Origin: a virus
Virus record (IMG/VR): IMGVR_UViG_3300035190_000444
Span: 24,586-88,585 of that record
Strand: one strand, 5' to 3'
DNA: 64,000 nt
Numbering within the stretch: the first letter of the stretch is position 1; the number at the start of each line of letters is the position of its first letter. Both the position numbers and the translations under genes were made by a program. Positions 1 to 64,000 of this stretch are shown piece after piece. Under the pieces are notes generated by a model that saw nothing but the letters and a program-made list of their open reading frames with translations, was not told the DNA's origin and did not search any database.

Positions 1-292
1 GTGTTAAATTGCCAACATTGATTACATCAATTTTGCTGTTTGAATCAACAATAAGTGCAGAGCTTGCAGTTAAAGTACCAGCAACATGATCTAACATGTC
101 TGTAAAATATTTACCACCAACTACAAACGGAGTAGTACTTGCGTCATCTGCGCCTATCCCGATAAATAATCTGTCACCAGTATTTGACTGGGTACCTAAA
201 AGTGATGAATACCCTAATTCACCAACTGCAAGTGTACCGGTGGTAATTGCAGTAGTACTGGTTCTTTTAATTCTTATTTTTGAACTTGCCAT
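1..292 (-). CDS. Tail-fibre-like structural protein, N-terminal part, cut by window edge
   Basis: The frame opens at ATG 292-290 after AGGA and runs off the left edge with no stop (97 codons seen). The first residues, MASSKIRIKRTSTT, followed by LAVGELGYSS, resemble the N-terminal module of phage adhesins (Mtd/tail-fibre N domain, 'IRIKRT...LAVGELA'). It heads a leftward run of fibre genes. The rest of the product is outside the window, so its receptor-binding part cannot be judged. Confidence 0.7.
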   Translation of the reverse strand, partial: MASSKIRIKRTSTTAITTGTLAVGELGYSSLLGTQSNTGDRLFIGIGADDASTTPFVVGGKYFTDMLDHVAGTLTASSALIVDSNSKIDVINVGNLT

Positions 293-304
293 ATAATTGT
301 CCTG

Positions 305-655
305 TTAAAATACTCCGCCATCCATATTTTGATTTGATAGTGAAGTTTGAACGTCCCATTGTTCTGTTATTGCGTTATAAATTAATAATGATCCGTCTGC
401 TAAATCCCCGGGAACGACATCAGGAATCTCTATAACTTTATTTATCTGTGGACCTGGAATCCCTTGCGGCCCTTGAGGTCCAACAGGTCCTTGTGGTCCT
501 GATGCATACAGCAAATCATTCCAGTGCAGTACGCCGTTACCTATTTTAAATTTTTCTGTATCCAATTCTAATGCTAGTTCGCCCTCTGCAAGAATTGGAT
601 TTACGTTAGACCATAACTGTGCAGATCCTCGACGTATTTGAATTTGAACTGCCAT
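305..655 (-). CDS. Small tail-fibre protein: Mtd-like N domain plus collagen-like repeat
   Basis: 116 residues. Residues 1-50 (MAVQIQIRRGSAQLW ... AEGELALELDTEKFKIGNG) match the major-tropism-determinant N-terminal module that attaches adhesins to the virion. Residues about 53-70 are Gly-X-Y triplets (GPQGPVGPQGPQGIPGP), a collagen-like trimerising rod. A strong GGAGG precedes the ATG. The start overlaps the stop of the upstream gene by one base. Probably a short trimeric fibre or the base of a multi-part fibre; no receptor-binding head is visible. Confidence 0.75.
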   Translation of the reverse strand: MAVQIQIRRGSAQLWSNVNPILAEGELALELDTEKFKIGNGVLHWNDLLYASGPQGPVGPQGPQGIPGPQINKVIEIPDVVPGDLADGSLLIYNAITEQWDVQTSLSNQNMDGGVF

Positions 656-1317
656 TAAATATACCCTCCATCAATTGGATTAATTCCACCATAAACTGAT
701 CCTGGACCACCACCGTCTAGGTTTATTCCAATTGCTATTCCGCTAATATCAACTGTTACATCATTGCCAACTGTAGTTGTAGTTACACTGTCACCTGTAA
801 AATTAATACTCGATGTTTGTGTAGTAATAGACGTACCATTAGACTTAATTGTTAATGGTGTTGCTGTTATTGAAGATACATCAACGCTAATAGTGCCGTC
901 GAGACTAATAGCTATTCCAGCTCCAATTTTAATACCACCTAATACACTAGGTGATGCAATTGGTAACGTATAATCTGATCCTGAACCTGTACCAAATGTA
1001 ACTTCACTCCAATTTGATTCAGCATTAGGTACTGCGCCAGTTGAACTATTTCTAGATTCTCCAGTTTGCAGTTTATATGTATAGTATCGATCACCTGTCC
1101 TAGTATACAAACCAGATATATAACTGTTTTTAACATAAACTAACATACCTTCTTGTATACGCTGTCCGTGTATATTAGTTAATCGATCATTTGTATCTCC
1201 AGTAATACTTTGTAATGTACCACGAAGTTCTGTGTCTAATGCTATTGGCGCAGCAGTAGCAGGGCTCCACGTTCCTGGCCAAATATTCCTTGTTAACCCA
1301 TCATAGTTAGATGCCAT
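655..1317 (-). CDS. Putative tail-fibre/adhesin subunit
   Basis: 220 residues, rich in Thr, Ser and Gly. It contains SVLGGIKIGAGIAISLDGTISV, split here as SVLGGIKIG and GTISV, a beta-prism style repeat also present in the neighbouring 603-residue fibre ([21 protein letters not shown] region). The C-terminus is glycine-rich. Its ATG overlaps the stop of the upstream fibre gene (TAATG), so the two are translationally coupled. A role in the distal fibre is inferred from the composition and the cluster. Confidence 0.65.
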   Translation of the reverse strand: MASNYDGLTRNIWPGTWSPATAAPIALDTELRGTLQSITGDTNDRLTNIHGQRIQEGMLVYVKNSYISGLYTRTGDRYYTYKLQTGESRNSSTGAVPNAESNWSEVTFGTGSGSDYTLPIASPSVLGGIKIGAGIAISLDGTISVDVSSITATPLTIKSNGTSITTQTSSINFTGDSVTTTTVGNDVTVDISGIAIGINLDGGGPGSVYGGINPIDGGYI

Positions 1318-3128
1318 TATGAAATACTCACGTAAGTTGAACCTGATTGTAAGGTAAATCCGTACAATTGATAATTTTCAGCAACGTAGTTAGGTAACGG
1401 CGAATCAGGTGCTAATGCAACAGTTCCGCCATTTGTATATGCTACATCACTTAATAATCCAGCACTTGCACCAGTTTTAAATACTGTTGGTTGTGATGCT
1501 GAACTTCTTACTACAAACCAAAATGCTCTTGGATTTGCACTTGAATTAGTTATTGATTGTGTTGCTAATGTTTTAACTTGATCTCCTAAAACAGTAACAC
1601 CTGTTTCTACTGTAATGTTATTAATTATATCAGCCCTTGTTGGTATAATTAACACACTATCAGACCATAACCAAAAAGATGGATATGTAAAACTAGCAGA
1701 TGCAGCAACATCATTTGTATTAGTAGGCCCAAGTGTAACATTGTATGCTGTTCCTGTTACAGCAGCTGGTCTAGATGCAGTAGTAGTTAATGTTACATAT
1801 CTAGCAGTAGACTTATTGCTATGATTAATCGGATCAGTAAATGTTAATGTGCCGCTTGCAGTAGTTGACGATACTGTTCCATTTGTACCACTAATTAAAA
1901 ACGTTCTGTTACCTGCCGAAATATAAGATGTAGATGGCGTATATGTAGTAGATGCATACGAATCAAGAAACGTTTTTCCTGTTAATGCAGCAATTGATAT
2001 TGAATGCAACACCGTAAGCCAGCTAACTGAAAATGTTGCAGTAGTTCCCCAACTAGCAAGGGTCGTGCCGTTATAGTAATTAAATGCAACAACTCCACTT
2101 GCAGCGCCGCCTGCTGTAGTAGTGGATAACGATCTAATATACGATGTTGAGTTATTTGTAGTAAAACTTTGAGTCCAGTCTACACCACCTGCAGGAATGT
2201 TACTATATAAACCTGCAGAATAATTTCCAAGTACGGTAGACACTGATCCACTTAATTGTGTAATTGCTATAACATTATTAATATATTGGTCAGTGATGTC
2301 GGTTGGATTGTCTACAGTAACAGTAAAACCAGTTGCAGGGACATCCCAATTTAATGTTGATCCTGCAGACGATGTTACAGTTACAGTTGGAGTAAACGTT
2401 GCTAATGTTAATCGTAACGTATTTCCTGCAAATTCTGCAACTCTAACAGTATTTGTAATATCGTTTTCTTTGTATCCGGTAAGAGTGCGATAACTGCCGC
2501 TAGTTGACCAAACTAATGTTTCGCTACCAGTAACAGACACTCCCGGAATCCCTTGAGGTCCAGTATCACCTGTATCGCCTTTAAGTCCTTGAGGTCCAGT
2601 ATCACCAGTATCGCCTTTAAGTCCTTGAGGTCCAGTATCACCAGTATCGCCTTTAAGTCCTTGAATGCCCTGTGCGCCAGTATCGCCTTTAAGTCCTTGA
2701 GGTCCAGTATCACCAGTATCACCTTTTGGTCCTTGAGTATATTGTACACTAATGGTTCCGTCGGGATCTACAATTATACCATTACCAATTTTAACTACAC
2801 CTTTCACAGTAGCTGATGCAGTAGGTACTAAGGTAGCTGCATGCCATATACCGCTATATCGTACATATAAGTTAGATCGTACAGTATCCCACCACATTGT
2901 TCCGGGAACATTAGTTGCCGGGGGAGTAGGTGAAACAATCATTGTAGCGTTACCACCGCCTCCTGACCCACCTCCACCAAGAACTAACGGAATACCACCG
3001 AGTGATACACCGTCAGATAACCGCAGATCGCCTATGTCTTGATTGTAAAATATTGTGCCAATTTCACCAACATATGCATCTGCAACTACTGTGTTAATAC
3101 GACCTGATTTAATTTTTTGAATTGTCAC
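1317..3128 (-). CDS. Long tail fibre with collagen-like stalk
   Basis: 603 residues, GTG start at 3128 preceded by AAGGA. Order: Mtd-like N domain with [21 protein letters not shown] (residues 1-45); a Gly-rich linker with GGGGSGGGG near 52; a WWDT segment (about 75); a KIGNG...GTISV motif (about 112-128); collagen triplets [13 protein letters not shown] and repeats (about 132-200); then about 400 residues of Thr/Ser/Asn-rich beta-structure with no recognised family. This is the architecture of a trimeric fibre with a variable C-terminal tip. Confidence 0.75.
2551..2730 (-). repeat. Tandem 36-bp repeats encoding the collagen stalk
   Basis: Five consecutive units of 36 bp (starts 2551, 2587, 2623, 2659, 2695). 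Units 2 and 3 are identical; unit 4 has diverged at its start and unit 5 at its end. Each encodes 12 residues of Gly-X-Y triplets in the fibre gene. Copy number could change by slippage or unequal recombination, altering the stalk length. Confidence 0.9.
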
Positions 3129-3140
3129 CCGGTGTCCTTA

Positions 3141-3437
3141 TTATTTTCGAATAAGTTCTAGTATTCTTTTTAATTGATTAGTATGATCAGACACATCATC
3201 GTCAGTGGTGTCTTCTTCGGCGCCAACATCTTCAGGTTCTGTTATTTTATCAATTACTGCGCTGTCTTTGCCAGCATCAGCTTTTTTAAGTTCTAACTCT
3301 TGTTGTAACGGCGATACGAAGATTGGGTTTTCGTCGGGTTCTTCTGAATCGTTGCCTGCAACATCGATCTCAGGATCTCCGTCACCGTTTATTTTAATGT
3401 TTATTGGCACATTGATTGTAAATTCTTTTGCTCTCAT
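3141..3437 (-). CDS. Small acidic protein with head-targeting-like N-terminus
   Basis: 98 residues from ATG 3437, chosen because AAGGA lies just upstream; a longer frame from 3488 lacks a site. Begins MRAKEFTIN, similar to the MR/MKxxEF starts of several neighbours. The body is strongly acidic (SEEPDENP, EPEDVGAEEDTTDDD) and ends in a short basic helix (LKRILELIRK). No family recognised. Sits between two fibre genes and may be a small virion or assembly protein. Confidence 0.6.
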   Translation of the reverse strand: MRAKEFTINVPINIKINGDGDPEIDVAGNDSEEPDENPIFVSPLQQELELKKADAGKDSAVIDKITEPEDVGAEEDTTDDDVSDHTNQLKRILELIRK

Positions 3438-3469
3438 TATAAATCCTTTAGCTATACTATACTTATCTT

Positions 3470-5566
3470 TTATATATGCTCTTGCCAAGTGACCACGCCT
3501 ACAGCACGATCGTTATTAGTAGTGGCAATAGCAGCCAAACACCATATATCTGATACTCCGGCAATAGTGCGTCCTAGTTGTTGACTAAAGTCTACGTCAT
3601 TCGAAGTAATAGAGGCTGATCCTCCTTTGTTTGATCCTACAAATATTCCTTGATCAATCACAGTTCCACCTGACAATCCGGTAGCAGAAAGGTCATACTC
3701 TACTGAACTGTCTGCGCTAGCACTAGTCCAACTAGCATTAGTTAATGTTGGATTTATAATTAACTGATAGACAAATGCAGCCTGTTGTAGACCAAAAAGA
3801 TCAAACTTAACAGGGACTACAACCGATTCAAGATTAGCTGCTTTGAGTCTAATACATACTAGAGGTCTATATACTGTGTTGCTGAGAGCCTTTCCTGTTA
3901 GACTAGTTCCGATACTTCGACTAACACTACGATTTATGTAGCCACCTTCGGATATTACAGTTGAGCATATAGCTCGCATAGTGCCTGCGGCTCCGGTGCT
4001 TGTTAGTTCATATCTAACAGGTAATGTAGCAGTGGTCATGTAAACTTTATTAACGCCGATTTGGTTAGCGTGATGGAATGTATGACAGACTATAAACTGT
4101 CCATTAATAACAAATCCAGCACGAACTGTTCCTACACCTAACCATTCAATATCACACCAAAAAATCTGTGCTCTACTTACAACTAACGTGATGCCGCTTG
4201 GCCCGGTTCCATTAAGTTTATCACCATTCCAATTTGTTTGAGCAAACTTTTCTGTAGTATCGTCTACAGATCCTGATGTATATTTTCTAATCACAAGATT
4301 TAATGTATTACCATCTACTTCAAAGTATACACCGTTCTGTGCTCCAAACAATCCTACCCGCTGACGCAAGCCTGCGGTAGGTGTGGTCATAACAAAAGTA
4401 GCCAACGTTAGCAAACTCTTGCCAGGCTGATAAGCAAACACTGATTTGGTTTGTCTCAAACTTTCATCGCCGTTGCCTGATACCGACATTAATATTGAAC
4501 TTTCGTTAGTTACAAATACAGATGTAGCAGCACCAGTGTCTAGTTGATCCCATTTGAATGGGTTATCACTGTATCGTTGAGCACCATCAAACAAAGTAAA
4601 CGGATTACTAACTCGTAATCTGCCAAACGCATCTAAATTTGCTCCACCAAACGATACAACAGGTGTACCTGTAATCGTAGCATTAACATTTCCACTAATA
4701 GGAACTGGATTGCCACTGTCGTTCTTAATCTCTACTTCAGGTATAGTACCGATGTTAACTGTAGGTGTTCCACTAATAGTAACTGTGGTATTCTCTAAGG
4801 CTGATAATGTACTAGCACCTAGTTCTACTGTGCCACTCACAGTTGCTGATACTGTACCATCTACTGTTATGCTACCACCGCCATCTTGTACTGTAACTGT
4901 GCCAGTAACACCTACATTTTCTAATGCTGTTAATGTTGTACTACCTAACTCAACTGTACCGCTTACTATGGCATTGATGTTTTCAAGTGCTGACAAACTT
5001 CCGCTGTCTAACGTAACTGTGCCACTTACTTGTTGGGTAGTTGGGAATGTTACATTAGCTGTTACAGTTCCGCTAACTGGTTGTGTAGTTTGCCAAAATG
5101 TTCCTGTAACCGGAGTAGTTGGCATGCTTGCAATAGATACTGGTTGGGTAGTTTGCCAAAATGTTCCAGTTACTGCAATTGGATTAGTATTAGAAACATT
5201 AGCATCAACATATATACGATTATTTACAGTGTTGTCATTACTATCTTTAGATACTTTGATTAATGTTGGAAATGCTGGGAAGTTACCTACATCAATACTA
5301 GTTGGAAATGCTGGGAAGTTACCTACATCAATACTAGTTGGAAATGCTGGGAAGTTACCTACATCGATATCACTTGTTAAATGAACTGGAATACTTTGTA
5401 ACTCAGTATTATTAATTTTAATTTCAGATGCAATGTTAACATTTCCAGTTACTGTAATATTATCAGATCCTAACGTAACGCGAACATGTGGTATTTCGTC
5501 AACGAGTTCCATTGCATGATGCAAGTTGTTTATATTAGTATCACTGCGATCGTGTATATAAGGCAT
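3470..5566 (-). CDS. Large structural/fibre protein with beta-repeat N half
   Basis: 698 residues. Residues about 60-105 hold three SIDVGNFPAFPT-type repeats. Residues about 130-320 are a run of GTV(T/E)L(D/G)S.SLSALENI and TGTFWQTTQPVS repeats typical of elongated beta-helical fibres. The C half (from about 330, DAFGRLRVSNPFTLFDG) is a globular domain like those of large phage tail or capsid-decoration proteins. Its ATG abuts the stop of the 86-residue gene upstream. Function as a virion surface protein is inferred. Confidence 0.65.
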   Translation of the reverse strand: MPYIHDRSDTNINNLHHAMELVDEIPHVRVTLGSDNITVTGNVNIASEIKINNTELQSIPVHLTSDIDVGNFPAFPTSIDVGNFPAFPTSIDVGNFPAFPTLIKVSKDSNDNTVNNRIYVDANVSNTNPIAVTGTFWQTTQPVSIASMPTTPVTGTFWQTTQPVSGTVTANVTFPTTQQVSGTVTLDSGSLSALENINAIVSGTVELGSTTLTALENVGVTGTVTVQDGGGSITVDGTVSATVSGTVELGASTLSALENTTVTISGTPTVNIGTIPEVEIKNDSGNPVPISGNVNATITGTPVVSFGGANLDAFGRLRVSNPFTLFDGAQRYSDNPFKWDQLDTGAATSVFVTNESSILMSVSGNGDESLRQTKSVFAYQPGKSLLTLATFVMTTPTAGLRQRVGLFGAQNGVYFEVDGNTLNLVIRKYTSGSVDDTTEKFAQTNWNGDKLNGTGPSGITLVVSRAQIFWCDIEWLGVGTVRAGFVINGQFIVCHTFHHANQIGVNKVYMTTATLPVRYELTSTGAAGTMRAICSTVISEGGYINRSVSRSIGTSLTGKALSNTVYRPLVCIRLKAANLESVVVPVKFDLFGLQQAAFVYQLIINPTLTNASWTSASADSSVEYDLSATGLSGGTVIDQGIFVGSNKGGSASITSNDVDFSQQLGRTIAGVSDIWCLAAIATTNNDRAVGVVTWQEHI
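5265..5372 (-). repeat. Three tandem 36-bp repeats inside a fibre gene
   Basis: Units start at 5265, 5301 and 5337 and are nearly identical; each encodes one SIDVGNFPAFPT-like repeat. Near-perfect nucleotide identity points to recent duplication. Confidence 0.9.
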
Positions 5567-5827
5567 CTATGTAGTCCAAGGCCGGCCAACAACAAGTCCG
5601 CCTACATTAGGATTGTCAGTAATTCCGTCACCGTTATATTTTGTTGGTAATTGCGTAATATCATAATTGTTTCTATCACGATAGTATTGTTTAGTAGGAT
5701 CTATACTTCCAGTAACTGTACCATCAGCTGCTACAGTTTTACCTTGACGTTTAGCTTTTGCTAACGCAAGTTTAGCTGCTTGTTTTGCTTCTTTGGTTGA
5801 TAACCATGCGATTCCGTTAGCTGACAT
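5567..5827 (-). CDS. Small virion-associated protein, unknown
   Basis: 86 residues. Begins with a lysine/alanine-rich helix (WLSTKEAKQAAKLALAKAKRQGK), then a Pro/Asn/Gly-rich segment (DPTKQYYRDRNNYD, DNPNVGGLVVGRPW). No family recognised. Its start overlaps the stop of the 124-residue gene by one base and it precedes the 698-residue structural protein, so it belongs to the same late operon. Confidence 0.6.
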   Translation of the reverse strand: MSANGIAWLSTKEAKQAAKLALAKAKRQGKTVAADGTVTGSIDPTKQYYRDRNNYDITQLPTKYNGDGITDNPNVGGLVVGRPWTT

Positions 5828-6201
5828 TATTGCCCCCTCATTGCTTTAATCATTACAATATGTTCAGGATGATCGTCTGTTGGTTCAAATTCTGTATCAA
5901 TTAAATGCGGATACGCACTTGGATCTTTAACTCGTATATCAGCAGGATGTTTTGGACCATTCATTCCGCCACCTGCATGTATTGTAACTGAATCTAAATC
6001 TGCATACGCCGGATTAGGTTCATTAATAAATCTGTGTCTTTCTGGACTATCTGCCAAATCAACAATTTGCTTAAATCTGTTAATGTCATCACCTGCTGTT
6101 ACTTTATGATCAGGTTTAAGTATAAACTCTGGTTCAATGGGTTCTTGTTCTCCGCCATCAATCAAGTTTAACATGTTTCTAATAATATCTTGAACTCTCA
6201 T
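5827..6201 (-). CDS. Unknown protein heading the structural operon
   Basis: 124 residues, ATG 6201 with GAGGA upstream. Starts [19 protein letters not shown], again an MR-x-x-acid N-terminus. The middle has [19 protein letters not shown]. No known family. First gene of the leftward structural run; a CATAAATA sequence at 6219-6226 (minus strand) is a possible variant late promoter. Confidence 0.6.
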
Positions 6202-6239
6202 TTTTGTGTCCTCTTATCATATTTATGTTTAAATACGGT

Positions 6240-7463
6240 ATGACTATAAACATTGAACCCTTTAAACAAACTATTCAAACGTTAAAAGACTCTGGTAACT
6301 ACCGTGTGTTTAACGATATATTACGAGAAAACGGTAAGTTCCCAACTGCAATTTGGTACGGTCCGTATAATATTAAAAATATTATAAACTGGTGTAGTAA
6401 CGATTATTTAGGAATGGGACAACATAAAGTTGTTCTTGATGCTATGCGTACTGCATTAGACATGACCGGTGCAGGAAGTGGCGGTACTAGAAACATATCC
6501 GGAACTAGTCATTATCATGTTGCATTAGAATATGAACTAGCATTATTACATAAGAAAGATAGAGCTTTGTTATTCAGCTCTGCATATGTTGCTAATGAAT
6601 GGAGTTTAATTGCATTATCTAAAATTGTAAAAGATATTGAATTTATAAGCGACAGTAAAAATCACAATAGTTTAATAGTTGGCATGTCACACAGCAGAGC
6701 ACCAAAACAGATATTTAAACATAATGATTTAATTGATTTAGAAGAATGTTTAATTAGATCAAAAGAAAACAATCATACACCTTGTATTGTGTTTGAAAGT
6801 GTATACTCAATGGACGGTGATATAAGTCTAATAGCTGATATTTGTGATTTAGCAGATAAATACCACGCTATAACCTATATAGACGAAGTACACGCCGTTG
6901 GACTTTATGGCACATGTGGAGCTGGGAAGCTAGAAGAACTACAATTACAGGGGAGAGTCGACATAGTCAACGGTACTCTTGGTAAAGCGTTTGGAGTCCA
7001 GGGCGGATATATCGCAGCAACTGCAGCCGTAATTGATGCAATACGATCAGTAGCAGCAGGTTTTATATTTACAACATCAATGAGTCCGGTAACATGTGCC
7101 GGAGCATTAGCCGCAGTTAAATATCTTAAAGATCATAATGAGTTAAGATTAAAACATCAACAACAAGCAAATAAATTAAAAGAACGATTGATAGAAGCAG
7201 GGTTACCTGTTATGCAAAGTGATACACACATTGTTCCAGTTCTAGTAGGCGATGCTAAAAGATGCAAAACAATGAGTGACATGCTATTAAATGATTTTAA
7301 TATCTATTCACAAGCAATAAATTCACCAACTGTCCCAGTAGGAACAGAGCGTTTGCGATTTGCACCTACTCCATTGCATACTGATGGGATGATTGACGAT
7401 TTAGTTAATGCACTTGTTATCGTGTTTGATCTGTGTACTTGTCATAACACAGATTTGCCATAA
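6240..7463 (+). CDS. hemA: 5-aminolevulinate synthase (C4 pathway)
   Basis: About 407 residues from ATG 6240, where similarity to the family starts ([19 protein letters not shown]). Upstream ATG 6225 and TTG 6204 are in frame, and none has a clear ribosome-binding site. PLP enzyme joining glycine and succinyl-CoA to make 5-aminolevulinate, the first step of haem synthesis in Alphaproteobacteria. Diagnostic stretches: [60 protein letters not shown] (Lys is the PLP base), FIFTTSMSP, and [19 protein letters not shown] near the end. Full length, no lesion seen. It lies alone on the plus strand between the fibre operon and denV, so it is probably an auxiliary metabolic gene. 8-amino-7-oxononanoate synthase is a sister family, but these motifs fit ALA synthase better. 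Confidence 0.93.
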
Positions 7464-7861
7464 TATTTGTACCAAGATGGCTTCATAGCTATCTTTTCCT
7501 TAATACGCTGTTCTAATACAGCATCATCTGCAGGGGTTGCAGACCAATCATTAAAAAACGTAGAAGGTATACCATTTAGATCAAGTACACGACCTTGATC
7601 TAAGTTGTATCCTCTGTTGTGTAATTCGTTAACTAACCGATCATATCTATTCCTAAGGAATGTTAGCTTGTTGTAAAAGAACAACACATGACCCTTATTC
7701 AGTGTAAATTTAGGAGGAATTTTTTTAAGAACTTCTCTTTCTGATTGTGTCTTCAACGACCGACGAAGAGATGCAAGCACCATTGGTAATTCTCTGTATT
7801 CTGCCATAAGGTGTTGATCCATTAATTTCTTAGGGTCTACATTTGAATTAATTCTTGTCAT
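7442..7861 (-). CDS. denV: Pyrimidine-dimer DNA glycosylase/AP lyase (T4 endonuclease V type)
   Basis: 139 residues against 138 in T4. Starts MTRIN, so Thr2 is available as the catalytic N-terminal nucleophile after Met removal. [12 protein letters not shown] matches T4 almost exactly and includes the catalytic Glu. [16 protein letters not shown] and the terminal [10 protein letters not shown] also match. It cuts UV-induced cyclobutane dimers. AAGGAG precedes the ATG and a promoter lies at 7891-7919, consistent with early expression. It overlaps the end of the ALA synthase gene by 22 bp, tail to tail. Confidence 0.95.
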
Positions 7862-7890
7862 ACATACTCCTTGCTAGTTAATATGTATAT

Positions 7891-7919
7891 ATTATACAAT
7901 AAATACAATAAGATGTAAA
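7891..7919 (-). promoter_or_regulatory. Sigma-70-type promoter for denV
   Basis: On the minus strand: -35 TTTACA (7919-7914), 17-nt spacer, -10 TATAAT (7896-7891), 30 nt upstream of the denV start. Confidence 0.7.
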
Positions 7920-7938
7920 GTAAAGTGAGAGGACAACT

Positions 7939-8082
7939 ATGGATTTAATTAGAAGTATTATTCATAATGTATTAGTGCATCCTATTCTACCATTCCTACC
8001 TCGTAGACTAGCAAGAACAATACACGAAAAGAATGCGCTGTGGGCGTACGGAAAAGAAGGTCCGTTTAACGGATTAGACTAG
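7939..8082 (+). CDS. Small 'HNVxVHP' family protein
   Basis: 47 residues, ATG after GAGAGGA. Core HNVLVHPILPFLPRRLAR then a short tail ending GPFNGLD. A second member lies at 49263-49421 (HNVIVHPLMMFMPAKYANWLHD). The shared pattern, HN-x-x-x-HP followed by an aliphatic/aromatic stretch and an RR/KY patch, suggests an amphipathic membrane-associated peptide. Precedes the lipase gene by 9 bp. Function unknown. Confidence 0.65.
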   Translation: MDLIRSIIHNVLVHPILPFLPRRLARTIHEKNALWAYGKEGPFNGLD

Positions 8083-8091
8083 GAGCTTGAT

Positions 8092-8829
8092 ATGATATCA
8101 GATTTAACCTTTGAACAAAAATCATTAACAATGGCAACAATGAGCAGTCTTGCATATAATGACGATCAAGAATTTAAAGAATTAGGATATGACAGTAAAT
8201 TTATAAGCCATGGTGGGTCAGACTTGTATGTATTATGGGACAACGATGATTTAATAGTAGTGTGTCGTGGGACACAACCAACTCACTTTAATGATGTTGC
8301 ACATGACATAGAATTTGCACTAGTACCGAGTAGATCAGGACACGGGTTAGTGCATCATGGATTTAGAACAAGTGTAGATCTTATTTGGGTTGACTTATTA
8401 AAGATGTTACAAAAATACGGTGCTAATCGTAAAGTATGGTGTACAGGTCATAGTTTAGGTGCAGCAATGGCAACCCTTATAACTGCAAGATGTGCGCGTA
8501 CAGAAAAATTAACTACGCCGTTTTTATATACATACGGTAGTCCGCGTGTTGGTGATATGACATTTATTAAACACATGAATAGCTTAAACATCGAACATCA
8601 TAGATGGGTAAACAATGCAGATGCAGTTACACGGAATCCAATATTTCCATATAAGCATCATGGTCAGCTACACTACTTTGATCATCATGGCAATGTAAGA
8701 GTTTTTACAAGATGGCAGACAATCAAAGATAGAGTAAAAGGTTTTTATATCGGACTTAAAAAAGGTAAGATTAATTTCTTTGTTAATCACGATATTGGAA
8801 ATTACATTAAAAACTTAGGAAGGTTATAA
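8092..8829 (+). CDS. Class 3 lipase-like alpha/beta hydrolase
   Basis: 245 residues, ATG after AGGAG. GHSLGAAMA carries the nucleophile Ser, VVCRGTQ is the conserved strand of the Lipase_3 family, NNADAVTRNP supplies the Asp, and a late His-rich stretch (HHGQLHYFDHHG) supplies the His. Acts on acyl esters of lipids. No signal peptide is seen. Could alter host membrane lipids or aid lysis. Overlaps the convergent nuclease gene by 6 bp. Confidence 0.85.
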   Translation: MISDLTFEQKSLTMATMSSLAYNDDQEFKELGYDSKFISHGGSDLYVLWDNDDLIVVCRGTQPTHFNDVAHDIEFALVPSRSGHGLVHHGFRTSVDLIWVDLLKMLQKYGANRKVWCTGHSLGAAMATLITARCARTEKLTTPFLYTYGSPRVGDMTFIKHMNSLNIEHHRWVNNADAVTRNPIFPYKHHGQLHYFDHHGNVRVFTRWQTIKDRVKGFYIGLKKGKINFFVNHDIGNYIKNLGRL

Positions 8830-9579
8830 ACCTTTCCACAAGTCACGATTAATAGTTTGTTCAATTGGACTAGTGCCAAGTGCCGGAAAGAAGTTAATGT
8901 TTACTACGTTTTGTAACTGCTCAACAGTTAAAATAAACTTAGGTAACTCTCTAGCAGAAATTCCGTCATTTGGTATTAAGAATGCAATTGTTTGATTATT
9001 AGTTGCATCATAAATTGCCTTCCATAAGTAATCAGGAATAGCTACACCTTTACCAATTGTTTTAATTTGTTTACCAGGTTGATAATAAGTTCCAGAAGTT
9101 ACATAAATATCACGCCCTTCCCCTGCCCAGTTACGAACAGTTGATTCTAACTTATTCCAAATACCTCTGTTGTTGGCAGGTACTTGTGGAACCATATTAG
9201 TAAGTGCAAAACTTTCACTCATAATTTCTTTAGTTTGAGTACTGTCACCTGCAGGAACTAGGTGTCCTCTGTCATATGGATGACCTGCATAGTCGTGCAG
9301 TGTTGCTCTAAATTGTTCTGGTACATCTAAGTCTGGATGAAAGTCGTCTTGACGACGAACTACTCCACTCATATCTTCAGGAGAAACATGTTCAACTACA
9401 TACTCTGCAGTTTTTGTATCATATCGATAATGAATAGCATAGTTTTGTTTACACAAGTATTGTGAAGCAGTAAGTTGCGACACTGGAGCACCGTGTATAG
9501 AAAACTGTGGACATTTGTCATCAATGGGATTTGCTGCTACCGTAAAAGGTAACAGGAGTAATAATAAAAATTTCTTCAT
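8824..9579 (-). CDS. Secreted DNA/RNA non-specific endonuclease (NUC1 family)
   Basis: 251 residues. Signal peptide MKKFLLLLLLPFTVAANP (cleavage near residue 17). Catalytic motif DRGHLVPAGD (His general base) and the metal-binding Asn in TNMVPQVPANNRG identify the Serratia-nuclease-like, beta-beta-alpha metal fold. It would degrade nucleic acid in the periplasm or outside, perhaps competing phage DNA or viscous DNA at lysis. ATGA overlap with the DUF454 gene upstream. Last gene of a four-gene minus-strand operon. Confidence 0.9.
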   Translation of the reverse strand: MKKFLLLLLLPFTVAANPIDDKCPQFSIHGAPVSQLTASQYLCKQNYAIHYRYDTKTAEYVVEHVSPEDMSGVVRRQDDFHPDLDVPEQFRATLHDYAGHPYDRGHLVPAGDSTQTKEIMSESFALTNMVPQVPANNRGIWNKLESTVRNWAGEGRDIYVTSGTYYQPGKQIKTIGKGVAIPDYLWKAIYDATNNQTIAFLIPNDGISARELPKFILTVEQLQNVVNINFFPALGTSPIEQTINRDLWKGL

Positions 9580-9992
9580 TTAAGCCAGCCTATTCGTTTG
9601 TTGTTGTTAATACGATATTCATAAACTTCTACACTTCCTGGAAAGCGCCATGCCCAAATAGCAACAAGTGCCATGAACCCGCCTGAACCAAGTATAGCAT
9701 GTAAGTTATGTGTTGTGAACCATAATGCTACTAATGAACTACTCATTACAAGTAACATCATGTATTTCATTTTAGTTGGGAAAACTTGTTTGCCCACCCA
9801 ATTTGTTAAGAATGGGCCAAAATACTTGTGATTGTAAATCCATGCATGCATTGTTGGGCTGCCTTTACTAAAACTAAATGCAGCACCTACTAGGAATGGA
9901 CTAAATGGTAGTCCAGGAGTAACTACGCCAATGTAAGCTATTCCTAGTAAGATAAATCCTAATATTTTCCAAAGTGCTTGTTTTAATTTCAT
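9576..9992 (-). CDS. DUF454 (YbaN-like) inner-membrane protein
   Basis: 138 residues with hydrophobic segments at about 7-40 and 75-115. GVVTPGLPFSPFLVGAAFSFSKGSP and KYFGPFLTNW are the signature of the YbaN/DUF454 family, small inner-membrane proteins of unknown role. ATGA overlaps on both sides couple it to the YqgE-like and NUC1 genes. Unusual in a phage, probably acquired from a host. Confidence 0.85.
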   Translation of the reverse strand: MKLKQALWKILGFILLGIAYIGVVTPGLPFSPFLVGAAFSFSKGSPTMHAWIYNHKYFGPFLTNWVGKQVFPTKMKYMMLLVMSSSLVALWFTTHNLHAILGSGGFMALVAIWAWRFPGSVEVYEYRINNNKRIGWLK

Positions 9993-10540
9993 ATCATAAA
10001 GTTCCGTGCAAACTCATTACTACATCTTTCTAATGCAACGTCCCATACATCTTCAAGGTCAGTATCAAACACTAGTTCCGGATCGCATGAAGACGTACAC
10101 CAGCTAATGCTAGATTTAGATGATCCTAACCCGGTTACTTCGTTGTCAAGTTGACCTGGCTCCCAAGTACACATTCCAAGGAACATTCTCCATTGTAATG
10201 GTTCATCACCTTTCTCAAACTTTTTAAGTACATCGTCGTCGGAACTAATTGCAAAATGATTGTTAACTTTAAATGTATTTTTACTACTCCATTCTAGCGA
10301 ATGCAACAAACAAAAACTAGTTTGTTTATCAGTGCCGCCTATGTGTAGCATACCCGGTACATGATCTAAATCATATCCTAATCTTTCACCAAATTCAGCA
10401 ATTGTCATTCGACTTTCTCTGTTTAATATCAATCCGGTAGTACCTAGTGAAGTAATGTCAGTAACTAAAATAGTTGCTGATCCCCATAATTGGTGCTGTA
10501 CGTGTGGCGGAGCTATTAATAATGTTCCTGGTATATTCAT
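9989..10540 (-). CDS. YqgE/AlgH-like protein (DUF179)
   Basis: 183 residues. MNIPGTLLIAPP, then TGLILNRES and LHIGGTDKQTSFCLLHS, match the YqgE/AlgH (UPF0301) family, usually about 185 residues; AlgH of Pseudomonas has been linked to transcriptional control of alginate. The phage copy is full length. Follows the transglycosylase gene by 6 bp and overlaps the DUF454 gene by 4 bp. Role in infection unknown. Confidence 0.85.
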   Translation of the reverse strand: MNIPGTLLIAPPHVQHQLWGSATILVTDITSLGTTGLILNRESRMTIAEFGERLGYDLDHVPGMLHIGGTDKQTSFCLLHSLEWSSKNTFKVNNHFAISSDDDVLKKFEKGDEPLQWRMFLGMCTWEPGQLDNEVTGLGSSKSSISWCTSSCDPELVFDTDLEDVWDVALERCSNEFARNFMI

Positions 10541-10546
10541 ATAGTG

Positions 10547-11515
10547 TTATGCTTGGTAATGTTTAAAATAGTCAATTACGTCACCTTTAGTGTAGTAATC
10601 GCGTCCTTGAGCAGCTGCCCATTTTGCAAATGGAGGGTTATCTTTCCATAATTCATTTTTTGAAATGTTAATGTTAGGTGCTAGTCTGCCGCCGCCTTTT
10701 TGACCAATTACAGTGTTTCGATCTTTATTCTTAGCCCACGGCACAAATGTAAGCATATAAATTTCACCTTGAGTCATTCCTGGTTGTACACCTACTTTCT
10801 TATAGTATTTGTAAACTAAATCCATTTGTGAAATTGCATCCATTTTTCTAATAGTTGATCTTGGAATACCAACTGTATCATCATGACAGAATTGTATTAA
10901 TCCAACACACCCGTTATCGTTAATTGCAGTTGGCTTTAATCCGGATTCGTGTTGCATAATTTTCATTAAAATATTTGGGTCAACACCTAACTTACTTGCA
11001 ACTTCGTCTACCTTTGCTAAAAATTTAGAATCTGTTGCAAGTTTAGATGTTGATTTAACTGGTTTAATTTTTTCAGTGCCATGCTGGTTAGTTACAGGTA
11101 TGTTACTTACTATGTTGTTAGCAGGTGGCGTACTGCTAGCCACGTTACTAGCAGGAGCAGCTCCAGCAATTGCTGGAGCAACTGCACCTGCTAATTTATC
11201 CGAATCAGATTTTGCGGATTTCATTGCATTTGCAATATAGTCAGATAACCCAGGAATTGATGGTATTGACATATTTAATGCGCTAATAAAATTAGAATCA
11301 GGTTTGCCTGTAACTGTTAATCCAAAATTTTGTTGTGCAGCTGCAATTGCTTTCATAGTACGTTCGTCGACTATGCTAGTATCATGTACATCATAATTAA
11401 GTGCAGCTAATGCTTTTTGCATTGCAGATACAATCTTGCTCCGATATGGACCAGGCACAGGAATTTCTAATGTTCCAATGTTTTCATTTAATGGTTTAAA
11501 TTCTAAAAATCTCAT
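10547..11515 (-). CDS. Virion-type lytic transglycosylase with peptidoglycan-binding domain
   Basis: 322 residues. N-terminus MRFLEFKPLNE resembles the T4 capsid-targeting peptide with an LxE prohead-protease site. Residues about 30-85 form a PG_binding_1-like domain (VSAMQKALAALNYD ... RTMKAIAAAQQNFG). A Ser/Ala/Pro linker follows. Residues about 185-310 form an SLT/lysozyme-like domain with the catalytic Glu in MKIMQHESGLKP and GCVGLIQFCHD. It would cut the glycan strand locally during DNA entry. Heads the operon with YqgE-like, DUF454 and NUC1 genes. Confidence 0.8.
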   Translation of the reverse strand: MRFLEFKPLNENIGTLEIPVPGPYRSKIVSAMQKALAALNYDVHDTSIVDERTMKAIAAAQQNFGLTVTGKPDSNFISALNMSIPSIPGLSDYIANAMKSAKSDSDKLAGAVAPAIAGAAPASNVASSTPPANNIVSNIPVTNQHGTEKIKPVKSTSKLATDSKFLAKVDEVASKLGVDPNILMKIMQHESGLKPTAINDNGCVGLIQFCHDDTVGIPRSTIRKMDAISQMDLVYKYYKKVGVQPGMTQGEIYMLTFVPWAKNKDRNTVIGQKGGGRLAPNINISKNELWKDNPPFAKWAAAQGRDYYTKGDVIDYFKHYQA

Positions 11516-11523
11516 AAGGGTTC

Positions 11524-11856
11524 CTACGAATAGTCAGGTAACGGACCGCCGTATTTAGAACTTTTAACTGTTTTACCATCAAGTTTAACACGTTTTTTAC
11601 CAATCTTTTGCGATTTGCCAGTTTTACGAGCCATAAAGCCTTGTGCTTTACAACTTGATTCGTCACTAGCACCTTTTTTCTTATTACTTAGACATAGTTC
11701 TTTACTAGCTTTGCCACGTTCGTCTAAATGTGTATCAGCAGTTACTTTATATCTAGATTCGGCTGCATGCCCGCGAGCAGGACGATCACTTTTACGCCCT
11801 GGACGTTTAGCACTAGTGCCAATTTTTTCTTCTTTAATAAACTCTTGAGCTCTCAT
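11524..11856 (-). CDS. Small basic protein with capsid-targeting-like N-terminus
   Basis: 110 residues from ATG 11856, chosen for AGGA upstream; the frame could extend to 11871 without a site. Starts MRAQEFIKEE, which has the MxxxEF form and a possible IKE cleavage site. The body is very basic (RPGRKSDRPARGH, KSQKIGKKRVKLDGKTVKSSK) with cysteines in ELCLSNKKKG and ESSCKAQGF. High charge plus the N-terminal peptide fits a DNA-binding internal head protein. Ends KYGGPLPDYS. Function inferred. Confidence 0.6.
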   Translation of the reverse strand: MRAQEFIKEEKIGTSAKRPGRKSDRPARGHAAESRYKVTADTHLDERGKASKELCLSNKKKGASDESSCKAQGFMARKTGKSQKIGKKRVKLDGKTVKSSKYGGPLPDYS

Positions 11857-11867
11857 TTTAATTCCTA

Positions 11868-12677
11868 TCATCTGTTAATGTATTCAAATACATTAAGCCA
11901 TTGACGTTTTCCAATTGTAGCTTTTAACAATGTTAAATTGGCACACGTCTTGTAGCGTACATCATGTCCATTTGATTCTACTACTTTTATTACTGCATTT
12001 TCTTGTTCTGCTACAGCCTCTGCAATGTCTAAATAGCTGTGTGCTAGACCTGCACCTACATTCCAAATGCCTGATCCGTGTACGGTTTTAATAAAGTCAA
12101 TGTGTAACTTACATACATCACCTACCCACACCCAATCACGTTTAACTTGGTCAGCAGTATTCCATACTGTAATTTGGTTTGTCTTACGTGCTTCTTCTTG
12201 CCACTTATGTATAATGTTAGCTTGATTACCTCGTAAGTGCATGTACTTGCCGTATACATTAAAGTATCTAAACCCTTGTACAAACGACGTATGTGCAGGT
12301 TGTCTAAACGCCCACCGGTCAAATAAGTATTTGCTTAACGCATACGGTGTTAGTGGTGTACATTCGGCAGTTTCACTAAAATCCTTACCATACCCGTATA
12401 CAGAACTTGTACTAGCATATTGTAAGTGTACTTCGTTTAGTTGGCATTCGTTGAATAGCCATTGACTAAATTCATAATTTTGAATCATAAATTTGTCAAT
12501 GTTTGTTTCGGACTTGTTAGTTAATGCTCCTAGATGTATCACCCATTGATATTGTTTAATATCAGGTAAATTATCAGGATCATAATCCCATCCTTCTACA
12601 TGCCATCCTTCGGCCGATATCCATTCGACCATATTACGACCAATAAATCCATTATGGCCTGTAACTAGAATATTCAT
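11868..12677 (-). CDS. NAD-dependent sugar-nucleotide epimerase (HldD-like)
   Basis: 269 residues. Rossmann motif TGHNGFIGRN at the N-terminus; catalytic Ser/Thr region YASTSSVYGYG and YxxxK in PYALSKYLFDRW; GFRYFNVYGKYMHLRG is close to ADP-L-glycero-D-manno-heptose-6-epimerase. Probably modifies a nucleotide sugar for host LPS or for phage glycan. Shorter than HldD (about 310), ending soon after the substrate-binding part. GDP-mannose or UDP-glucose epimerases are alternatives. Confidence 0.8.
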   Translation of the reverse strand: MNILVTGHNGFIGRNMVEWISAEGWHVEGWDYDPDNLPDIKQYQWVIHLGALTNKSETNIDKFMIQNYEFSQWLFNECQLNEVHLQYASTSSVYGYGKDFSETAECTPLTPYALSKYLFDRWAFRQPAHTSFVQGFRYFNVYGKYMHLRGNQANIIHKWQEEARKTNQITVWNTADQVKRDWVWVGDVCKLHIDFIKTVHGSGIWNVGAGLAHSYLDIAEAVAEQENAVIKVVESNGHDVRYKTCANLTLLKATIGKRQWLNVFEYINR

Positions 12678-12682
12678 AGTAG

Positions 12683-12690
12683 TATTTATA
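12683..12690 (-). promoter_or_regulatory. Possible T4-type late promoter element
   Basis: TATAAATA on the minus strand, 5 nt before the epimerase ATG. The match is perfect but the spacing would leave almost no leader, so it may be chance. Confidence 0.3.
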
Positions 12691-12889
12691 AGTCGTCTTC
12701 GTGAATGATTAAAGAATATTGTACACTTGGCAGTGGGTACAATATATATTCTTCAGCTTCTTCTCTAACATCAAACGACTCAAGTTCGCAACGGTCGGTA
12801 GTACATTTAAACACGTGATATATTCCATTATCGTCTAAATTAACTGATACTGAATGAGTACTAAATTGAATTGTGCATATACTAGACAT
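12686..12889 (-). CDS. Unknown small protein
   Basis: 67 residues, no recognised family. CTTDRCELESFDVREEAEEYIL carries two Cys and an acidic helix. GGAG lies upstream of the ATG, with CATAAATA (12918-12911, minus strand) further up as a possible variant late promoter. Precedes the epimerase with an 8-bp gap. Confidence 0.55.
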   Translation of the reverse strand: MSSICTIQFSTHSVSVNLDDNGIYHVFKCTTDRCELESFDVREEAEEYILYPLPSVQYSLIIHEDDL

Positions 12890-12926
12890 AGACCTGCTCC
12901 TTTATTATAATATTTATGTGTTACAT

Positions 12927-13421
12927 CTAAGACTTCGGTAACAAAATTGCTTCAAGCCATGCCTTACAATCGGTCCAGTTTTTATATTGATAGCCAACAC
13001 CCCCAGCTTCATTCCACTCAGTAATGTTGCTTAATCGATCGTCAATAAGGATATCTCCAAACTTGCAACGTTTAACTTTTTCATGACTACGCGGTCCGAT
13101 AAACACTGGAATACCTGGAAAATACTTCTGACACCATTCAACCTTATCCATGATTGCATACGGGATATCATTATTTCTAGGAATCGCTGTTAGAAAAAAC
13201 AGTCCAACGTTATGTTCATGACAATACACTCTTAGCCAATTAATAAGTGAGTAGCCACCCTCTCTTACTTGTAGATCACGATATAATCTTTCACAACTTG
13301 CTAATCGCTCCCATTCTTCAGGTGGAAGTCGTTCTCTATTATCTAGATTTCTTTGAAAGAATTCTTCAGCAAACCCTTTAAAATCTGCTACTACCTCATC
13401 CATATCTACGTATATATTCAT
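12927..13421 (-). CDS. 5'(3')-deoxyribonucleotidase-like HAD phosphatase
   Basis: 164 residues. MNIYVDMDEVVADF holds the DxDxxxxD nucleophile motif of the NT5C branch of the HAD superfamily; FFLTAIPRN is motif II; KRCKFGDILIDDR holds the Lys and the motif IV aspartates. Removes phosphate from deoxynucleoside monophosphates, and could tune dNMP pools. ATGA overlap with the upstream membrane-anchored gene. Confidence 0.85.
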   Translation of the reverse strand: MNIYVDMDEVVADFKGFAEEFFQRNLDNRERLPPEEWERLASCERLYRDLQVREGGYSLINWLRVYCHEHNVGLFFLTAIPRNNDIPYAIMDKVEWCQKYFPGIPVFIGPRSHEKVKRCKFGDILIDDRLSNITEWNEAGGVGYQYKNWTDCKAWLEAILLPKS

Positions 13422-13765
13422 GATGCCTCTACTTGTTGTACGATTACTTCTTTACTCGGGAATCGAGCTTCAACCGCAGCAACTGCTTCGTCTAAACTTT
13501 TACCTTGTCCTGCAAAGATATTAGTTGATACATCATACAAATACCAATGTGTGTTAACTTTTTCAAAAGAAACTACAATTGTATCTTTGCCATCAATGTC
13601 TTCGTCGTCATTATCAAGATCATCTTGATATGATGCATGGAATTGTCGAATACCATCAATTAATGCGTCCGGAGCATGTCGCATTGCACTTCTATACATC
13701 GTAATGTTTAACCATAAACCTGATAATACACCAACTACAAAAGTTCCAATAATAATACCAATCAT
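13418..13765 (-). CDS. Membrane-anchored unknown protein
   Basis: 115 residues. Residues 2-22 (IGIIIGTFVVGVLSGLWLNI) form one transmembrane helix; an acidic patch DDLDNDDEDIDGKD follows; the C half (GKSLDEAVAAVEARFPSK) reads as a small alpha/beta domain. AGGAG site. Operon partner of the nucleotidase. No family recognised. Confidence 0.6.
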   Translation of the reverse strand: MIGIIIGTFVVGVLSGLWLNITMYRSAMRHAPDALIDGIRQFHASYQDDLDNDDEDIDGKDTIVVSFEKVNTHWYLYDVSTNIFAGQGKSLDEAVAAVEARFPSKEVIVQQVEAS

Positions 13766-13777
13766 ACATTTCTCCTA

Positions 13778-14128
13778 TTAAATTAGAATTGATTCATCTA
13801 TATAGATGAACATGTTTGCATACGACTTACTTTCTGATAGTTTAACTATGCAGTAATGTCCGTCTTTTATTAATTGTTCTTCAATATACAGTAGAGTTTC
13901 TTGAAAGTCGCTTATTTTATCATGACCAATAAGTGCAACTGATGCAGGTTGTGTTGCTGAAGGTTGACTTGTTACACCAATAGGTGTTACTAGTAAAATA
14001 CAATGTTCATTGTGTTTACGTCGTTCAATTACTGCCTCTAGTACTTTATTTAATAATCGCTCTCTTGGCGATATAATTAACTTAGGCTTTTGAAAAAATC
14101 GTGTTATGTTCTTTATTAATCCTGTCAT
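13778..14128 (-). CDS. Unknown protein
   Basis: 116 residues from ATG 14128, chosen because AAGGAG precedes it; the frame could extend to 14155. N-terminus MTGLIKNITRFFQKPK is a basic amphipathic helix; then SPRERLLNKVLEAVIERRK and an alpha/beta body (CILLVTPIGVTSQP, YCIVKLSESK). No known family. The stop of the gene upstream (14130) is 2 bp away. Confidence 0.55.
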   Translation of the reverse strand: MTGLIKNITRFFQKPKLIISPRERLLNKVLEAVIERRKHNEHCILLVTPIGVTSQPSATQPASVALIGHDKISDFQETLLYIEEQLIKDGHYCIVKLSESKSYANMFIYIDESILI

Positions 14129-14129
14129 A

Positions 14130-14486
14130 TTACTCCTTTGGTAGTGTGTCAACATGTTTTATATAATCAAACAAACCACGTTTGTATTTAGGATACCATA
14201 ATAATGCTTGTGGTCCACAGAACGACCTATCAAGACGAGCAACCGTGCATGCTCCTAACTTTTCTGGAGTAGTGTTACCTAATACCGGATCATACTTTGC
14301 TGGTGTGATATATTTTGTACAATTATATCCATATTGGTTTCTAATTAGTTTTGAAAACCAACTAGCATGTGAATGAATACAATCTTTACACTTTAGTTCT
14401 GACTGTTCCATATATTCTCCTAATAGTTGGAAACATGGTGAAAATTGTAACATTACGTCATTAATAATGTTATTAGTTGTTTGCAT
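14130..14486 (-). CDS. Cys-rich small protein, possibly zinc-binding
   Basis: 118 residues from ATG 14486 (AGGAG upstream). A second start at 14411 (MEQSELKCKDC) also has AGGAG and would give the compact 93-residue core. Cysteines at CKDCIH, YGYNCTKY, LGACTVA and SFCGPQ could bind one metal ion. Function unknown. Transcribed from the promoter at 14517-14544. Confidence 0.6.
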   Translation of the reverse strand: MQTTNNIINDVMLQFSPCFQLLGEYMEQSELKCKDCIHSHASWFSKLIRNQYGYNCTKYITPAKYDPVLGNTTPEKLGACTVARLDRSFCGPQALLWYPKYKRGLFDYIKHVDTLPKE

Positions 14487-14516
14487 ATAACTCCTATATA
14501 CATAAGTTATGTGTAT

Positions 14517-14544
14517 ATTATACACGTATTTAAATAAAAGTCAA
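14517..14544 (-). promoter_or_regulatory. Sigma-70-type promoter, leftward
   Basis: Minus strand: -35 TTGACT (14544-14539), 16-nt spacer, -10 TATAAT (14522-14517). Serves the leftward genes starting at 14486. It lies back to back with a late element at 14559. Confidence 0.6.
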
Positions 14545-14558
14545 AGACAATTTCATCA

Positions 14559-14566
14559 TATAAATA
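14559..14566 (+). promoter_or_regulatory. T4-type late promoter
   Basis: Perfect TATAAATA 29 bp upstream of the amidoligase-like ATG at 14595, followed by an AT-rich leader and AAAGGA. This is the T4 late consensus read by a gp55-type sigma factor. Confidence 0.65.
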
Positions 14567-14594
14567 CACTATTATATAAACTAAAGGAATTGTT

Positions 14595-16121
14595 ATGCGT
14601 TATACAGAATTCAAACCGTTACTCAATGAAGTAAACATGAGTCCGGGTTCTCTACAAAATTGGTTACAAGGTCCTGCATCTGCAGGTATGACTATGGGAT
14701 TTGAAGCAGAAATGTGCGTACCATGTCAAAATATGCCGCCAATGGTAGATGACATTGAAAGCATTATTGAATTCTTTGGTAACGGTGATCCTAAGTTAGA
14801 AATTAAAATAGGTAAAGCATTAGCATCTGCATATAAGCATTGGGTTACTGCAAAATATAACAAATACCTTAAGGATAACCCCGACTTTAAATACGATGTA
14901 GAAGAACGTGTATTTAAAGAACTATCTAAAGAATACGGTGAAGACGAAGCATATCAAATGATTGATTATGCAACTGATGAATACACCGCAGAATACGAAA
15001 GAGTAATTGCCGAACATAAAAAATATTTCTTTAAAATGAAAATTCATTCAACATCATATTGGTTATCATCATTAGATGTTAATAATATGTTAGATATTGC
15101 AGGATTAGACATAGGCGGTAAACAAGAGCTTGAATTACCTCCTGAATATAATCCGTTGACAAATTTGCTTGATGGGTTTAAGAAAGCAGTTAAAACAGAT
15201 GTTGTTCAAAGTAATTTAATTTATCACGGAGTTGAACGGTCTGCAGCTAGTTATGAAAATTGGATTATTGAACCAGATGTTACTATACAACCAGCTAAAG
15301 GGCAAGCAGCAGTTGGATTAGAATTTATTAGTCCTGCTAAACCAATTGCTGAAACATTAGCTAACTTAGAAAATACAGTTGCATGGGCTAATGCATATGG
15401 ATGCACCACAAATGAATCCACTGGATTGCATGTAAATGTTTCTATTCCAGACTTTGATCGGTCTAAACTTGACTATATTAAATTAGCGTTGTTCTTAGGT
15501 GATGAGTATATTTTAAGTCAATTTAATCGTTTATATAACTCGCAATGTGATAGTGTGTTACGATCATTAAGAAACGATCCAGAGCGATTTGATGTTTCTG
15601 ATGAAAATGGATCTATGTTGTTAAATCAAATGCGTCAGAACATGACTACACGAGTAAGCCAGTTCTTTCATAATAGTATTACCGATAAGTATGTGTCAAT
15701 CAATGCTAAGGAAAATTGGGTAGAGTTTCGTGGACCAGGTGGTAATTATTTAAAACACGATATTAGATCGTTAATCAGTGTTGCAATACGTACTGCAATG
15801 GCATTACAAATTGCATGTAATGAACAGTTATATAGAAAAGAATACCTTAGAAAACTATACACATTAGTTAATCCAGAGTTAGGAACAAGTGCAGTTGAAC
15901 TGTTTGCAAAATCAGCAGCTAATGAGTTAAACAAATCAGAATTAAAATCATTATTGAAAGATTTGAAAAAGGTAAAAGAAATAGAAAAACAATATGTAGC
16001 GCCTACTGTAGATCCTGCAAAACCTATTTCTAAAAAGCCATTACCTGTATATAACAAACCAGCTGTGCAACAACCAATTGAACCGCAAGTAGTTACTCCA
16101 GAAGATATAACGGAATACTAA
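14595..16121 (+). CDS. Putative amidoligase (GCS-like ATP-dependent ligase) with capsid-targeting-like N-terminus
   Basis: 508 residues. MRYTEFKPLLNE at the start resembles the T4 head-targeting peptide with an LNE cleavage site. The body has the amidoligase/glutamate-cysteine-ligase fold motifs: MGFEAEMC (about 33), VGLEFISPAKP (about 240), ESTGLHVNVSIPDF (about 275) and ENWVEFRGPGG (about 375). The C-terminus is a Lys-rich helix and Pro-rich tail. Such enzymes join amine groups to carboxylates, for example in peptide or cell-wall modification. Late promoter at 14559. Coupled by a TAATG junction to the next gene. Confidence 0.7.
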   Translation: MRYTEFKPLLNEVNMSPGSLQNWLQGPASAGMTMGFEAEMCVPCQNMPPMVDDIESIIEFFGNGDPKLEIKIGKALASAYKHWVTAKYNKYLKDNPDFKYDVEERVFKELSKEYGEDEAYQMIDYATDEYTAEYERVIAEHKKYFFKMKIHSTSYWLSSLDVNNMLDIAGLDIGGKQELELPPEYNPLTNLLDGFKKAVKTDVVQSNLIYHGVERSAASYENWIIEPDVTIQPAKGQAAVGLEFISPAKPIAETLANLENTVAWANAYGCTTNESTGLHVNVSIPDFDRSKLDYIKLALFLGDEYILSQFNRLYNSQCDSVLRSLRNDPERFDVSDENGSMLLNQMRQNMTTRVSQFFHNSITDKYVSINAKENWVEFRGPGGNYLKHDIRSLISVAIRTAMALQIACNEQLYRKEYLRKLYTLVNPELGTSAVELFAKSAANELNKSELKSLLKDLKKVKEIEKQYVAPTVDPAKPISKKPLPVYNKPAVQQPIEPQVVTPEDITEY

Positions 16122-17437
16122 TGTTATTAAGGGAATTATTTTTAGTTGACGGCTATAAAGAAGCTCAAGCAGAGTTTTCAAAGTTAGGAAGACCGGAAAG
16201 TGTAAAAGATATGATTAGCAAGTTTAGACAGCTTGTTGATCGCAATCAAGTACAAGGTGAACAACGTAATATTGATGCATGGCGTAAAAAAGGCTGGTTT
16301 GAATTTCAAAGATTTGTATTTGATAAATCACAAGAACAAAGTAAAACACAGAAAAAGAAATTAGTAAAAAAAGAACAAGATTCAGTAACTGTGTATGATC
16401 ATAATAACATTACTGGAGTTATGCCATTAAACAAAAATGCTAGCGTTAACATTGGTAGACATAGTGATTGGTGTACTACTAAAGCAGAACAGCAGCATTG
16501 GGAAGAATACACCGGAAAAGGTGTAGTTCTAATTTATTGTTTCCTTAATTATCGAGGCGACGGTGACGGTGATGACAGGTGGGCAATTGCATTTTACAGA
16601 AATCAACCAAATAGTTTTGAATTGTTTACTGGCGCTGATGATAAAATGTCCAACGAGCAGTTTTTAGAAGAAACTGGAGTAGCAGCAACTGATATCATTC
16701 GTGCTGCGCTTGCTAATCCTAATATTGATAATGTTGAATCAGAACCGCCTAAAGAACAAAAACCAACAACATATCTTGATACAATTGCTGATATGTTGAC
16801 AATTAATCAACATAACTATCGTGGTAAACGTAATCCAGAAATTGAATATGCGTTGCTTAATTTCTTTGATAGAAATCATAATGCATATTCTATAAATGAT
16901 GAATATTCAGGAAGAAGTTTTAAGAGATTACTTAGAACGTATACTGCAGATATTAAACCAGCAGATATGAAAGAGATGGATATTCTATTTCAAACAGATT
17001 ACTTGCAAGTGCATCCTGATTTTATAAAGCATATTAGTAATCCAACAGATCAACAGATCAAGGCTGCAGTTAGAGGTAACCCAAGACTTATTAAAAAAAT
17101 ACCAAATCCATCGAGAGAGCAAATTGAAATGGCAATATGGACATATCCTAAAATATTTTATGATATTAGTGAAAATCCTATTGCACAAGATGTTTATGCT
17201 GATATGGTAATATCATCAAAAAATGGAGTACAAACTTTATTTAACGCATTAAATCCCCAAACACTTGATCCAAGTGTTGAGATGAAACTTGCAAAAGCAT
17301 TCCCGTATAACATGCATATGCTAGGGTACCTTAGACCAGAAACAATTGAATATATAAAAGCAACTAATCCTAGAGATTTACAATTTGTTAAAGGTCAAAA
17401 CATAAATGGTGTCTTGCAACCATTTACCCAAACTTAA
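16121..17437 (+). CDS. Large unknown protein with C-terminal helical repeats
   Basis: 438 residues. MLLRELFLVDGYKEA start; a Lys/Gln-rich helix (SQEQSKTQKKKLVKKEQ) near 70-90; a middle domain with NIGRHSDWCTTKAEQQHWEEY and DDRWAIAFYRN; then DUF4116-like repeats of the form NPTDQQIKAAVRGNPRLI / PNPSREQIEMAIWTYPKIF from about 300. The WCTT-containing domain recurs in other large phages as far as I recall; its function is unknown. One-base overlap with the amidoligase-like gene, so the two are likely produced together late. Confidence 0.6.
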   Translation: MLLRELFLVDGYKEAQAEFSKLGRPESVKDMISKFRQLVDRNQVQGEQRNIDAWRKKGWFEFQRFVFDKSQEQSKTQKKKLVKKEQDSVTVYDHNNITGVMPLNKNASVNIGRHSDWCTTKAEQQHWEEYTGKGVVLIYCFLNYRGDGDGDDRWAIAFYRNQPNSFELFTGADDKMSNEQFLEETGVAATDIIRAALANPNIDNVESEPPKEQKPTTYLDTIADMLTINQHNYRGKRNPEIEYALLNFFDRNHNAYSINDEYSGRSFKRLLRTYTADIKPADMKEMDILFQTDYLQVHPDFIKHISNPTDQQIKAAVRGNPRLIKKIPNPSREQIEMAIWTYPKIFYDISENPIAQDVYADMVISSKNGVQTLFNALNPQTLDPSVEMKLAKAFPYNMHMLGYLRPETIEYIKATNPRDLQFVKGQNINGVLQPFTQT

Positions 17438-17648
17438 GAATTACATACGTAGTCCACTTCCCTTCTTTAAATGAAAATCTAATATGATCGTATTGCGGAG
17501 TATTAAAGTCATCGTACTCCGCAACTGCTACATATTTAAAATCAAAGTCTTCCCCACTCTGTAACCCCTTTGAACGTAAGTCACGTATAACTTCTAAAGT
17601 TTCAGTTAATGGAATTACTATGTTAGCAACGTGTTCAAACCGGCTCAT
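17424..17648 (-). CDS. Unknown small protein
   Basis: 74 residues, MSRFEHVANIVIPLTETLEVI, ending WTTYVILKFG; looks like a small alpha/beta domain. Overlaps the thioesterase gene upstream by 14 bp and the convergent 438-residue gene by 14 bp. No family recognised. Confidence 0.5.
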   Translation of the reverse strand: MSRFEHVANIVIPLTETLEVIRDLRSKGLQSGEDFDFKYVAVAEYDDFNTPQYDHIRFSFKEGKWTTYVILKFG

Positions 17649-17994
17649 TTAACTCACGTTTGTTACCATTTTTATCAATACTTACAAATGTAATATTAGT
17701 GCTAAATGCATGCTCACGTGGGTTTGATCTATCATCGCAGTATACATCAATTTTAAATGTAACCGATGATTTACCTTTACGTGTAAGTACCGCATCAAAC
17801 TCTAAGATGGATCCGGCAGGTACACGTTTAGTAAATGATACACTGTCTAATCCTCGGGTAACAAACTCATATCCCGGAAACTCGTAGTTTGCAGATACAT
17901 AGCCAACTGAGTCAATCCAATGGAGCATTTGCCCCCCGAATAAAAATCCGTAATGATTAAGATGACTGGTTAAAACTAATTTGTGGTGTTTCAT
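17635..17994 (-). CDS. Hotdog-fold acyl-CoA thioesterase (YciA-like)
   Basis: 119 residues. HLNHYGFLFGGQMLHWIDSVGYVSA is the 4HBT signature with the catalytic acidic residue in W(I)D; FTKRVPAGSILEF and SVTFKIDVYCDD complete the fold. Hydrolyses acyl-CoA, possibly altering lipid flow in the cell alongside the lipase at 8.1 kb. Single domain of usual length. Confidence 0.85.
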   Translation of the reverse strand: MKHHKLVLTSHLNHYGFLFGGQMLHWIDSVGYVSANYEFPGYEFVTRGLDSVSFTKRVPAGSILEFDAVLTRKGKSSVTFKIDVYCDDRSNPREHAFSTNITFVSIDKNGNKRELNEPV

Positions 17995-18001
17995 AAATTC
18001 C

Positions 18002-18009
18002 TATAAATA
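18002..18009 (+). promoter_or_regulatory. T4-type late promoter
   Basis: Perfect TATAAATA, 19 bp before the ATG of the kinase-like gene at 18028. Confidence 0.6.
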
Positions 18010-18027
18010 TATTAAATTGGGCACAAC

Positions 18028-18744
18028 ATGAAAATTAAAGAATTATTAAGTGAAATAAAATTTAAACCACGTATATCAAATAAATCTACTAGTGGTGTAA
18101 TACAGTCACCTAAGTTGCAATTTATTGCAGCTGGATGTCAAGCAATCGCATACTATCATAAAACACATCCTAATACAGTAGTTAAAGTAGCTGCAGTATC
18201 GGGAGAGGATGATCCAATATGGCAGTTCTTACGGGTATGTATTAATCATCCTAACAACCCATATTTCCCAAAAGTATTTAATCATAAAGTGTTTAACTTA
18301 AAAAATATAACACCTGAAGAAGAAGATTATTTAGAAACACACCCTGAATTTGAATATCTTCCAATACACGATAATAGAAAATTGCAAATCTTAATAGTAA
18401 CCGAGCGACTACAAGAAACTGACGCTGATCAGTTTGAAGCAGTGTTAAAACAGCTTGGATTACTCGAGTATATTACACGTTACCAATCAGGACTAAAACC
18501 TATCGCAAGACACCCTATTACAACAGAATTTGCATGGGCGCACATGATGGATACTCCAAAGTTCCGTCGTGATATACGAAACCTTGCGACTGATAAACAT
18601 TTTAAAGATGCGATGAGATTGCTTGAACCATTGTTTGCGCATGCAGGGTTTTATGCAGATGTCCATCTTGCTAACATGATGTCACGCCCTAATGGACATC
18701 TAGTGTTTAATGATCCGTTAGCAATTGCGTTATCAGTGGACTAA
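18028..18744 (+). CDS. Kinase-like protein with capsid-targeting-like N-terminus
   Basis: 238 residues. MKIKELLSE fits the T4 head-targeting pattern ending in LSE. AAGCQAIAYYH...TVVKVA looks like the glycine loop and catalytic Lys strand of a protein kinase; LQILIVTERL the hinge; ADVHLANMMSRPNGHLVFNDP the catalytic loop (His...Asn) and the metal Asp of a DFG-like site. A divergent kinase fold is therefore likely; whether it is active is unknown. Late promoter plus targeting peptide suggest it is packaged and injected, as T4 Alt is. Confidence 0.6.
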   Translation: MKIKELLSEIKFKPRISNKSTSGVIQSPKLQFIAAGCQAIAYYHKTHPNTVVKVAAVSGEDDPIWQFLRVCINHPNNPYFPKVFNHKVFNLKNITPEEEDYLETHPEFEYLPIHDNRKLQILIVTERLQETDADQFEAVLKQLGLLEYITRYQSGLKPIARHPITTEFAWAHMMDTPKFRRDIRNLATDKHFKDAMRLLEPLFAHAGFYADVHLANMMSRPNGHLVFNDPLAIALSVD

Positions 18745-18972
18745 GTAAGTTGATCCATCTTCAGTTTGTTTTGGTAAACTATCACACCAACGTAAAATAA
18801 ACCAGTTACGTTTCTTTTCGCTTTTAAAGCTCCAAAGAGTATCTGTCATCTTAGTTCCGCAATTGTTTTCTTTACACCAGTCTTCCATTTCTTTAATTAG
18901 TTCTTTACTAAGTTGTCCTCTTTCAAATGTAAGGCCAGGTAATTTGAACATTCCGACTAAACAATTTTTCAT
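18733..18972 (-). CDS. Unknown small protein
   Basis: 79 residues, GGAG site before the ATG. MKNCLVGMFKLPG then an amphipathic helix (SKELIKEMEDWCKENN) and a Trp-rich end. Overlaps the kinase-like gene tail to tail by 12 bp. No family recognised. Confidence 0.5.
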   Translation of the reverse strand: MKNCLVGMFKLPGLTFERGQLSKELIKEMEDWCKENNCGTKMTDTLWSFKSEKKRNWFILRWCDSLPKQTEDGSTYLVH

Positions 18973-18980
18973 TATATCTC

Positions 18981-19244
18981 CTAATTTGAATTTGCCATAA
19001 TATACGCAGTAACATGTGCGCCTTCTATAATAACAACATCATCCGGTGGACGTTGATATGCAGTTTGCTTAAACCATCTGTTTGGATCATGTGCAGTAAT
19101 ACGATTAATCTTAACACGTCTTGGTGTTAACTTAGTTATCTTACCAACATACTGCGATCCGCTTTCTGCAAACGCAACAATGTCACCTACTGCTATTTTT
19201 TTATTAAGTAAGTCTCTATGTTCTATTGGCTCTTTCTTACTCAT
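18981..19244 (-). CDS. Small KOW-like protein
   Basis: 87 residues. KIAVGDIVAFAESGSQYVGKITKLTPRRVKI reads like a KOW/SH3-type beta-barrel that binds nucleic acid or ribosomes; the rest is unassigned. Its start overlaps the upstream gene by 8 bp. Confidence 0.55.
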   Translation of the reverse strand: MSKKEPIEHRDLLNKKIAVGDIVAFAESGSQYVGKITKLTPRRVKINRITAHDPNRWFKQTAYQRPPDDVVIIEGAHVTAYIMANSN

Positions 19245-19527
19245 AATCGTATTCAGTCCATGTGTTATTTTTGTAACTCCAATGTCTACTATCGTACATG
19301 TTTATGTTTAATTCAAAACATAATAATCCAATGCGTAAACATGGACCTGCGTGATCAGACCCCCATAAGTGTGTGCCTAGTTCAAACCCTGCTATAATAT
19401 CTTTATTAAATATACCTTCTATTTCCCAGTGTTTGTGTTTAGTAAACGATCCATGCAAGTTAAACAGATCACGAAATCCATTGTGTGTTACAAATGGATT
19501 AGTTACTCCTATACTTATTTCAAGCAT
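19237..19527 (-). CDS. Unknown protein
   Basis: 96 residues from ATG 19527, chosen for CAGGAG; the frame could extend to 19590. Beta-rich, with GFELGTHLWGSDHAGPCLRIGL in the middle and WSYKNNTWTEYDYE at the end. Likely a small soluble phage protein; no function assigned. Confidence 0.55.
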   Translation of the reverse strand: MLEISIGVTNPFVTHNGFRDLFNLHGSFTKHKHWEIEGIFNKDIIAGFELGTHLWGSDHAGPCLRIGLLCFELNINMYDSRHWSYKNNTWTEYDYE

Positions 19528-19620
19528 TGTTGCTCCTGTAGTTAAAAATGTTTGCATATTATAAACTATTATATACAGTGTGTCAAGCAAATAAATACAG
19601 TTGTTACACTACGAGGACAT

Positions 19621-19785
19621 ATGAAACCAAAACTCTTTAAACAAAACAATACCTGGTACTGCAAACTAGGACAAACCCTAGGTCAAGGCCAATCACCTAA
19701 ACGCGCTTACACAAACTTTTACACACTATATAATAAGTGTAAAGTTGTTATTTCAGACGACTTAATACATTATTATAAACAATGA
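19621..19785 (+). CDS. Small unknown protein
   Basis: 54 residues from ATG 19621 with GAGGA upstream. MKPKLFKQNNTWYCKLG then QGQSPKRAYTNFYTLYNKC, the pattern of a short AP2/arm-type DNA-binding fragment (WYCKLG...SPKRAY), which is only suggestive. First plus-strand gene of the right-hand region. Confidence 0.5.
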   Translation: MKPKLFKQNNTWYCKLGQTLGQGQSPKRAYTNFYTLYNKCKVVISDDLIHYYKQ

Positions 19786-19854
19786 TTACGATAATGTAAT
19801 AATGTTAGCTTGATTGTTTACTAAATGTAGATAGTCATTTTACTGTTTAGCTAC

Positions 19855-19883
19855 TTGTTTTTCATGTTAAAATAGCATAAAAT
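19855..19883 (+). promoter_or_regulatory. Sigma-70-type promoter
   Basis: -35 TTGTTT 19855-19860, 17-nt spacer, -10 TAAAAT 19878-19883. Drives the small membrane protein at 19916. Confidence 0.5.
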
Positions 19884-19915
19884 ACTATGTAGACATTAAC
19901 AAAGGAGACTACACT

Positions 19916-20071
19916 ATGATTAACACTATTACAACTTACACTGCTTCACGAAGTACAAACGACATCTTAATTGACGTATTGCATGTTGCAAGCGTAGTAT
20001 GTTTTGCAACACTAGTATGGGTAATGTTCTGCGGATACATTATAACACCTCCAGTCTGGTGGCATGCGTAA
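19916..20071 (+). CDS. Small single-pass membrane protein
   Basis: 51 residues, ATG after AAAGGAG. Residues about 22-45 (LHVASVVCFATLVWVMFCGYI) form one transmembrane segment, then PPVWWHA. Followed at once by a strong terminator, so it is a monocistronic unit. Function unknown; such peptides are common among early phage genes. Confidence 0.6.
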   Translation: MINTITTYTASRSTNDILIDVLHVASVVCFATLVWVMFCGYIITPPVWWHA

Positions 20072-20083
20072 TCCAATCCAGTA

Positions 20084-20122
20084 GCCTGCGCATACTACAA
20101 TACTTGCGCAGGCACTTCTTTC
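20084..20122 (+). terminator. Hairpin terminator
   Basis: Perfect 9-bp arms GCCTGCGCA (20084-20092) and TGCGCAGGC (20105-20113), then ACTTCTTTC. Separates the small membrane gene from the first WRxPT cluster. Confidence 0.7.
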
Positions 20123-20129
20123 AAGTCAG

Positions 20130-20158
20130 TTGACTTGTCCTACACAACTTGTTATACT
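20130..20158 (+). promoter_or_regulatory. Sigma-70-type promoter of WRxPT cluster A
   Basis: -35 TTGACT 20130-20135, 17-nt spacer, -10 TATACT 20153-20158; 32 nt before the ATG at 20190. Confidence 0.75.
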
Positions 20159-20189
20159 TTATTAAATTAAATTAACTTATAAGTATAAT

Positions 20190-20450
20190 ATGAGCATTGA
20201 AATATCCCCAAAAGACTATTGGAAAGCAATGTGCCGAGATGAAGCACAGATGTATTGTTTATTCTTAGTAATAGACGGCAAGAAAGGATGGCGATTCCCT
20301 ACTTATCGAGAATTAATTGGACACGAGTCTACATATCATATAAGTATGTTAGGAGAATGGTATGAAGACGATTTAGTTGATACTAATTTATGCGATACTG
20401 ACGATTTGTACTGTATAGTACCAGTAAGGGATAGAAAAGATGACGATTGA
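20190..20450 (+). CDS. WRxPT-family (Lcl/DUF1566-like) protein 1
   Basis: 86 residues. Core EAQMYCLFLVIDGKKGWRFP then TYREL, ending VPVRDRKDDD. The 'A..YC....DGKKGWR(L/F)PT.EL' block is the conserved heart of the Lcl_C/DUF1566 domain. This is the GKKGW subtype. Weak ribosome site; first gene after the promoter at 20130. Its last 11 bp overlap the next member. Confidence 0.75.
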   Translation: MSIEISPKDYWKAMCRDEAQMYCLFLVIDGKKGWRFPTYRELIGHESTYHISMLGEWYEDDLVDTNLCDTDDLYCIVPVRDRKDDD

Positions 20451-20691
20451 AATTTCACCAAGAGAAACATGGAAAAAACCACTTCCAAAAGATCAAGCAC
20501 AAATGTATTGTTTATTTTTTGAACACAACGGCAGAGGGTGGAGATTTCCTACTCTAGAAGAATGTCTAACTAACATGAGTGGAATTCCAACGATTGTTGG
20601 ATGGTGTTGGAACAAAGAACGCATGGAAAGTGATGATTATAATACTGCAATTTGTGACGTAATTCTAGTTCGAGATGTTAAAAATGCATAA
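20440..20691 (+). CDS. WRxPT-family protein 2
   Basis: 83 residues. QAQMYCLFFEHNGRGWRFPT core, GKKGW subtype variant, with a poorly conserved middle (MSGIPTIVGWCWNKER) and VRDVKNA end. It shares the N-terminal EISPxxxWK segment with member 1, so the two are a local duplication. Confidence 0.75.
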   Translation: MTIEISPRETWKKPLPKDQAQMYCLFFEHNGRGWRFPTLEECLTNMSGIPTIVGWCWNKERMESDDYNTAICDVILVRDVKNA

Positions 20692-20699
20692 ATAGTTTT

Positions 20700-20942
20700 A
20701 TGAAAATAGAAGAACTTTTAAACGAACTAACCTTTCACGGCTCGCAATGCACTAAAGACTGTAGCGGACATCGCGCAGGATGGTCATGGGGTAAAAAGTA
20801 TCCCAATCGTGCTACTACTAACAGAGCTACTCATCAAAGTTTCAACAATGGTGTTGATATTGCTAATGCTAATACCAAAGTCGTTATGATGCCAAATGCA
20901 CGTGGTGCAGGTGGTAAGTTTGTTAAGAAGCCTAAACCATAA
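20700..20942 (+). CDS. Small basic protein with head-targeting-like N-terminus
   Basis: 80 residues. MKIEELLNELT at the start has an LNE site like T4 internal head proteins. CTKDCSGHRAGWSWGKKYP holds a CxxxC-x-GH motif seen, as I recall, in small proteins of other T4-like phages; the end is basic and Asn-rich (GKFVKKPKP). A CATAAATA lies just upstream but too near the ATG to judge. The function suggested, packaged internal protein, is inference. Confidence 0.6.
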   Translation: MKIEELLNELTFHGSQCTKDCSGHRAGWSWGKKYPNRATTNRATHQSFNNGVDIANANTKVVMMPNARGAGGKFVKKPKP

Positions 20943-20944
20943 AA

Positions 20945-20957
20945 GGCCCCGCTGTAA
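20945..20957 (+). repeat. GGCCCCGCTGTAA element 1
   Basis: First of about 14 copies of a GC-rich 12-13-mer; here 2 bp after a stop codon, inside the longer shared form TAAAAGGCCCCGCTGTAA. Confidence 0.85.
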
Positions 20958-21021
20958 ACTCTGCATTACACACATTTTCACACGAGTATAATTACATAAA
21001 CATGTAATACGCTCATACACA

Positions 21022-21050
21022 TTGACAACACACATATACACTTATATACT
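21022..21050 (+). promoter_or_regulatory. Sigma-70-type promoter
   Basis: -35 TTGACA 21022-21027, 17-nt spacer, -10 TATACT 21045-21050; drives the gene at 21128. GGCCCCGCTGTAA elements flank it on both sides. Confidence 0.7.
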
Positions 21051-21077
21051 ATACGCATAACACGTTATATGCAAATA

Positions 21078-21090
21078 GGCCCCGCTGTAA
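21078..21090 (+). repeat. GGCCCCGCTGTAA element 2
   Basis: Exact copy in the leader of the gene at 21128. Confidence 0.85.
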
Positions 21091-21127
21091 CACATACACT
21101 AAATAATTTATCAACCGGAGTAATACC

Positions 21128-21334
21128 ATGGAAACCATTTATACTGACAGAAGAATAGTAGAAACTGGATGTATGTTGTACATGCGGATAATATCAATCG
21201 ATTCTAGCATTACTGTTTATGCTTTTAAACATGACGAGTTTCGTTGCGAGATGGAAATCTTTACTGGCGATAACTATACAGGTAACTTAGAAGAATGGTT
21301 GTTACTTCCTGTTAGTACAGCTGCATCGTACTAA
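21128..21334 (+). CDS. Unknown small protein
   Basis: 68 residues, CGGAG upstream. Beta-rich (MLYMRIISIDSSITVYAF) with an acidic end (GNLEEWLLLPVS). No family recognised. Bracketed by GGCCCC elements and promoters, which makes it look like an exchangeable cassette. Confidence 0.55.
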   Translation: METIYTDRRIVETGCMLYMRIISIDSSITVYAFKHDEFRCEMEIFTGDNYTGNLEEWLLLPVSTAASY

Positions 21335-21336
21335 AA

Positions 21337-21349
21337 GGCCCCGCTGTAA
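21337..21349 (+). repeat. GGCCCCGCTGTAA element 3
   Basis: Exact copy just after the stop of the 68-residue gene, 11 bp before the promoter at 21361. Confidence 0.85.
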
Positions 21350-21360
21350 CATAATAACAC

Positions 21361-21389
21361 TTGACATACGTGTGCATATACTGTATAGT
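21361..21389 (+). promoter_or_regulatory. Sigma-70-type promoter
   Basis: -35 TTGACA 21361-21366, 17-nt spacer, -10 TATAGT 21384-21389. Reads into the non-coding stretch and cluster B; it may make an untranslated RNA first. Confidence 0.6.
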
Positions 21390-21554
21390 GTACGCATAAC
21401 TACAGCAGGTGTCGCGCAAACTGTATTATCTATGCGCCCTATAACTGGACAGATGTATCACAGTGATGGAATTGTTGAACTGTAGCAACGACATAACCAC
21501 CTACCCATTTGGATGAACATGAGATGTACCTTTACAAAACTCATTACAGGTTAT

Positions 21555-21566
21555 GGCCCCGCTGTA
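21555..21566 (+). repeat. GGCCCCGCTGTA element 4
   Basis: Copy adjoining the right arm of the CATAACC/GGTTATG inverted repeat. Confidence 0.8.
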
Positions 21567-21792
21567 CACATAAGGTTAAAAGAAAGGATAACACCCTTAC
21601 GACTGATTATATAGTTAGCATTGTATAATTAGTCCGCCGTCATATAAAAACCAGGACGGAGCTCGAGGTACCGGATGACCGCCTCTGTAATGCTCTAATG
21701 CTAAGACATGAAGAAACTCAACAAATGTTCCATTGGCCTTTGCGGGCCAATATGACTTCTAAATCTAACAAAATATTCAAAGAAAGAAAATA

Positions 21793-21857
21793 AAATTATA
21801 ATAATTGATATGAGTGCCAACGAATATAAAATTATTATAATTTAGGACTTTAGTCCT
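21793..21857 (+). promoter_or_regulatory. Stem-loops preceding WRxPT cluster B
   Basis: 14-bp perfect AT-rich inverted repeat (21793-21806 with 21830-21843) followed at once by the 6-bp palindromic hairpin AGGACT/AGTCCT. The AGGAG of gene 21879 follows 12 bp later, so the structure could control translation or stabilise the mRNA 5' end. Confidence 0.5.
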
Positions 21858-21878
21858 TTATACCTAATAGGAGAAATT

Positions 21879-22097
21879 ATGATTGAACTAGCACCACTAT
21901 CTGATTATAAGATGTCATATGACGAAGCTTGGTTGTACTGTGCTACTCTAACTCATAATAACAAATATGATTGGCGTATTCCAACTGATTACGAGTTTAC
22001 ATACAACGACGAAATTGATGAAGAATCCTTTGATCAATCAGACGAACCACGTCCTAGCCATTGGCGTGTACAACCAGTGAGAACTAAAGATGCTTGA
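21879..22097 (+). CDS. WRxPT-family protein 3
   Basis: 72 residues, AGGAG site. YDEAWLYCATLTHNNKYDWR then IPT, KYDW subtype; acidic middle (DEIDEESFDQSDEP), end VQPVRTKDA. First gene of a nine-member cluster; stop overlaps the next ATG by 8 bp. Confidence 0.75.
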   Translation: MIELAPLSDYKMSYDEAWLYCATLTHNNKYDWRIPTDYEFTYNDEIDEESFDQSDEPRPSHWRVQPVRTKDA

Positions 22098-22359
22098 GAT
22101 TGCACCTATATTAAATGAATATCTAAATTACGACGAAGCATGGCTATACTGCGCTACCTGTATACACGATAACAAATACGATTGGCGTATTCCAACTTAT
22201 GACGAATATGAAGATATTGATGGAATTTCAATATCAGCATATGATGACTCGGATGAAGATGATTTTAGAGATAGCAATCTAAACAGCTTACCAACGGTAA
22301 AAAGTTTAAAATTCTTATCAATAAGAGTTGTACAACCAGTGAGGACTAAAGATGCTTGA
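22090..22359 (+). CDS. WRxPT-family protein 4
   Basis: 89 residues; the region between WRIPT and the PVRTKDA end is expanded and very acidic (DEDDFRD). The EIAP N-terminus, YDEAWLYCAT and the last seven residues are shared with member 3. Confidence 0.75.
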   Translation: MLEIAPILNEYLNYDEAWLYCATCIHDNKYDWRIPTYDEYEDIDGISISAYDDSDEDDFRDSNLNSLPTVKSLKFLSIRVVQPVRTKDA

Positions 22360-22576
22360 GATTGCCCCAATGCCCGCCGGCCGGTTCTCATTTGATGATG
22401 CCTGGTTATATTGTGCTACACTAACATATAATAACAAGTATGACTGGCGCATACCAACTGAAGAAGAATTTTGTGATTACGAAGCAATTGATTGCGATGC
22501 GTTTGATCAGAATGATGAAGGTCTTAAGATAGCTAAAGTAACACATAAAATATGTCCAGTGCGCACTGCTGATTAA
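22352..22576 (+). CDS. WRxPT-family protein 5
   Basis: 74 residues. FDDAWLYCATLTYNNKYDWR core, Glu/Asp-rich variable part, CPVRTAD end. Closely related to members 3 and 4; last of this sub-operon. Confidence 0.75.
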   Translation: MLEIAPMPAGRFSFDDAWLYCATLTYNNKYDWRIPTEEEFCDYEAIDCDAFDQNDEGLKIAKVTHKICPVRTAD

Positions 22577-22584
22577 AATACCAT

Positions 22585-22613
22585 TTGTAAAGTCCTAAGT
22601 TTTGCGCTATAAT
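22585..22613 (+). promoter_or_regulatory. Sigma-70-type promoter within cluster B
   Basis: -35 TTGTAA 22585-22590, 17-nt spacer, -10 TATAAT 22608-22613; starts the next transcription unit at 22636. Confidence 0.7.
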
Positions 22614-22635
22614 AATGTTTTATGTAAGGAGCCAT

Positions 22636-22926
22636 ATGCTAGTAGCCACTTGTCAATCAAAATTTATAACGTATGCCGAAGCTGTTATGTATTGTTTGTT
22701 TTTAGATCACCAAGGAAAGAAAGGCTGGCGGTTGCCAACTTTACTTGAATGGGCAGATACTGCAGATGGCAGACTTACAACTAATACATGGTATCGAGAG
22801 AGTACGAATGAAGAACGAGCATTGCTTGCAAAACAATACAACCATACCCAGCAAGCTATAGAAGCTATGATTGAACCATATGAAAATCGTAAAACAGGTA
22901 TAGCAGTTGCAGTGAGAGACAAATGA
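22636..22926 (+). CDS. WRxPT-family protein 6
   Basis: 96 residues from ATG 22636, chosen for AAGGAG; an earlier in-frame ATG at 22615 is inside the promoter. YAEAVMYCLFLDHQGKKGWR core, GKKGW subtype, long helical middle (NEERALLAKQYN), end AVAVRDK. ATGA overlap with the next gene. Confidence 0.75.
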   Translation: MLVATCQSKFITYAEAVMYCLFLDHQGKKGWRLPTLLEWADTADGRLTTNTWYRESTNEERALLAKQYNHTQQAIEAMIEPYENRKTGIAVAVRDK

Positions 22927-23150
22927 TAGAAATATTATCTAATCCACCTGGGATCAGTCGGAAATTATATAATCGCGATGCAGCTTTTTTGTATGTAATT
23001 ACTCTAGTCCATGATGGGCATGCAGACTGGCGATTTCCTACTCCAGACGAATGGGTTGAAGGTCCTTTAGCGTATATGGCATGGCATCAAGGAAGAATTG
23101 ATAACGATAGATTTTTCAGCTATCACATATACCCAGTGAGAGATTTATGA
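22923..23150 (+). CDS. WRxPT-family protein 7
   Basis: 75 residues. NRDAAFLYVITLVHDGHADW then RFPT, with GHADW in place of KYDW; end YPVRDL. ATGA overlaps on both sides. Confidence 0.75.
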   Translation: MIEILSNPPGISRKLYNRDAAFLYVITLVHDGHADWRFPTPDEWVEGPLAYMAWHQGRIDNDRFFSYHIYPVRDL

Positions 23151-23446
23151 AATATCATAAACCATTAAGTGTACATTATCTACCAGTAGATCCAAATCCT
23201 AACAGGATGTCTTTACATGAAGCAGTTATGTATTGTACATTCTTAGAGTTTGAAGGAAAGAAAGGATGGCGATTACCCACTAGTAGTGAAGTAGATGAGA
23301 TTTATGCTCTCAGAGAAGCAACTCGGTGTAATTCGTTTATATACAAACCAAAGTATGTGTGGACACAAGATGATTTAGACAATCCGTCATCACACGATCC
23401 TCACAATCGCGGACGTGTATTGGCAGTAAGGACTAAGCATGATTGA
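23147..23446 (+). CDS. WRxPT-family protein 8
   Basis: 99 residues. HEAVMYCTFLEFEGKKGWRL then PT, GKKGW subtype, with a 20-residue N-terminal extension and a longer variable part containing YVWTQDDLDNP; end AVRTKHD. Confidence 0.75.
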   Translation: MKYHKPLSVHYLPVDPNPNRMSLHEAVMYCTFLEFEGKKGWRLPTSSEVDEIYALREATRCNSFIYKPKYVWTQDDLDNPSSHDPHNRGRVLAVRTKHD

Positions 23447-23690
23447 GCATGCAAACGAATCGCCGCACAAGATAACATGTGACGAATCATGGTTGTACTG
23501 TGCTACCCTAACTCATAATAACAAGTATGATTGGAGGATGCCAACATATGACGAACGAATGAAATTAGAATTCTTTGATACATGGGATATAGTTGACTAT
23601 ATTGGTAGGCCTAACGCTGCGTGGTTAAACTATAATGCAACCTGTTTTATTATACCAGTGAGGGATATAAATGAAAAAAACAAAGTATAA
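23439..23690 (+). CDS. WRxPT-family protein 9
   Basis: 83 residues. CDESWLYCATLTHNNKYDWR core, MPTYDER, end IPVRDINEKNKV. Its last 20 bp overlap the start of an unrelated basic gene. Confidence 0.75.
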   Translation: MIEHANESPHKITCDESWLYCATLTHNNKYDWRMPTYDERMKLEFFDTWDIVDYIGRPNAAWLNYNATCFIIPVRDINEKNKV

Positions 23691-24024
23691 ATCAGCTGAA
23701 GAAAAGCGTAAAGCATTAGAAGCTGAGAAGCAATGGTTAGCTATGGCAAAGCAACACGGATTATCTACCAAACCATCTAGTTCTAAATCTCTTAAAGACG
23801 CACTTAAGAAACAGTCATATACTCCGCCTGCACCAACATATAGAGGTAGTGATAGTAAACCTCCCAGTTTAGTTACAACTACTAAAGGTGGCGGCAGTCG
23901 TATTGAACCTCCTAAGTATACAGGTACTTTGATTAAAGGATGTGCGCAAATGCACAAAAGTAATTTAGTTCCTGTTATCAACCAAGAGCAAGCAACTGAG
24001 ATTTCACGGATGCGTAGAGGATGA
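23671..24024 (+). CDS. Basic unknown protein embedded in WRxPT cluster
   Basis: 117 residues, not of the WRxPT family. N-terminal Lys/Glu-rich helix (KSAEEKRKALEAEKQWLAMA), Pro/Ser/Lys-rich linker (PPAPTYRGSDSKPPS), then GTLIKGCAQMHKSNLVPV, a short motif I recall from other phage small proteins. Overlaps both neighbours, so it is cotranscribed. Function unknown. Confidence 0.6.
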   Translation: MKKTKYKSAEEKRKALEAEKQWLAMAKQHGLSTKPSSSKSLKDALKKQSYTPPAPTYRGSDSKPPSLVTTTKGGGSRIEPPKYTGTLIKGCAQMHKSNLVPVINQEQATEISRMRRG

Positions 24025-24230
24025 TAGAATTCGCCCCAACGTTCTTCCCTCAGCTAACATATGACGAAGCATGGGTATACTGTCTTATATTAGAACATAA
24101 TGGGCACAAGGATTGGCGCATGCCAACTCATAAAGAATGGGCTAGCAGAAATGAATTACTTGGTTGGTATGAAAACGCAAAAACTGTAAAGAAGTTTCGA
24201 ATTGTTTGTCCAGTAAGGGAACAAATATGA
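24021..24230 (+). CDS. WRxPT-family protein 10
   Basis: 69 residues. YDEAWVYCLILEHNGHKDWR then MPTHKEW, very short variable part, end CPVREQI (VRE instead of VRD). Starts by ATGA overlap. Confidence 0.75.
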   Translation: MIEFAPTFFPQLTYDEAWVYCLILEHNGHKDWRMPTHKEWASRNELLGWYENAKTVKKFRIVCPVREQI

Positions 24231-24640
24231 AATGGTTTAACCGAATATTCAATTGTAATGTATATTTAAAATTTGACGTACCTACGAATCCTTATGGCGA
24301 CAACAGAGTGCGTTATGTTGTAGGAGTCCCGGTTAATCACTATGAGAAAAAAATCATTGAAATCGTTTATACTGGACTATTATGTTCTAGTGCTGATGAA
24401 GCAACGATGCATTTGTTTATGCTGAGTAAGCATGATGGAAAGAGAGGATGGCGACTACCTACAATGAATGAAGCTATATACTGTTCGAACCTATCAGTAA
24501 TTAGACATTTCTCTGATTGGAATTCACTCAGAGCTCCATTAGAATTAGTTTTAGTAAGAGATGTTACAGAAGATGAGTATAACTATTACAATGGACCTAT
24601 AACACGTTTCTTTAAGCAGTTTGCGCAGTGGACTTATTGA
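24227..24640 (+). CDS. WRxPT-family protein 11 with N-terminal extension
   Basis: 137 residues from ATG 24227 (ATGA overlap; AAGGGA upstream). An extra 60-residue N-terminal part (MKWFNRIFNCNVYLKFDVP) precedes ADEATMHLFMLSKHDGKRGW-RLPT; end LVLVRDVTEDEY plus a 15-residue tail. The largest single-domain member here; the extension has no known match. Confidence 0.7.
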   Translation: MKWFNRIFNCNVYLKFDVPTNPYGDNRVRYVVGVPVNHYEKKIIEIVYTGLLCSSADEATMHLFMLSKHDGKRGWRLPTMNEAIYCSNLSVIRHFSDWNSLRAPLELVLVRDVTEDEYNYYNGPITRFFKQFAQWTY

Positions 24641-24671
24641 TAGCTAAATAGCAGACAATAAGGAGAGTGTT

Positions 24672-25751
24672 ATGTCAAAAGAAGAAGTAGGTACAGGTGT
24701 AAGCCAAGAAGAGTCAGTTACGCTTAATGGCGTAACAATAACAGAAGAATCACATGCTGATGTATATGCCGAAGCACACGCAGGTGCAAGTGCGGAAGTA
24801 ACTGATACAAGCGCATCAGCAGAAGCACACGCAGGTGCAAGTATTGGCGCAGAAGCCGGTGCAAGTGTTACAGTAGGTGATGTTACATTAGAAGCTGAAG
24901 CACACGCTACTGCAGAAGTTGAAGCTACTGCTGAAGCAAGTGCAGGATGGACAGGTACAGATGTAGTTGTTGAAGCTAGTGCAAGTGTTGAAGCTCGTGC
25001 TGAAGTTGGAGCAAGTGCATCAGTTGGTAATGAAGATGTTGGTACAGTTAGTGTTTCGGGTGGCGCGTATGCTGAAGCTCATGCCGGTGTTGAAGCCGAA
25101 GCATCAGTCGGGTTACATGGCGCAGAAGGACACGCAGGAGCATCAGTAGGTGCAAGTGTTGGTGTAGAAGCTAATGCAGTAGCAGAAAGCCATGGCGTGT
25201 CTGCTGAAGCAGGTGCAGGTGTTAGCATTGGATTACAAGCCGGTGCAGAAGTTGGAGGTGGTGCAACTGTACACGGCAATACCGTTAGCATAGGTGTAGA
25301 AGGTGAAATAGAGTTATTAGCTGGTGTAGAATTTAATGCTGAATTATCAGTTGATACTACTCCAGTTGTAGACGCAGTTGATCAAGCAGCATTAGAGTCA
25401 GCTCGTTTTGCGCATGAGCAAGCGGAAATTGTTGCTAAAGAAGCTCAAGAAGCTGCCCGCATTGCTAATGAAGAAGCTAATCGTATTGCAAGAGAAGCTC
25501 AAGAACAAGCAGATCGTGCAGCTAGAGAAGCACTTGAGCAAGCACAACGCGCAGCTAGAGAAGCACAAGAAGCATCTGAAAGAGCAATTAGAGAAGCACA
25601 AGAAGCATCTGAACGAGCAACTAGAGCAGCACAAGAAGCCGCAGAAAGCGCAGCTAGAGAAGCAGATCGTGTAGCTAACGAAGCTAGAGAAGCAGCCAAT
25701 CGCGCAGCAAATGAAATGAATAAAGCACTTAAAAAAGTAAAGTTCTGGTAA
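24672..25751 (+). CDS. Ala/Glu-rich repeat protein with coiled-coil C-terminus
   Basis: 359 residues, AGGAGAG site. Residues about 25-235 are degenerate repeats such as AEAHAGASAEV, ASVGASVGVEA and GNTVSIGVEGEI, alternating Ala, Gly and Glu. Residues about 245-350 are a long coiled coil (REAQEASERAIREAQEASER). Looks like an extended rod, perhaps a head-fibre or internal scaffold. A CTAAATA variant of the late motif lies about 25 bp upstream. Composition is unlike the neighbours. Function unknown. Confidence 0.6.
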   Translation: MSKEEVGTGVSQEESVTLNGVTITEESHADVYAEAHAGASAEVTDTSASAEAHAGASIGAEAGASVTVGDVTLEAEAHATAEVEATAEASAGWTGTDVVVEASASVEARAEVGASASVGNEDVGTVSVSGGAYAEAHAGVEAEASVGLHGAEGHAGASVGASVGVEANAVAESHGVSAEAGAGVSIGLQAGAEVGGGATVHGNTVSIGVEGEIELLAGVEFNAELSVDTTPVVDAVDQAALESARFAHEQAEIVAKEAQEAARIANEEANRIAREAQEQADRAAREALEQAQRAAREAQEASERAIREAQEASERATRAAQEAAESAAREADRVANEAREAANRAANEMNKALKKVKFW

Positions 25752-25753
25752 AA

Positions 25754-25766
25754 GGCCCCGCTGTAA
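25754..25766 (+). repeat. GGCCCCGCTGTAA element 5
   Basis: Immediately after the stop of the repeat-protein gene, in the longer TAAAAGGCCCCGCTGTAACAT form, 22 bp before a promoter. Confidence 0.85.
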
Positions 25767-25788
25767 CATGTATAGAGTAAACTTTCAG

Positions 25789-25817
25789 TTGACAAATTGT
25801 AAAGTTTACTTTATACT
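25789..25817 (+). promoter_or_regulatory. Sigma-70-type promoter
   Basis: -35 TTGACA 25789-25794, 17-nt spacer, -10 TATACT 25812-25817; drives 25859. Confidence 0.8.
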
Positions 25818-25858
25818 TTAATTTGTTTTAAACATTCACACAGTAAAAAGGAGAAGTT

Positions 25859-26119
25859 ATGCAAAAAATTATCTTATCTGCACTTCAATCTGGTGCAAAG
25901 ACTCCAATAGAACTTTATGACCTGTGTAGATGTGATCCATATGATTTTGCAAGGATGCTAACTGATTTAGCAGATTCTGAAAAGATCGAACGACGCATTA
26001 TCATTCCTAATCATGATCAAATATACCGCTCACTAACATTAATCCCTAATAATGTAATTGACGGATTGCCTTGGGACGCTATTCGGATAGAATACCGTTT
26101 GACAAATAAAACACACTAA
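25859..26119 (+). CDS. Winged-helix-like small protein
   Basis: 86 residues, AGGAG site. ILSALQSGAKTPIELYDLC then DPYDFARMLTDLADSEKIERR reads as helix-turn-helix plus wing, as in small DNA-binding repressors. No database support was possible. A promoter for the next gene lies inside its 3' end. Confidence 0.5.
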   Translation: MQKIILSALQSGAKTPIELYDLCRCDPYDFARMLTDLADSEKIERRIIIPNHDQIYRSLTLIPNNVIDGLPWDAIRIEYRLTNKTH

Positions 26120-26127
26120 TATATAAT
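26099..26127 (+). promoter_or_regulatory. Sigma-70-type promoter overlapping a gene end
   Basis: -35 TTGACA 26099-26104, 17-nt spacer, -10 TATAAT 26122-26127; drives the zinc-ribbon gene at 26158. Confidence 0.8.
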
Positions 26128-26157
26128 AAACACTTTACAACAACACAAGGAGTTACA

Positions 26158-26373
26158 ATGCTAATTGGAACAAATCCGCAAGGAGATAATGTAATGGTTA
26201 TTGATGATATGATTTTAAATTATTCATATTGGGATTGTGATTGCTCACATGCATATCTAAGATCAGTAAAACAACACCATTGCAATGAATGTGGAGCAGA
26301 TAGAGATGACAGCGAAGTATCTCAAGAAGCAGAAGTACAACTTTTTATCTATAACCATACCTCACAGGAGTAA
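26158..26373 (+). CDS. Small zinc-ribbon protein
   Basis: 71 residues, AAGGAG site. YWDCDCSHAY and HHCNECGADRDD give four Cys for one zinc. A paralogue with the same layout is at 41353 (YWECSCPGK...CPRCNE). Both end in an acidic helix. Role unknown, perhaps a protein or nucleic-acid adaptor. Confidence 0.65.
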   Translation: MLIGTNPQGDNVMVIDDMILNYSYWDCDCSHAYLRSVKQHHCNECGADRDDSEVSQEAEVQLFIYNHTSQE

Positions 26374-26375
26374 CT

Positions 26376-27422
26376 ATGACAGCAGAAATAACCATTTTTG
26401 ATAACGTACACGGCGATATAAAATCATTGCCATCAGACATGCAAGCTTCAGTTATTAAAGAGTTAGCTCAACAAGTACATGATAATCCTAAATTATCAAA
26501 TAAGTTTATTACATTCTTACAGACTAATCTTGATCCTGTTATGGCAGTATACGGTTATTACTATTCAATTGACGAAGGATTACTGCAGCCAACTGCTCGT
26601 AACTTTCAAACAACTATGTTATTTGAACAAGAGTTTAATCATTTAATCAAATATCTTACGCCTAGCAAAAAGGCAACACTCTATGAATCGGTTGCAGATG
26701 GAATTGGCTTAACTCAGATTGAGCTAGAACTAACTAGTCCATTCGAATTACAACCTGAAGATGAGATTGGCACTGGTACATGGGAATACGTTGAACCTGA
26801 GTTACCTGAAATCGATGATGACGATACAGCAAATCCAGCTACTACGACAATAACAAGTACTCCAGGTACTATTAAGATTCCATTAAAAGATATTCTTGAT
26901 ACTGCCGCTAAAAAGGTATTTGGTGTAGGTGTTAAAAAGACTGATGCTGAAAAAGATCAAGAACAAGATGATCGTGATGCCTACCATGTATACACTCAGT
27001 ATCTATATCAGTTCACTGGTGCATGGTTCCCTAACGACGCTCCTACTATTAATGTAGTATCGCAAAAGTTTTGGGATGAACATGAATGTATTGATGATCA
27101 ACACATTTCAGAGTACTTAGAATCGATTATTCCAGATTGGTCTAATAACTGGTGTGAAACTACGGACAGTGTATTTGAATACACTGGCGGTTCAACTAAA
27201 GCAGAAGCTATTGCTTATTTAAAAGCAACAGGGTTCTTTAAACAAAAAGAACTATTTGATGTTGAATTTAGTAAAGCAGGTATCTTACTAAGTTATCTTG
27301 AAGGTCAACCTGAAGAAGTAATTTCTAAGTTTCTCAAAGAGGCACTTACACATCTTGATGATAGCCAAATTCAAGACTTAATTCAAAAGTATGAAGACGC
27401 TTGGCACGAAGAGGATGAATAA
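26376..27422 (+). CDS. Unknown 348-residue protein
   Basis: Acidic helical N half (DMQASVIKELAQQVHDNPK; TPSKKATLYESVADG), a Thr/Pro-rich linker with DDDDTANPATTTITSTPG at about 148-165, then a C half with WFPNDAPTINVVSQKFWDEH and acidic end. No known family. Two bases after the zinc-ribbon gene, so in the same operon. Confidence 0.6.
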   Translation: MTAEITIFDNVHGDIKSLPSDMQASVIKELAQQVHDNPKLSNKFITFLQTNLDPVMAVYGYYYSIDEGLLQPTARNFQTTMLFEQEFNHLIKYLTPSKKATLYESVADGIGLTQIELELTSPFELQPEDEIGTGTWEYVEPELPEIDDDDTANPATTTITSTPGTIKIPLKDILDTAAKKVFGVGVKKTDAEKDQEQDDRDAYHVYTQYLYQFTGAWFPNDAPTINVVSQKFWDEHECIDDQHISEYLESIIPDWSNNWCETTDSVFEYTGGSTKAEAIAYLKATGFFKQKELFDVEFSKAGILLSYLEGQPEEVISKFLKEALTHLDDSQIQDLIQKYEDAWHEEDE

Positions 27423-27430
27423 ATAACTGC

Positions 27431-27459
27431 TTGCACATCCGCGTGTAGTTTGTTATAAT
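27431..27459 (+). promoter_or_regulatory. Sigma-70-type promoter, standard leader
   Basis: -35 TTGCAC 27431-27436, 17-nt spacer, -10 TATAAT 27454-27459 followed by ATGTTTTTACTTA, the leader shared by most promoters here. Drives 27492. Confidence 0.85.
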
Positions 27460-27491
27460 ATGTTTTTACTTACTAACACGCGGAGCTTACA

Positions 27492-28196
27492 GTGTTTCTT
27501 TTACTATCAACTAGCAACATCAAAACACAAAAAGGTGTTAAATTAGGATATGCTACTTATGTCTTACACTTATCACCATCTGATCTCAGTGGTGTTATCA
27601 ACACTTGCCCAAAAGCAACACTAGGTTGCAAAATAGGTTGCCTAAACACTTCAGGTCACGGCGGCATGTACACTGACATTGAAGACAGTGTAGTTCAACA
27701 AGCTCGCATACGCAAAACAAAATGGTTTGCTACCGGACGCGACAGCTTCTTAGAAGCTCTAGTGCTTGACATCCAACGCGCAATCAAACAAGCTACGAAG
27801 AAAGGTCTTATTCCTGTATTTCGCCTCAATGGCACAAGTGATCTCTCATGGGAGAAATACAAAATTAACGGTAAGAATATCTTTGAACTATTTCCAACTG
27901 TTCAATTCTACGACTACACTAAGGTGTTGCATCGTAAAGTTGGACACATCCATAACTATCATTTAACATTCTCTAGAGGCGAGTCTAATCAAGCAGAGGT
28001 TGATTATGCTATTGCTAACGGTATGAATGTTGCTTATGTATTTGATAAAACTCCAGCAACATACGATGGTATGACTGTATTTGATGGCGACGACACTGAC
28101 TTACGATTCCTTGATCCGACAGGTGTAATTGTAGGTCTTAAGGCAAAAGGTCGCGCACGTAAAGACACTAGTGGGTTTGTAATTAGAACAAAATAG
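27492..28196 (+). CDS. GP88-like phage protein
   Basis: 234 residues, GTG start after CGGAGC. CPKATLGCKIGCLNTSGHGG is a Cys cluster like that of the phage GP88 family; VFRLNGTSDLSWEKYKING and VQFYDYTKVLHR follow, then HLTFSRGESNQ. The family is common in phages and mobile elements and its function is unknown; the cysteines could bind metal. Full length. Confidence 0.65.
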   Translation: MFLLLSTSNIKTQKGVKLGYATYVLHLSPSDLSGVINTCPKATLGCKIGCLNTSGHGGMYTDIEDSVVQQARIRKTKWFATGRDSFLEALVLDIQRAIKQATKKGLIPVFRLNGTSDLSWEKYKINGKNIFELFPTVQFYDYTKVLHRKVGHIHNYHLTFSRGESNQAEVDYAIANGMNVAYVFDKTPATYDGMTVFDGDDTDLRFLDPTGVIVGLKAKGRARKDTSGFVIRTK

Positions 28197-28203
28197 GATT
28201 ATT

Positions 28204-28416
28204 ATGATTGAATCAGGAATAGGTTCTGATCATTTTCTAACATACGATGAAGCCTGGCTCTTTTGTATCACTACTACTCTCTACAATAAGTATGATTGGA
28301 GAATGATGACACGACGTGAGTTTATAGAGTATAAACCAAGAGAAAAATGGTTCGAAGTCACCGGCGTGTCGCATTTAATAGCCCAGGTACTACCAGTGAG
28401 AGATGTAAATGATTAG
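28204..28416 (+). CDS. WRxPT-family protein 12
   Basis: 70 residues. YDEAWLFCITTTLYNKYDWR then MMT instead of xPT; end LPVRDVND. Follows the GP88-like gene by 7 bp and starts cluster C. The lost Pro makes it a divergent copy. Confidence 0.7.
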   Translation: MIESGIGSDHFLTYDEAWLFCITTTLYNKYDWRMMTRREFIEYKPREKWFEVTGVSHLIAQVLPVRDVND

Positions 28417-28660
28417 AAGAGATTTAGCTTACAATACACACTTAGAATACTTAGATTATTCTAACTATAAAATGGATTGGGACAGCGCATGGTTATACTG
28501 TGCTACCTGTACATATAAAGACATGTATGATTGGCGAATGCTTACTCCATATGAATTTCGTAATGATCCATACATACACAGCTGGCATGCCGCTTCACGG
28601 AAGAATAACTTTCCAGCATTTGTATTACCAGTTCGAGATAGAGGCCCCGCTGTAACATGA
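28409..28660 (+). CDS. WRxPT-family protein 13, C-terminus altered by GGCCCC element
   Basis: 83 residues. WDSAWLYCATCTYKDMYDWR then MLT; LPVRDRGPAVT at the end. The last five codons come from the GGCCCCGCTGTAACA element (28643), so the element has inserted at, or been kept in, the 3' end of the gene. Confidence 0.7.
   Translation: MIRRDLAYNTHLEYLDYSNYKMDWDSAWLYCATCTYKDMYDWRMLTPYEFRNDPYIHSWHAASRKNNFPAFVLPVRDRGPAVT
28643..28655 (+). repeat. GGCCCCGCTGTAA element 6 (inside a gene end)
   Basis: Read as Gly-Pro-Ala-Val in member 13, followed directly by the ATGA junction with member 14. Confidence 0.85.
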
Positions 28661-28875
28661 GAATAGAAATATCACCAACAACTAATAAAGAATTTACATA
28701 CGATGAAGCAATAATGTACTGCTTTTTTCTTATTATAGACGGCAAAAAAGGATGGAGACTACCTACAAGAGAAGAATATAATTCTTCTGTCAAAATATGG
28801 GGATGGCATCAAGATGATGATAGATCATCAACATCTGATCTTTTCAAAGTAACCCCAGTGCGGGACTCTGACTAA
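28657..28875 (+). CDS. WRxPT-family protein 14
   Basis: 72 residues. YDEAIMYCFFLIIDGKKGWR then LPTREEY, GKKGW subtype; end TPVRDSD. Last gene before an internal promoter. Confidence 0.75.
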   Translation: MRIEISPTTNKEFTYDEAIMYCFFLIIDGKKGWRLPTREEYNSSVKIWGWHQDDDRSSTSDLFKVTPVRDSD

Positions 28876-28883
28876 ATTATCAT

Positions 28884-28912
28884 TTGCTTACCAATAAATA
28901 TTTTGCTATAAT
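28884..28912 (+). promoter_or_regulatory. Sigma-70-type promoter, standard leader
   Basis: -35 TTGCTT 28884-28889, 17-nt spacer, -10 TATAAT 28907-28912; drives 28949. Confidence 0.8.
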
Positions 28913-28948
28913 ATATTTTTATTTACAAACCTTACGGAGTACATAACT

Positions 28949-29155
28949 ATGGCACACGTAGAACATGGACCAAGATCCGAAAACAAAATGACTTATGATG
29001 AAGCAATAATGTATTGCTTCTGGTTCACTCACAATGGCAAGAAAGGATGGCGTCTTCCAACCTTTCATGAATTTCTAGACGGGAACTCGTGGTATAAGGA
29101 TGCTGAGATTACTAAACGCAAGTGGTACGTAAAACCTGTGAGGGACATAAAATGA
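28949..29155 (+). CDS. WRxPT-family protein 15
   Basis: 68 residues, CGGAG site. YDEAIMYCFWFTHNGKKGWR-LPT core, one of the shortest variable parts, end KPVRDIK. ATGA overlap with the next gene. Confidence 0.75.
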   Translation: MAHVEHGPRSENKMTYDEAIMYCFWFTHNGKKGWRLPTFHEFLDGNSWYKDAEITKRKWYVKPVRDIK

Positions 29156-29469
29156 ACTTTGAAATAGCACCACGCGACAAATGGTTAGCAGAAACTCCTT
29201 ACGACCAAGGAGCAATGTATTGTTTATTCCTTGAAATTGATGGAAAGAAAGGATGGCGATTGCCAACTAATGAAGAAGCTGACATGTTAGTAAACACAGT
29301 AGATCCGGGTAATGATTTTGAGAATCCCGAAGTCCTTCCAGAGTTAGAGGAGTTTAATTCCTATTGGTTTGATGCTGATCATTGGGGGTTTTGGACACAC
29401 GAAGATACAGTTGACGACTATGATCTTGACGAATTGTTTACTGCAATTCCAGTAAGGGACATAATATGA
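29152..29469 (+). CDS. WRxPT-family protein 16
   Basis: 105 residues from ATG 29152 (ATGA junction; an upstream in-frame start at 29122 is inside the previous gene). YDQGAMYCLFLEIDGKKGWR-LPT core; long acidic middle with FNSYWFDADHWGFWTHED; end IPVRDII. Confidence 0.75.
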   Translation: MNFEIAPRDKWLAETPYDQGAMYCLFLEIDGKKGWRLPTNEEADMLVNTVDPGNDFENPEVLPELEEFNSYWFDADHWGFWTHEDTVDDYDLDELFTAIPVRDII

Positions 29470-29759
29470 ACTTTGAAATAGCACCAAAAACAACGGAGAT
29501 ACAAGCCACGTGGGATGAAGCAGTTATGTATTGTTTTTTTCTTGAAATAGATGGAAAGAAAGGATGGAGACTGCCTACTAAAGAGGAATTAGATTATATC
29601 TACCATTCAAAAAATGATTTCATTGATGCCTACTACTGGTCCTCTACTGAGTACAATGGCAGCAGCGCCTGGGGTCAGGTTTTCACCAGTGGCACCCAGT
29701 TCAGCTCCAGTAAGAACGGCGGCAGCTACTACGTTAGAGCAATAAGGGACATAATATGA
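29466..29759 (+). CDS. WRxPT-family protein 17, closest to full Lcl/DUF1566 domain
   Basis: 97 residues. WDEAVMYCFFLEIDGKKGWR-LPTKEELDYIY, then YYWSSTEYNGSSAWGQVFTS and SYYVRAIRD. The YWSST...AW...VR half is the second conserved block of the Lcl_C/DUF1566 domain, mostly lost in the shorter relatives, so this member anchors the family assignment. Its 29660-29740 segment is GC-richer than its surroundings. Confidence 0.85.
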   Translation: MNFEIAPKTTEIQATWDEAVMYCFFLEIDGKKGWRLPTKEELDYIYHSKNDFIDAYYWSSTEYNGSSAWGQVFTSGTQFSSSKNGGSYYVRAIRDII

Positions 29760-29833
29760 ACTTTGAAGTCGCACCTAACGGTGCTCGAACTGATAATTGC
29801 CATATGCAAAACTTAACTGGAGAACTACGATGA
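29756..29833 (+). pseudogene. N-terminal remnant of a WRxPT-family gene
   Basis: 25 codons: MNFEVAPNGARTDNCHMQNL and a stop. The first seven residues match the MNFEIAP start of members 16 and 17, and the rest is unrelated. Linked by ATGA overlaps to members 17 and 18. Reads as a truncated copy or a recombination scar kept as a coupling peptide. Confidence 0.6.
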
Positions 29834-30306
29834 GAAAATCCCTATCACATAAAGAAATCCTAATACTAAAACTCAATAATCTTTTAGCTACTTCTGAATC
29901 ACTCGAAGACAAACTTGTAACCGAGAATAATCAATGGCAATGCCGTGCAACAGTCCTACGCAGCGATATTCAAAATTTGATTGACTATGTAGAATGGTCG
30001 GTAGAAGAGAATAGTATGAATATTGAAATAGCACCAAAATCTGCCGAGGAGTCATGTAGTTGGGATACTGCACGAACATATTGTTTATTTCTTAACTTTG
30101 ATGAAAAAACTGATTGGAGACTTCCAACAAAAGAAGAACTAAATCAAATCTATGAATCAGATAATGATTTTCGTAGTGGTCGATACTGGGCTTCTAATGA
30201 ACAAAGTGTAGATACTGCTTGGAGTCAGAGTTTTGAAAATGGTAGCAGATACCCTAACTTTAAGTTCCACGGTGGCCTCTACGTTAGACCAGTAAGGGAC
30301 TTATGA
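29830..30306 (+). CDS. WRxPT-family protein 18 fused to an N-terminal helical segment
   Basis: 158 residues from ATG 29830, which has GGAG and an ATGA junction. Residues 1-62 are helical (SHKEILILKLNNLLATSESL) and unrelated; from about residue 63 MNIEIAPKSAEE begins a normal member: DWRLPTKEELNQIY, RYWASNEQSVDTAWSQSF, YVRPVRDL. It keeps the longer Lcl-like second block. An internal start at 30016 could also make the domain alone. Confidence 0.7.
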   Translation: MRKSLSHKEILILKLNNLLATSESLEDKLVTENNQWQCRATVLRSDIQNLIDYVEWSVEENSMNIEIAPKSAEESCSWDTARTYCLFLNFDEKTDWRLPTKEELNQIYESDNDFRSGRYWASNEQSVDTAWSQSFENGSRYPNFKFHGGLYVRPVRDL

Positions 30307-30548
30307 TTATTGATTATATGATTGATCGTGCTCCGCCACGTATAGTAAACAACTATGAAGAGGCTTGGCTGTATTGCCTTACCTGTAATCATGATGGGCA
30401 TAATGATTGGAGGTTACCTACGGTAGACGAATGGCAATATTCGTCTACAACCTCAATGCCTTTAGAAGCTTATTATGAAAACAATTATTTCTTTAAAGTT
30501 GAACCGGCTATGCAGAATAAGGCAGTTCCGGTACGTGAAGTAAAATAG
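30303..30548 (+). CDS. WRxPT-family protein 19
   Basis: 81 residues. NYEEAWLYCLTCNHDGHNDW then RLPTVDEW; end VPVREVK. ATGA-type junction with member 18; last gene of cluster C. Confidence 0.75.
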   Translation: MIIDYMIDRAPPRIVNNYEEAWLYCLTCNHDGHNDWRLPTVDEWQYSSTTSMPLEAYYENNYFFKVEPAMQNKAVPVREVK

Positions 30549-30550
30549 TC

Positions 30551-30579
30551 TTTACAAATCAACAAATAATTGTTATACT
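30551..30579 (+). promoter_or_regulatory. Sigma-70-type promoter
   Basis: -35 TTTACA 30551-30556, 17-nt spacer, -10 TATACT 30574-30579; a GGCCCC element lies in the leader at 30608. Confidence 0.8.
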
Positions 30580-30607
30580 ATATTTTTTTAAACACTACAG
30601 CAAGCAA

Positions 30608-30619
30608 GGCCCCGCTGTA
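30608..30619 (+). repeat. GGCCCCGCTGTA element 7
   Basis: In the 5' leader of the gene at 30636, 17 bp before its ATG. Confidence 0.8.
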
Positions 30620-30635
30620 TATACAGGAGAATAAC

Positions 30636-31223
30636 ATGGCAACACGTAGCGCAATTGGTTATATGAGAAACGATGGTACTGTTCGGGCAGTGTACGTGCA
30701 TTGGGACGGTTACTTATCACATGTTGGTAAAACACTTATTGAGAACTATGACTTAATTGGTGTAGGCGATTTATGTGATTTAGGTGACATAAGCTCATTA
30801 GGCGAAACAATTGAAGATACTGAGTTTTACGGACGCGATCGCAACGAAGATGATATTGAAGCACATGAGTTTGCATCTGAACATGAGTTTGTAGATTGGT
30901 ATGATGATTCTGAGTTTTTCTATTTAATAAAAGATGACACATGGTATGTGTCAGAACATTGCGCAGAGTTCTTGTTACTTGCAGATCGTTTAAAAGCTAC
31001 AAAAGTTGAGTATACCGATTATATTCGCCCAGATGAAACAACAACATCCTACAGTGCAAGAGATGCAGTAGTAGCAATGGTAGCTGATGGTGTAGTTGAA
31101 CCAGTGTATATGATTAAGTTGTTACTTGATCGCATTGATCCAGAAACATTAGAAGAACTGTTGAAAGAAGAATTCAACATTGACGATATGATTCCAGAAT
31201 GTTACTTTGAGGAGAACGAATAA
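30636..31223 (+). CDS. Conserved phage protein (ATRSAIGY family)
   Basis: 195 residues from ATG 30636 (AGGAGA). MATRSAIGYMRNDGTVRAVY and HWDGYLSHVGKTLIENY form a start I recognise from many phages; the middle is acidic with EHEFVDWYDDSEFFYLIKDD. Function unknown in all cases I know. One-base overlap with the next gene. Confidence 0.65.
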   Translation: MATRSAIGYMRNDGTVRAVYVHWDGYLSHVGKTLIENYDLIGVGDLCDLGDISSLGETIEDTEFYGRDRNEDDIEAHEFASEHEFVDWYDDSEFFYLIKDDTWYVSEHCAEFLLLADRLKATKVEYTDYIRPDETTTSYSARDAVVAMVADGVVEPVYMIKLLLDRIDPETLEELLKEEFNIDDMIPECYFEENE

Positions 31224-31483
31224 TGGCAGACGCTAAAGTTAAAAAGCCAGTTGTAAAGAAACGTATTGTAGAAGTTGACAACTACAAGATTCGTATTGCC
31301 GAAACAGACTTACCTCACAATGGTAAAGTAACATTAGATGGACCTCATATGCAAGAACGTGGTCCTAATTTAGAACTTATCGTATACGCAACTGCTAACA
31401 GTGACACATATGAACCAGGTAGGCGATATGCGTGTTTCTATACACTAAAAGGTAAACGTACTGGATATTTTACAATCAATTAG
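31223..31483 (+). CDS. Unknown small basic protein
   Basis: 86 residues. Lys-rich start (ADAKVKKPVVKKR), beta-rich body (NLELIVYATANSDTYEPGRR). Coupled to the gene upstream (TAATGG). No family recognised. Confidence 0.55.
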   Translation: MADAKVKKPVVKKRIVEVDNYKIRIAETDLPHNGKVTLDGPHMQERGPNLELIVYATANSDTYEPGRRYACFYTLKGKRTGYFTIN

Positions 31484-31491
31484 GAGGCCCT

Positions 31492-31653
31492 GTGCTCAAG
31501 AGCGAAGTATTTGAAAACAATGTAATTAAGGCACTTGAAGATTACATAAATTACAACAATCAGATAACTCCTCTTAGTGAGGATTTCTTTCATCGGATTG
31601 AAGCACTGAAACAAAAAGCACAGGAGTTACAGAATGAAGCTAACAAATCATGA
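31492..31653 (+). CDS. Small helical protein, GTG start
   Basis: 53 residues, GTG start chosen because a full AGGAGG lies 6 bp upstream. Almost entirely helical (FHRIEALKQKAQELQNEA). Overlaps the next gene by 20 bp. Function unknown. Confidence 0.6.
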   Translation: MLKSEVFENNVIKALEDYINYNNQITPLSEDFFHRIEALKQKAQELQNEANKS

Positions 31654-31867
31654 TATGATTTTAGTTGCCTTACAACCATATAAAGGCCAAGAACTATCGT
31701 ATGCCAAGATAAAAGAATTAGTGTCGGCAAGATTTCCTGATTTTAACTTAGGTAGTCTCCAGCCAAATGATCATTCTCAACTTGGTAACAAGAATTGTTG
31801 CAGATGTGTAGGTTCAAATCGGCAGCTATTTATTAATCGAGGTCGTGCCACCTATCAAGTTTTATAG
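31634..31867 (+). CDS. Small HTH-like protein with Cys pair
   Basis: 77 residues. MILVALQPYKGQELSYAKIK with KELVSARFPD looks like a small winged helix; QPNDHSQLGNKNCCRCVGS and QLFINRGRATYQVL form a compact end seen in other hypothetical proteins. CAGGAG site inside the previous gene. Confidence 0.55.
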   Translation: MKLTNHDMILVALQPYKGQELSYAKIKELVSARFPDFNLGSLQPNDHSQLGNKNCCRCVGSNRQLFINRGRATYQVL

Positions 31868-31874
31868 GACTAAC

Positions 31875-32219
31875 ATGAAAATTACATTTGCAGGTTTAAA
31901 GACAACTGGTAAAGTAGATACCGTTTGGGTTGTTATTGAGTTAGGTAAACATCGACAACAAGAATGGTATTCTGATTATGTAATTGCCTGGGGCAGACGA
32001 GGCGGCAAGTTGCAATCTATGACTCGATTAGGATATTATCCACCATCGTTAGACTATAACTCTGATCGTTACAGTAGGTTTAGTACTATTGGCAAACTAA
32101 TCAATAAGAAACTTAACAAAGAGTATGAAAGTATCGATGAAACTCGGTTAGCTGAAGTATATCCAGAGTTTAAACAAGATTTAGATAAACTTGCATTTTG
32201 GGAAACATTGAAACTATGA
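31875..32219 (+). CDS. WGR-like protein, copy 1
   Basis: 114 residues from ATG 31875 (AGGA). KTTGKVDTVWVVIELG and SDYVIAWGRRGGKLQSM resemble the WGR domain found in nucleic-acid-modifying proteins; AEVYPEFKQDLDKLAFWE at the end. The next gene is a tandem paralogue. The assignment is by eye only. Confidence 0.55.
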   Translation: MKITFAGLKTTGKVDTVWVVIELGKHRQQEWYSDYVIAWGRRGGKLQSMTRLGYYPPSLDYNSDRYSRFSTIGKLINKKLNKEYESIDETRLAEVYPEFKQDLDKLAFWETLKL

Positions 32220-32629
32220 ACATAACATTTGCAAGTTTAAAGACAACTGGAAAAGTTGATACTGTGTGGGCAGTAATTAGTATGGGACAGCCATCTGACA
32301 AATCATTATTAACACGATTTTCCTCAATTAAGTTTACTGACTATATCATTGTGTGGGGTAAGCGTGGTGGCAAGCTAAGATCTATTAGAGTAATGAATGA
32401 TTATGTGTCAACAGTAAGCGACCGTGCATACGAAATCAAAGAGAAAGGTATCCCAACTCGGGCTAGTTGGATTGTAAGAACTGGGTATTGCGGTGAAGCA
32501 ATACAACGTATTCACAAAAAGCTAAAAGCCGGTTACCGTCCAGTTAGAGCTGAGAACTTAGCTGATGTATATCCTGAGTTTGAAAAAGACTTAGCGAAGA
32601 TTAACTTTTGGGAACAATTTAAAACATGA
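32216..32629 (+). CDS. WGR-like protein, copy 2
   Basis: 137 residues, ATGA overlap with copy 1. KTTGKVDTVWAVISMG, DYIIVWGKRGGKLRSI and ADVYPEFEKDLAKINFWE align with copy 1 throughout; the middle carries about 25 extra residues. A tandem duplication with divergence. Confidence 0.55.
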   Translation: MNITFASLKTTGKVDTVWAVISMGQPSDKSLLTRFSSIKFTDYIIVWGKRGGKLRSIRVMNDYVSTVSDRAYEIKEKGIPTRASWIVRTGYCGEAIQRIHKKLKAGYRPVRAENLADVYPEFEKDLAKINFWEQFKT

Positions 32630-32641
32630 GTAACAAACCAT

Positions 32642-32670
32642 TTGCACACCAGTAAGTAATTTGCTATAAT
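32642..32670 (+). promoter_or_regulatory. Sigma-70-type promoter, standard leader (duplicated)
   Basis: -35 TTGCAC 32642-32647, 17-nt spacer, -10 TATAAT 32665-32670. About 60 bp around it (from 32626) recur almost unchanged at 33181. Confidence 0.85.
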
Positions 32671-32703
32671 ATATTTTTAGTTAAACAACATTAGGAGTAC
32701 ATT

Positions 32704-33186
32704 ATGTCAGTTAAAGTTAATGTAAGTGAGACCCGATCTAAACACACATTTCCGTGTATTGGGCTTGATGAATATGGTTCAGTAATCTTATTTTTAAGCC
32801 ATAACAGATGCGGCACTCACCCATTAAAGGGATTTGCGTTGCAACTTGGCAAAAATGCGCCGTCGTATCACAGAATAGGCGCACCATTATACTGGAAAAC
32901 AATGACTCCTATTAATGGAGGTAGCATAACGATCAATAATGAAATATTTGGAAGTGATAGCAACAATAGTAAAGACAAATGGAAGTATCCGTGTCTTGTA
33001 GAATTAACAGACGGCTCAATTGTACTGTTTAACGGATTTAGAGTTGGAACATTATTAAAACCTGGAAAATATCGAGGAGACTTGTATATGGGATATGATC
33101 GTAATGGGTATCCAGACGGGCGCCAACCCTATTGGCCATGGGATTATAAATTATTTAATGGGTCAGTTACTATTACAAATGAGTAA
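32704..33186 (+). CDS. Two-repeat protein of the 'NGxIVLF' family
   Basis: 160 residues made of two similar halves: FPCIGLDEYGSVILFLS ... GSITINNE and YPCLVELTDGSIVLFNG ... GSVTITNE, each a small beta-rich unit with a Gly/Tyr/Trp-rich loop. A one-unit paralogue is at 34155. Probably a repeated beta fold; role unknown. Confidence 0.6.
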   Translation: MSVKVNVSETRSKHTFPCIGLDEYGSVILFLSHNRCGTHPLKGFALQLGKNAPSYHRIGAPLYWKTMTPINGGSITINNEIFGSDSNNSKDKWKYPCLVELTDGSIVLFNGFRVGTLLKPGKYRGDLYMGYDRNGYPDGRQPYWPWDYKLFNGSVTITNE

Positions 33187-33194
33187 CAAACCAT

Positions 33195-33223
33195 TTGCAC
33201 ACCAGTAAGTAATTTGCTATAAT
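33195..33223 (+). promoter_or_regulatory. Sigma-70-type promoter, second copy of duplicated module
   Basis: -35 TTGCAC 33195-33200, 17-nt spacer, -10 TATAAT 33218-33223; drives 33256. Same 60-bp module as at 32626-32690. Confidence 0.85.
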
Positions 33224-33255
33224 ATATTTTTAGTTAAACAACTGCGGAGCACATT

Positions 33256-33429
33256 ATGGACCAAATACAACAATTTGAAGTAGACCAAATCACAGCAAGC
33301 CTTGCAGCTCAAGGCGTTACTAATTTTACAATGAAACGTGGTAACAACTGTGTTTGGGTTTCACATGGTAGAGTAGATTCTTACTACATTTTTCGCGATG
33401 AGAAATTAGTTGATGTGCAAATTGACTAA
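33256..33429 (+). CDS. Unknown small protein
   Basis: 57 residues, GCGGAGC site. MDQIQQFEVDQITASLAAQG then a beta-rich end (CVWVSHGRVDSYYIFRDEKL). No family recognised. Confidence 0.6.
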   Translation: MDQIQQFEVDQITASLAAQGVTNFTMKRGNNCVWVSHGRVDSYYIFRDEKLVDVQID

Positions 33430-33436
33430 ACTTAAT

Positions 33437-33646
33437 ATGGCAGTAGGTATTAAATCACCTCAACGGATGCCATATGATGAAGCATTTCTTTATTGTATGA
33501 CATCTAACGAGAATGGATACAAAGATTGGCGGTTACCATTTGAACACGAAACTAGAGACTTAACAACTTTACTCATTTGGTGTAATGAAGATATTTTTAA
33601 AGATACTGACCATCAATATTATGCGATCCCAGTAAGAACGGTTTAA
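33437..33646 (+). CDS. WRxPT-family protein 20
   Basis: 69 residues from ATG 33437 (another in-frame start lies at 33410). YDEAFLYCMTSNENGYKDWR then LPFEHE, with Phe in place of the Thr; end IPVRTV. A singleton outside the clusters, sharing a promoter with the gene upstream. Confidence 0.7.
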   Translation: MAVGIKSPQRMPYDEAFLYCMTSNENGYKDWRLPFEHETRDLTTLLIWCNEDIFKDTDHQYYAIPVRTV

Positions 33647-33653
33647 AAACCAT

Positions 33654-33682
33654 TTGCAATCCAGCTTACACTTTGTTATAAT
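33654..33682 (+). promoter_or_regulatory. Sigma-70-type promoter, standard leader
   Basis: -35 TTGCAA 33654-33659, 17-nt spacer, -10 TATAAT 33677-33682; drives 33718. Confidence 0.85.
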
Positions 33683-33717
33683 ATATTTTTACTTACACAA
33701 CATTAGGAGCGTACAAC

Positions 33718-34140
33718 ATGGCTTATGTATCAAAAGAAGATAAAGACTCAAAAGCACCACGCTTAAGAGCATTGGCTAAACAATATGGGTTGACTGCTAC
33801 AGTAGCAGTTCGCCATCACAGCACCTTGCAGTTGAATGTATCAAAAGGTAAGATTGATTTCATTACTAATCATGCAGATCGTGTAGCAGAACTTAATCAT
33901 TGGTCAGCTGACAAAGAAAAAGACTACAATCAAAATAAAGATCGCAAGTATATGCAAGTGTCGCATCACTGGACTGATCACTTTGATGGCAAAGCTAAAG
34001 AGTTTTTAGATAAAGCATTTGAGATCATGTTGGAAGGGTACTATAATAATAGCGACGCGATGATTGATTATTTTGATACTGCGTTCTATGTTGACATCAA
34101 TATTGGCAAATGGGATCGTCCCTATACCGTTACAGCTTAA
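33718..34140 (+). CDS. Conserved phage protein, unknown function
   Basis: 140 residues, AGGAGCG site. APRLRALAKQYGLTATVAVR and HHSTLQLNVSKGKIDFI form a pattern I know from several phage and plasmid proteins; VSHHWTDHFDGKAKEFL is followed by an alpha-helical end. Cytoplasmic; no activity known. Confidence 0.6.
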   Translation: MAYVSKEDKDSKAPRLRALAKQYGLTATVAVRHHSTLQLNVSKGKIDFITNHADRVAELNHWSADKEKDYNQNKDRKYMQVSHHWTDHFDGKAKEFLDKAFEIMLEGYYNNSDAMIDYFDTAFYVDINIGKWDRPYTVTA

Positions 34141-34154
34141 GAGGAGATTAGACA

Positions 34155-34394
34155 ATGGCAATTACAGTAACAACAAATCAAACAGAGTCTGTTGAAAAAA
34201 TTAAGTATCCAATACTCGGAATTTTCCCAAATGGTACTATTGTTTTGTTTTCTTCTGAAACGTCTAGCACTATCTTGAAAGGAGAATCAAAAGACTATAT
34301 AGGTCTTGATTGGAATCTCCAAAAAAACCGTTATATGCCCAATACCTGGGTGCCTTACCATGGCACTATAACATTATCTAATGAGACCTTATGA
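34155..34394 (+). CDS. One-repeat protein of the 'NGxIVLF' family
   Basis: 79 residues. IKYPILGIFPNGTIVLFSS ... LKGESKDYIGLDW ... WVPYHGTITLSNE matches one half of the protein at 32704. GAGGAG site; ATGA overlap with the next gene. Confidence 0.6.
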   Translation: MAITVTTNQTESVEKIKYPILGIFPNGTIVLFSSETSSTILKGESKDYIGLDWNLQKNRYMPNTWVPYHGTITLSNETL

Positions 34395-34606
34395 ACGATT
34401 TTAATTTTGATTTAGACAAGATGAAAGCTGCTGTTGAGTCCGGACGCGCTTCAATTCCTAAAGAAGCCTTAGAGAGTTTTGAGGCATTTGATAAATGGTT
34501 AAATGAGGACAACGAACATGTTGTAAAAAAAGTTTGCGATCAAAAAGTAAACGGTGTTTGTCCATTACATAATCTATTTTGTCAATATCCTGAATGTGAG
34601 AACTAA
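34391..34606 (+). CDS. Small protein with C-terminal Cys cluster
   Basis: 71 residues. Helical N part (LDKMKAAVESGRASIPKEAL), then KKVCDQKVNGVCPLHNLFCQ and YPEC, four Cys that could hold zinc. Coupled by ATGA to the gene upstream. Confidence 0.55.
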   Translation: MNDFNFDLDKMKAAVESGRASIPKEALESFEAFDKWLNEDNEHVVKKVCDQKVNGVCPLHNLFCQYPECEN

Positions 34607-34610
34607 CACG

Positions 34611-34826
34611 ATGTTAGAATTTAAATTAATCGGCTCTGTTCTTACTGTCATTGAACGACTTTATTCTTTTACCGAAACTCGTACTAGCTTTTGGTACTAT
34701 AATATTGATACATGGTGTAAAAATCGTAACGGTAAAGAAAACGAACCAATGGATTTTCAATGCGACCAAGGCACTATTGACTGGGTGAGAAAATACTACT
34801 TCCCAAAAGTTGGATTAACAAGTTAA
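34611..34826 (+). CDS. Unknown small protein
   Basis: 71 residues from ATG 34611 (no strong site). Aromatic-rich (RTSFWYYNIDTWCKNRNGK, WVRKYYFPKVG). No family recognised. Confidence 0.5.
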   Translation: MLEFKLIGSVLTVIERLYSFTETRTSFWYYNIDTWCKNRNGKENEPMDFQCDQGTIDWVRKYYFPKVGLTS

Positions 34827-34841
34827 CCTGAGGACCAAATA

Positions 34842-35069
34842 ATGAACAAACAAATTAGAGATTTTGCAATAGAAGCCGGCTATGAGCCATATACTCCAAC
34901 TGCAGAGGCGTTTAACGAATTTAGAATTGAGAAATTCGCTAATTTGATTATTAGTGAAGCATTGCGTATTTGCGACGAAGTATCAGAACCAGTTGATGAA
35001 GACGACCCTATGGTAAAAGGTGCGATTGTGTGTGCTGAAATGATTAGAGAAAACTTTGGTGTATCATGA
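34842..35069 (+). CDS. Conserved small phage protein
   Basis: 75 residues, GAGG site. MNKQIRDFAIEAGYEP and RIEKFANLIISEALRICDE follow a pattern common in phage small proteins (N-K-x-I-R/K...EKFA-x-LI). All helical; function unknown. Confidence 0.6.
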   Translation: MNKQIRDFAIEAGYEPYTPTAEAFNEFRIEKFANLIISEALRICDEVSEPVDEDDPMVKGAIVCAEMIRENFGVS

Positions 35070-35149
35070 TAGATCCGATAGTTTGGCTATTACTATTTTT
35101 ATTCACAAAACACTTTATTGTTGACTTTCCATTACAAGGAGAAATATAA
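35066..35149 (+). CDS. 27-residue membrane peptide
   Basis: ATGA overlap with the gene upstream and one-base overlap with the next. MIDPIVWLLLFLFTKHFIVD then FPLQGEI is one hydrophobic helix, like the start of DUF3307-type membrane proteins cut short. Its 3' end holds the AAGGAG site of the next gene. Confidence 0.45.
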   Translation: MIDPIVWLLLFLFTKHFIVDFPLQGEI

Positions 35150-35424
35150 TGACATATACCGTAGAAAGAGTTGAAACACCAGACGGAATTTTTTACACAT
35201 CACGTAAAGATAATAGAACTTCTGATGAAGTAGTAGCACATGGTATCGAAGGCTACAACAACGGCAGTCGTAGTCCGATATACGAGAGTCTTAATCGACA
35301 TAGAACTTGTACAGTATTGCAAGTATCAACTGGTTTAGATAAAATCTCTGCTGATGCTCTTAAAAAGAAATGCATCATCGATGCAAGAACAAATGGCGAA
35401 CCTGTACTTAATGTAAGATTGTAA
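35149..35424 (+). CDS. Unknown small protein
   Basis: 91 residues, AAGGAG site. Beta-rich start (YTVERVETPDGIFYTSR), Asn/Ser-rich middle, helix KISADALKKKCI. No family recognised. Confidence 0.55.
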   Translation: MTYTVERVETPDGIFYTSRKDNRTSDEVVAHGIEGYNNGSRSPIYESLNRHRTCTVLQVSTGLDKISADALKKKCIIDARTNGEPVLNVRL

Positions 35425-35490
35425 TTATAGCGTCACACTCGCAACAACACTTGTCTTTTGATGAGGCATGATTTGAGAGTAAATTATCAC

Positions 35491-35519
35491 TTGTATAACC
35501 ATCTAAAGTTTGCTATAAT
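35491..35519 (+). promoter_or_regulatory. Sigma-70-type promoter, standard leader
   Basis: -35 TTGTAT 35491-35496, 17-nt spacer, -10 TATAAT 35514-35519; drives 35550. Confidence 0.8.
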
Positions 35520-35549
35520 ATATTTTTACACACAACATGGAATTAACAA

Positions 35550-35927
35550 ATGAAAATCTCACGATTTAGCAAACAACGATTAGAAACATTATTTAAGACT
35601 GAGCATGTATCGGAAGAGTACTCGCTTCCATTGTTTAACTATCTGGTACATGGATTTAAACCTGGCAGTTTTTGGGAAAGTGTGTTAGCTAATGATTTTT
35701 TAGGTGCGATGATGTCTAGCCATCCAAGTAATCAAATTGTACATCTCAAGTATGCATCTATTTGGATCTATCATCGTGCTCCAGATGTAGCATTTGGTAG
35801 TTACGAGAAAGTAGACAATTGGTTAAAGCTATCGGAAGATGAGCGCAGAACTATTTTAGAAGAGTGTGAGTTAATCTATACATCAAAAGAAGACACTTGG
35901 TTAGCACTTACTGAAGTTGAGCAATAA
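35550..35927 (+). CDS. Conserved phage protein, unknown function
   Basis: 125 residues. LFNYLVHGFKPGSFWESVLA then NDFLGAMMSSHPSNQ is a pattern shared by many phage hypotheticals (hG-x-x-PG-S-F...ND). YASIWIYHRAPDVAFGSYEK follows. No activity known. Confidence 0.6.
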   Translation: MKISRFSKQRLETLFKTEHVSEEYSLPLFNYLVHGFKPGSFWESVLANDFLGAMMSSHPSNQIVHLKYASIWIYHRAPDVAFGSYEKVDNWLKLSEDERRTILEECELIYTSKEDTWLALTEVEQ

Positions 35928-35932
35928 ATATC

Positions 35933-35961
35933 TTTACAATCCAATAGCAATTTGCTATAAT
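35933..35961 (+). promoter_or_regulatory. Sigma-70-type promoter, standard leader
   Basis: -35 TTTACA 35933-35938, 17-nt spacer, -10 TATAAT 35956-35961; drives 35994. Confidence 0.85.
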
Positions 35962-35993
35962 ATGTTTTTAGTTAAACAACTGCGGAGCACATT

Positions 35994-36185
35994 ATGTTAT
36001 CAAAAGTTATTAGTAAAACTAACTGGGAATTGTTACGCAACCAAAAAGAATGGTTGTGGAATCAGGGATCCGATGAAGCAATGGGACTTGCTCATTACTT
36101 AGATGCTATCCAAGACGCGGCAGTTGAAGATGGTATTGCTTCTAAGTTAGAAGTGTTTGGAGAGTTAACAGATGAGCAGATATAG
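35994..36185 (+). CDS. Conserved small helical phage protein
   Basis: 63 residues, GCGGAGC site. WELLRNQKEWLWNQGSDEAM then GLAHYLDAIQDAAVEDG, a pattern known from other phages. Overlaps the next gene by 14 bp. Confidence 0.55.
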   Translation: MLSKVISKTNWELLRNQKEWLWNQGSDEAMGLAHYLDAIQDAAVEDGIASKLEVFGELTDEQI

Positions 36186-36408
36186 AATCTTAGAAAAACC
36201 AACATATGATTATTCCGGCGAGCTTTCTGTGGAATATTTTCCACAGTATAAATTGTGGGGATTGTTTTGGGTAGGCATAGACAATGATACCGGTCATGCT
36301 TCGTCATATTTTGAAAATACTGCTCGTGAGACAATAAAAGCTCACAAAGCAAGAAAGGTTGCAAAGCATCGTAAAGTTAGGATTATTGAGGTAGCAGATG
36401 ATGATTGA
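36172..36408 (+). CDS. Unknown small protein
   Basis: 78 residues. Beta-rich N part (SGELSVEYFPQYKLWGLFWV) and basic helix (KAHKARKVAKHRKVRI). No family recognised. Confidence 0.55.
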   Translation: MSRYRILEKPTYDYSGELSVEYFPQYKLWGLFWVGIDNDTGHASSYFENTARETIKAHKARKVAKHRKVRIIEVADDD

Positions 36409-36523
36409 AATTGGCCCACAACTTTTTCAAATAATGCACGAACTGATTATATCAGTATCGGCATTACTAATTTTGTATGGTTTGTATCGCCTAACTGACA
36501 AAGTGTTAGAGCGAATAATGTGA
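36401..36523 (+). CDS. 40-residue membrane peptide with WRxPT-like start
   Basis: MIEIGPQLFQIMHELIISVS then ALLILYGLYRLTDK. The first six residues (MIEIGP) and the ATGATTGAA start are the usual opening of WRxPT members, joined here to one transmembrane helix, so it may be a recombinant gene. Overlaps the gene upstream by 8 bp. Confidence 0.5.
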   Translation: MIEIGPQLFQIMHELIISVSALLILYGLYRLTDKVLERIM

Positions 36524-36663
36524 GAGCAGATCGCTATTTAATGTATCGCCAAACAGGCATTAAGTTCACTAATGCAGAAAAAGCACGATTGGCGCAACTT
36601 AAAAATAAAGATCGTAAGAATAATGGAATGTGGTATGCACCAGCTGGTACACGACGTAATTAG
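36520..36663 (+). CDS. Small basic protein, GTG start
   Basis: 47 residues, start by GTGA overlap with the membrane peptide. RADRYLMYRQTGIKFTNAEK then ARLAQLKNKDRKNNGMW, highly basic and helical. Function unknown. Confidence 0.5.
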   Translation: MRADRYLMYRQTGIKFTNAEKARLAQLKNKDRKNNGMWYAPAGTRRN

Positions 36664-36666
36664 TTC

Positions 36667-36695
36667 TTTACAAATCAACAGCATTTTGCTATAAT
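36667..36695 (+). promoter_or_regulatory. Sigma-70-type promoter, standard leader
   Basis: -35 TTTACA 36667-36672, 17-nt spacer, -10 TATAAT 36690-36695; drives 36728. Confidence 0.85.
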
Positions 36696-36727
36696 ATATT
36701 TTTACTTAAACAACAAAGGAGCGCGTT

Positions 36728-36943
36728 ATGCCTACTGTTACTGTTACTGATGAAAAGTTAATTGAAATGTTTAGCGAAGCTAAAATCCTTGTACAAGGTG
36801 ATGACTCCTATGTAATTGATTTTGCAGATGCTGAAGAGATCCATGTACATCACGAAGACACTGGCGAGGAGTTTGTATTGTCATATGACGACATTGATCT
36901 TGAACATGACTTAGTATATGGCTTAACTCTTTTAAATAGATGA
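36728..36943 (+). CDS. Unknown small acidic protein
   Basis: 71 residues, AGGAGCG site. Acidic with two His (EEIHVHHEDTGEEF). ATGA overlap with the WRxPT gene that follows. Confidence 0.55.
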   Translation: MPTVTVTDEKLIEMFSEAKILVQGDDSYVIDFADAEEIHVHHEDTGEEFVLSYDDIDLEHDLVYGLTLLNR

Positions 36944-37203
36944 TTAAGTACGCAGACAATTTGACCACTGAACCTTTTCGAAAAGGTTCATTTAAACCCA
37001 AACACAAGATGTCTCTTGACGAAGCAGTAATGTTTGTTACGTTTTATGAGGAAGACGGCATTAAAGGTTGGCGTCTTCCAACAGAACAAGAGTCTATAAA
37101 CAACCCAGACCTTATAGGTTGTTGGCATCAAGAAGATTTAAACACCAGCTGGCCACCCGATGAGCATTACTATGTACGTCCAGTTAAGGACATTACTCCT
37201 TAG
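36940..37203 (+). CDS. WRxPT-family protein 21
   Basis: 87 residues. LDEAVMFVTFYEEDGIKGWR then LPTEQE, GKKGW subtype, with an extra 20-residue start (ADNLTTEPFRKGSFKP); end RPVKDITP (VKD for VRD). Singleton; overlaps the end of a homing endonuclease gene by 11 bp. Confidence 0.7.
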   Translation: MIKYADNLTTEPFRKGSFKPKHKMSLDEAVMFVTFYEEDGIKGWRLPTEQESINNPDLIGCWHQEDLNTSWPPDEHYYVRPVKDITP

Positions 37204-37900
37204 CTGTGTTAAACTCTAAAATAATTTTACGAATTGCGCTAGGTTTGTAAAATGAACCTAGCGTTTCTAAGATTTGTTTACGAGTGTAATTTTGCTGATA
37301 TAAATCAATAACTGCTTGCTTATGGTTTTCGTTATATTTTTTATTAGGACTAAGTTCTGTCATGCGTTGAGACATGTATTTACGAAATTCAATTGAATGA
37401 GATTTTCCGTAAAAAGGATTAGTTTCGCCAGTTAGTTTACCTTTTTTACTTGCTGATAGGTTTGCTGATTTTTGAGCAGATTGTTCTTCTGTAAGAACAA
37501 TTTTACGACGAGTTTTGAATCCGGCTCTCATATTTGCTAATGCTTCTGCAGATACCGGTCCTCGTTTAAGTCCAGTATAAGTTTTAGATAATTGTTTGCG
37601 TAAAGTTTCGTAAGTGCGACTTGTTATCTTAACATCTTTATGTTTAGACGGGCGACTTTGTTGCCAAGCAGCGAATACTAATTTATGCTTAACTGAGGGA
37701 TCGACCATCTTAGTTAGCATACGATGACACACGAAATGTTCACGTGCAGTTAAGTGTACAAGATTAGTAGAACTATTATCGCCACCTAAACATTTTGGAA
37801 TAATGTGATGTTTTTCAGTATAACCTGAGATAGATCTTGTTTGTGCTTTTGAGATGAGATTAAAATACCAAGTGGTATATTTGTTATTGATAAATATCAT
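37193..37900 (-). CDS. HNH homing endonuclease (free-standing)
   Basis: 235 residues. GYTEKHHIIPKCLGGDNSST and NLVHLTAREHFVCH give the HNH metal site; NUMOD3-like DNA-binding repeats follow (SKKGKLTGETNPFYGKSHS). The C-terminal helix-turn-helix (TRKQILETLGSFYKPSAIRK) may add DNA contacts. Runs against all neighbouring genes, as expected of an inserted mobile gene. Its leader shares a hairpin with the one at 45336. Confidence 0.85.
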   Translation of the reverse strand: MIFINNKYTTWYFNLISKAQTRSISGYTEKHHIIPKCLGGDNSSTNLVHLTAREHFVCHRMLTKMVDPSVKHKLVFAAWQQSRPSKHKDVKITSRTYETLRKQLSKTYTGLKRGPVSAEALANMRAGFKTRRKIVLTEEQSAQKSANLSASKKGKLTGETNPFYGKSHSIEFRKYMSQRMTELSPNKKYNENHKQAVIDLYQQNYTRKQILETLGSFYKPSAIRKIILEFNTAKE

Positions 37901-37926
37901 GCTGAGAGTTCCTTAATAACTGTTAG

Positions 37927-37975
37927 TGCCGTTAGATATCCCCATATCGTGAACGGCATTTTTATTTATCAAAAT
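37927..37975 (-). promoter_or_regulatory. Conserved hairpin leader of homing endonuclease 1
   Basis: Arms TGCCGTT (37927-37933) and AACGGCA (37952-37958) with a GATAAATA-like late motif next to them on the minus strand. About 45 bp are nearly the same as at 46131-46180 upstream of the second HNH gene. On the plus strand it could end transcription (hairpin then T run). Confidence 0.6.
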
Positions 37976-37999
37976 ATCAACAAGTGGATTAAAAACCAT

Positions 38000-38028
38000 T
38001 TGCATTCCGCAACATACTTTGTTATAAT
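38000..38028 (+). promoter_or_regulatory. Sigma-70-type promoter, standard leader
   Basis: -35 TTGCAT 38000-38005, 17-nt spacer, -10 TATAAT 38023-38028; drives 38062. Confidence 0.85.
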
Positions 38029-38061
38029 ATATTTTTATTTACAACAACACAGGAGTAAGTT

Positions 38062-38571
38062 ATGTCTACATTAGAAAATCGCTATTGGAACAGTACTGGA
38101 AAACATCAAGCTGCCTATGAAGAACTATGCAAATTAGTTCCGTCAAGTGGTCCTGCAGGTACAGTTGAAGGAGAGATGTTAAGAGCTGCGACACGCTTAT
38201 ATTATGATTTCTATAATAATGGAATGGTGAATAACACCTCGGGTGCTGTGAACTATCTTACACGTTGCGATGAACTATTTAACTTAGATATTGCTGAAGA
38301 GTTAGAGATTGTTGAACCTGAATGCAACACACCATACTACACTAATTTGCCGTTAGCAGGCCCATTAGAAACGATTGCTGACGTAGTAATTGAGTATGTG
38401 ATTAGCAAAGACGGCTTGTACACTGAAAGTGGTGACAACTTGTTTGACTATGCTGATCCAGATGCAACTGATGACGATGATATATACGATTTTGACGACG
38501 ATGACTACTCATGGGAAACAGATGACGTGCTTTCTGATCTCGAGTATGACGAATTAAGATTTGAAGATTAA
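38062..38571 (+). CDS. Conserved phage protein with acidic C-terminus
   Basis: 169 residues, AGGAG site. ENRYWNSTGKHQAAYEELCK, LVPSSGPAGTVEGEMLRAA and RLYYDFYNNGMVNNTSGAV form a pattern I know from other phage hypotheticals. The last 40 residues are mostly Asp/Glu/Tyr, which suggests DNA mimicry or a solubility tail. A terminator follows. Confidence 0.65.
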   Translation: MSTLENRYWNSTGKHQAAYEELCKLVPSSGPAGTVEGEMLRAATRLYYDFYNNGMVNNTSGAVNYLTRCDELFNLDIAEELEIVEPECNTPYYTNLPLAGPLETIADVVIEYVISKDGLYTESGDNLFDYADPDATDDDDIYDFDDDDYSWETDDVLSDLEYDELRFED

Positions 38572-38582
38572 TACACTCAACA

Positions 38583-38611
38583 GCGCGTAGCAATACGCGC
38601 TTTCTCTTTTT
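38583..38611 (+). terminator. Rho-independent terminator
   Basis: GCGCGTA/TACGCGC hairpin (38583-38600) followed by TTTCTCTTTTT. Confidence 0.8.
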
Positions 38612-38622
38612 AGGAGTATCGC

Positions 38623-38841
38623 ATGAAATTAGATAGAATCGCAGTAATTGAAAACCATATTGCAACCTTAGACAACTTAGCAAGGAACGCTTCTGTAAAA
38701 TTCAATAATGAAGAAAATTGGGCATTCATATATGGGTACACACAGTCTGACATTCGTCATATGCTTGAGTCACTTTCACTTACACAAAAACAATTAAACA
38801 TCCTTAACACACGATTAGCAGGATACGAGAAATATGTCTAA
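38623..38841 (+). CDS. Unknown helical small protein
   Basis: 72 residues, AGGAG site. All helical (VIENHIATLDNLARNASVKF; LESLSLTQKQLNILNTRL). 8-bp overlap with the next gene. Confidence 0.55.
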   Translation: MKLDRIAVIENHIATLDNLARNASVKFNNEENWAFIYGYTQSDIRHMLESLSLTQKQLNILNTRLAGYEKYV

Positions 38842-39040
38842 CATCACATACGAACGCGCTATTGCAAGACATGCCGGCGTACTACCATCACAACTTCGTA
38901 AGCTATCAGAAGGCAAGTATTTCGTTGATTTAAATGTTCCACTTGAACCGTTACGCGATACACGTTATGATTTCACAGTTGAGTTTTCGCAAATACTCAT
39001 AGGCAGTATTGCCAGCGTAGGCCCCGCTGTTAGTGCGTAG
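38834..39040 (+). CDS. Unknown small protein with GGCCCC-derived end
   Basis: 68 residues. NITYERAIARHAGVLPSQLR is helical, then a beta part. The last residues, VGPAVSA, are encoded by a GGCCCCGCTGTT element, as in member 13 of the WRxPT family. Confidence 0.55.
   Translation: MSNITYERAIARHAGVLPSQLRKLSEGKYFVDLNVPLEPLRDTRYDFTVEFSQILIGSIASVGPAVSA
39020..39032 (+). repeat. GGCCCCGCTGTTA element 8 (inside a gene end)
   Basis: One mismatch from the consensus; supplies the last codons of the gene at 38834. Confidence 0.75.
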
Positions 39041-39173
39041 CATTGCAAGCAACAACAAAAAATGTAATTTGAAATCCACGCAAAACTTGCGGACTACAGC
39101 ATTTTAAATGTTTTTTAATGCTACACTAAGCAACAACAAAAACGCGCTACAACACAAATATTTGGAGGTTATT

Positions 39174-39572
39174 TTGGGATTAGATATGTCTGTGTACGCT
39201 GTTTCAGCAAATCAAGTACGCGAAGAAGATAAAGATAAAGAAGTAGATTTCGCACCATATTACGAAGAAGACCCTACTGAGATTTGGTATTGGCGCAAGC
39301 ATCCAAACTTACATGGGTGGATGGAAAACTTGTATCGACGTAAAGGTGGAACTATTGAGGACTTTAATGGTGTTCCATTAAAGCTTACCGAACACGATCT
39401 AATGCGACTGGAAAAGGAGATTAAGGAACGTACACTTCCAAATACCTCTGGGTTCTTCTTTGGAGAAAGTAGCGACGATGATGATGCAGTAGAACAGGAT
39501 TTACGATTTGTTGCTGAAGCAAGAATGCAACTATCACTTGGCAATATGGTATACTACAACTCATCGTGGTAA
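39174..39572 (+). CDS. MGLDM-family phage protein
   Basis: 132 residues from TTG 39174, chosen because GGAGG lies 6 bp upstream and the product then starts MGLDMSVYAVS, the hallmark of a widespread phage family. WYWRKHPNLHGWMENLYRRK and LPNTSGFFFGESSDDDD are also family features. Function unknown. An ATG start at 39186 is the alternative. Confidence 0.7.
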   Translation: MGLDMSVYAVSANQVREEDKDKEVDFAPYYEEDPTEIWYWRKHPNLHGWMENLYRRKGGTIEDFNGVPLKLTEHDLMRLEKEIKERTLPNTSGFFFGESSDDDDAVEQDLRFVAEARMQLSLGNMVYYNSSW

Positions 39573-39581
39573 TAAAACCAT

Positions 39582-39610
39582 TTGCAATCCAATTAGCAAC
39601 TTGCTATAAT
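39582..39610 (+). promoter_or_regulatory. Sigma-70-type promoter, standard leader
   Basis: -35 TTGCAA 39582-39587, 17-nt spacer, -10 TATAAT 39605-39610; drives 39646. Confidence 0.85.
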
Positions 39611-39645
39611 ATGTTTTTATTTACAACAACTGCGGAGCAACAACA

Positions 39646-39978
39646 ATGGCAAACTATCTTTTAGTAGAAGTAGACACTAACGACGGCGACTATGTAACTG
39701 CATTTAATCCAATCAGTGACACCGCGTTAGAGAACGTTAAGTTACTAATTGAAAAGATTAAAGAAAATCCTAATCGTCATAACTTCCCATACGAGCATGA
39801 TGATACTCAGGTTTACGATTTGTATGCAGAGATAAATGAATACGGATTAGTTGATCAAGATATTGCGATTGACACATTTATTGATTATGTACCATCTACT
39901 GAATATGGATTTCATACAGTAACACGAGTTGAACTGTATGATGTAGGACATGTTGACGGATTGTTATACAAGAAATAA
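39646..39978 (+). CDS. Unknown acidic protein
   Basis: 110 residues, GCGGAGC site. NYLLVEVDTNDGDYVTAFNP then alpha/beta body with DLYAEINEYGLVDQDIAI. A likely single-domain soluble protein; no family assigned. Confidence 0.55.
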   Translation: MANYLLVEVDTNDGDYVTAFNPISDTALENVKLLIEKIKENPNRHNFPYEHDDTQVYDLYAEINEYGLVDQDIAIDTFIDYVPSTEYGFHTVTRVELYDVGHVDGLLYKK

Positions 39979-39992
39979 TTGAACTTGGCTAT

Positions 39993-40024
39993 GAATCCCA
40001 GTACGAGATATAAATGACAATTGA
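39993..40024 (+). pseudogene. C-terminal relic of a WRxPT-family gene
   Basis: In the frame reading ATC CCA GTA CGA GAT ATA AAT GAC, the peptide IPVRDIND appears and stops at TGA 40022-40024, exactly the usual 3' end of a family gene, with the next member (40014) starting inside it. The rest of the older gene is gone. Confidence 0.6.
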
Positions 40025-40235
40025 AATCGGACCTCGTACATCTACCCCTATCCATTATGATGAAGCACTACTCTATTGTATGACTTTATCTTACAAAGGG
40101 CACTACGATTGGCGTTTGCCAGTTGCCAGCGAAGCAATTTTTGAATTTGCAATATGGGTTGATGAGAATGGTATATTATTTGCAAAATCGCATCCATATG
40201 CAAAGTATCCTGCTATTCCGGTACGAGATATATAA
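40014..40235 (+). CDS. WRxPT-family protein 22
   Basis: 73 residues. YDEALLYCMTLSYKGHYDWR-LPV core (Val for Thr), end IPVRDI. Preceded by a relic of another member's C-terminus. Confidence 0.75.
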   Translation: MTIEIGPRTSTPIHYDEALLYCMTLSYKGHYDWRLPVASEAIFEFAIWVDENGILFAKSHPYAKYPAIPVRDI

Positions 40236-40240
40236 ACTTC

Positions 40241-40269
40241 TTTACAACCCAACGACACTTTGCTATAAT
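40241..40269 (+). promoter_or_regulatory. Sigma-70-type promoter, standard leader
   Basis: -35 TTTACA 40241-40246, 17-nt spacer, -10 TATAAT 40264-40269; drives 40302. Confidence 0.85.
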
Positions 40270-40301
40270 ATGTTTTTACTTAAACACACGCGGAGCGCAC
40301 T

Positions 40302-40739
40302 ATGCCAAACTATGTAAGCAACAGAGCCATCATTAGACACTCTGATCCAGCTAAACTTGCACTACTTGATACTGCATATCAAGAACGCAACTTGTTCAAT
40401 ACTATCCTACCATGTCCACCTGCATTACTTAACACACCGTCTGGTCGTTATGCTGACCCAGTAAAGCAAGCTGCTATGGAAAAAGAACAAGCAGAAAATC
40501 GTAAGCAATATGGTTACAGCACATCTTATGAATGGCGTGTAGAAAATTGGGGTACAAAATGGGAAGCCATTACAAATGAACAAGCACCATTGTACACAGA
40601 TGATGATGGCGAGATTGTATTAGAGTTTGAAACTGCATGGTGTCCACCTACTGGCATTTACAAAGCATTACGCCAGCAGGGATACGACGTTACATACGAT
40701 TGGTGGGAGGAATGGGAAACTGAAGAAGATGAGGTTTAA
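40302..40739 (+). CDS. Api92/DUF1281-like ferredoxin-fold protein
   Basis: 145 residues, CGGAGCG site. MPNYVSNRAIIRHSDPAKL, FNTILPCPPAL, then YEWRVENWGTKWEAI and EFETAWCPPTGIYKAL follow the Api92-like/YubB (DUF1281) pattern of phages and plasmids. Function unknown. Full length for the short form. Confidence 0.7.
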   Translation: MPNYVSNRAIIRHSDPAKLALLDTAYQERNLFNTILPCPPALLNTPSGRYADPVKQAAMEKEQAENRKQYGYSTSYEWRVENWGTKWEAITNEQAPLYTDDDGEIVLEFETAWCPPTGIYKALRQQGYDVTYDWWEEWETEEDEV

Positions 40740-40808
40740 TATGAAACATTTAGTTTTTGTGATGATCAGTTTACTACAATCCCTGTGAGATCTATTAATG
40801 GCAATTGA
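40740..40808 (+). pseudogene. C-terminal relic of a WRxPT-family gene
   Basis: Reading frame from 40740 gives YETFSFCDDQFTTIPVRSIN then a stop at 40806-40808, that is the last third of a member (IPVRS for IPVRD) with the usual overlap into the next gene's start at 40798. No start or WRxPT core remains. Confidence 0.65.
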
Positions 40809-41010
40809 GATTGGTAAACAATTTCCAAATCTAGTAACGATTGATGAAGCCGTTATGATTGCCTTTATGACCCCAGGATGGCGGCTTCCTACAGAACAAG
40901 AGTACATTGACCATTACGAGAGCTTAAAGTTTTGTTGGGATCAATCAGATATAGCACAGTCAAATCCAAACATAAGAAACGGCTATCTTAAATTAGTGAA
41001 AGATTGCTAA
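40798..41010 (+). CDS. WRxPT-family protein 23
   Basis: 70 residues. IDEAVMIAFMTPGWRLPTEQ core lacks the YC and shortens the HNGKK loop; end LKLVKDC (VKD). A divergent member starting inside an older relic. Confidence 0.65.
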   Translation: MAIEIGKQFPNLVTIDEAVMIAFMTPGWRLPTEQEYIDHYESLKFCWDQSDIAQSNPNIRNGYLKLVKDC

Positions 41011-41022
41011 GGCCCCGCTGTA
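41011..41022 (+). repeat. GGCCCCGCTGTA element 9
   Basis: Directly after the stop of member 23, 16 bp before the ATG of member 24. Confidence 0.8.
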
Positions 41023-41037
41023 CGCGTAGGAGGAATT

Positions 41038-41286
41038 ATGATCGAAGTTAATGCGCCATGTACTATTCAACTTGGTATTCCGAGTGAAAACCCAATGACA
41101 TATGACGAAGCCGTTTTGTACTGTTTCTTTTATAATCAAGAGGGAAGTACAGGATGGCGAATGCCGACAGCTATTGAGTGGCAACGCTATGCTCCAGATA
41201 TTAGTCCGTGGGCGTTAGGTGATAACGACGACTATTTACATATGATAGATACCTTTTATGTTGCACTTCCAGTACGTGATATATAA
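41038..41286 (+). CDS. WRxPT-family protein 24
   Basis: 82 residues, AGGAGG site. YDEAVLYCFFYNQEGSTGWR-MPT core; end LPVRDI. Followed by a promoter. Confidence 0.75.
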   Translation: MIEVNAPCTIQLGIPSENPMTYDEAVLYCFFYNQEGSTGWRMPTAIEWQRYAPDISPWALGDNDDYLHMIDTFYVALPVRDI

Positions 41287-41291
41287 ACTTC

Positions 41292-41320
41292 TTTACACAC
41301 CCCGCTGTAAATGCTATAAT
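41292..41320 (+). promoter_or_regulatory. Sigma-70-type promoter with CCCCGCTGTAA in its spacer
   Basis: -35 TTTACA 41292-41297, 17-nt spacer holding CCCCGCTGTAA, -10 TATAAT 41315-41320; drives 41353. Confidence 0.8.
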
Positions 41321-41352
41321 ATGTTTTTACTTAATAAAGTTTGGAGCGCACA

Positions 41353-41577
41353 ATGTCTTTAACTTACAGTTTCAATAACCGTGGCGAAGTATTAGAACAT
41401 TTCAGTGACGGTATAACACTAAATTTTAGCTACTGGGAATGTAGTTGCCCTGGCAAAATAACTAACTGGATACATCACGTTGCTATACAAGAATGTCCAA
41501 GATGTAACGAGTTGAAAGAAGAGCGTCCAAACGCTTACGCAGAAGAAGTTGAGATGATGTTAGAGGAGATAGCATGA
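41353..41577 (+). CDS. Small zinc-ribbon protein, second copy
   Basis: 74 residues from ATG 41353 (GGAGCG). NFSYWECSCPGK and QECPRCNELKEE place four Cys as in the gene at 26158. Acidic C-terminal helix. ATGA overlap with the next gene. Confidence 0.65.
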   Translation: MSLTYSFNNRGEVLEHFSDGITLNFSYWECSCPGKITNWIHHVAIQECPRCNELKEERPNAYAEEVEMMLEEIA

Positions 41578-41777
41578 AAGTTTTTCCAGTTTACTACAAT
41601 GATGGTTCCGGCGAAGGTGATCGTAGCTGTGGAATATTTGATTCACCTGAAGCTGCTAAGTTGTTTATCAAACAGCAACAATACAGTTGGATGTATGATT
41701 GGTATTCAGAGGGTGTGCTAACATTAGCTGACTTACCTCCAGATGAAGATGAAGACGACAACGAAGAGGACGAATAG
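41574..41777 (+). CDS. Unknown acidic protein
   Basis: 67 residues. MKVFPVYYNDGSGEGDRSC, an aromatic middle and a 16-residue Asp/Glu tail. No family recognised. Confidence 0.5.
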   Translation: MKVFPVYYNDGSGEGDRSCGIFDSPEAAKLFIKQQQYSWMYDWYSEGVLTLADLPPDEDEDDNEEDE

Positions 41778-41778
41778 T

Positions 41779-42012
41779 ATGCCGCTTAACATTCACAAAG
41801 AACACTTTCAAGGTTTGGTTAACAAGAATAAAGAACTTAGACAAATATTGCACGCCGCAGCCAAAGCTAAGATAAATGGTGATTGGTGTATTATTGAAGC
41901 AGTACCATTTGATGAAGAAATGGTCTATTGCTACAATGAAGAAACCTATGCTCAGTACACAATTCCATTTAGAGATATTGACTTTGATAATCTCAAAACA
42001 ATTTTGAAATAA
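41779..42012 (+). CDS. Unknown protein
   Basis: 77 residues from ATG 41779. Helical start (HKEHFQGLVNKNKELRQIL), then a beta part with MVYCYNEETYAQYTIPFRDI. The ending resembles IPVRDI but no WRxPT core is present, so the likeness may be chance. Confidence 0.5.
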   Translation: MPLNIHKEHFQGLVNKNKELRQILHAAAKAKINGDWCIIEAVPFDEEMVYCYNEETYAQYTIPFRDIDFDNLKTILK

Positions 42013-42026
42013 GATTTAAAAATCAC

Positions 42027-42055
42027 TTGCAATCCAGCAAGCACTTTGCTATAAT
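42027..42055 (+). promoter_or_regulatory. Sigma-70-type promoter, standard leader
   Basis: -35 TTGCAA 42027-42032, 17-nt spacer, -10 TATAAT 42050-42055; drives 42090. Confidence 0.85.
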
Positions 42056-42089
42056 ATGTTTTTAGTTAAACAATTACGGAGCTTACAAA

Positions 42090-42467
42090 ATGTCTACTAC
42101 TTATAACTTCCCTGAACTTGATCTTGCCGCCGGCGACTACTTTGATCCAGAGGATCGTGCAGTCTGGGATGAAATCAACAAGTCAATTGTATATGACTTT
42201 GAAACTGTTGAAGAAGACATGGAAGTGTACGGCTATGAAGACGTAACAGAAGAAGAGATGGAAGCCTTTACAGCCGGTGCAGAGTATGCTTTTAGCAAGA
42301 TGAATAAAGCATTAAAAATTGCAGGCATCAACGCTCAAGTATGTTATATAGACTTAGTTGACGGCTCCGGCTACATCTTGACAAAAGTAGACGAAGACGC
42401 TCAAGACTTTGTAAACAGAGTGCTCGGAAACGTTGCGATTAATAAACAGTTGCAATTCAGCGCATAG
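42090..42467 (+). CDS. Unknown acidic protein
   Basis: 125 residues, CGGAGC site. Very acidic (ETVEEDMEVYGYEDVTEEEM), with a C-terminal alpha/beta part (AQVCYIDLVDGSGYILTKVD). A promoter for the next gene lies in its 3' end. Confidence 0.55.
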   Translation: MSTTYNFPELDLAAGDYFDPEDRAVWDEINKSIVYDFETVEEDMEVYGYEDVTEEEMEAFTAGAEYAFSKMNKALKIAGINAQVCYIDLVDGSGYILTKVDEDAQDFVNRVLGNVAINKQLQFSA

Positions 42468-42486
42468 TTTGTTATACTATGCGCTT
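42450..42486 (+). promoter_or_regulatory. Promoter, palindromic -10 class
   Basis: -35 TTGCAA 42450-42455, 17-nt spacer, -10 TATACT 42473-42478. GCGCATAG and CTATGCGC form a dyad with 9 nt between them, the right arm overlapping the -10. Drives 42512. Confidence 0.85.
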
Positions 42487-42511
42487 ACTAACAAGCAATG
42501 CGGAGCGCACT

Positions 42512-42802
42512 ATGCCAAAGTCAAGAAAAACAGTAAACGTAGAGGAATTAAGACTCTATGCAAATGAAATGCTCAAAGCAGATCATGGCAACGAACCATG
42601 GCGCAATGGCATCATTTTAATGATTGAACGTGTATTACATGACTCAGGTAATTACAGAGGATTCAATTACTTGTTTAGTGTTGATTGCCCAGAAGGTGTA
42701 CGTCCAGGAATACGCAATATACCGGGCACAACGCATGGTGTTCCGGATGATTACGAAGAACGTTTTAAAGATACAGATTGCACGAGACGGTTCTATTACT
42801 AA
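42512..42802 (+). CDS. Unknown protein
   Basis: 96 residues from ATG 42512 with GCGGAGCG; the earlier in-frame ATG at 42479 adjoins the -10 box and would not be in the transcript. VEELRLYANEMLKADHGNEP, then GFNYLFSVDCPEGVRPGIRN. No family assigned. Confidence 0.6.
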   Translation: MPKSRKTVNVEELRLYANEMLKADHGNEPWRNGIILMIERVLHDSGNYRGFNYLFSVDCPEGVRPGIRNIPGTTHGVPDDYEERFKDTDCTRRFYY

Positions 42803-42813
42803 TTAAAAATCAC

Positions 42814-42850
42814 TTGCAAACCAGCGCATAGTTTGTTATACTATGCGCTT
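42814..42850 (+). promoter_or_regulatory. Promoter, palindromic -10 class
   Basis: -35 TTGCAA 42814-42819, 17-nt spacer, -10 TATACT 42837-42842, dyad GCGCATAG/CTATGCGC. Drives 42876. Confidence 0.85.
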
Positions 42851-42875
42851 ACTAACAAGCAATGCGGAGCGCACA

Positions 42876-43175
42876 ATGTCAAAAGTTATTATTAAACTTG
42901 CCCCAACTAAACTACTCGCAGAACTCTACTTTGCGGAAAATAAAGTTAAGTATGCTAAAGCCTGGTTGCCATTATACACTCAACACTACCCAATCACATT
43001 GACTGAAGCTGGCATTGAAGCAGCTGAAGAGGCGTTTGACTTAACTAACAATCCAAGTCGCGAAGAAGATCGTAATAGATTTTATGGAAGACATCGTTCA
43101 GTGTCAGTGGGCGATGTAGTAGAAGTTGATGGTACTGATTACTTATGTGACTCATTTGGTTGGGTTGAGATGTAA
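42876..43175 (+). CDS. YodL-like protein
   Basis: 99 residues from ATG 42876. Helical N part (KLLAELYFAENKVKYAKAWL), then FYGRHRSVSVGDVVEVDGTD and YLCDSFGWVEM, the HRSxSxGDVV...SFGW signature of YodL-like phage and plasmid proteins. Function unknown. Confidence 0.6.
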   Translation: MSKVIIKLAPTKLLAELYFAENKVKYAKAWLPLYTQHYPITLTEAGIEAAEEAFDLTNNPSREEDRNRFYGRHRSVSVGDVVEVDGTDYLCDSFGWVEM

Positions 43176-43194
43176 TTACCTGCGCATAGTTTGT

Positions 43195-43200
43195 GATACT
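43195..43200 (+). promoter_or_regulatory. Weak promoter of palindromic class
   Basis: -10 GATACT within the dyad GCGCATAG-TTTGTGATA-CTATGCAC (one mismatch) but no good -35 upstream. Sits before 43231. Confidence 0.45.
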
Positions 43201-43230
43201 ATGCACAACTTAACACACTAGGAGCGCGAT

Positions 43231-43413
43231 ATGACAACTGTGGCCCAACTAATTGAATACCTACAAACTCTTCCTGCTGATGCAAGCGTAACCGTTCCGA
43301 CAGAAGGCAGTAGAGATTGGCAAGACCTAATCATACCAGCTAAGGATACTCCATACAGCAGTAACACCTGTTGGTTTGACAACTATGATAACGAACTTAA
43401 ACTAGGAGAGTAA
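43231..43413 (+). CDS. Conserved small phage protein
   Basis: 60 residues, AGGAGCG site. TVAQLIEYLQTLPADASVTV is a common phage N-terminus (T-V-x-x-L-I-x-x-L...LP-x-DA); the rest is variable. No activity known. Confidence 0.6.
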   Translation: MTTVAQLIEYLQTLPADASVTVPTEGSRDWQDLIIPAKDTPYSSNTCWFDNYDNELKLGE

Positions 43414-43431
43414 TAGTGAAGTAATTACTAC

Positions 43432-43460
43432 TTGCAACACCAAAATAAGTTTGCTATAAT
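43432..43460 (+). promoter_or_regulatory. Sigma-70-type promoter, standard leader
   Basis: -35 TTGCAA 43432-43437, 17-nt spacer, -10 TATAAT 43455-43460; drives 43494. Confidence 0.85.
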
Positions 43461-43493
43461 ATGTTTTTACTTACACAAACTGCGGAGCGTAAT

Positions 43494-43832
43494 ATGTTAA
43501 ATGAACTTACAGCAAGAGTAGCAGTACAACTTGGACTTGAAGCTCAAGACAGACTTACAAAGACTCTTACAGAGTCTGTAATCAATCAAATCAACACTAT
43601 AATTAGAGCCACAGCTGAAACGGGCGACACATATGGTCAGGTTGATGTTGTTCACAACATTGGCAAATGGAATCGCTCTAGAAGTAAGGATGCAGTTTAT
43701 ATAGACGCACCAAGTATGTGTGTATTAGATAATGTTGTAGAAAATATCAATCGTCATTATGACGAACTTGAGTTTCAAACAGAATTTGAATTGGTTAACG
43801 ACCACCCAGTAACATCTATCTATTGGGAATAG
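43494..43832 (+). CDS. Tandem-duplicated unknown protein, copy 1
   Basis: 112 residues from ATG 43494 (GCGGAGCG). MLNELTARVAVQLGLEAQD, then VDVVHNIGKWNRSRSKDAVY and ENINRHYDELEFQTEFEL. Copy 2 follows at 43916 with the same layout. No family known. Confidence 0.6.
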   Translation: MLNELTARVAVQLGLEAQDRLTKTLTESVINQINTIIRATAETGDTYGQVDVVHNIGKWNRSRSKDAVYIDAPSMCVLDNVVENINRHYDELEFQTEFELVNDHPVTSIYWE

Positions 43833-43853
43833 TTATGTTGGTTTAAACAGTTC

Positions 43854-43882
43854 TTTACAAGTCAGTTTTAATTTGCTATAAT
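43854..43882 (+). promoter_or_regulatory. Sigma-70-type promoter, standard leader
   Basis: -35 TTTACA 43854-43859, 17-nt spacer, -10 TATAAT 43877-43882; the -35 to -10 part is identical to that at 44270. Confidence 0.85.
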
Positions 43883-43915
43883 ATGTTTTTACTTACACAA
43901 ACTGCGGAGCGTAAT

Positions 43916-44257
43916 ATGTTAAATGAACTTACTGCAATACAAGCAATCGAACTCGGCCGCGAGGTTCAAGCTATTATGATAGAGAAACTAACAGAGTCTG
44001 TGATTGCTCGTATAAACGGAGTAATTAAACTAAAAGCTGAAAACGGCCACACATCCGGTGAAGTTGATGTTGTTCACCATGTTAGTGTATGGCGGCACAC
44101 TAAAGGTAAAGATACAGTGTACGTTGAAGCACAGACACAAGAAATATTAGACTATGTTATAGAAAACATCAATCGTCATTATGAAGAACTTGGGTTTGAC
44201 ACAGAGTTTGAATTTGTTAGCGATGACCCTGTAACAACTATTTGTTGGGGTAGCTGA
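43916..44257 (+). CDS. Tandem-duplicated unknown protein, copy 2
   Basis: 113 residues. MLNELTAIQAIELGREVQAI, VDVVHHVSVWRHTKGKDTVY and ENINRHYEELGFDTEFEF align with copy 1 over the full length at roughly half identity by eye. Confidence 0.6.
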   Translation: MLNELTAIQAIELGREVQAIMIEKLTESVIARINGVIKLKAENGHTSGEVDVVHHVSVWRHTKGKDTVYVEAQTQEILDYVIENINRHYEELGFDTEFEFVSDDPVTTICWGS

Positions 44258-44269
44258 TGTAAATAGTTC

Positions 44270-44298
44270 TTTACAAGTCAGTTTTAATTTGCTATAAT
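44270..44298 (+). promoter_or_regulatory. Sigma-70-type promoter
   Basis: -35 TTTACA 44270-44275, 17-nt spacer, -10 TATAAT 44293-44298; leader is T-rich. Drives 44350. Confidence 0.85.
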
Positions 44299-44349
44299 AT
44301 GTTTTTTTAAATTGCTTTACTTTTTTAATTTTATTTAGGAGTGTACAAA

Positions 44350-44835
44350 ATGACTACAACTATTGAATCTACAGTTCCTGCTACTACAACTGCGGAAAAA
44401 ACATTTACTGTTGCAGGGGTATCTTGCTTAAAAGGTGAGTACAAGGCTCGCTTTGCTAACAACATTGATCGTGTGAAAACATTAGTGCAAAATGCACACA
44501 CAGACATCCGCTTAATGGAGTTAGGGTCTGCAATGACAAAAGCACAAGCAATTGAGGCTATTAAGGACTTAGCAGAGTACGAGGATGTTGCGGCGCAACA
44601 AGCGTTTGATGACTTCTTATCAGCTAAAGCTCCTAAGCCACCAAAGCCAGCTAAAGCTCCTAAAGAGCCCAAAGTTAAAAAAGCAGTAGCTGAGGTAGTT
44701 GATGTTCATGAGGATCTTGTAGAGACTCCAGTTGACTTAACTGACTTGTATGAGTCAGTAGGGCTTGTTCCTCCGACTGTATATGAAGATGCAGTTGCTG
44801 AAGAAGAAGTTGATACAGAAGATCAACCTTTCTAA
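44350..44835 (+). CDS. Unknown protein, long paralogue of 63112 gene
   Basis: 161 residues from ATG 44350 (AGGAG). AEKTFTVAGVSCLKGEYKAR and GHTDIR-like AHTDIRLMELGSAMTKAQAI match the gene at 63112. A Lys/Pro/Ala linker (SAKAPKPPKPAKAPKEPK) and an acidic tail are extra. Function unknown. Confidence 0.65.
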   Translation: MTTTIESTVPATTTAEKTFTVAGVSCLKGEYKARFANNIDRVKTLVQNAHTDIRLMELGSAMTKAQAIEAIKDLAEYEDVAAQQAFDDFLSAKAPKPPKPAKAPKEPKVKKAVAEVVDVHEDLVETPVDLTDLYESVGLVPPTVYEDAVAEEEVDTEDQPF

Positions 44836-44974
44836 AAAGTAGTACAAATGCCGTAAGGGTGCAGTGCAGGTGATACCTGATTGAATTGAACTGCATCTTT
44901 TAAACTACTTTAATCAAGTAGGCGGCATTAGTTTTAAAACTAAATAGATTACAAGATTGTAACAGAATATTTAA
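44836..44974 (+). other. Structured spacer before the tRNA cluster
   Basis: No gene. Has tRNA-like ends: ATGCCGT (44848-44854) pairs with GCGGCAT (44922-44928), next to a T-arm-like CTACT/AGTAG hairpin with 7-nt loop (44905-44921); but no D arm or anticodon arm can be drawn. A second hairpin, TTACAA-GA-TTGTAA, is at 44950. May be a decayed tRNA or a processing signal. Confidence 0.4.
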
Positions 44975-45048
44975 TCCGTTCTTAGCATAAAGGTAATGCC
45001 AGGTCCTCATAAGACCCACTATCTCAGTTCGACCCTGAGGGAACGGAT
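44975..45048 (+). tRNA. tRNA-Met (CAT)
   Basis: Acceptor TCCGTTC (44975-44981) pairs with GAACGGA (45041-45047). D arm GCAT-AAAGGTA-ATGC; anticodon loop CTCATAA gives CAT; T arm CTCAG-TTCGACC-CTGAG. CCA is not encoded. CAT could also mark an Ile tRNA whose C34 is modified to lysidine. Confidence 0.85.
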
Positions 45049-45087
45049 TAAATGTTTTGTAATAATACAGTTAACAACCATTTTTAT

Positions 45088-45239
45088 ACTTGAGTAACTC
45101 AGTTGGCCAGAGTTGGGGCTATTTGCATGCCCCCAGTAACAGTTGTGCCGTTAACACTATAATCGCGATATAGTTAGGAACAATCAAACTGCCCTGCATG
45201 CCCGGGGAGACGCGCGGTTCGAATCCCGCCTCAAGTACC
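45088..45239 (+). tRNA. Interrupted tRNA-like gene with about 70-nt insertion
   Basis: Acceptor ACTTGAG (45088-45094) pairs with CTCAAGT (45230-45236), D arm ACTC-AGTTGGCCA-GAGT, and T loop TTCGAAT with stem GCG(C)GG/CCCGC carrying a bulged C. Between them lie a GGGGC/GCCCC anticodon-like arm with 9-nt loop TATTTGCAT and about 70 extra bases with their own hairpin (ACTATA-ATCGCGA-TATAGT). The extra part is bounded by the direct repeat TGCATGCCC at 45124-45132 and 45195-45203. If one repeat plus the insert were removed, an 81-nt tRNA-like gene with TGC in the loop would remain. It could be a damaged tRNA, a mini-intron or a duplication. Confidence 0.5.
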
Positions 45240-45247
45240 TTCTTTAT

Positions 45248-45322
45248 GGAACTATAGTATAACAGTAGTATGCAGGTCTGCAAAACCTTGCGGTGCCGAT
45301 GCAAATTTGGCTAGTTCCTCCA
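45248..45322 (+). tRNA. tRNA-Cys (GCA)
   Basis: 75 nt with encoded CCA. Acceptor GGAACTA/TAGTTCC, D arm GTAT-AACAGTAGT-ATGC, anticodon loop CTGCAAA (GCA), T arm GCCGA-TGCAAAT-TTGGC, discriminator U as expected for Cys. The HNH gene's stop lies 13 bp downstream. Confidence 0.92.
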
Positions 45323-45335
45323 AAATTTAAGCATA

Positions 45336-46055
45336 TTAGGGTTTGCGTTTACAGTTATCAAAATGGTATCGTTTCATATTTCCACCTCTTCCTATTTTAT
45401 TACAGTAAGGGCAGGTTAATTCAATTTTTTGTTTTCCCTTCATTGCGGCACTTATGTTAGCTTTATGATTAGCTGATTTAAGTATACCAGTTTTAGCAGA
45501 ACTTATGTTAGATTTATGATTATCTGAAAGTTGTTTACTATTATGCGCAGACCGCATCTTAGATTTAGTTTCCTCTGAATGTCTTTTTCCTGTATTAGTA
45601 ACACTTAATTTAGCTCGTGTTTTGGATGAAACAACTCTTCCTGTATTTGTAGAACTTAGCTTAGTCCGCATACTATCTGGCATACTTTTACCTTTGTTAG
45701 GCGACGGCCTTCCTGTAAGAGATGCACTTATTTTAGCCTTATGTTCATCTGATATAGTTTTTCCTTTATTAGCAATACTGGCTGCTATAGAAAACTTTCG
45801 TCTAAGCCATCCATACAATTTATTTGTAATTCTACAATTACCCATCATATTAGCCGCATACACTAATTTATGATTATGTGGGTAGATTTTTACAAGTAGC
45901 TGATGTGCTACATAATGAGCCTCGGGAGTTAATAATACTAAGTTACTTGGATTGTTAGAACCGCCCATACAACGAGGAATTATGTGATGCTTTTCTGTAT
46001 AGTCTGCAATCATATCTTTTGCAGTTAATTGTTCATATATCTTTTGATAGTTCAT
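45336..46055 (-). CDS. HNH/NUMOD3 homing endonuclease (free-standing)
   Basis: 239 residues. DYTEKHHIIPRCMGGSNNPS and NLVLLTPEAHYVAHQLL form the HNH centre; then five or more NUMOD3-type repeats (KAKISASLTGRPSPNKGK, TRAKLSVTNTGKRHSEE) that contact DNA; and a C-terminal Cys/His finger (CPYCNKIGRGGNMKRYHFDNC). Placed directly after tRNA-Cys and against the flow of neighbours. Sister of the gene at 37193. Confidence 0.88.
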   Translation of the reverse strand: MNYQKIYEQLTAKDMIADYTEKHHIIPRCMGGSNNPSNLVLLTPEAHYVAHQLLVKIYPHNHKLVYAANMMGNCRITNKLYGWLRRKFSIAASIANKGKTISDEHKAKISASLTGRPSPNKGKSMPDSMRTKLSSTNTGRVVSSKTRAKLSVTNTGKRHSEETKSKMRSAHNSKQLSDNHKSNISSAKTGILKSANHKANISAAMKGKQKIELTCPYCNKIGRGGNMKRYHFDNCKRKP

Positions 46056-46130
46056 TGTACTTCTCCATTTATAAAAGAAGAGGTGAAAGTGTTGAATAAA
46101 TACATTGCTGGTACTCCTATATAGTATTAG

Positions 46131-46185
46131 AGCCGTTAGATATTCCAGTATCGTGAACGGCTTTTTTATTTATCAAAAATCAAAT
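46131..46185 (-). promoter_or_regulatory. Conserved hairpin leader of homing endonuclease 2
   Basis: Arms AGCCGTT (46131-46137) and AACGGCT (46156-46162) followed on the plus strand by TTTTTTATTTATCAAAA; nearly the same 45 bp as at 37927-37975. In T4, homing endonuclease genes often have hairpins and late promoters that hold back translation, so this may be a shared control cassette. Confidence 0.6.
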
Positions 46186-46250
46186 CAGGTACCCATACAA
46201 TGCTGTGTAAAACATAGCATACAACAAAAAACTCCAAAAAAAAGCATAGG

Positions 46251-46278
46251 ATACCTGCGTTTTAACGCGGGTATTTTT
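46251..46278 (+). terminator. Rho-independent terminator
   Basis: 10-bp stem ATACCTGCGT/ACGCGGGTAT (46251-46260, 46265-46274) and TTTT run. It isolates the tRNA/HNH block from the promoter at 46347. Confidence 0.8.
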
Positions 46279-46346
46279 GTGTTTAATGCTACACTATACA
46301 CAACACAACACGCGCTAAATACGCAACGAAAAGAGCGTATTAACTC

Positions 46347-46375
46347 TTTACACATCAATAACAGTTTGCTATAAT
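46347..46375 (+). promoter_or_regulatory. Sigma-70-type promoter, standard leader
   Basis: -35 TTTACA 46347-46352, 17-nt spacer, -10 TATAAT 46370-46375; drives 46408. Confidence 0.85.
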
Positions 46376-46407
46376 ATATTTTTACTTACAACACAGGAGC
46401 AAGTAGT

Positions 46408-46623
46408 ATGGCCTTAAAAGAAACTAACAAAAACAAAACAAAACCTGCAGAGCCGGTATGTTGCGGACAAGGGTGTAACAATCATGAGAACATGAAGCCT
46501 GGCATTAAACCAGTGTCAGTAGATAAAACGTGTAAACTAGATAACCAAATTGTATTTGGATTTATCTTAATTGTAGGCGGTGTATTCTTACTGCTCAACG
46601 CGTTTATATTCCCATTACTATAA
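46408..46623 (+). CDS. Small membrane protein with N-terminal Cys motif
   Basis: 71 residues, AGGAGC site. Cytoplasmic part with PVCCGQGCNNHEN (possible metal site), then one transmembrane helix at 48-71 (FGFILIVGGVFLLLNAFIF). Followed by a lipoprotein gene 10 bp on; both may act in the host envelope. Confidence 0.6.
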   Translation: MALKETNKNKTKPAEPVCCGQGCNNHENMKPGIKPVSVDKTCKLDNQIVFGFILIVGGVFLLLNAFIFPLL

Positions 46624-46633
46624 CGGAGACACC

Positions 46634-47206
46634 ATGAAACAAACTACATTGGCATTAGCTATTATAACAGCGTTGGCATTAACGGCTTGTGGCGAGAGTG
46701 CTGAAGAAAAGCAGGCCCGATTGTTTAAAGAGCAACAAACCCAAATTGCACAGCTTCAGGCTCAACAAGTACAACAGGCCCAGCAACAACAATTTCAACA
46801 ACCTCAGCAGTATGCACCGCAGCCTCAAGTTATTCAACAGCCTGCAGCTCCTGTTGTAGTACAAGCCCCACATCAAGATAACACCTTAACTAACTTGGCT
46901 ACAGGTGCGTTGATTGGGCACGCATTGTCAGGTGGGTTTAATGGTGGCAGTAATAGCGCACCAGCTGAACGTGTTGTTGAGAAAACAGTTATTGTAAACA
47001 ACCATGCAGCACCTATGGCTGCACCAGTAGCACCAACGCCTGTTGCACCAGTTACTACAGCACCTGCTCCTGTTGCACCAAGAGCAAGTGGTATGGATAT
47101 GAACAAGCTATCGCAGTCCTCTAGTTATGCACCGCGTCCAAGTACCCCTGCTCCTAGAACATCTAGCAGTATGAATATGAGTCGTTTATCATCAGGTAAA
47201 CGATAA
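46634..47206 (+). CDS. Gln/Pro-rich lipoprotein
   Basis: 190 residues from ATG 46634. Signal MKQTTLALAIITALALTAC with lipobox LTAC-G, so lipid would be added to Cys19. A Gln-rich coiled coil follows (about 30-70), then Ala/Pro-rich linkers and VVEKTVIVNNHAAP. It would sit on the inner or outer membrane facing the periplasm; candidate for superinfection immunity or lysis control. Its stop abuts tRNA-Arg. Confidence 0.7.
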   Translation: MKQTTLALAIITALALTACGESAEEKQARLFKEQQTQIAQLQAQQVQQAQQQQFQQPQQYAPQPQVIQQPAAPVVVQAPHQDNTLTNLATGALIGHALSGGFNGGSNSAPAERVVEKTVIVNNHAAPMAAPVAPTPVAPVTTAPAPVAPRASGMDMNKLSQSSSYAPRPSTPAPRTSSSMNMSRLSSGKR

Positions 47207-47283
47207 CTGCCTATAGCTCAAATGGACAGAGCGTTCCCCTCCTAAGGGAAAGGCTATGGGTTCAAGTCCCGTTAGGCAGGCCA
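47207..47283 (+). tRNA. tRNA-Arg (CCT)
   Basis: 77 nt with encoded CCA. Acceptor CTGCCTA/TAGGCAG, D arm GCTC-AAATGGACA-GAGC, anticodon arm TTCCC-CTCCTAA-GGGAA (CCT, reads AGG), T arm ATGGG-TTCAAGT-CCCGT. Starts on the base after the lipoprotein stop codon, so it must be cut out of that mRNA. Confidence 0.93.
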
Positions 47284-47302
47284 ACTTTGATATAAAAACT
47301 AC

Positions 47303-47339
47303 TTGCATACCAGTGCATAGTTTGTTATACTATGCACTT
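47303..47339 (+). promoter_or_regulatory. Promoter, palindromic -10 class (GTGC variant)
   Basis: -35 TTGCAT 47303-47308, 17-nt spacer, -10 TATACT 47326-47331. Dyad GTGCATAG/CTATGCAC: both arms changed together from the GCGC form, keeping symmetry. Drives 47365. Confidence 0.85.
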
Positions 47340-47364
47340 ACTAACACACAACTAGGAGTACACA

Positions 47365-47802
47365 ATGGGATATCGTTCAGACATTGCAATTAAGATCTAT
47401 GGTAACAAAGAAAAAGTACAAAAGGTAAAAGACTTTGCTGATGCTGAGTTTGTTAAGTTAGACGATGAGCAACAAGGCTTCATTAAAGATTTAATAAACC
47501 AGTCCGAAGAGTCCCTGGATCGCAGCCTTTGGGAAGATGATGAAGATGAAGAATCATTTTTCTTCTTTGCACAATGGGTTAAATGGTACGAAGGGTATCC
47601 GGCAGTAGATTACTTTGACTCTATCTTTAAGAAAGCTAAAGAGATTGGTAAAAAAGAGGATACTGAAACTACAGACGATGACGATTCTATACTGTATGGC
47701 GAGTATGTTAGAATAGGTGAAGAGATGGATGACAACGAAGAAGACCGCTTCAATACTGGCATGTACGATCAAGTAACCATTAGACGCTCAATTGAGTATT
47801 GA
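47365..47802 (+). CDS. MGYRSD-family phage protein
   Basis: 145 residues, AGGAG site. MGYRSDIAIKIYGNKEKV is the start of a recurrent phage family; FFFFAQWVKWYEGYPAVDYF and an acidic tail follow (DTETTDDDDSILYGEYVRIG). Function unknown. Confidence 0.65.
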   Translation: MGYRSDIAIKIYGNKEKVQKVKDFADAEFVKLDDEQQGFIKDLINQSEESLDRSLWEDDEDEESFFFFAQWVKWYEGYPAVDYFDSIFKKAKEIGKKEDTETTDDDDSILYGEYVRIGEEMDDNEEDRFNTGMYDQVTIRRSIEY

Positions 47803-47814
47803 TTTAAATATCAC

Positions 47815-47851
47815 TTGCATACCAGCGCATAGTTTGTTATAATATGCGCTT
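47815..47851 (+). promoter_or_regulatory. Promoter, palindromic class with TATAAT
   Basis: -35 TTGCAT 47815-47820, 17-nt spacer, -10 TATAAT 47838-47843; the stronger -10 breaks one position of the GCGCATAG dyad. Drives 47877. Confidence 0.8.
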
Positions 47852-47876
47852 ACTAACAACAACTGTGGAGCTTACT

Positions 47877-48224
47877 ATGCCATCAATACAAGATAAAATC
47901 ACTACTGACATCCACAACACATTTGAAAAGTATGGGTTTGAACCAGTAACTGTTAAATCAGTTAGCAACATGGGTTATTGGAGCATTCAACGTCCAGATG
48001 ACTTAACAGAGTACGGACGTGTGGGCTTTAACTTCCAAGGTAGCTACAACATCTTTAGCATTAAGATCGGTGATCGTAAAATTGAAAGCCAACCCGGCCG
48101 TGCAGATTACTTTGACTTTCACATTAACACAAGTGAAAATGACAAGTATCAAAACTTTAAGGAAGTGTTAGCTAACGAGTTGTTTGAATTGAACTACGAA
48201 TTAGATAGTGAGGTTGCAGCATGA
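47877..48224 (+). CDS. Unknown protein
   Basis: 115 residues from ATG 47877 (TGGAGC). DIHNTFEKYGFEPVTVKSVS then a beta-rich part (YWSIQRPDDLTEYGRVGFNF; IFSIKIGDRKIESQPG). ATGA overlap with the next gene. No family assigned. Confidence 0.55.
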   Translation: MPSIQDKITTDIHNTFEKYGFEPVTVKSVSNMGYWSIQRPDDLTEYGRVGFNFQGSYNIFSIKIGDRKIESQPGRADYFDFHINTSENDKYQNFKEVLANELFELNYELDSEVAA

Positions 48225-48409
48225 TTCCAGTAGACGCAGAAGTTATCAGACACTCAACATCTGGGTACACAGTTAAACTGTATGTACCTGTGCCCAACCA
48301 AGTTAGCATGGATAAGTTCTACTTTACAGGTGATACTAAGACCCAAGCTATATCTAAAGCCAGGGCTAAAGCAAGAGAGTCTGGTTACAAATTAAATATG
48401 GTGATGTAA
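48221..48409 (+). CDS. Small beta-rich unknown protein
   Basis: 62 residues. VDAEVIRHSTSGYTVKLYVP then a Lys/Ala-rich helix (KTQAISKARAKARESG). One-base overlap with the next peptide (TAATG). Confidence 0.5.
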   Translation: MIPVDAEVIRHSTSGYTVKLYVPVPNQVSMDKFYFTGDTKTQAISKARAKARESGYKLNMVM

Positions 48410-48522
48410 TGAAAGCATTAACGGTTCTCGTGTATATCGCATGGCTTGGTGTATTAGCTATGTTAGTATGGAGAGTAATTGATTTAAATACCACTTGCGT
48501 TATCAATAGCAGTTTGCTATAA
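48409..48522 (+). CDS. 37-residue membrane peptide
   Basis: MKALTVLVYIAWLGVLAMLV is one transmembrane helix followed by WRVIDLNTTC; its last 10 codons run through the next promoter, so the natural length is not under strong constraint. Confidence 0.45.
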   Translation: MKALTVLVYIAWLGVLAMLVWRVIDLNTTCVINSSLL

Positions 48523-48523
48523 T
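48495..48523 (+). promoter_or_regulatory. Sigma-70-type promoter, standard leader
   Basis: -35 TTGCGT 48495-48500, 17-nt spacer, -10 TATAAT 48518-48523; drives 48557. Confidence 0.85.
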
Positions 48524-48556
48524 ATGTTTTTACTTACACAATAACTGGAGCACACT

Positions 48557-48832
48557 ATGTCAAAATTTAGTAACACACTTGATCAGTACATTGAACAAGA
48601 AGACATTTGGCAACTTGAAGGCGAGCAAGGTGTTCGTAACTTGAAGGAAATTATTTCAACAATTGGCTATAGCGGATACGGTGGCGTATTAGAAAACTTC
48701 CTAGCTGACAACAGTGGTTGCATTGAAGCAATGATTGAATGGATCAAAGCTAATGACTACTCGGGTGATTGGGATATGTTAGTATCAGCAGAGCTTGCTC
48801 CAGTTAAAGACGAAGAAGAGGATTCAGAATGA
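48557..48832 (+). CDS. Conserved small phage protein
   Basis: 91 residues, GGAGC site. SGYGGVLENFLADNSGCIEA then MIEWIKANDYSGDWDML is a pattern found in other phages (LENFLxDNxGxIEAMIEWI). ATGA overlap with the next gene. Confidence 0.6.
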   Translation: MSKFSNTLDQYIEQEDIWQLEGEQGVRNLKEIISTIGYSGYGGVLENFLADNSGCIEAMIEWIKANDYSGDWDMLVSAELAPVKDEEEDSE

Positions 48833-48969
48833 ATCAAGAACTAGTTGATAAAGTGTTAGCACAGATTGTAAGTGATGTTAGGTTCCAAGACTACACAGCT
48901 ATTGAAGAACTGTTAACAGCTATTCCTGAACACCTATTAGTAGGGTTCCTTGTAGAAGGTGATGTGTAA
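48829..48969 (+). CDS. Conserved small phage protein
   Basis: 46 residues. LVDKVLAQIVSDVRFQDYTA then IEELLTAIPEHLLVGFLVEG, a short helical family seen in many phages (D-x-TAIEELL...L-x-x-FL-x-E). Coupled to genes on both sides by ATGA and TAATG junctions. Confidence 0.6.
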   Translation: MNQELVDKVLAQIVSDVRFQDYTAIEELLTAIPEHLLVGFLVEGDV

Positions 48970-49250
48970 TGGCTAATAAGTTTGTAAACGAGTTGCGTAA
49001 AGGTGATGCAGTTATTGTTGAAACTGGAGTCCTGCAAGTAATTAGAGAGCTTCATCCAGCCGGTGGCAAGAATGTAGCTATTGAGTTTAACAATGGTAAA
49101 ACAATGATTGTGGGCCTAACTACATTAGTACCAGTAGTAACAAGCAAAGTTAACACTGGCTTGTCAGTTGAAGAAGTGTATAACATGGTGTTAGATGATA
49201 AGATGTCACTAACTGAATTTACTGTATGGGTTGCGGCCCGTGGCAAATAA
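48969..49250 (+). CDS. Unknown small protein
   Basis: 93 residues. Beta-barrel-like N part (LRKGDAVIVETGVLQVIREL), then a helical end. No family assigned. Starts by TAATG overlap. Confidence 0.55.
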   Translation: MANKFVNELRKGDAVIVETGVLQVIRELHPAGGKNVAIEFNNGKTMIVGLTTLVPVVTSKVNTGLSVEEVYNMVLDDKMSLTEFTVWVAARGK

Positions 49251-49262
49251 GAGGACTACAAT

Positions 49263-49421
49263 ATGAAACAATGGTTTAAAGAATTCGTTCACAATGTAAT
49301 CGTTCACCCATTAATGATGTTCATGCCTGCAAAGTATGCTAACTGGTTACATGATCGTAATGCTACATGGACATTTAACTTAGGACGTTACGACGAGCTA
49401 CAGCTCGAAGGCAAGAAGTAA
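49263..49421 (+). CDS. Small 'HNVxVHP' family protein, second copy
   Basis: 52 residues, GAGGA site. HNVIVHPLMMFMPAKYANWL then HDRNATWTFNLGRY, matching the gene at 7939 (HNVLVHPILPFLPRRLAR). The middle is hydrophobic enough to lie on a membrane. Function unknown. Confidence 0.65.
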   Translation: MKQWFKEFVHNVIVHPLMMFMPAKYANWLHDRNATWTFNLGRYDELQLEGKK

Positions 49422-49428
49422 TTACCAC

Positions 49429-49465
49429 TTGCATACCAGCGCATAGTTTGTTATACTATGCGCTT
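49429..49465 (+). promoter_or_regulatory. Promoter, palindromic -10 class
   Basis: -35 TTGCAT 49429-49434, 17-nt spacer, -10 TATACT 49452-49457, dyad GCGCATAG/CTATGCGC. Drives 49491. Confidence 0.85.
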
Positions 49466-49490
49466 ACTAACAAACAATTAGGAGCACAAT

Positions 49491-49598
49491 ATGCAATCGT
49501 TACGCAACAAGTTATTTCCATCAGGCGACTACACATTAGGGTTCGCTATTGTGGATGCAATTTTAGTAGTATTAGTAATCACTTTAATAGTAATTTAG
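49491..49598 (+). CDS. 35-residue membrane peptide
   Basis: AGGAGC site. MQSLRNKLFPSGDYTLG then one transmembrane helix (FAIVDAILVVLVITLIVI). The stop overlaps the AGGAGCG of the next gene. Confidence 0.55.
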   Translation: MQSLRNKLFPSGDYTLGFAIVDAILVVLVITLIVI

Positions 49599-49607
49599 GA
49601 GCGCGTT

Positions 49608-49937
49608 ATGTTACATGAAACAAGACTTGGCAAAACTATGCACGGCGTGTGGAAAGCAGAATCAAATGTAATGCTTGATGACACATTATGCTTCACTTTA
49701 ACAACAATGAAACGCGCATCGGGTTCAGTAGTTACTTCAGCATCCGTTGCTAAACGCGAAGGTAACTTCTATACACACAGAATGTGTGAAGACTATAGAC
49801 GTCAACTTGACAGTCACAAGTATCCAAGGGTTACTGCTAAAGTAGTTGAGAACCAACACATCTTTGCATTAAGTGGCATTGACGAATACATTAACGAAGC
49901 CCGTGCAAAATACGGCATTGAACTAATTTACGCTTAG
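49608..49937 (+). CDS. Unknown protein
   Basis: 109 residues, AGGAGCG site. Beta-rich N half (GVWKAESNVMLDDTLCFTLT), then NFYTHRMCEDYRRQLDSHKY and helix DEYINEARAKYGIELIYA. No family assigned. Confidence 0.55.
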   Translation: MLHETRLGKTMHGVWKAESNVMLDDTLCFTLTTMKRASGSVVTSASVAKREGNFYTHRMCEDYRRQLDSHKYPRVTAKVVENQHIFALSGIDEYINEARAKYGIELIYA

Positions 49938-49946
49938 GAGATTATT

Positions 49947-50360
49947 ATGGGGTATTGTGTAAAAATTAAACACTCAACAGCAGTTATTCCAACTGAGAAT
50001 CGCAACGAGGTGTTGCAGATTTGGAAAGATCTTAACAAGCCAGAGAACAATCATCTTAAGCGTGGCGGAAGTTGGAGCAAGGGTGAACAGAAGGTATGGT
50101 GGTATTCATGGATGCCGTCAAATTATGATCTAACAGTTACATCAGTTGAAGACGTACTTACTGAGTTAGGGTTTGAGACTGTACTTGATCACGAGGGTAA
50201 CGTACTAATTTGTGAGTACGATAGCAAGCGTGGCCAGGAGGACTTGTTCTTTAAACATGCATCTCATTTAATCAAAGGTCAGATTATGTGGGAAGGTGAA
50301 GATGGCAGCACATGGGTATGGGAACTAGGTAAACAACTTGCAATAGAACAAGACGACTAG
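49947..50360 (+). CDS. Conserved phage protein, unknown function
   Basis: 137 residues, AGGAG site. MGYCVKIKHSTAVIPTENR, WWYSWMPSNYDLTVTSVEDV then LTELGFETVLDHEGNVLICE, and ending with ...VWELGKQLAIEQ. I recall similar proteins in T4-like phages; no activity known. Confidence 0.6.
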   Translation: MGYCVKIKHSTAVIPTENRNEVLQIWKDLNKPENNHLKRGGSWSKGEQKVWWYSWMPSNYDLTVTSVEDVLTELGFETVLDHEGNVLICEYDSKRGQEDLFFKHASHLIKGQIMWEGEDGSTWVWELGKQLAIEQDD

Positions 50361-50375
50361 CAGTCTTGTATGCCA

Positions 50376-50397
50376 GCGCATAGTGAAAGCTATGCGC
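50376..50397 (+). repeat. Relic of a palindromic promoter
   Basis: GCGCATAG-TGAAAG-CTATGCGC keeps both arms of the promoter dyad after TTGTATGCCA, but the -10 has been lost. Shows that the dyad and promoter are separable. Confidence 0.6.
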
Positions 50398-50422
50398 GGT
50401 AAATACACAAAAGGAAAATAAG

Positions 50423-50647
50423 ATGCAAAACATTTCAGCAATTAAGGCTTCAATGCCTATATATCAAAAATATGTAATGGACCTAGAGTTTGACACCTCT
50501 TGGGCCGCCCCTACCCCAAAATCAGATCAAATTCAAAAACTTGCTAACCGAGTACACAACGATGGCCTAGTAACAGATCCATTTTGGATTAATGGAGTAA
50601 ATCGTTTTGCATCATTAAGCAGACACAACTACACAAAGGCGTATTAG
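50423..50647 (+). CDS. Unknown small protein
   Basis: 74 residues, AAGGAAAATAAG before the ATG. MQNISAIKASMPIYQKYVMD, a proline patch (SWAAPTPKSDQ) and helix. No family recognised. Confidence 0.5.
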   Translation: MQNISAIKASMPIYQKYVMDLEFDTSWAAPTPKSDQIQKLANRVHNDGLVTDPFWINGVNRFASLSRHNYTKAY

Positions 50648-50672
50648 GGTAAATACAGTACAGGAGATAACA

Positions 50673-50930
50673 ATGACTATACAATATTACCCAAATGCAA
50701 TTAAAGTTACACTTGCAATATCAACACCTGCTCATACCGGAATTACCCCTAGAGTAATTGCTACTTTAAAGAATGATGTATCAACTGTTTCTATTACCGT
50801 AGCATTAGCCGATCCGATTGCAGCAGTGATTGCATGGTTAACAGACCGAACAATTACTGTCACTGCGGTGTTACACAGTGCAGACACTTGGTACTTGGCT
50901 ACTACCTTTGAAGGCAGCCTGACAATATAG
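50673..50930 (+). CDS. Unknown beta-rich protein
   Basis: 85 residues, AGGAG site. Thr/Val/Ile-rich (IKVTLAISTPAHTGITPRVI) and free of charged clusters; looks like a beta-sandwich. No family recognised. Confidence 0.5.
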   Translation: MTIQYYPNAIKVTLAISTPAHTGITPRVIATLKNDVSTVSITVALADPIAAVIAWLTDRTITVTAVLHSADTWYLATTFEGSLTI

Positions 50931-50934
50931 CCTC

Positions 50935-50963
50935 TTTACAAACCAATAACAGTTTGTTATAAT
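50935..50963 (+). promoter_or_regulatory. Sigma-70-type promoter, standard leader
   Basis: -35 TTTACA 50935-50940, 17-nt spacer, -10 TATAAT 50958-50963; drives 50998. Confidence 0.85.
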
Positions 50964-50997
50964 ATGTTTTTACTTACACAATAACTGGAGATTGCTA

Positions 50998-51138
50998 ATG
51001 CCTAGTAAACGAACTATAATCGAGATCCTAGTGTTGTTAGCAATCTTTATGTATGCTACCACTACTATTGAATACGAACTTATCCCTGCGCCCGGCGTAG
51101 TAGACATGGGCAACGGCGTGTTGTTATATACGATTTAA
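50998..51138 (+). CDS. 46-residue membrane-anchored peptide
   Basis: CTGGAG site. MPSKRTIIEILVLLAIFMYA forms a basic start and a transmembrane helix; TTTIEYELIPAPGVVDMGNG would lie outside. No family recognised. Confidence 0.55.
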   Translation: MPSKRTIIEILVLLAIFMYATTTIEYELIPAPGVVDMGNGVLLYTI

Positions 51139-51145
51139 ATACCAT

Positions 51146-51174
51146 TTGCAAATCAAATAACTTTTTGCTATAAT
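51146..51174 (+). promoter_or_regulatory. Sigma-70-type promoter, standard leader
   Basis: -35 TTGCAA 51146-51151, 17-nt spacer, -10 TATAAT 51169-51174; drives 51206. Confidence 0.85.
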
Positions 51175-51205
51175 ATGTTTTTAGTTTAACACAACAGGAG
51201 CAGTT

Positions 51206-51409
51206 ATGCACTATCATTACAAACAATTCAAAAACAAACTAGCCGCTATGAGTTGGGAACAACTTGAAGCATTGTTTGAGCAATATCAAGAAATGGAATC
51301 AAGATCAATTGGTGATGAGATTAGACAAGAAATGATTGCACATGAACTTGATACACGCGAAGCTGATGATGACTTTGAGAGAGTGAGATATGATGTCTAC
51401 GAATACTAG
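51206..51409 (+). CDS. Small helical protein
   Basis: 67 residues, AGGAGC site. HYKQFKNKLAAMSWEQLEAL and FEQYQEMESRSIGDEIRQEM, fully helical and charged. Overlaps the next gene by 20 bp. Confidence 0.55.
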   Translation: MHYHYKQFKNKLAAMSWEQLEALFEQYQEMESRSIGDEIRQEMIAHELDTREADDDFERVRYDVYEY

Positions 51410-51725
51410 TCCTATGAGCAATGACGACATTGCAAGCAAACTACACGATGTATTAGAGATACTTGACACGGTATATGATACACTAGTTAGTGGCACTAAT
51501 GACGAGCTTATTACTTCAATTGATGAAGCAACTGAGTCTGTAGCAAGCGCGTTATGGTTAATACACAAAGAAGTCCAATCGCGTGTAATACGCGAGTCGT
51601 ATGAAGGCAGTGTATGTCCAGATTGCGGAGAAGAGATTCCAACTGATGTAGTAAACGGAAAAGCGTGTGAGAATTGCGGACACGTATTTGTTGATCCTAG
51701 ACTTAATGACGATATAGGTGCATAA
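51390..51725 (+). CDS. Zinc-ribbon protein
   Basis: 111 residues. Helical N part (SKLHDVLEILDTVYDTLVSG), then CPDCGEEIPTDVVNGKACEN with CGHVFV, a classic CxxC...CxxC ribbon near residues 77-100. Likely binds nucleic acid or another protein. One-base overlap with the next gene. Confidence 0.65.
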   Translation: MMSTNTSPMSNDDIASKLHDVLEILDTVYDTLVSGTNDELITSIDEATESVASALWLIHKEVQSRVIRESYEGSVCPDCGEEIPTDVVNGKACENCGHVFVDPRLNDDIGA

Positions 51726-52018
51726 TGATAAACACTGCAATGGCTGTAAAACAAGACGAGTACAATGTATTCACTGCTAAGTTAGCCGATAAGTGTAGAG
51801 AACAAGGTAGTGTATTAGTTCAGTTACGCAACAACACCATTGTAAGTGTTAAGCTGTACGAAGACCTTGAAGACGACGATGAAACAGTACACTTTACATC
51901 AGGTGATTATGACTATTCGTGGCACTTAGATGGCTCTAGTTTTAAGAGCTTTAATTATGATATTATGATGATGGGCAGTAACAACTTGTTATCCAACCGC
52001 TGGGGAGATTATTTATAA
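51725..52018 (+). CDS. Unknown acidic protein
   Basis: 97 residues. EYNVFTAKLADKCREQGSVL then beta strands with YEDLEDDDETVHFTSGDYDY. Coupled to both neighbours by one-base overlaps. Confidence 0.5.
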   Translation: MINTAMAVKQDEYNVFTAKLADKCREQGSVLVQLRNNTIVSVKLYEDLEDDDETVHFTSGDYDYSWHLDGSSFKSFNYDIMMMGSNNLLSNRWGDYL

Positions 52019-52341
52019 TGGAACTATCAGAGTTTGTAACAACCTTAGTTGAACGTAACGTTCTTTATTATCCAAAACAGGAAGAAGGATTTATCAGATA
52101 CTATGTAGATAGTAACAACTTTGAATTGCTACATAACTGTTTTATACAAGGTTGGCTTCCTATTCATACAATTGCGGTATTTAAAACTCACAATGACGGT
52201 ATTAGATTAGAGTTTCTTGACTATGACGATATTTCTGATGAGTATTATTCAGAACTGATAAAGCCATATGAAGATGATGATTCTTTTAAGTTTGATTATG
52301 ATTCATTTGAACTATCAAAGTTAGTTAGGCAAGTGATCTAA
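52018..52341 (+). CDS. Unknown acidic protein
   Basis: 107 residues, aromatic and Asp-rich (YPKQEEGFIRYYVDSNNFEL; LEFLDYDDISDEYYSELIKP). No family recognised; last gene of its operon. Confidence 0.5.
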   Translation: MELSEFVTTLVERNVLYYPKQEEGFIRYYVDSNNFELLHNCFIQGWLPIHTIAVFKTHNDGIRLEFLDYDDISDEYYSELIKPYEDDDSFKFDYDSFELSKLVRQVI

Positions 52342-52348
52342 ATACTAT

Positions 52349-52385
52349 TTGCATACCAGCGCATAGTTTGTTATACTATGCGCTT
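52349..52385 (+). promoter_or_regulatory. Promoter, palindromic -10 class
   Basis: -35 TTGCAT 52349-52354, 17-nt spacer, -10 TATACT 52372-52377, dyad GCGCATAG/CTATGCGC. Drives 52411. Confidence 0.85.
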
Positions 52386-52410
52386 ACTAACAACAACTGC
52401 GGAGTAACTT

Positions 52411-52686
52411 ATGGCTAGAGCAAAAAAAATGTTTAGAGTAGTATCAACTCGTCACCGTAGCGGCACTACGTCTGCGATAACAGCAGAATTAGATGTGCTA
52501 ATCCACGCACACGCTTACACATTGGAATGCGGCGCAAGCTGGCAACATGAAAAGGGTAACAACAAGATCAATCAACAACCTAAGAGCATCGCGTCTCTTA
52601 TCACTAACTTAAACAATGCTGTAAACAACACTGCGGCTAATGGCTATGCGAGTATAAGTTATCATTGGGAAGAGGCAGAAGCTTAA
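52411..52686 (+). CDS. Conserved phage protein, unknown function
   Basis: 91 residues, GCGGAG site. HAYTLECGASWQHEKGNNKI then NQQPKSIASLITNLNNAVNN recurs in other phages (TLECGxS...E-x-GN-x-KIN). Basic start. No activity known. Confidence 0.6.
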   Translation: MARAKKMFRVVSTRHRSGTTSAITAELDVLIHAHAYTLECGASWQHEKGNNKINQQPKSIASLITNLNNAVNNTAANGYASISYHWEEAEA

Positions 52687-52931
52687 CGGCTACAATGGTT
52701 ACACAAAATAGTCCGACTTTTAGATAATTTTTACACTTTTTAACGTGTAAACTGTAACAACTTCCACTAAAAAATGCGCGTTTTAAAGCTGGCTGCCGCT
52801 ACTTAAATTATAAAGTTATAGCGTAGCATTACTTTTAAAAAACGCGCAACACGCACTGAATATGGACCAATTGCTATCCAAATAAAACTATGCTAAACTA
52901 TGCACTTACTAACAACAAAAAGGAGTACACT
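52687..52931 (+). other. Intergenic region with long inverted repeat
   Basis: No gene. A hairpin TTTACAC/GTGTAAA lies near 52730-52760 and a long-range inverted repeat joins TGCGCGTTTTAAAG (52775-52788) to CTTTTAAAAAACGCGCA (52832-52848), enclosing about 45 bp. A promoter follows at 52871. Confidence 0.5.
52871..52899 (+). promoter_or_regulatory. Sigma-70-type promoter, decayed palindromic class
   Basis: -35 TTGCTA 52871-52876, 17-nt spacer, -10 TAAACT 52894-52899, then ATGCACTTACTAACA as in the palindromic class. Drives 52932. Confidence 0.65.
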
Positions 52932-53372
52932 TTGAGTAAAAACACAGTTAACGTAAATATCAAAACTGACTTTGCTGATTGGAACACGTTGTTTAAGGAT
53001 CGGCAATGGCTTGCAGAACATAACACACACGAAGCTAAGTGGCTTGAAGTCTTAATTAATGAGATGTGGCACAACGAAGCTGTTATTGTGTGGGATATGA
53101 TTTGTAAACAAAAAGCATGGCTACAGACGTTCACTGATGACACTGCACAACGGTTAGAAGACTTCATTGAGCAGTTACAGGACTCTGGGGTTGACTCTGA
53201 AGACTTTCCAATAGATGAGATATATGGGCGCCGTATGGGCAGTACCTCTGCGACTATAGCTTCTGTAATTAAGAAGCCTAACCATCTTAAGTTGGTTGTT
53301 AGCAATTACTTTAGGCCGTTAGAGCGCATTGATCAACCATGTAAGCCAGACCCGGTACTAACTTTGATTTAA
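52932..53372 (+). CDS. Unknown protein, TTG start
   Basis: 146 residues from TTG 52932, chosen because AGGAG lies 6 bp upstream. TDFADWNTLFKDRQWLAEHN and HEAKWLEVLINEMWHNEAVI, Trp-rich and helical; second part EDFPIDEIYGRRMGSTSATI. No family recognised. Confidence 0.55.
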   Translation: MSKNTVNVNIKTDFADWNTLFKDRQWLAEHNTHEAKWLEVLINEMWHNEAVIVWDMICKQKAWLQTFTDDTAQRLEDFIEQLQDSGVDSEDFPIDEIYGRRMGSTSATIASVIKKPNHLKLVVSNYFRPLERIDQPCKPDPVLTLI

Positions 53373-53379
53373 TTACCAC

Positions 53380-53416
53380 TTGCATACCAGTGCATAGTAT
53401 GTTATACTATGCACTT
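53380..53416 (+). promoter_or_regulatory. Promoter, palindromic -10 class (GTGC variant)
   Basis: -35 TTGCAT 53380-53385, 17-nt spacer, -10 TATACT 53403-53408, dyad GTGCATAG/CTATGCAC. Drives 53444. Confidence 0.85.
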
Positions 53417-53443
53417 ACTAACACACAATGCGGAGCAAAAACA

Positions 53444-53644
53444 ATGTGCGCTTTAACTACCCCAGAACAGATTAACAAGTACAGACTGCTAACCTTAAAG
53501 TCTGCACTAGGCTTAGAGATTAAAGGATTAAAGGGCCGCGGCAAATCAGCTAACACCTTAGCTTGCCAGTTGTTAGGATTACCTAAGGGTACTAAAAAAA
53601 CAGTTACCTTTGCATACTTAGAACAAGCAATCCAATCACTTTAA
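53444..53644 (+). CDS. Small basic phage protein
   Basis: 66 residues from ATG 53444 (GCGGAGC). INKYRLLTLKSALGLEIKGL then KGRGKSANTLACQLLGLPKG; a basic helical pair typical of a small DNA-binding fold, also seen in other phages. Function unknown. Confidence 0.6.
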   Translation: MCALTTPEQINKYRLLTLKSALGLEIKGLKGRGKSANTLACQLLGLPKGTKKTVTFAYLEQAIQSL

Positions 53645-53654
53645 GGAGACTACT

Positions 53655-53816
53655 ATGCCAAACTACACACGTAACGAGTTAATCCAATTATTAGATCGTG
53701 CAATGTCTTATATTGAGAACCCAGGCTTGTATTCAGATAAAGAACTAACAGATATGTTAGACGAAATGCAAGATGTTATTGACACTGAGCAAACTGTAGA
53801 ACATACTTGGGAGTAA
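53655..53816 (+). CDS. Small helical protein
   Basis: 53 residues, AAGGAG site. NYTRNELIQLLDRAMSYIEN then YSDKELTDMLDEMQDVIDTE. All helical, acidic. Three bases before the secreted protein gene. Confidence 0.6.
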   Translation: MPNYTRNELIQLLDRAMSYIENPGLYSDKELTDMLDEMQDVIDTEQTVEHTWE

Positions 53817-53819
53817 GAT

Positions 53820-54095
53820 ATGAAACGTGTATTACTAGCATTAGCTCTAACATCCAACGTAATGGCTGATCCATTAGTTACTATTCCAGCTTATAAAGAC
53901 CCTACTGGGTTTTATGCACACGTTCGTTGTTCAGGTGAAAGCCTATACGAAGTATGCCCAACTAAGTTGGAAGTAAATTGTTGTGTACAAGCACAAGCCC
54001 CCAAACAGATTCATCTTCCAAGAACTGACACTAGAGCGCAAATGCGCAAAATTGATCCTAATGCGGACTATCGCTTTAGCTACCGAATTCAATAA
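53820..54095 (+). CDS. Small secreted protein
   Basis: 91 residues. Signal peptide MKRVLLALALTSNVMA (cleavage near 17); four or more Cys in the mature part (RCSGESLYEVCP, VNCCVQAQ) could form disulfides in the periplasm. No family recognised. Confidence 0.6.
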   Translation: MKRVLLALALTSNVMADPLVTIPAYKDPTGFYAHVRCSGESLYEVCPTKLEVNCCVQAQAPKQIHLPRTDTRAQMRKIDPNADYRFSYRIQ

Positions 54096-54108
54096 CTAAA
54101 AGGAACAC

Positions 54109-54354
54109 ATGAAACAACACGTAATTACCGCTATCAACATCTTCTCGTATATCATTACTGCAACTGTATTGATATTCTTTATATGGGTATATTTAGGCCC
54201 AGCTGATACTAGTCCAGAGGGTGAACAATTTCATCAATGTATGGACACTGCTAGGACCTTAGCACCAGACGCTGATACTAAGCTATTGATCCAACGTGGA
54301 TGCTTTGGTAACTACTTAATTAGCGTTGGCCAACAGATTAGCAAATCCGAATAA
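54109..54354 (+). CDS. Membrane-anchored periplasmic protein
   Basis: 81 residues, AAGGA site. One transmembrane helix (INIFSYIITATVLIFFIWVY, about 9-29), then a periplasmic part with two Cys (HQCMDTART, RGCFGNYL) likely in a disulfide. Ends just before a terminator. Confidence 0.6.
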   Translation: MKQHVITAINIFSYIITATVLIFFIWVYLGPADTSPEGEQFHQCMDTARTLAPDADTKLLIQRGCFGNYLISVGQQISKSE

Positions 54355-54358
54355 CATT

Positions 54359-54400
54359 ATTGGCGTAGTAGTGATTATACCTACTACGCCAATCCTCTTT
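54359..54400 (+). terminator. Hairpin terminator
   Basis: Perfect 13-bp arms ATTGGCGTAGTAG (54359-54371) and CTACTACGCCAAT (54381-54393) followed by CCTCTTT. Marks the left limit of cluster D. Confidence 0.7.
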
Positions 54401-54411
54401 AAGGAAACATT

Positions 54412-54609
54412 ATGAGCTTTATAACATTAAACAGAGTAGTCCATAAGTCAACAGTACAAGTAGACACATACGAAATAGACATTAGAGTAAAAGACATTGT
54501 AGCATTTCACGATGGTCTGATTGTAGTAGGAAGCCATCAGTTTAATATTGTTGAATCAAAAAGAGACATCCACGATAGAATACGTGAAGCAGGTACAACA
54601 TGGGAGTAA
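54412..54609 (+). CDS. Unknown small protein
   Basis: 65 residues, AAGGA site. LNRVVHKSTVQVDTYEIDIR then beta strands (VKDIVAFHDGLIVVGSHQFN). No promoter is obvious between it and the terminator upstream. Overlaps the first member of cluster D by 10 bp. Confidence 0.55.
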   Translation: MSFITLNRVVHKSTVQVDTYEIDIRVKDIVAFHDGLIVVGSHQFNIVESKRDIHDRIREAGTTWE

Positions 54610-54968
54610 TACCAACTAACCCGCCACCAACCGGATCATACTTTTCACGTCCTGTAATCAGTAACAGCAATATGCAAGAGTTAAGGACAGGACTTAGCGA
54701 ACAAGTTATTAAGCCGGTACTTAGATGGGCAGGCAGAACAATGTTAAACTTAGAAATAGCCCCTAGGTCACAAAACAAAATGTCATTTGACGAAGCTCAG
54801 ATGTATATTCTATTTTGCAGACATCTTGGCCATAAGAACTGGAGACTTCCAACGCGTGAAGAATGGGAAACTATTAACGGTTGGGAGACACCTGTATGGC
54901 TCGTTGAAAAGGACAACGTAGTAATGGATAAAGACTGGTACGTACAGCCAGTGAGAGATAAAAAGTGA
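54600..54968 (+). CDS. WRxPT-family protein 25 with N-terminal extension
   Basis: 122 residues. First 47 residues (NPPPTGSYFSRPVISNSN ... VIKPVLRWAGR) are not part of the family; from MLNLEIAPRSQ (54741) a normal member begins: FDEAQMYILFCRHLGHKNWR-LPT, end QPVRDKK. The start at 54741 is also possible. Opens the 20-gene cluster D. Confidence 0.7.
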   Translation: MGVIPTNPPPTGSYFSRPVISNSNMQELRTGLSEQVIKPVLRWAGRTMLNLEIAPRSQNKMSFDEAQMYILFCRHLGHKNWRLPTREEWETINGWETPVWLVEKDNVVMDKDWYVQPVRDKK

Positions 54969-55207
54969 TTGAACTAGCGCCACATGAGCTATGGAAGTAT
55001 GACGTAAACAAACATGAAGCTAGGCTGTACATATTCATGCTTAAAGGCTATAGAATGGGTACATTAGGAGAGATGCAATCATTAATCGACGCTATACGAG
55101 AAGTTGATCATGAAATGTGGGACGCATGGACACTAGATGCAATAGATAGCGACGCTATACCAGACGACGAAACCGGAACAGCTATACCACTGAGAGATAT
55201 AACATGA
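54965..55207 (+). CDS. WRxPT-family protein 26, divergent
   Basis: 80 residues, GTG start (GTGA junction). KHEARLYIFMLKGYRMGTLG keeps the spacing but has YRMGT for WRxPT; end IPLRDIT. Confidence 0.65.
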   Translation: MIELAPHELWKYDVNKHEARLYIFMLKGYRMGTLGEMQSLIDAIREVDHEMWDAWTLDAIDSDAIPDDETGTAIPLRDIT

Positions 55208-55446
55208 TAGAATATGGAAAGAAATCAGAACAAGACTTAAACTATGATGCGGCATTTATGTATTGCTTTTGGCATGAGCCTGTAGGCACCTGGAGGCTTC
55301 CGACTGAGCAGGAATACTTCCAAAAGATGCGACTAAAACACCCAAGTGGTATAATTCCCACTTGGTATGAAGACAGAGATCAGCTTGCAGAGAAAGTACA
55401 TCAACAACCTGCTAAAATGCGAGTAGTGCCTGTACGATCGCTATGA
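55204..55446 (+). CDS. WRxPT-family protein 27
   Basis: 80 residues. YDAAFMYCFWHEPVGTWRLP core with a shortened loop; end VPVRSL. ATGA junctions on both sides. Confidence 0.75.
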   Translation: MIEYGKKSEQDLNYDAAFMYCFWHEPVGTWRLPTEQEYFQKMRLKHPSGIIPTWYEDRDQLAEKVHQQPAKMRVVPVRSL

Positions 55447-55700
55447 CCCAGGTTAGTTACTATGCTAATAATATAAGGTTTCACCATTTGATCGAAGTAG
55501 CTCCAACGTCTAATGAAATGATGACGTACGACCATGCTAAGATGTATATCATGTTCTATGAACACAATGGACATAGAGATTGGAGGTTGCCTACGTTACA
55601 AGAATGGCTAAGCCATAATCCACCATTGATAGGGTGGGATGATCACGGAGAACATAGTAGTGATATAGTTCGTTATGTAACCCCAGTGAGAGACCTATGA
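55443..55700 (+). CDS. WRxPT-family protein 28
   Basis: 85 residues with a 15-residue extra start (TQVSYYANNIRFH). YDHAKMYIMFYEHNGHRDWR-LPT; end TPVRDL. Closely related to member 30 (YDNAKLYILFYEYNGHRDWR). Confidence 0.75.
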   Translation: MTQVSYYANNIRFHHLIEVAPTSNEMMTYDHAKMYIMFYEHNGHRDWRLPTLQEWLSHNPPLIGWDDHGEHSSDIVRYVTPVRDL

Positions 55701-55927
55701 AACTTGAACTAGCTCCCCCATCCATTCAACTACACAGAGATGAAGCATTCCTATATGTTTGGACTTGTACACACAACAACAAGTATGACTGGCGTCTGCC
55801 CACCCTACATGAATCAAGCAAACATAATCTTACTGGCTGGAATGAATATGACTTATATGTATTTGAACATGAGATATCATATGACCCAATCTATTGGACA
55901 ATTACCCCAGTGAGGGATATAAAATGA
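55697..55927 (+). CDS. WRxPT-family protein 29
   Basis: 76 residues. RDEAFLYVWTCTHNNKYDWR-LPT, KYDW subtype; end TPVRDIK. Confidence 0.75.
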   Translation: MKLELAPPSIQLHRDEAFLYVWTCTHNNKYDWRLPTLHESSKHNLTGWNEYDLYVFEHEISYDPIYWTITPVRDIK

Positions 55928-56139
55928 TTGAATTAGCTCCAGTATCTACAGAAAGGATGACGTATGACAATGCTAAATTGTACATCCTGTTCTATGAATA
56001 TAATGGACATAGAGATTGGCGTCTGCCTACATTCACTGAATGGATCACCCGCGACGATGTATATGGGTGGGATGATAAAGAACCATCAATCGATTATGGT
56101 CCAAAACTTCGTGTTGTAACCCCAGTGAGAGACTTATGA
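55924..56139 (+). CDS. WRxPT-family protein 30
   Basis: 71 residues from ATG 55924 (ATGA junction; upstream start 55894 lies inside the previous gene). YDNAKLYILFYEYNGHRDWR-LPT; end TPVRDL. Confidence 0.75.
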   Translation: MIELAPVSTERMTYDNAKLYILFYEYNGHRDWRLPTFTEWITRDDVYGWDDKEPSIDYGPKLRVVTPVRDL

Positions 56140-56417
56140 TCGAAATAGCCCCAAGATTCGCACAACGTATGACATACGACGAAGCCATATTAAACTTATT
56201 CATGTTTGTACATAATGGAAAGAAAGACTGGCGTATGCCTACCGAATACGAATACTACTACGGTCCTGCCCGAGCTATAGAGAAGTCGTGGCATCGCGAA
56301 AAAGTAGATGAGTTTACTAACTGGTACTTAACCCCTGTGAGAGATGTCAAATTTGTTTACATACCCAGCATAACGTGTTATAATAAAGACATACTGTTTA
56401 ATAAGAGATACAGATGA
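56136..56417 (+). CDS. WRxPT-family protein 31 reading into a promoter
   Basis: 93 residues. YDEAILNLFMFVHNGKKDWR-MPT; after TPVRD the frame continues 22 residues through the promoter at 56356-56384, suggesting that the promoter was inserted at the gene's end. Confidence 0.7.
   Translation: MIEIAPRFAQRMTYDEAILNLFMFVHNGKKDWRMPTEYEYYYGPARAIEKSWHREKVDEFTNWYLTPVRDVKFVYIPSITCYNKDILFNKRYR
56356..56384 (+). promoter_or_regulatory. Promoter inside cluster D
   Basis: -35 TTTACA 56356-56361, 17-nt spacer, -10 TATAAT 56379-56384; drives members 32 onward. The only promoter seen within this 4.7-kb cluster. Confidence 0.75.
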
Positions 56418-56674
56418 TAGAACTAGCACCTAAAGAACTATGGCTTGAACAATCTACACAAAACGAAGCATTGATGCACATATTCTTCCAAAAGGGTTAT
56501 CGCTTGCCTACATTTGAAGAACTACCTCAAATGAGACAAATACTAAACCGAGAAGTAATATTAGTGTGGACTGAAAACACAGTACGTGACCCATTGTTTG
56601 AAATGTTTGATCTAGATAACAGGTCAGTGGTTCCCTTTAAAGCTAAATTGATTCCAGTGAGGGATGTATGTTAG
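56414..56674 (+). CDS. WRxPT-family protein 32
   Basis: 86 residues. QNEALMHIFFQKGYRLPTFE core has Tyr for Trp and a shortened loop, as in member 26; end IPVRDVC. Confidence 0.7.
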   Translation: MIELAPKELWLEQSTQNEALMHIFFQKGYRLPTFEELPQMRQILNREVILVWTENTVRDPLFEMFDLDNRSVVPFKAKLIPVRDVC

Positions 56675-56886
56675 CGTTTGGACCAAAATTAGAAAGAGGT
56701 ATCAACTCATATGACGATGCGTTTTTGACCTGTTTAACATGTGACCATAGGGGATATTATGATTGGCGTTTACCAACCAGAAAAGAGTATTTTGACGAGG
56801 ATTTAATGTCTGGAGCGTGGTATGAAAGCAAGCCATCATGGCGCAGAGCATGGTATGTGATACCAGTGAGGGATAAGAATGATTGA
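56668..56886 (+). CDS. WRxPT-family protein 33
   Basis: 72 residues. YDDAFLTCLTCDHRGYYDWR-LPT; end IPVRDKND. Confidence 0.75.
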   Translation: MLAFGPKLERGINSYDDAFLTCLTCDHRGYYDWRLPTRKEYFDEDLMSGAWYESKPSWRRAWYVIPVRDKND

Positions 56887-57094
56887 AGGAACACCTATAG
56901 AATGTAACCTAACATATAACCGAGCTTTTCTTTATATGCTAACTTGTACACACAACGGACATAACGACTGGAGGTTTCCTACTTATCAAGAGACCTATAA
57001 CATAGGCATTGGATGGTCATGGACTGATTCTCCAGCATTCCAAGATCCAGACATTGACCTAATGCATCTGATATTGGTAAGGGATATATGTTAG
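56879..57094 (+). CDS. WRxPT-family protein 34
   Basis: 71 residues. YNRAFLYMLTCTHNGHNDWR-FPT; Trp-rich variable part (IGWSWTDSP); end LVRDIC. Confidence 0.75.
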   Translation: MIEGTPIECNLTYNRAFLYMLTCTHNGHNDWRFPTYQETYNIGIGWSWTDSPAFQDPDIDLMHLILVRDIC

Positions 57095-57306
57095 AAATAG
57101 GCCCATGCTCATCTCATACACTAATATTAGATGAAGCCTGGCTATACTGTATTACACTAGAACACGACGGACATAGAGATTGGAGATTGCCTACTTGGCA
57201 GGAAATGAATAGCCATCAAATGAGAAACTGTAGAGGTTGGACGAACCCGTACTATCTTAGTTCTAGTCTTAGCCAAATGCTTGTTTACCCAGTGAGAGAT
57301 TTATGA
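57088..57306 (+). CDS. WRxPT-family protein 35
   Basis: 72 residues. LDEAWLYCITLEHDGHRDWR-LPT; Ser-rich variable part (YYLSSSLSQ); end YPVRDL. Confidence 0.75.
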   Translation: MLEIGPCSSHTLILDEAWLYCITLEHDGHRDWRLPTWQEMNSHQMRNCRGWTNPYYLSSSLSQMLVYPVRDL

Positions 57307-57521
57307 TTGAAACAGGATACCAATCAGCACAACAATTAGAGTATGACGAAGCACTGCTGTATTGTTATACCTGTACCGATAGACGAAAATATGACTGGCG
57401 TATGCCTACATCAAAAGAACACAACCACTTCCCATCTACTACTTGGCATATTGATAGAATACCCGATATGGTCCTATGGATGGAACTTTATGTAATTCCA
57501 GTGAGAGATAACGATGTTTGA
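57303..57521 (+). CDS. WRxPT-family protein 36
   Basis: 72 residues. YDEALLYCYTCTDRRKYDWR-MPT, KYDW subtype; end IPVRDNDV. Confidence 0.75.
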   Translation: MIETGYQSAQQLEYDEALLYCYTCTDRRKYDWRMPTSKEHNHFPSTTWHIDRIPDMVLWMELYVIPVRDNDV

Positions 57522-57741
57522 ACAAGCACCTATGATCAAGTTTGTTACTATAGATGAAGCTGAACTATACACGATGACGCTAACCTATAACAATCACTAT
57601 GATTGGAGGCTTCCTACTGTAATGGAACTACGGCACGCTACGCCTGCTCTACCCAAACGCCCAGTATGTTGGCATCAGCATGATCTTATGGGTCAGTTGG
57701 ATGATATGAAATGCGCATTGATCCCAGTGAGAACTATATGA
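57514..57741 (+). CDS. WRxPT-family protein 37
   Basis: 75 residues. IDEAELYTMTLTYNNHYDWR-LPT; Pro/Ala-rich variable part (HATPALPKRPV); end IPVRTI. Confidence 0.75.
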   Translation: MFEQAPMIKFVTIDEAELYTMTLTYNNHYDWRLPTVMELRHATPALPKRPVCWHQHDLMGQLDDMKCALIPVRTI

Positions 57742-57965
57742 TTGAATTAGGACCACATGACGACTGCTTTGTAACGATAGACGAAGCAATGTTATACATC
57801 TATACCCTAACCCACAACAACAAATATGACTGGCGGTTTCCGACATCAGCAGAATATGATGACACTGATGAGATGCCTCCTATGACCTGGCATAGCACCT
57901 GGTATGACTATAACAATAAGGATTTAGAACGAGCAGTTTACCCAGTGAGAGATAAAGATGATTGA
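57738..57965 (+). CDS. WRxPT-family protein 38
   Basis: 75 residues from ATG 57738 (ATGA junction). IDEAMLYIYTLTHNNKYDWR-FPT; end YPVRDKDD. Confidence 0.75.
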   Translation: MIELGPHDDCFVTIDEAMLYIYTLTHNNKYDWRFPTSAEYDDTDEMPPMTWHSTWYDYNNKDLERAVYPVRDKDD

Positions 57966-58188
57966 AGCTAAAATTTTATCACACTCAAAATCGTGTGAAG
58001 AAGCTGAACTTTACATTTGGACACTAACACACGAAAACAAGTACGACTGGCGTTTCCCAACACGCGATGAATGCGTAAAACTTACAGGTGGTCCAAGTCC
58101 AATATGGTGTGATTCACTAATCAAAAGTCCATATATAGAGCCACTCGACCGCTTTTATTTAATAGCAGTGAGAGATACAGATGCTTGA
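57958..58188 (+). CDS. WRxPT-family protein 39
   Basis: 76 residues. CEEAELYIWTLTHENKYDWR-FPT; end IAVRDTDA. Lacks the usual E-x-AP start. Confidence 0.75.
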   Translation: MIEAKILSHSKSCEEAELYIWTLTHENKYDWRFPTRDECVKLTGGPSPIWCDSLIKSPYIEPLDRFYLIAVRDTDA

Positions 58189-58384
58189 GTTTGCTAGTCA
58201 ATCCCATTTACTCCCTTATTACGAATCTTGGCTTTACTGCGTTACTTGTACTCACAACAACAAGTATGACTGGCGATTTCCTACTATTGGAGATGTAACA
58301 GAGTACCCCAGTATTATCAAGAAAAGTTTTTCACAACCATACGATTGGTTCTATGTAACCCCAGTGAGAGATAAAGATGATTGA
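58181..58384 (+). CDS. WRxPT-family protein 40
   Basis: 67 residues. YYESWLYCVTCTHNNKYDWR-FPT; short variable part; end TPVRDKDD. Confidence 0.75.
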   Translation: MLEFASQSHLLPYYESWLYCVTCTHNNKYDWRFPTIGDVTEYPSIIKKSFSQPYDWFYVTPVRDKDD

Positions 58385-58601
58385 ACAAGCCCCTAAGACT
58401 ACTGACAAATTTGATGCCTATAACGCCGAACTATACATATACACTTGCACACACGAAAACAAATACGACTGGCGAATGCCTACTATAAGAGAATGTGCAG
58501 ACTTGATTATAACCGGTAGTTGGAATGCTAGTGATTTTAATCGTGAGACACTGGTACCATATATGTGGAAGGTATCCCCTGTGAGAACTAAAGATGATTG
58601 A
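58377..58601 (+). CDS. WRxPT-family protein 41
   Basis: 74 residues. YNAELYIYTCTHENKYDWRM then PT; end SPVRTKDD. ATGATTGA junctions at both ends. Confidence 0.75.
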   Translation: MIEQAPKTTDKFDAYNAELYIYTCTHENKYDWRMPTIRECADLIITGSWNASDFNRETLVPYMWKVSPVRTKDD

Positions 58602-58791
58602 AGCAGCCCCTATGTCACATTTAATGCCATACGACGATGCATTCTTATATGCGATAACTTGTACACACAACGACAAGTATGACTGGCGAATGCCAACAGT
58701 TGGCGACTTCTCCAATAATGTTAAACTACGAACAACTGATCAACGCCGCAACATACAATTCTGCCCAGTAAGAGGATCAAGAGATGATTGA
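58594..58791 (+). CDS. WRxPT-family protein 42
   Basis: 65 residues, the shortest intact member. YDDAFLYAITCTHNDKYDWR-MPT; end CPVRGSRDD (VRG for VRD). Confidence 0.75.
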   Translation: MIEAAPMSHLMPYDDAFLYAITCTHNDKYDWRMPTVGDFSNNVKLRTTDQRRNIQFCPVRGSRDD

Positions 58792-58999
58792 ACAAGCTAC
58801 TACTAAACGACGTAACTTCTCATATGACGAAGCTTGGCTATATGTAGCCACTTGCACCCATAAAAAGAAATATGATTGGCGACTACCAACTCATAAAGAA
58901 CACTTTGAAAGACAATATAGACCTCTGATACTTGGACAATGGTATGAGCGAGACTATTTCGCTCTCCAAACATATGTAACCCCTGTGAGAACCTTATGA
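58784..58999 (+). CDS. WRxPT-family protein 43
   Basis: 71 residues. YDEAWLYVATCTHKKKYDWR-LPT; end TPVRTL. Confidence 0.75.
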   Translation: MIEQATTKRRNFSYDEAWLYVATCTHKKKYDWRLPTHKEHFERQYRPLILGQWYERDYFALQTYVTPVRTL

Positions 59000-59268
59000 T
59001 CGAACTTGCTCCCTACTTATACCAAACGACACAAGACCAAGCATTCTTATTCACTATAACCTGCACACACAAAGACAAATACGACTGGCGATTCCCTACT
59101 ATGTTTGAAATCATATATAGTGGTATGTTTGAGAATTTAGATCCATGGAGATCTGATAATGTATATCCTAAACTTATTCATTTGATTAATCTGACATACA
59201 CAGCTGTTCCGGTAAGAGATTATCCTTTTCCAACTAGACCTCCCGGACTTTATGTACAAAAGCAATGA
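58996..59268 (+). CDS. WRxPT-family protein 44 with C-terminal tail
   Basis: 90 residues. QDQAFLFTITCTHKDKYDWR-FPT; after VPVRD an extra 16 residues (YPFPTRPPGLYVQKQ). Last gene of the cluster, followed by 560 bp of non-coding DNA; the tail may reflect loss of the normal stop at the border. Confidence 0.75.
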   Translation: MIELAPYLYQTTQDQAFLFTITCTHKDKYDWRFPTMFEIIYSGMFENLDPWRSDNVYPKLIHLINLTYTAVPVRDYPFPTRPPGLYVQKQ

Positions 59269-59376
59269 ATAAGTAGCTTATCCATAAAAAAGCAACATAT
59301 TTGTAGCAAAATAAAAAGAAAGCAACTTATCCATTGCTTACTATAGTAGTAGTGACTATAGTGATAAAACTAACTC

Positions 59377-59406
59377 TTTACACACCATAAAGGACTATAG
59401 TATAAT
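59377..59406 (+). promoter_or_regulatory. Promoter-like site in the palindrome region
   Basis: -35 TTTACA 59377-59382, 18-nt spacer ending CTATAG, -10 TATAAT 59401-59406. No gene follows for 400 bp, so a short RNA could be made. Confidence 0.5.
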
Positions 59407-59763
59407 AAGCAATAGTTACAGCAATCCACGCTATAGTAGTAAACGCTATAGTATAATAAGTATGCCTAACTATCCACGCTATAGTATAGACTATAGTGAT
59501 ATAACGCTTAGTAAGAGAATCATAGAGGTTCCCTATAATAGCGTATACGAGAACCCTGACTATAGTATAGAGATGAAAGTGAGGCCTGCGGCTCACGTGG
59601 CACTATTTGGTAAACAATAGAGGAGGCCTATGGTGGTTACAGGGGATATGAGGGGTTTTGTGGAAAACAATGGGGTATTCATTGTAGCTATGCCGCCCAA
59701 CCACCCATTCCTACTATATCATTACAGTTGTATTACAGTGGTAAAATTGTGCCAAAATAGTGC

Positions 59764-59792
59764 TTGCAATTACCATATTAGTGCGTTATAAT
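59764..59792 (+). promoter_or_regulatory. Sigma-70-type promoter
   Basis: -35 TTGCAA 59764-59769, 17-nt spacer, -10 TATAAT 59787-59792; drives 59828. Confidence 0.8.
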
Positions 59793-59827
59793 GTACTAAA
59801 TTAGTTAAACACCACAGGAGCGTAAAA

Positions 59828-59998
59828 ATGCACATATTATTTGAACTATTAGGACTATTTGTCCTCGGAATCTTCTCTATAGTGTTAGTAGCACTGGCAT
59901 TACTGCTAATTGGATTCTTTGGATACACTGAAACACATAATCCATTGTTTGCAATACCATTTGTACTAGGATTGATGTTTTTAAGCGCATTGGATTAA
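59828..59998 (+). CDS. 56-residue membrane protein
   Basis: AGGAGCG site. Two hydrophobic helices (LFELLGLFVLGIFSIVLVAL; FAIPFVLGLMFLSAL) joined by a short loop with YTETHNP. No family recognised. Confidence 0.6.
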   Translation: MHILFELLGLFVLGIFSIVLVALALLLIGFFGYTETHNPLFAIPFVLGLMFLSALD

Positions 59999-60005
59999 TA
60001 ACCAG

Positions 60006-60034
60006 TTGACAGTCATACTATACTATAGTATAAT
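60006..60034 (+). promoter_or_regulatory. Sigma-70-type promoter
   Basis: -35 TTGACA 60006-60011, 17-nt spacer, -10 TATAAT 60029-60034 preceded by ACTATAG; drives the ATPase gene. The near-perfect consensus suggests strong early expression. Confidence 0.85.
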
Positions 60035-60067
60035 AAACACTTACTAACACACAATGCGGAGCGTATT

Positions 60068-60946
60068 ATGCAACAAACAGTAGCAAGACCACAAATGATC
60101 ACCGTGGATACAATCAAGACCAACCGTACTATAGCGCAACGACCGGCTGAACATGTATCACACGAAACGGACGAAGAGATTGTAGAACGGTTGCGCACAC
60201 GGTTTGCCATACTAGATGATATGACTCGTGCAGTAAAGAAAGGTGATGTTCGCGCTATGATCGTAAGTGGACCACCTGGAGTAGGCAAATCACACGGTGT
60301 AGAAACAGTGTTATCGCGTTATGATGTGTTCGCCAATGTAGCACAAGATGAAACCTTAAAGAAGTACACTATAGCAAAAGGTAACATCAGTGCATTATGT
60401 TTATATCAAATGCTGTGGGACTATAAGGACAAGAAGTGTATCGTAGTGTTTGACGACTGCGATAGTGTATTGTTTGATGATATTGCGCTCAACTTGCTCA
60501 AAGCAGCATTGGACACAGGGCGTAAGCGTACTATCAGTTGGCACACAGAGTCGCGCATACTAAAAGAAGCAGGGATTCCAAACAGTTTTGACTTTGAAGG
60601 CGGATGTATATTCATTACCAATGTCAAGTTTGATCATGTTAAGAGCAAGAAGTTACAAGACCATTTAGAAGCATTAGAGTCGCGTTGCCACTACTTGGAT
60701 CTTACTATAGACACAGAACGCGAAAAGATGTTGCGTATTAAGCAAATCGTAAGCGACGGTATGCTAGACAAGTATGAATTCCAAGAAGATGAAGCTGAAG
60801 AGATCATTAACTATATAGATACACACAGAAAGAAAATGCGTGAATTGAGTTTGCGCATGGTTCTTAAAGTAGCAGATTTGCGTAAAGCAATGCCAACTAA
60901 CTGGGAAGCAGTAGCTTCTGTAACTTGTATGCGTCCACATAGATAA
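60068..60946 (+). CDS. AAA+ ATPase
   Basis: 292 residues, GCGGAGCG site. Walker A SGPPGVGKSHGVE (about residue 68), Walker B IVVFDDCDSVLFDD (about 123), sensor-like IFITNVKFD (about 180), arginine-finger region EALESRCHYLDL. A C-terminal helical lid follows. Fits single-domain phage AAA+ ATPases of unknown substrate that act on DNA or protein complexes. No partner domain is fused to it. The hairpin array begins 22 bp downstream. Confidence 0.8.
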   Translation: MQQTVARPQMITVDTIKTNRTIAQRPAEHVSHETDEEIVERLRTRFAILDDMTRAVKKGDVRAMIVSGPPGVGKSHGVETVLSRYDVFANVAQDETLKKYTIAKGNISALCLYQMLWDYKDKKCIVVFDDCDSVLFDDIALNLLKAALDTGRKRTISWHTESRILKEAGIPNSFDFEGGCIFITNVKFDHVKSKKLQDHLEALESRCHYLDLTIDTEREKMLRIKQIVSDGMLDKYEFQEDEAEEIINYIDTHRKKMRELSLRMVLKVADLRKAMPTNWEAVASVTCMRPHR

Positions 60947-60968
60947 TAAGAACGCGCATATGAATAGT

Positions 60969-61081
60969 GTATAGTTGATTCGCTCCCAACTATACTCTAT
61001 ATACTATAGTATAGATTCGCTCCCTATACTATAGTAACTCTATAAGCTCACTTTAGATTCGCTCCCTAAAGTGGGCTTTTT
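60969..61081 (+). ncRNA. Three-hairpin RNA with identical anti-Shine-Dalgarno-like loops
   Basis: Hairpin 1: GTATAGTTG (60969-60977)/CAACTATAC (60987-60995). Hairpin 2: 13-bp stem 61002-61014/61024-61036. Hairpin 3: 13-bp stem 61044-61056/61066-61078 with a T-rich tail. All three have the same 9-nt loop ATTCGCTCC, while the stems are unrelated in sequence. CGCTCC is complementary to GGAGCG, the ribosome-binding core of many genes in this window. Probably a small RNA, alone or cut from the ATPase mRNA; alphaproteobacterial 'cuckoo' and CcsR RNAs have similar exposed anti-SD loops. Alternatively a binding array for an RNA-binding protein. Confidence 0.65.
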
Positions 61082-61084
61082 CTT
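61044..61084 (+). terminator. Terminator formed by third hairpin
   Basis: The 13-bp stem at 61044-61078 has one G-U pair and is followed by TTTTTCTTATTCTTTTT; ends the ATPase/hairpin transcript. Confidence 0.8.
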
Positions 61085-61228
61085 ATTCTTTTTAACCGGA
61101 CCCTGTACTCTGGTACTAGGTCGGTCTATAAACGTGAAAAACGGCAAAATCATGGTGTTGCAGACCGCTAACGACGCGGGCCAAAAACCGAAGATGACGA
61201 GTTATTATCGAGTCCTGGACCTATAAAA

Positions 61229-61241
61229 GGCCCCGCTGTAA
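61229..61241 (+). repeat. GGCCCCGCTGTAA element 10
   Basis: In the long form TAAAAGGCCCCGCTGTAAACT, as at 20941. Confidence 0.85.
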
Positions 61242-61419
61242 ACTATTACTCGCGTGTTTATATTGTGTATTATTATACTATAATAGTGTATCATAGCGTA
61301 AAATGCGCTGTAATGCGTTACACGCGCTGAGTATATACTATAGTATAGTATGCTATGTGCTTATAATATAACACGCTACACGCGCACATACAAGTGGGCG
61401 TATACGAGTAACAACGTTC

Positions 61420-61449
61420 TTTACAGACCCCGCTGTGCTATAGTATAAT
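61420..61449 (+). promoter_or_regulatory. Promoter with CCCCGCTGT in its spacer
   Basis: -35 TTTACA 61420-61425, 18-nt spacer holding CCCCGCTGT and CTATAG, -10 TATAAT 61444-61449; drives 61483. Second promoter with the GC-rich element between its boxes. Confidence 0.8.
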
Positions 61450-61482
61450 AAACACTTACTAACACACTATGCGGAGCACGCA

Positions 61483-61779
61483 ATGAAGCTATGTAATGTA
61501 CCACAAGAGTTATTGGCAAAGCAAGCTATTATAGAAACCATTCCAGACATTGCCTCTATAGTAGTAATATCTGGAGTATTAGTTGGATCGTATTATCTGT
61601 TTAAGTTATTAAAAGATGAGTTCAATGGATCGGATGCGTTTACCTATCTATGTGTAATGGGTGTAGCATGGATTGGCGGGTTTGCATGGATTGCTCATCT
61701 ACTCACTAACATAGTCACCGCTGTAGCCAATCCAGAGTATGCGGCAATGGTTAAGTTCGCAGCAGAGTGCGCCAAATGA
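61483..61779 (+). CDS. Membrane protein, holin candidate
   Basis: 98 residues, GCGGAGC site. Two hydrophobic helices (IVVISGVLVGSYYLFKLL, about 25-42; FTYLCVMGVAWIGGFAWIAH, about 53-73) and a short C-terminal helix. Size, topology and position just before a secreted transglycosylase fit a holin, but no signature motif is present. Confidence 0.55.
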   Translation: MKLCNVPQELLAKQAIIETIPDIASIVVISGVLVGSYYLFKLLKDEFNGSDAFTYLCVMGVAWIGGFAWIAHLLTNIVTAVANPEYAAMVKFAAECAK

Positions 61780-62330
61780 TCCGCGCTGCCATTCTTGCTA
61801 CTATAGTAGTAATGCCGGTGAATGCGGATGTATATAGATATACGGGAGCGGATGGGAGAGTTTGGTTAACAGATCATCCGGTTGAGATCAATACTGCAGC
61901 CAAACCATCTGCCCCTGTATCACATACTATAGTAGAGAAGAAGCCACTAACTCGATGGGAAGTCAATCACTATGTCCATATCGCAGCAAAGAAGTATGGA
62001 GTGGATGAGAAGTTGGTACATGCAGTCATTAAAACGGAAAGTACATATCGCAAATCGGCTATAAGTAAGAAAGGTGCGGCTGGATTGATGCAACTGATGC
62101 CAGCAACGGCAGAGCGATTTGGAGTGAGTGATCGGATGGATGAAAGACAGAACATTGAAGGCGGAGTTCGGTTCCTAAGGTTCTTGCTCGATACATTCAA
62201 AGATACCAAACTAGCAGTAGCCGGATATAATGCGGGCGAGCATGCGGTGATCCGGCATAAGAATAAGGTTCCACCCTATCCAGAAACCCAAAACTATGTA
62301 GGATTGGTAATGGCGGCATACACTGAGTAA
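61776..62330 (+). CDS. Secreted lytic transglycosylase (SLT) with DUF4124-like domain
   Basis: 184 residues from ATG 61776 (ATGA overlap with the membrane gene; GTG 61767 also possible). Signal peptide MIRAAILATIVVMPVNA; DVYRYTGADGRVWLTDHP is DUF4124-like; then HAVIKTESTYRKSAISKKGA (catalytic Glu), AGLMQLMPATAERFGV, AVAGYNAGEHAV and PYPETQNYVGLVMAAY define family 1 SLT. Cleaves peptidoglycan from the periplasm. Could be the endolysin exported by the host Sec system or an enzyme against superinfection. Confidence 0.85.
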   Translation: MIRAAILATIVVMPVNADVYRYTGADGRVWLTDHPVEINTAAKPSAPVSHTIVEKKPLTRWEVNHYVHIAAKKYGVDEKLVHAVIKTESTYRKSAISKKGAAGLMQLMPATAERFGVSDRMDERQNIEGGVRFLRFLLDTFKDTKLAVAGYNAGEHAVIRHKNKVPPYPETQNYVGLVMAAYTE

Positions 62331-62338
62331 CAAACCAG

Positions 62339-62367
62339 TTGACAACCTGTATGCAGTCTGCTATACT
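62339..62367 (+). promoter_or_regulatory. Sigma-70-type promoter
   Basis: -35 TTGACA 62339-62344, 17-nt spacer, -10 TATACT 62362-62367 (followed by ATGCGTG); drives 62401. Confidence 0.8.
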
Positions 62368-62400
62368 ATGCGTGTACTATATATATGAGGAGCAAACAAA

Positions 62401-62490
62401 ATGTCGTTTATACACACATTCGCAGTATTCACTACTATCGTATTATTGAGCGCAATCGCTGTATTGAACTGGTATGAGCTAGTGATTTAA
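62401..62490 (+). CDS. 29-residue membrane peptide
   Basis: GAGGAGC site. MSFIHTFAVFTTIVLLSAIA then VLNWYELVI, one transmembrane helix. Own promoter, so probably a real gene despite its size. Confidence 0.55.
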   Translation: MSFIHTFAVFTTIVLLSAIAVLNWYELVI

Positions 62491-62496
62491 AACTTC

Positions 62497-62525
62497 TTTA
62501 CAAACCAAAATTGTTTTGCTATACT
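62497..62525 (+). promoter_or_regulatory. Sigma-70-type promoter
   Basis: -35 TTTACA 62497-62502, 17-nt spacer, -10 TATACT 62520-62525; drives 62559. Confidence 0.8.
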
Positions 62526-62558
62526 ATGTACAAGTTAAACAACAAAGCGGAGCGTGTT

Positions 62559-62711
62559 ATGCAAGCTAAGATAAAACAATTAGTTGAAAAAGCAAACAAG
62601 TATGCCATTTACGTGGAAACATCGTACTATGCTAGTCCGGAGATAGTTGGCTACAGTGCAAAGGGCAAACGGATTCTGAGAAGAGTTGACAGATTATTGA
62701 AAGCGGTTTAA
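62559..62711 (+). CDS. Small basic helical protein
   Basis: 50 residues from ATG 62559 (GCGGAGCG). AKIKQLVEKANKYAIYVETS then basic end (AKGKRILRRVDRLLKAV). No family recognised. Confidence 0.55.
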   Translation: MQAKIKQLVEKANKYAIYVETSYYASPEIVGYSAKGKRILRRVDRLLKAV

Positions 62712-62718
62712 ATAGTTC

Positions 62719-62755
62719 TTTACAACCAGTGCATAGTTTGCTATACTATGCACTT
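62719..62755 (+). promoter_or_regulatory. Promoter, palindromic -10 class (GTGC variant)
   Basis: -35 TTTACA 62719-62724, 17-nt spacer, -10 TATACT 62742-62747, dyad GTGCATAG/CTATGCAC. Drives 62781. Confidence 0.85.
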
Positions 62756-62780
62756 ACTTAACTACTACAGCGTAACTATT

Positions 62781-63017
62781 ATGTATAAATTAAAAATTAC
62801 TACAACAAGCAACAACATCGTTACTATCTACTTTAACACTAACATCACAGTGTCGGAGTATAAAGATAGAAACACAGGAATTATGGAAACTTCAATAAGT
62901 GATGGACGTCACAACAACGGCGGCTGGACAACACTTGAGAGCGCAGAGAGCATTGTGGCGCGTATTGATGCGTTGATTGCTGAAGCAAACGAAAACAAAA
63001 TGCTTGCAATGTTTTAA
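62781..63017 (+). CDS. Unknown small protein
   Basis: 78 residues from ATG 62781; ribosome site weak (CAGCGTAACT). Beta-rich N part (YKLKITTTSNNIVTIYFNTN), then helix SAESIVARIDALIAEANENK. No family recognised. Confidence 0.55.
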   Translation: MYKLKITTTSNNIVTIYFNTNITVSEYKDRNTGIMETSISDGRHNNGGWTTLESAESIVARIDALIAEANENKMLAMF

Positions 63018-63031
63018 AAAAGCTGTATAAT
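63004..63031 (+). promoter_or_regulatory. Sigma-70-type promoter overlapping a gene end
   Basis: -35 TTGCAA 63004-63009, 16-nt spacer, -10 TATAAT 63026-63031; drives 63112. Confidence 0.7.
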
Positions 63032-63111
63032 ATGCAACAAGTTAGCTAACAAGCGCGTTAGCTAACTAGCAGTAAAACAACTTAACTTTTCTATTTTTTG
63101 GAGCGTACAAT

Positions 63112-63465
63112 ATGTCAAACTTAATCACAGTTACTGCAGTTGAAAAAACATTTACATTCGCTGGCATCAGCAACTTAAATGGTGTGTACAAAGTACGATT
63201 TGCTAACAAAGCGGATCGTGTGAAAGTGTTACAACGCAATGGACACACAGACATTAGATTGTTTGCGCTAGACGGTGCAATGACCAAGTATGATGCAGCA
63301 ATGGCAATTAAGGACTACACAGAGTTAGAGGACTTAGATGCACAACAAGCATTCGATGACTTCTTTAGCAAGTACACAGTGGTTGCTCCACAAAGTGTAG
63401 TAGTTGAGGAAGTGGACTACGCGGCAGCAGCAGATGCACTGGAAGCTGAGTTAGCAGTAGCATAG
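63112..63465 (+). CDS. Unknown protein, short paralogue of 44350 gene
   Basis: 117 residues, GGAGCG site. VEKTFTFAGISNLNGVYKVR and GHTDIRLFALDGAMTKYDAA, then DAQQAFDDFFSKY, match the gene at 44350 over their first 95 residues; the tail here is Ala/Glu-rich. Function unknown. Confidence 0.65.
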   Translation: MSNLITVTAVEKTFTFAGISNLNGVYKVRFANKADRVKVLQRNGHTDIRLFALDGAMTKYDAAMAIKDYTELEDLDAQQAFDDFFSKYTVVAPQSVVVEEVDYAAAADALEAELAVA

Positions 63466-63472
63466 AGTAATA

Positions 63473-63484
63473 GGCCCCGCTGTG
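63473..63484 (+). repeat. GGCCCCGCTGTG element 11
   Basis: 7 bp after the stop of the 117-residue gene. Weaker copies without GG occur at 41299, 61428 and 63740. Confidence 0.75.
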
Positions 63485-63529
63485 TACATATGTATGGCGG
63501 GGCGACTTAACTAATTAGTTGGAGTTGTT

Positions 63530-63703
63530 ATGGAAGCTATAGAGCAAAACTTAAGAGAGCAGTTAGCAATACTTCAAACACGCGGTGCGACCTTAATGCA
63601 AGAGCGCAAAGAGTTCTTTGCAGGAATGGACGAAGATTGGGACAACGATATAGATGATGCCTACACACCAATAGACTGGGACGACATATGGGACGATGAG
63701 TAG
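63530..63703 (+). CDS. Unknown small acidic protein
   Basis: 57 residues, TTGGAG site. Helical start (EAIEQNLREQLAILQTRGA), then Asp/Trp-rich end (DEDDWDN-type: DEDWDNDIDDAYTPIDWDDI). No family recognised; the acidic tail could mimic DNA. Confidence 0.6.
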   Translation: MEAIEQNLREQLAILQTRGATLMQERKEFFAGMDEDWDNDIDDAYTPIDWDDIWDDE

Positions 63704-63786
63704 TCGGCAATCCGACCGACCTCCCCCCCCCCCGGATAGACCCCGCTGCTTACACGCGTGTGCGAGCGCGTGTGAATATAAAGTTC
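63704..63786 (+). other. GC-rich spacer with poly-C tract
   Basis: Hairpin GTCGG-CAAT-CCGAC, then 11 C residues (63723-63733), then a CCCCGCTG copy and alternating CGCGTGTGCGAGCGCGTG. Contrasts with the AT-rich surroundings; the hairpin may end transcription. Confidence 0.6.
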
Positions 63787-63823
63787 TTGACAACCAGTGC
63801 ATACTATAGTATAATATGCACTT
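63787..63823 (+). promoter_or_regulatory. Promoter, palindromic class variant
   Basis: -35 TTGACA 63787-63792, 17-nt spacer, -10 TATAAT 63810-63815; the flanking GTGCATA and TATGCAC keep the dyad around ACTATAGTATAA. Drives 63849. Confidence 0.8.
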
Positions 63824-63848
63824 ACTTAACTACAGCGTGTAAACTACT

Positions 63849-64000
63849 ATGTCAAAATACAATGTATCGTTAGCAGCCAAACTTAAAGCACACAAGCAAG
63901 CCGAAGCGGAGGCAGCTGCCCAAAAGCCAAAGCGCCTTGTATCGGAGGAGACCGCCCGCCAAATCCGTTCGCTCCGCTCTCAAATCAGTGCCGCGCGTGT
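63849..64000 (+). CDS. Unknown basic protein, cut by window edge
   Basis: 50 codons seen: MSKYNVSLAAKLKAHKQAEA, Ala/Lys-rich helix, then EETARQIRSLRSQISAAR. Higher GC than upstream genes. No ribosome site of the usual GGAG type. Continues to the right. Confidence 0.55.
   Translation, partial: MSKYNVSLAAKLKAHKQAEAEAAAQKPKRLVSEETARQIRSLRSQISAAR

Follow-up and report, generated by a model that had tools for sequence, protein, structure and literature searches.

Tandem same-loop hairpins complementary to a phage's own ribosome-binding sites: a likely antisense RNA in a family of uncultured phages

Closest described systems

The c4 RNA of P1 and P7 is a structured phage antisense RNA whose complementary sequences are likely located in loops; it acts around the ribosome-binding site (RBS) of ant and blocks translation (PMC12197685). 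CcsR RNAs are tandem RNAs found 3′ of a protein gene on the same transcript, with a Rho-independent terminator at the end (PMC10253847). The loops of alphaproteobacterial CcsR and "cuckoo" RNAs carry anti-Shine-Dalgarno (anti-SD) sequences. In T4, GGAG in early translation initiation regions is cut by RegB, while RegA acts as a competitor of ribosomes on ∼30 mRNAs (PMC3014915). Staphylococcus aureus RNAIII and other small RNAs with C-rich loops pair with the SD sequences of several targets through those hairpin loops. Covering of an RBS by an antisense RNA is already known. To our knowledge, no phage RNA has been described that matches an RBS common to an entire gene block and whose loop-RBS pair has co-changed across a large viral family.

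Here, an array of three hairpins was analyzed in a 64,000-nucleotide stretch of an uncultured virus record (IMGVR_UViG_3300035190_000444), hereafter the window. The nearest phage analogue in action is c4; both RNAs are phage encoded and complementary to a phage RBS, through the loops here and likely so in c4. However, c4 acts on the ant mRNA, whereas one repeated loop here matches the RBS of ∼10 to 20 genes, and the array follows an AAA ATPase or HTH_39 gene and has no Rfam match. In layout, the CcsR/cuckoo RNAs are nearest, with tandem common-loop hairpins ending in a terminator, a description met here by the structure and a T-run, the transcript itself being inferred. CcsR is chromosomal and associated with a DUF1127 protein and the stress response, while the upstream gene here encodes the AAA ATPase or, in a second context, an HTH_39 protein. 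The array also lies in viral records rather than an alphaproteobacterial chromosome, and the extended RBS that its loop complements is restricted to one regulon. The inferred site of action, where translation of early mRNAs is initiated, is shared with T4 RegA and RegB, but those are proteins, whereas this is a noncoding hairpin array whose targets would be chosen by base pairing. RNAIII-type targets are dispersed chromosomal genes, and such RNAs are not known to have a co-changing RBS code over a gene block.

Rfam 15 covariance models run over the hairpins identified no family, the best match being VrrA at 20 bits against a gathering score of 50. RF01695 (c4) gave no match at the gathering score in the window, nor up to an E value of 5 in positions 60900 to 61500. 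The hairpin RNA was not described in Rfam 15 or in the open-licence literature searched. By inference, it would work like an RBS-blocking antisense RNA while belonging to no named family.

The hairpin array and its presumed transcript

The first-pass annotation had described three adjacent hairpins with stems of 9, 13, and 13 bp and one common loop, and this held in the sequence, on folding, and against shuffles. The loops are identical 9-nt sequences, ATTCGCTCC, each closed by a G-C pair, and the array lies 20 nt 3′ of a T4 NrdC.10-like AAA ATPase gene (Table 1). The minimum free energy of the array (folded stretch, 60964 to 61084) was −44.9 kcal/mol, compared with −23.9 ± 3.4 in 200 dinucleotide shuffles (z, −6.2), none of which was as low. 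Three copies of ATTCGCTCC were found in the entire 88,585-base virus record, all inside the array, and no copy of the reversed word. Based on sequence, hairpin 3 and the T-rich run that follows it likely form an intrinsic terminator and the 3′ end of the RNA; hairpin 3 is missing from a simple terminator-scan list because the loop limit of that scan is 8.

Table 1. Positions of the array, its putative targets, and associated features in the window
Feature	Position	Strand	Details
Hairpin 1	60969..60995	+	9-bp stem, loop ATTCGCTCC at 60978-60986; 4 more outer pairs, 60964-60967/60997-61000
Hairpin 2	61002..61036	+	13-bp stem, loop ATTCGCTCC at 61015-61023
Hairpin 3	61044..61078	+	13-bp stem, loop ATTCGCTCC at 61057-61065, then T-rich run TTTTTCTTATTCTTTTT
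AAA ATPase, phrog_1250, T4 NrdC.10-like	60068..60946	+	also immediately precedes the RNA in most relatives; own RBS GCGGAGCG
Sigma-70 promoter, perfect consensus TTGACA-17-TATAAT	60006..60034	+	upstream of ATPase
Target RBS GGAGCG, ORF start 33718	33706..33711	+	
Target RBS GGAGCG, ORF start 36728	36718..36723	+	previously cited
Target RBS GGAGCG, ORF start 40302	40292..40297	+	previously cited
Target RBS GGAGCG, ORF start 41353	41343..41348	+	
Target RBS GGAGCG, ORF start 42512	42502..42507	+	previously cited
Target RBS GGAGCG, ORF start 42876	42866..42871	+	
Target RBS GGAGCG, ORF start 43231	43221..43226	+	
Target RBS GGAGCG, ORF start 43494	43484..43489	+	previously cited
Target RBS GGAGCG, ORF start 43916	43906..43911	+	previously cited
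Target RBS GGAGCG, ORF start 49608	49598..49603	+	
Target RBS GGAGCG, ORF start 59828	59817..59822	+	
Target RBS GGAGCG of ATPase gene, ORF start 60068	60058..60063	+	previously cited
Target RBS GGAGCG, ORF start 62559	62549..62554	+	previously cited
Target RBS GGAGCG, ORF start 63112	63100..63105	+	previously cited
Putative target leader, besides the GGAGCGAA leader			AACACACAAUGCGGAGCGUAUUAUG

A promoter scan of the window listed none from the ATPase start to the hairpins, and a perfect consensus promoter precedes the ATPase gene; the RNA therefore probably corresponds to the 3′-terminal part of that gene's mRNA. Both the ATPase mRNA and the hairpin RNA are presumed to arise from this promoter, transcription being inferred without RNA-sequencing data. 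The ATPase gene has a GGAGCG RBS of its own, and autoregulation through it is possible. The nrdC.10 homology of the phrog_1250 ATPase rests on the annotation of ZZ1 and KVP40.

Two further sequence features were observed around the array. The palindrome ACTATAGT is concentrated at positions 59340 to 63804, which hold 12 of its 13 copies in the window, and one copy lies within the stem of hairpin 2. Directly 3′ of the array, ∼100 nt (61095-61200, plus strand; CTGTACTCTGGTACTAGGTCGGTC...GCGGGCCAAAAACC) are near-identical in the window and in its nearest relative, L123, and are more conserved between the two than the hairpin stems; a second noncoding RNA is possible there.

A hairpin family in uncultured viral contigs

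Hairpins with the same loop were identified in well over a hundred uncultured viral contigs, mostly just 3′ of the same ATPase gene. A viral contig scan found two exact copies of GATTCGCTCCC 14 to 44 nt apart in 48 contig stretches, for which the chance expectation is <1 by rough estimate, and 45 to 75 nt apart in 104. Among the first viral contig loci, the arrays were mostly hairpin pairs or triples, the last hairpin often being a terminator, and in ∼45 the hairpins came just after the ATPase stop codon. Three loci (L008, L106, and L039) proved to be tandem coding-type repeats and were set aside from the family. With the ATPase protein as the only query, most of the loci retrieved first carried the array with exactly the same loop. 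Other loci carried a single same-loop hairpin ∼600 to 930 nt farther 3′, behind two or three genes of which the final one has an HTH_39 domain.

The stems are unrelated between phages yet self-complementary. Flank-to-flank duplex energy was −14.6 in clade 1 (135 dereplicated instances), compared with −7.35 ± 0.21 when flanks were swapped between instances, and −17.6 in clade 2, the second branch described below (96 dereplicated instances), compared with −7.9 ± 0.33. The full 9-nt loop with its G-C closing pair was conserved in 134 of the 135 clade 1 instances. In L123, whose ATPase is 87% identical to that of the window, the stem of hairpin 1 is different and still self-complementary with an identical loop, and hairpin 3 keeps its pairing through replacement of a stem G-T by A-T.

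A scan of bacterial genomes returned the motif pair in 44 stretches, none of which was this array; they look like coding repeats or REP-like palindromes. As a separate observation, copies of GATTCGCTCCC are also present in REP-like palindromic repeats from marine gammaproteobacteria (L158, L163, L172, L190, and L193; Thalassolituus and Oleibacter), which look unrelated to the phage RNA. No cultured relatives were found; the closest ATPase from named phages, that of PA5oct-like phages, has 49% identity. PA5oct, ZZ1, and KVP40 contained only isolated TTCGCTCC words, as frequent as a control word, and no array.

Loop and ribosome-binding site change together

GGAGCG occurs 16 times in the window. 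It makes up 12 of the 61 GGAG-type RBSs there, compared with 14 of 318 in control phage loci, and is thus over-represented (Fisher P = 1.7e-4). The eight places at which it had been cited before genes from sequence alone (Table 1, previously cited) are all real and upstream of an ATG, with spacers of 4 to 6 nt following the GGAGCG. Most of the target proteins tested had no named family; one is GP88 (PF17338). Loop-RBS complementarity in the window extends over 6 nt (CGCUCC:GGAGCG), the next base being C or T, while in most relatives it reaches ∼8 nt, where the usual RBS, GGAGCGAA, is the 8-nt reverse complement of the loop part UUCGCUCC. In a set of 74 loci that bear hairpins or are closely related, AAGGAGCGAA, the exact complement of the loop, is the RBS consensus. 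Of 435 GGAG sites in these loci, 256 continue with CG, with A next (58%) and A again (56%), compared with 14 of 318 in 67 control phage loci (Fisher P = 6e-62). The ribosomal anti-SD is ACCUCC. Because it does not pair with the CGAA part of this RBS, that part cannot be explained by the ribosome.

Distant relatives, mainly a second branch reached via the ATPase of L348, carry two to five copies of GCCCTC at the same place, mostly in hairpin loops. Their RBSs read GAGGGC(A), the commonest RBS words being GAGGGC and AGGGCA, and a sister group has neither the loop nor these RBS words. Among 177 dereplicated ATPase loci, those with the loop TTCGCTCC (n = 101) had GGAGCG before 597 of 2,561 genes and GAGGGC or AGGGCA before 6. 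Those with GCCCTC (n = 48) had GGAGCG before 7 and GAGGGC or AGGGCA before 342 of 1,381 genes, and those with neither loop (n = 26) had 14 and 10 of 656, respectively. No locus among the 177 combined one loop with the other RBS class. Predicted duplex energies were −13.1 and −14.2 kcal/mol for each loop with its own RBS, −5.4 and −6.1 crosswise, and −7.0 and −6.3 for the anti-SD with the RBSs. Relatives that kept the stems and changed the loop had been named beforehand as grounds for refutation; the opposite was seen, as stems change while the loop stays, and a changed loop comes with a changed RBS.

Several qualifications apply. Independent loop switches are few, since the ATPase tree needs only ∼5 changes of loop class; the three testable independent pairs (loop 1) nearly all agreed, without significance and with low power. 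Clade 2 was called by the presence of GCCCTC no more than 260 nt from the ATPase stop codon, which can admit chance matches, and a strict stem test was not used because it missed many true cases. Seven loop 1 and six loop 2 loci were scored without the matching RBS, several of them short or with few genes. Exceptions comprise L410, L418, L411, L428, and L325. Some have an evident alternative RBS; the GCCCTC of L325 is likely a chance word inside a gene, and L410, L418, and L411 look like real exceptions. In a GGAGCA-using group near clade 1, the loops match only partly or vary (TTGCTCC, CCGCTCC, and TTTCGCTCC). A third pair, TTGCTCC/GGAGCAA, was promising in L326, L359, and L368 and is not claimed, as a wider fetch gave mixed results. 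Separately, a second invariant hairpin loop, GTAGTGTCC, was noted in this group beside the GCTCC hairpin after the HTH_39 gene (L326, L359, L368, L351, and L362).

These data bear on whether the loops instead serve as sites for an RNA-binding protein of the phage or the host, in the manner of arrays bound by CsrA or coat proteins, with an incidental RBS match. Repeated one-loop hairpins are typical of protein-binding arrays, and conservation of the 9-nt loop and its closing pair exceeds the 6 to 8 nt that pair. Nevertheless, this explanation predicts neither that the loop complement should be the RBS consensus of the same block nor that the RBS should change to GAGGGC alongside a GCCCUC loop. 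It is considered very unlikely, although a helper protein is not excluded.

Matching sites are confined to one gene block

Across six genomes, the matching RBSs were confined to one co-directional block of ∼10 to 30 kb that contains the ATPase gene and the RNA (89 of 270 genes, compared with 6 of 1,066 outside). Confinement was significant in each genome (Fisher P = 2e-4 to 7e-17); these values are somewhat overstated because the block limits were set after viewing the distribution, a choice from which a per-10-kb table is free. In the window, the recognized tail and other virion genes, on the minus strand at 0.3 to 14 kb, lack the RBS word. In four genomes, a near-consensus promoter (≤2 mismatches to TTGACA-(16-18)-TATAAT) was found just upstream of 54 of 63 target genes, compared with 21 of 135 other block genes and 55 of 608 genes outside. 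The RBS word therefore tags genes that come first after a strong promoter of host type. Early expression of the block is inferred from these promoters only.

The proximity of promoters also invites a DNA-level explanation, in which a DNA-binding protein reads GGAGCGAA/TTCGCTCC, whichever way the word is oriented, both in promoter leaders and in the 3′ region. In its favor, both elements are one DNA word on opposite strands, and strong promoters lie beside the word at target genes. Against it, the word sits at SD spacing from the ATG in leaders, where it overlaps and uses the SD core, and in the loops of hairpins whose arms vary yet remain complementary, and its orientation to transcription is fixed in each context. 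We regard this alternative as very improbable.

Very little weight is also given to the proposal that the host is the main target of the RNA, whose CUCC-core loops would mimic the 16S anti-SD to block host mRNAs or sequester SD sequences generally, with shutoff of host translation. The CUCC core can pair with any GGAG, and early sigma-70 expression is inferred. However, a general anti-SD mimic would have CCUCC, whereas the actual loop extends to UUCG or becomes GCCCUC in the second branch, and each loop fits the phage's own block rather than other genes of the same genome (6/1,066), a comparison confined to phage genes.

Proposed action of the RNA

Taken with the hairpins, the constancy of the loop, its complementarity, the co-change, and the confinement of targets make it very likely that the loop pairs with the phage's own RBSs. 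The first-pass annotation had inferred a phage RNA that binds phage or host RBSs, or a loop-binding protein, through this loop. For the phage's own RBSs this is supported by the widespread family, the 8-nt match, the co-change, and the confinement, transcription and the effect on translation being inferred; host RBSs as the main target and the loop-binding protein are both weakened.

On this view, the three hairpins would form an antisense RNA encoded by the phage. It would most likely be the 3′-terminal part of the ATPase mRNA, either released by processing or acting while still on the mRNA, with hairpin 3 as the closing terminator. Each loop would present CGCUCC (UUCGCUCC in most relatives) at the 3′ side of a U-turn-like UUCG. 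Antisense RNA loops follow a YUNR U-turn rule, which the UUCG in the loop AUUCGCUCC fits, the structure being inferred, and such a turn would place CGCUCC on the stacked 3′ side. The loop would then pair with the SD and spacer (GGAGCG, usually GGAGCGAA) in the short, A-rich leaders of ∼10 to 20 promoter-proximal genes of the surrounding block, the ATPase gene included. Such pairing would cover the 30S binding site and lower translation of the entire early block, and the repeated loops could let one RNA engage several mRNAs. As the RNA would be made from the block it targets, the outcome may be negative feedback or early-gene shutoff. We consider this whole reading, an antisense RNA that switches off or limits the phage's early regulon, to be likely (probability, ∼0.77); transcription, processing, timing, and repression are all inferred.

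An opposite outcome of the same pairing would be that the RNA stabilizes or activates mRNAs by shielding the SD from nuclease or from a competing structure. Pairing itself is supported equally under this explanation, and because T4 RegB cuts GGAG in early leaders (PMC3014915), a masked GGAG could spare the mRNA. Against this, pairing across the SD and spacer should keep the 30S subunit away, and the short, A-rich leaders show no obvious structure that would need opening. Activation is thus thought very unlikely, and, given pairing, repression is very likely the outcome, as an inference made without functional data.

The antisense reading can be extended to an addressable translation code, in which a private RBS extension on one early block is read by a multi-loop RNA of the same block for shutdown. 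Loop and RBS would be a co-evolving lock and key, with mutually insulated keys in each branch, and the RNA would parallel T4 RegA/RegB, with an entire regulon as its target. The balance of evidence tips only slightly toward this bolder version. If true, lytic phages would possess an RNA-only means of ending early gene expression, and the odd RBS consensus of these phages would be explained. It would also supply ready-made, mutually insulated RNA-RBS pairs, the logic of which is directly testable in two-plasmid reporters.

Other features of the window

A Polynucleobacter-1 RNA (RF01718) was identified at positions 21409 to 21553 on the plus strand (59.6 bits). This family is listed for Burkholderiales and fresh water, and a Burkholderiales host for the phage is possible. 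ARAGORN identified a tRNA-Met at 44975 to 45048 that is absent from the Rfam list, and Rfam a tRNA at 45248 to 45319 that is absent from the ARAGORN list. Six tandem small ORFs at 57958 to 59268 (plus strand) share the motif CTHxxKYDWRxPT and resemble a recently amplified family.
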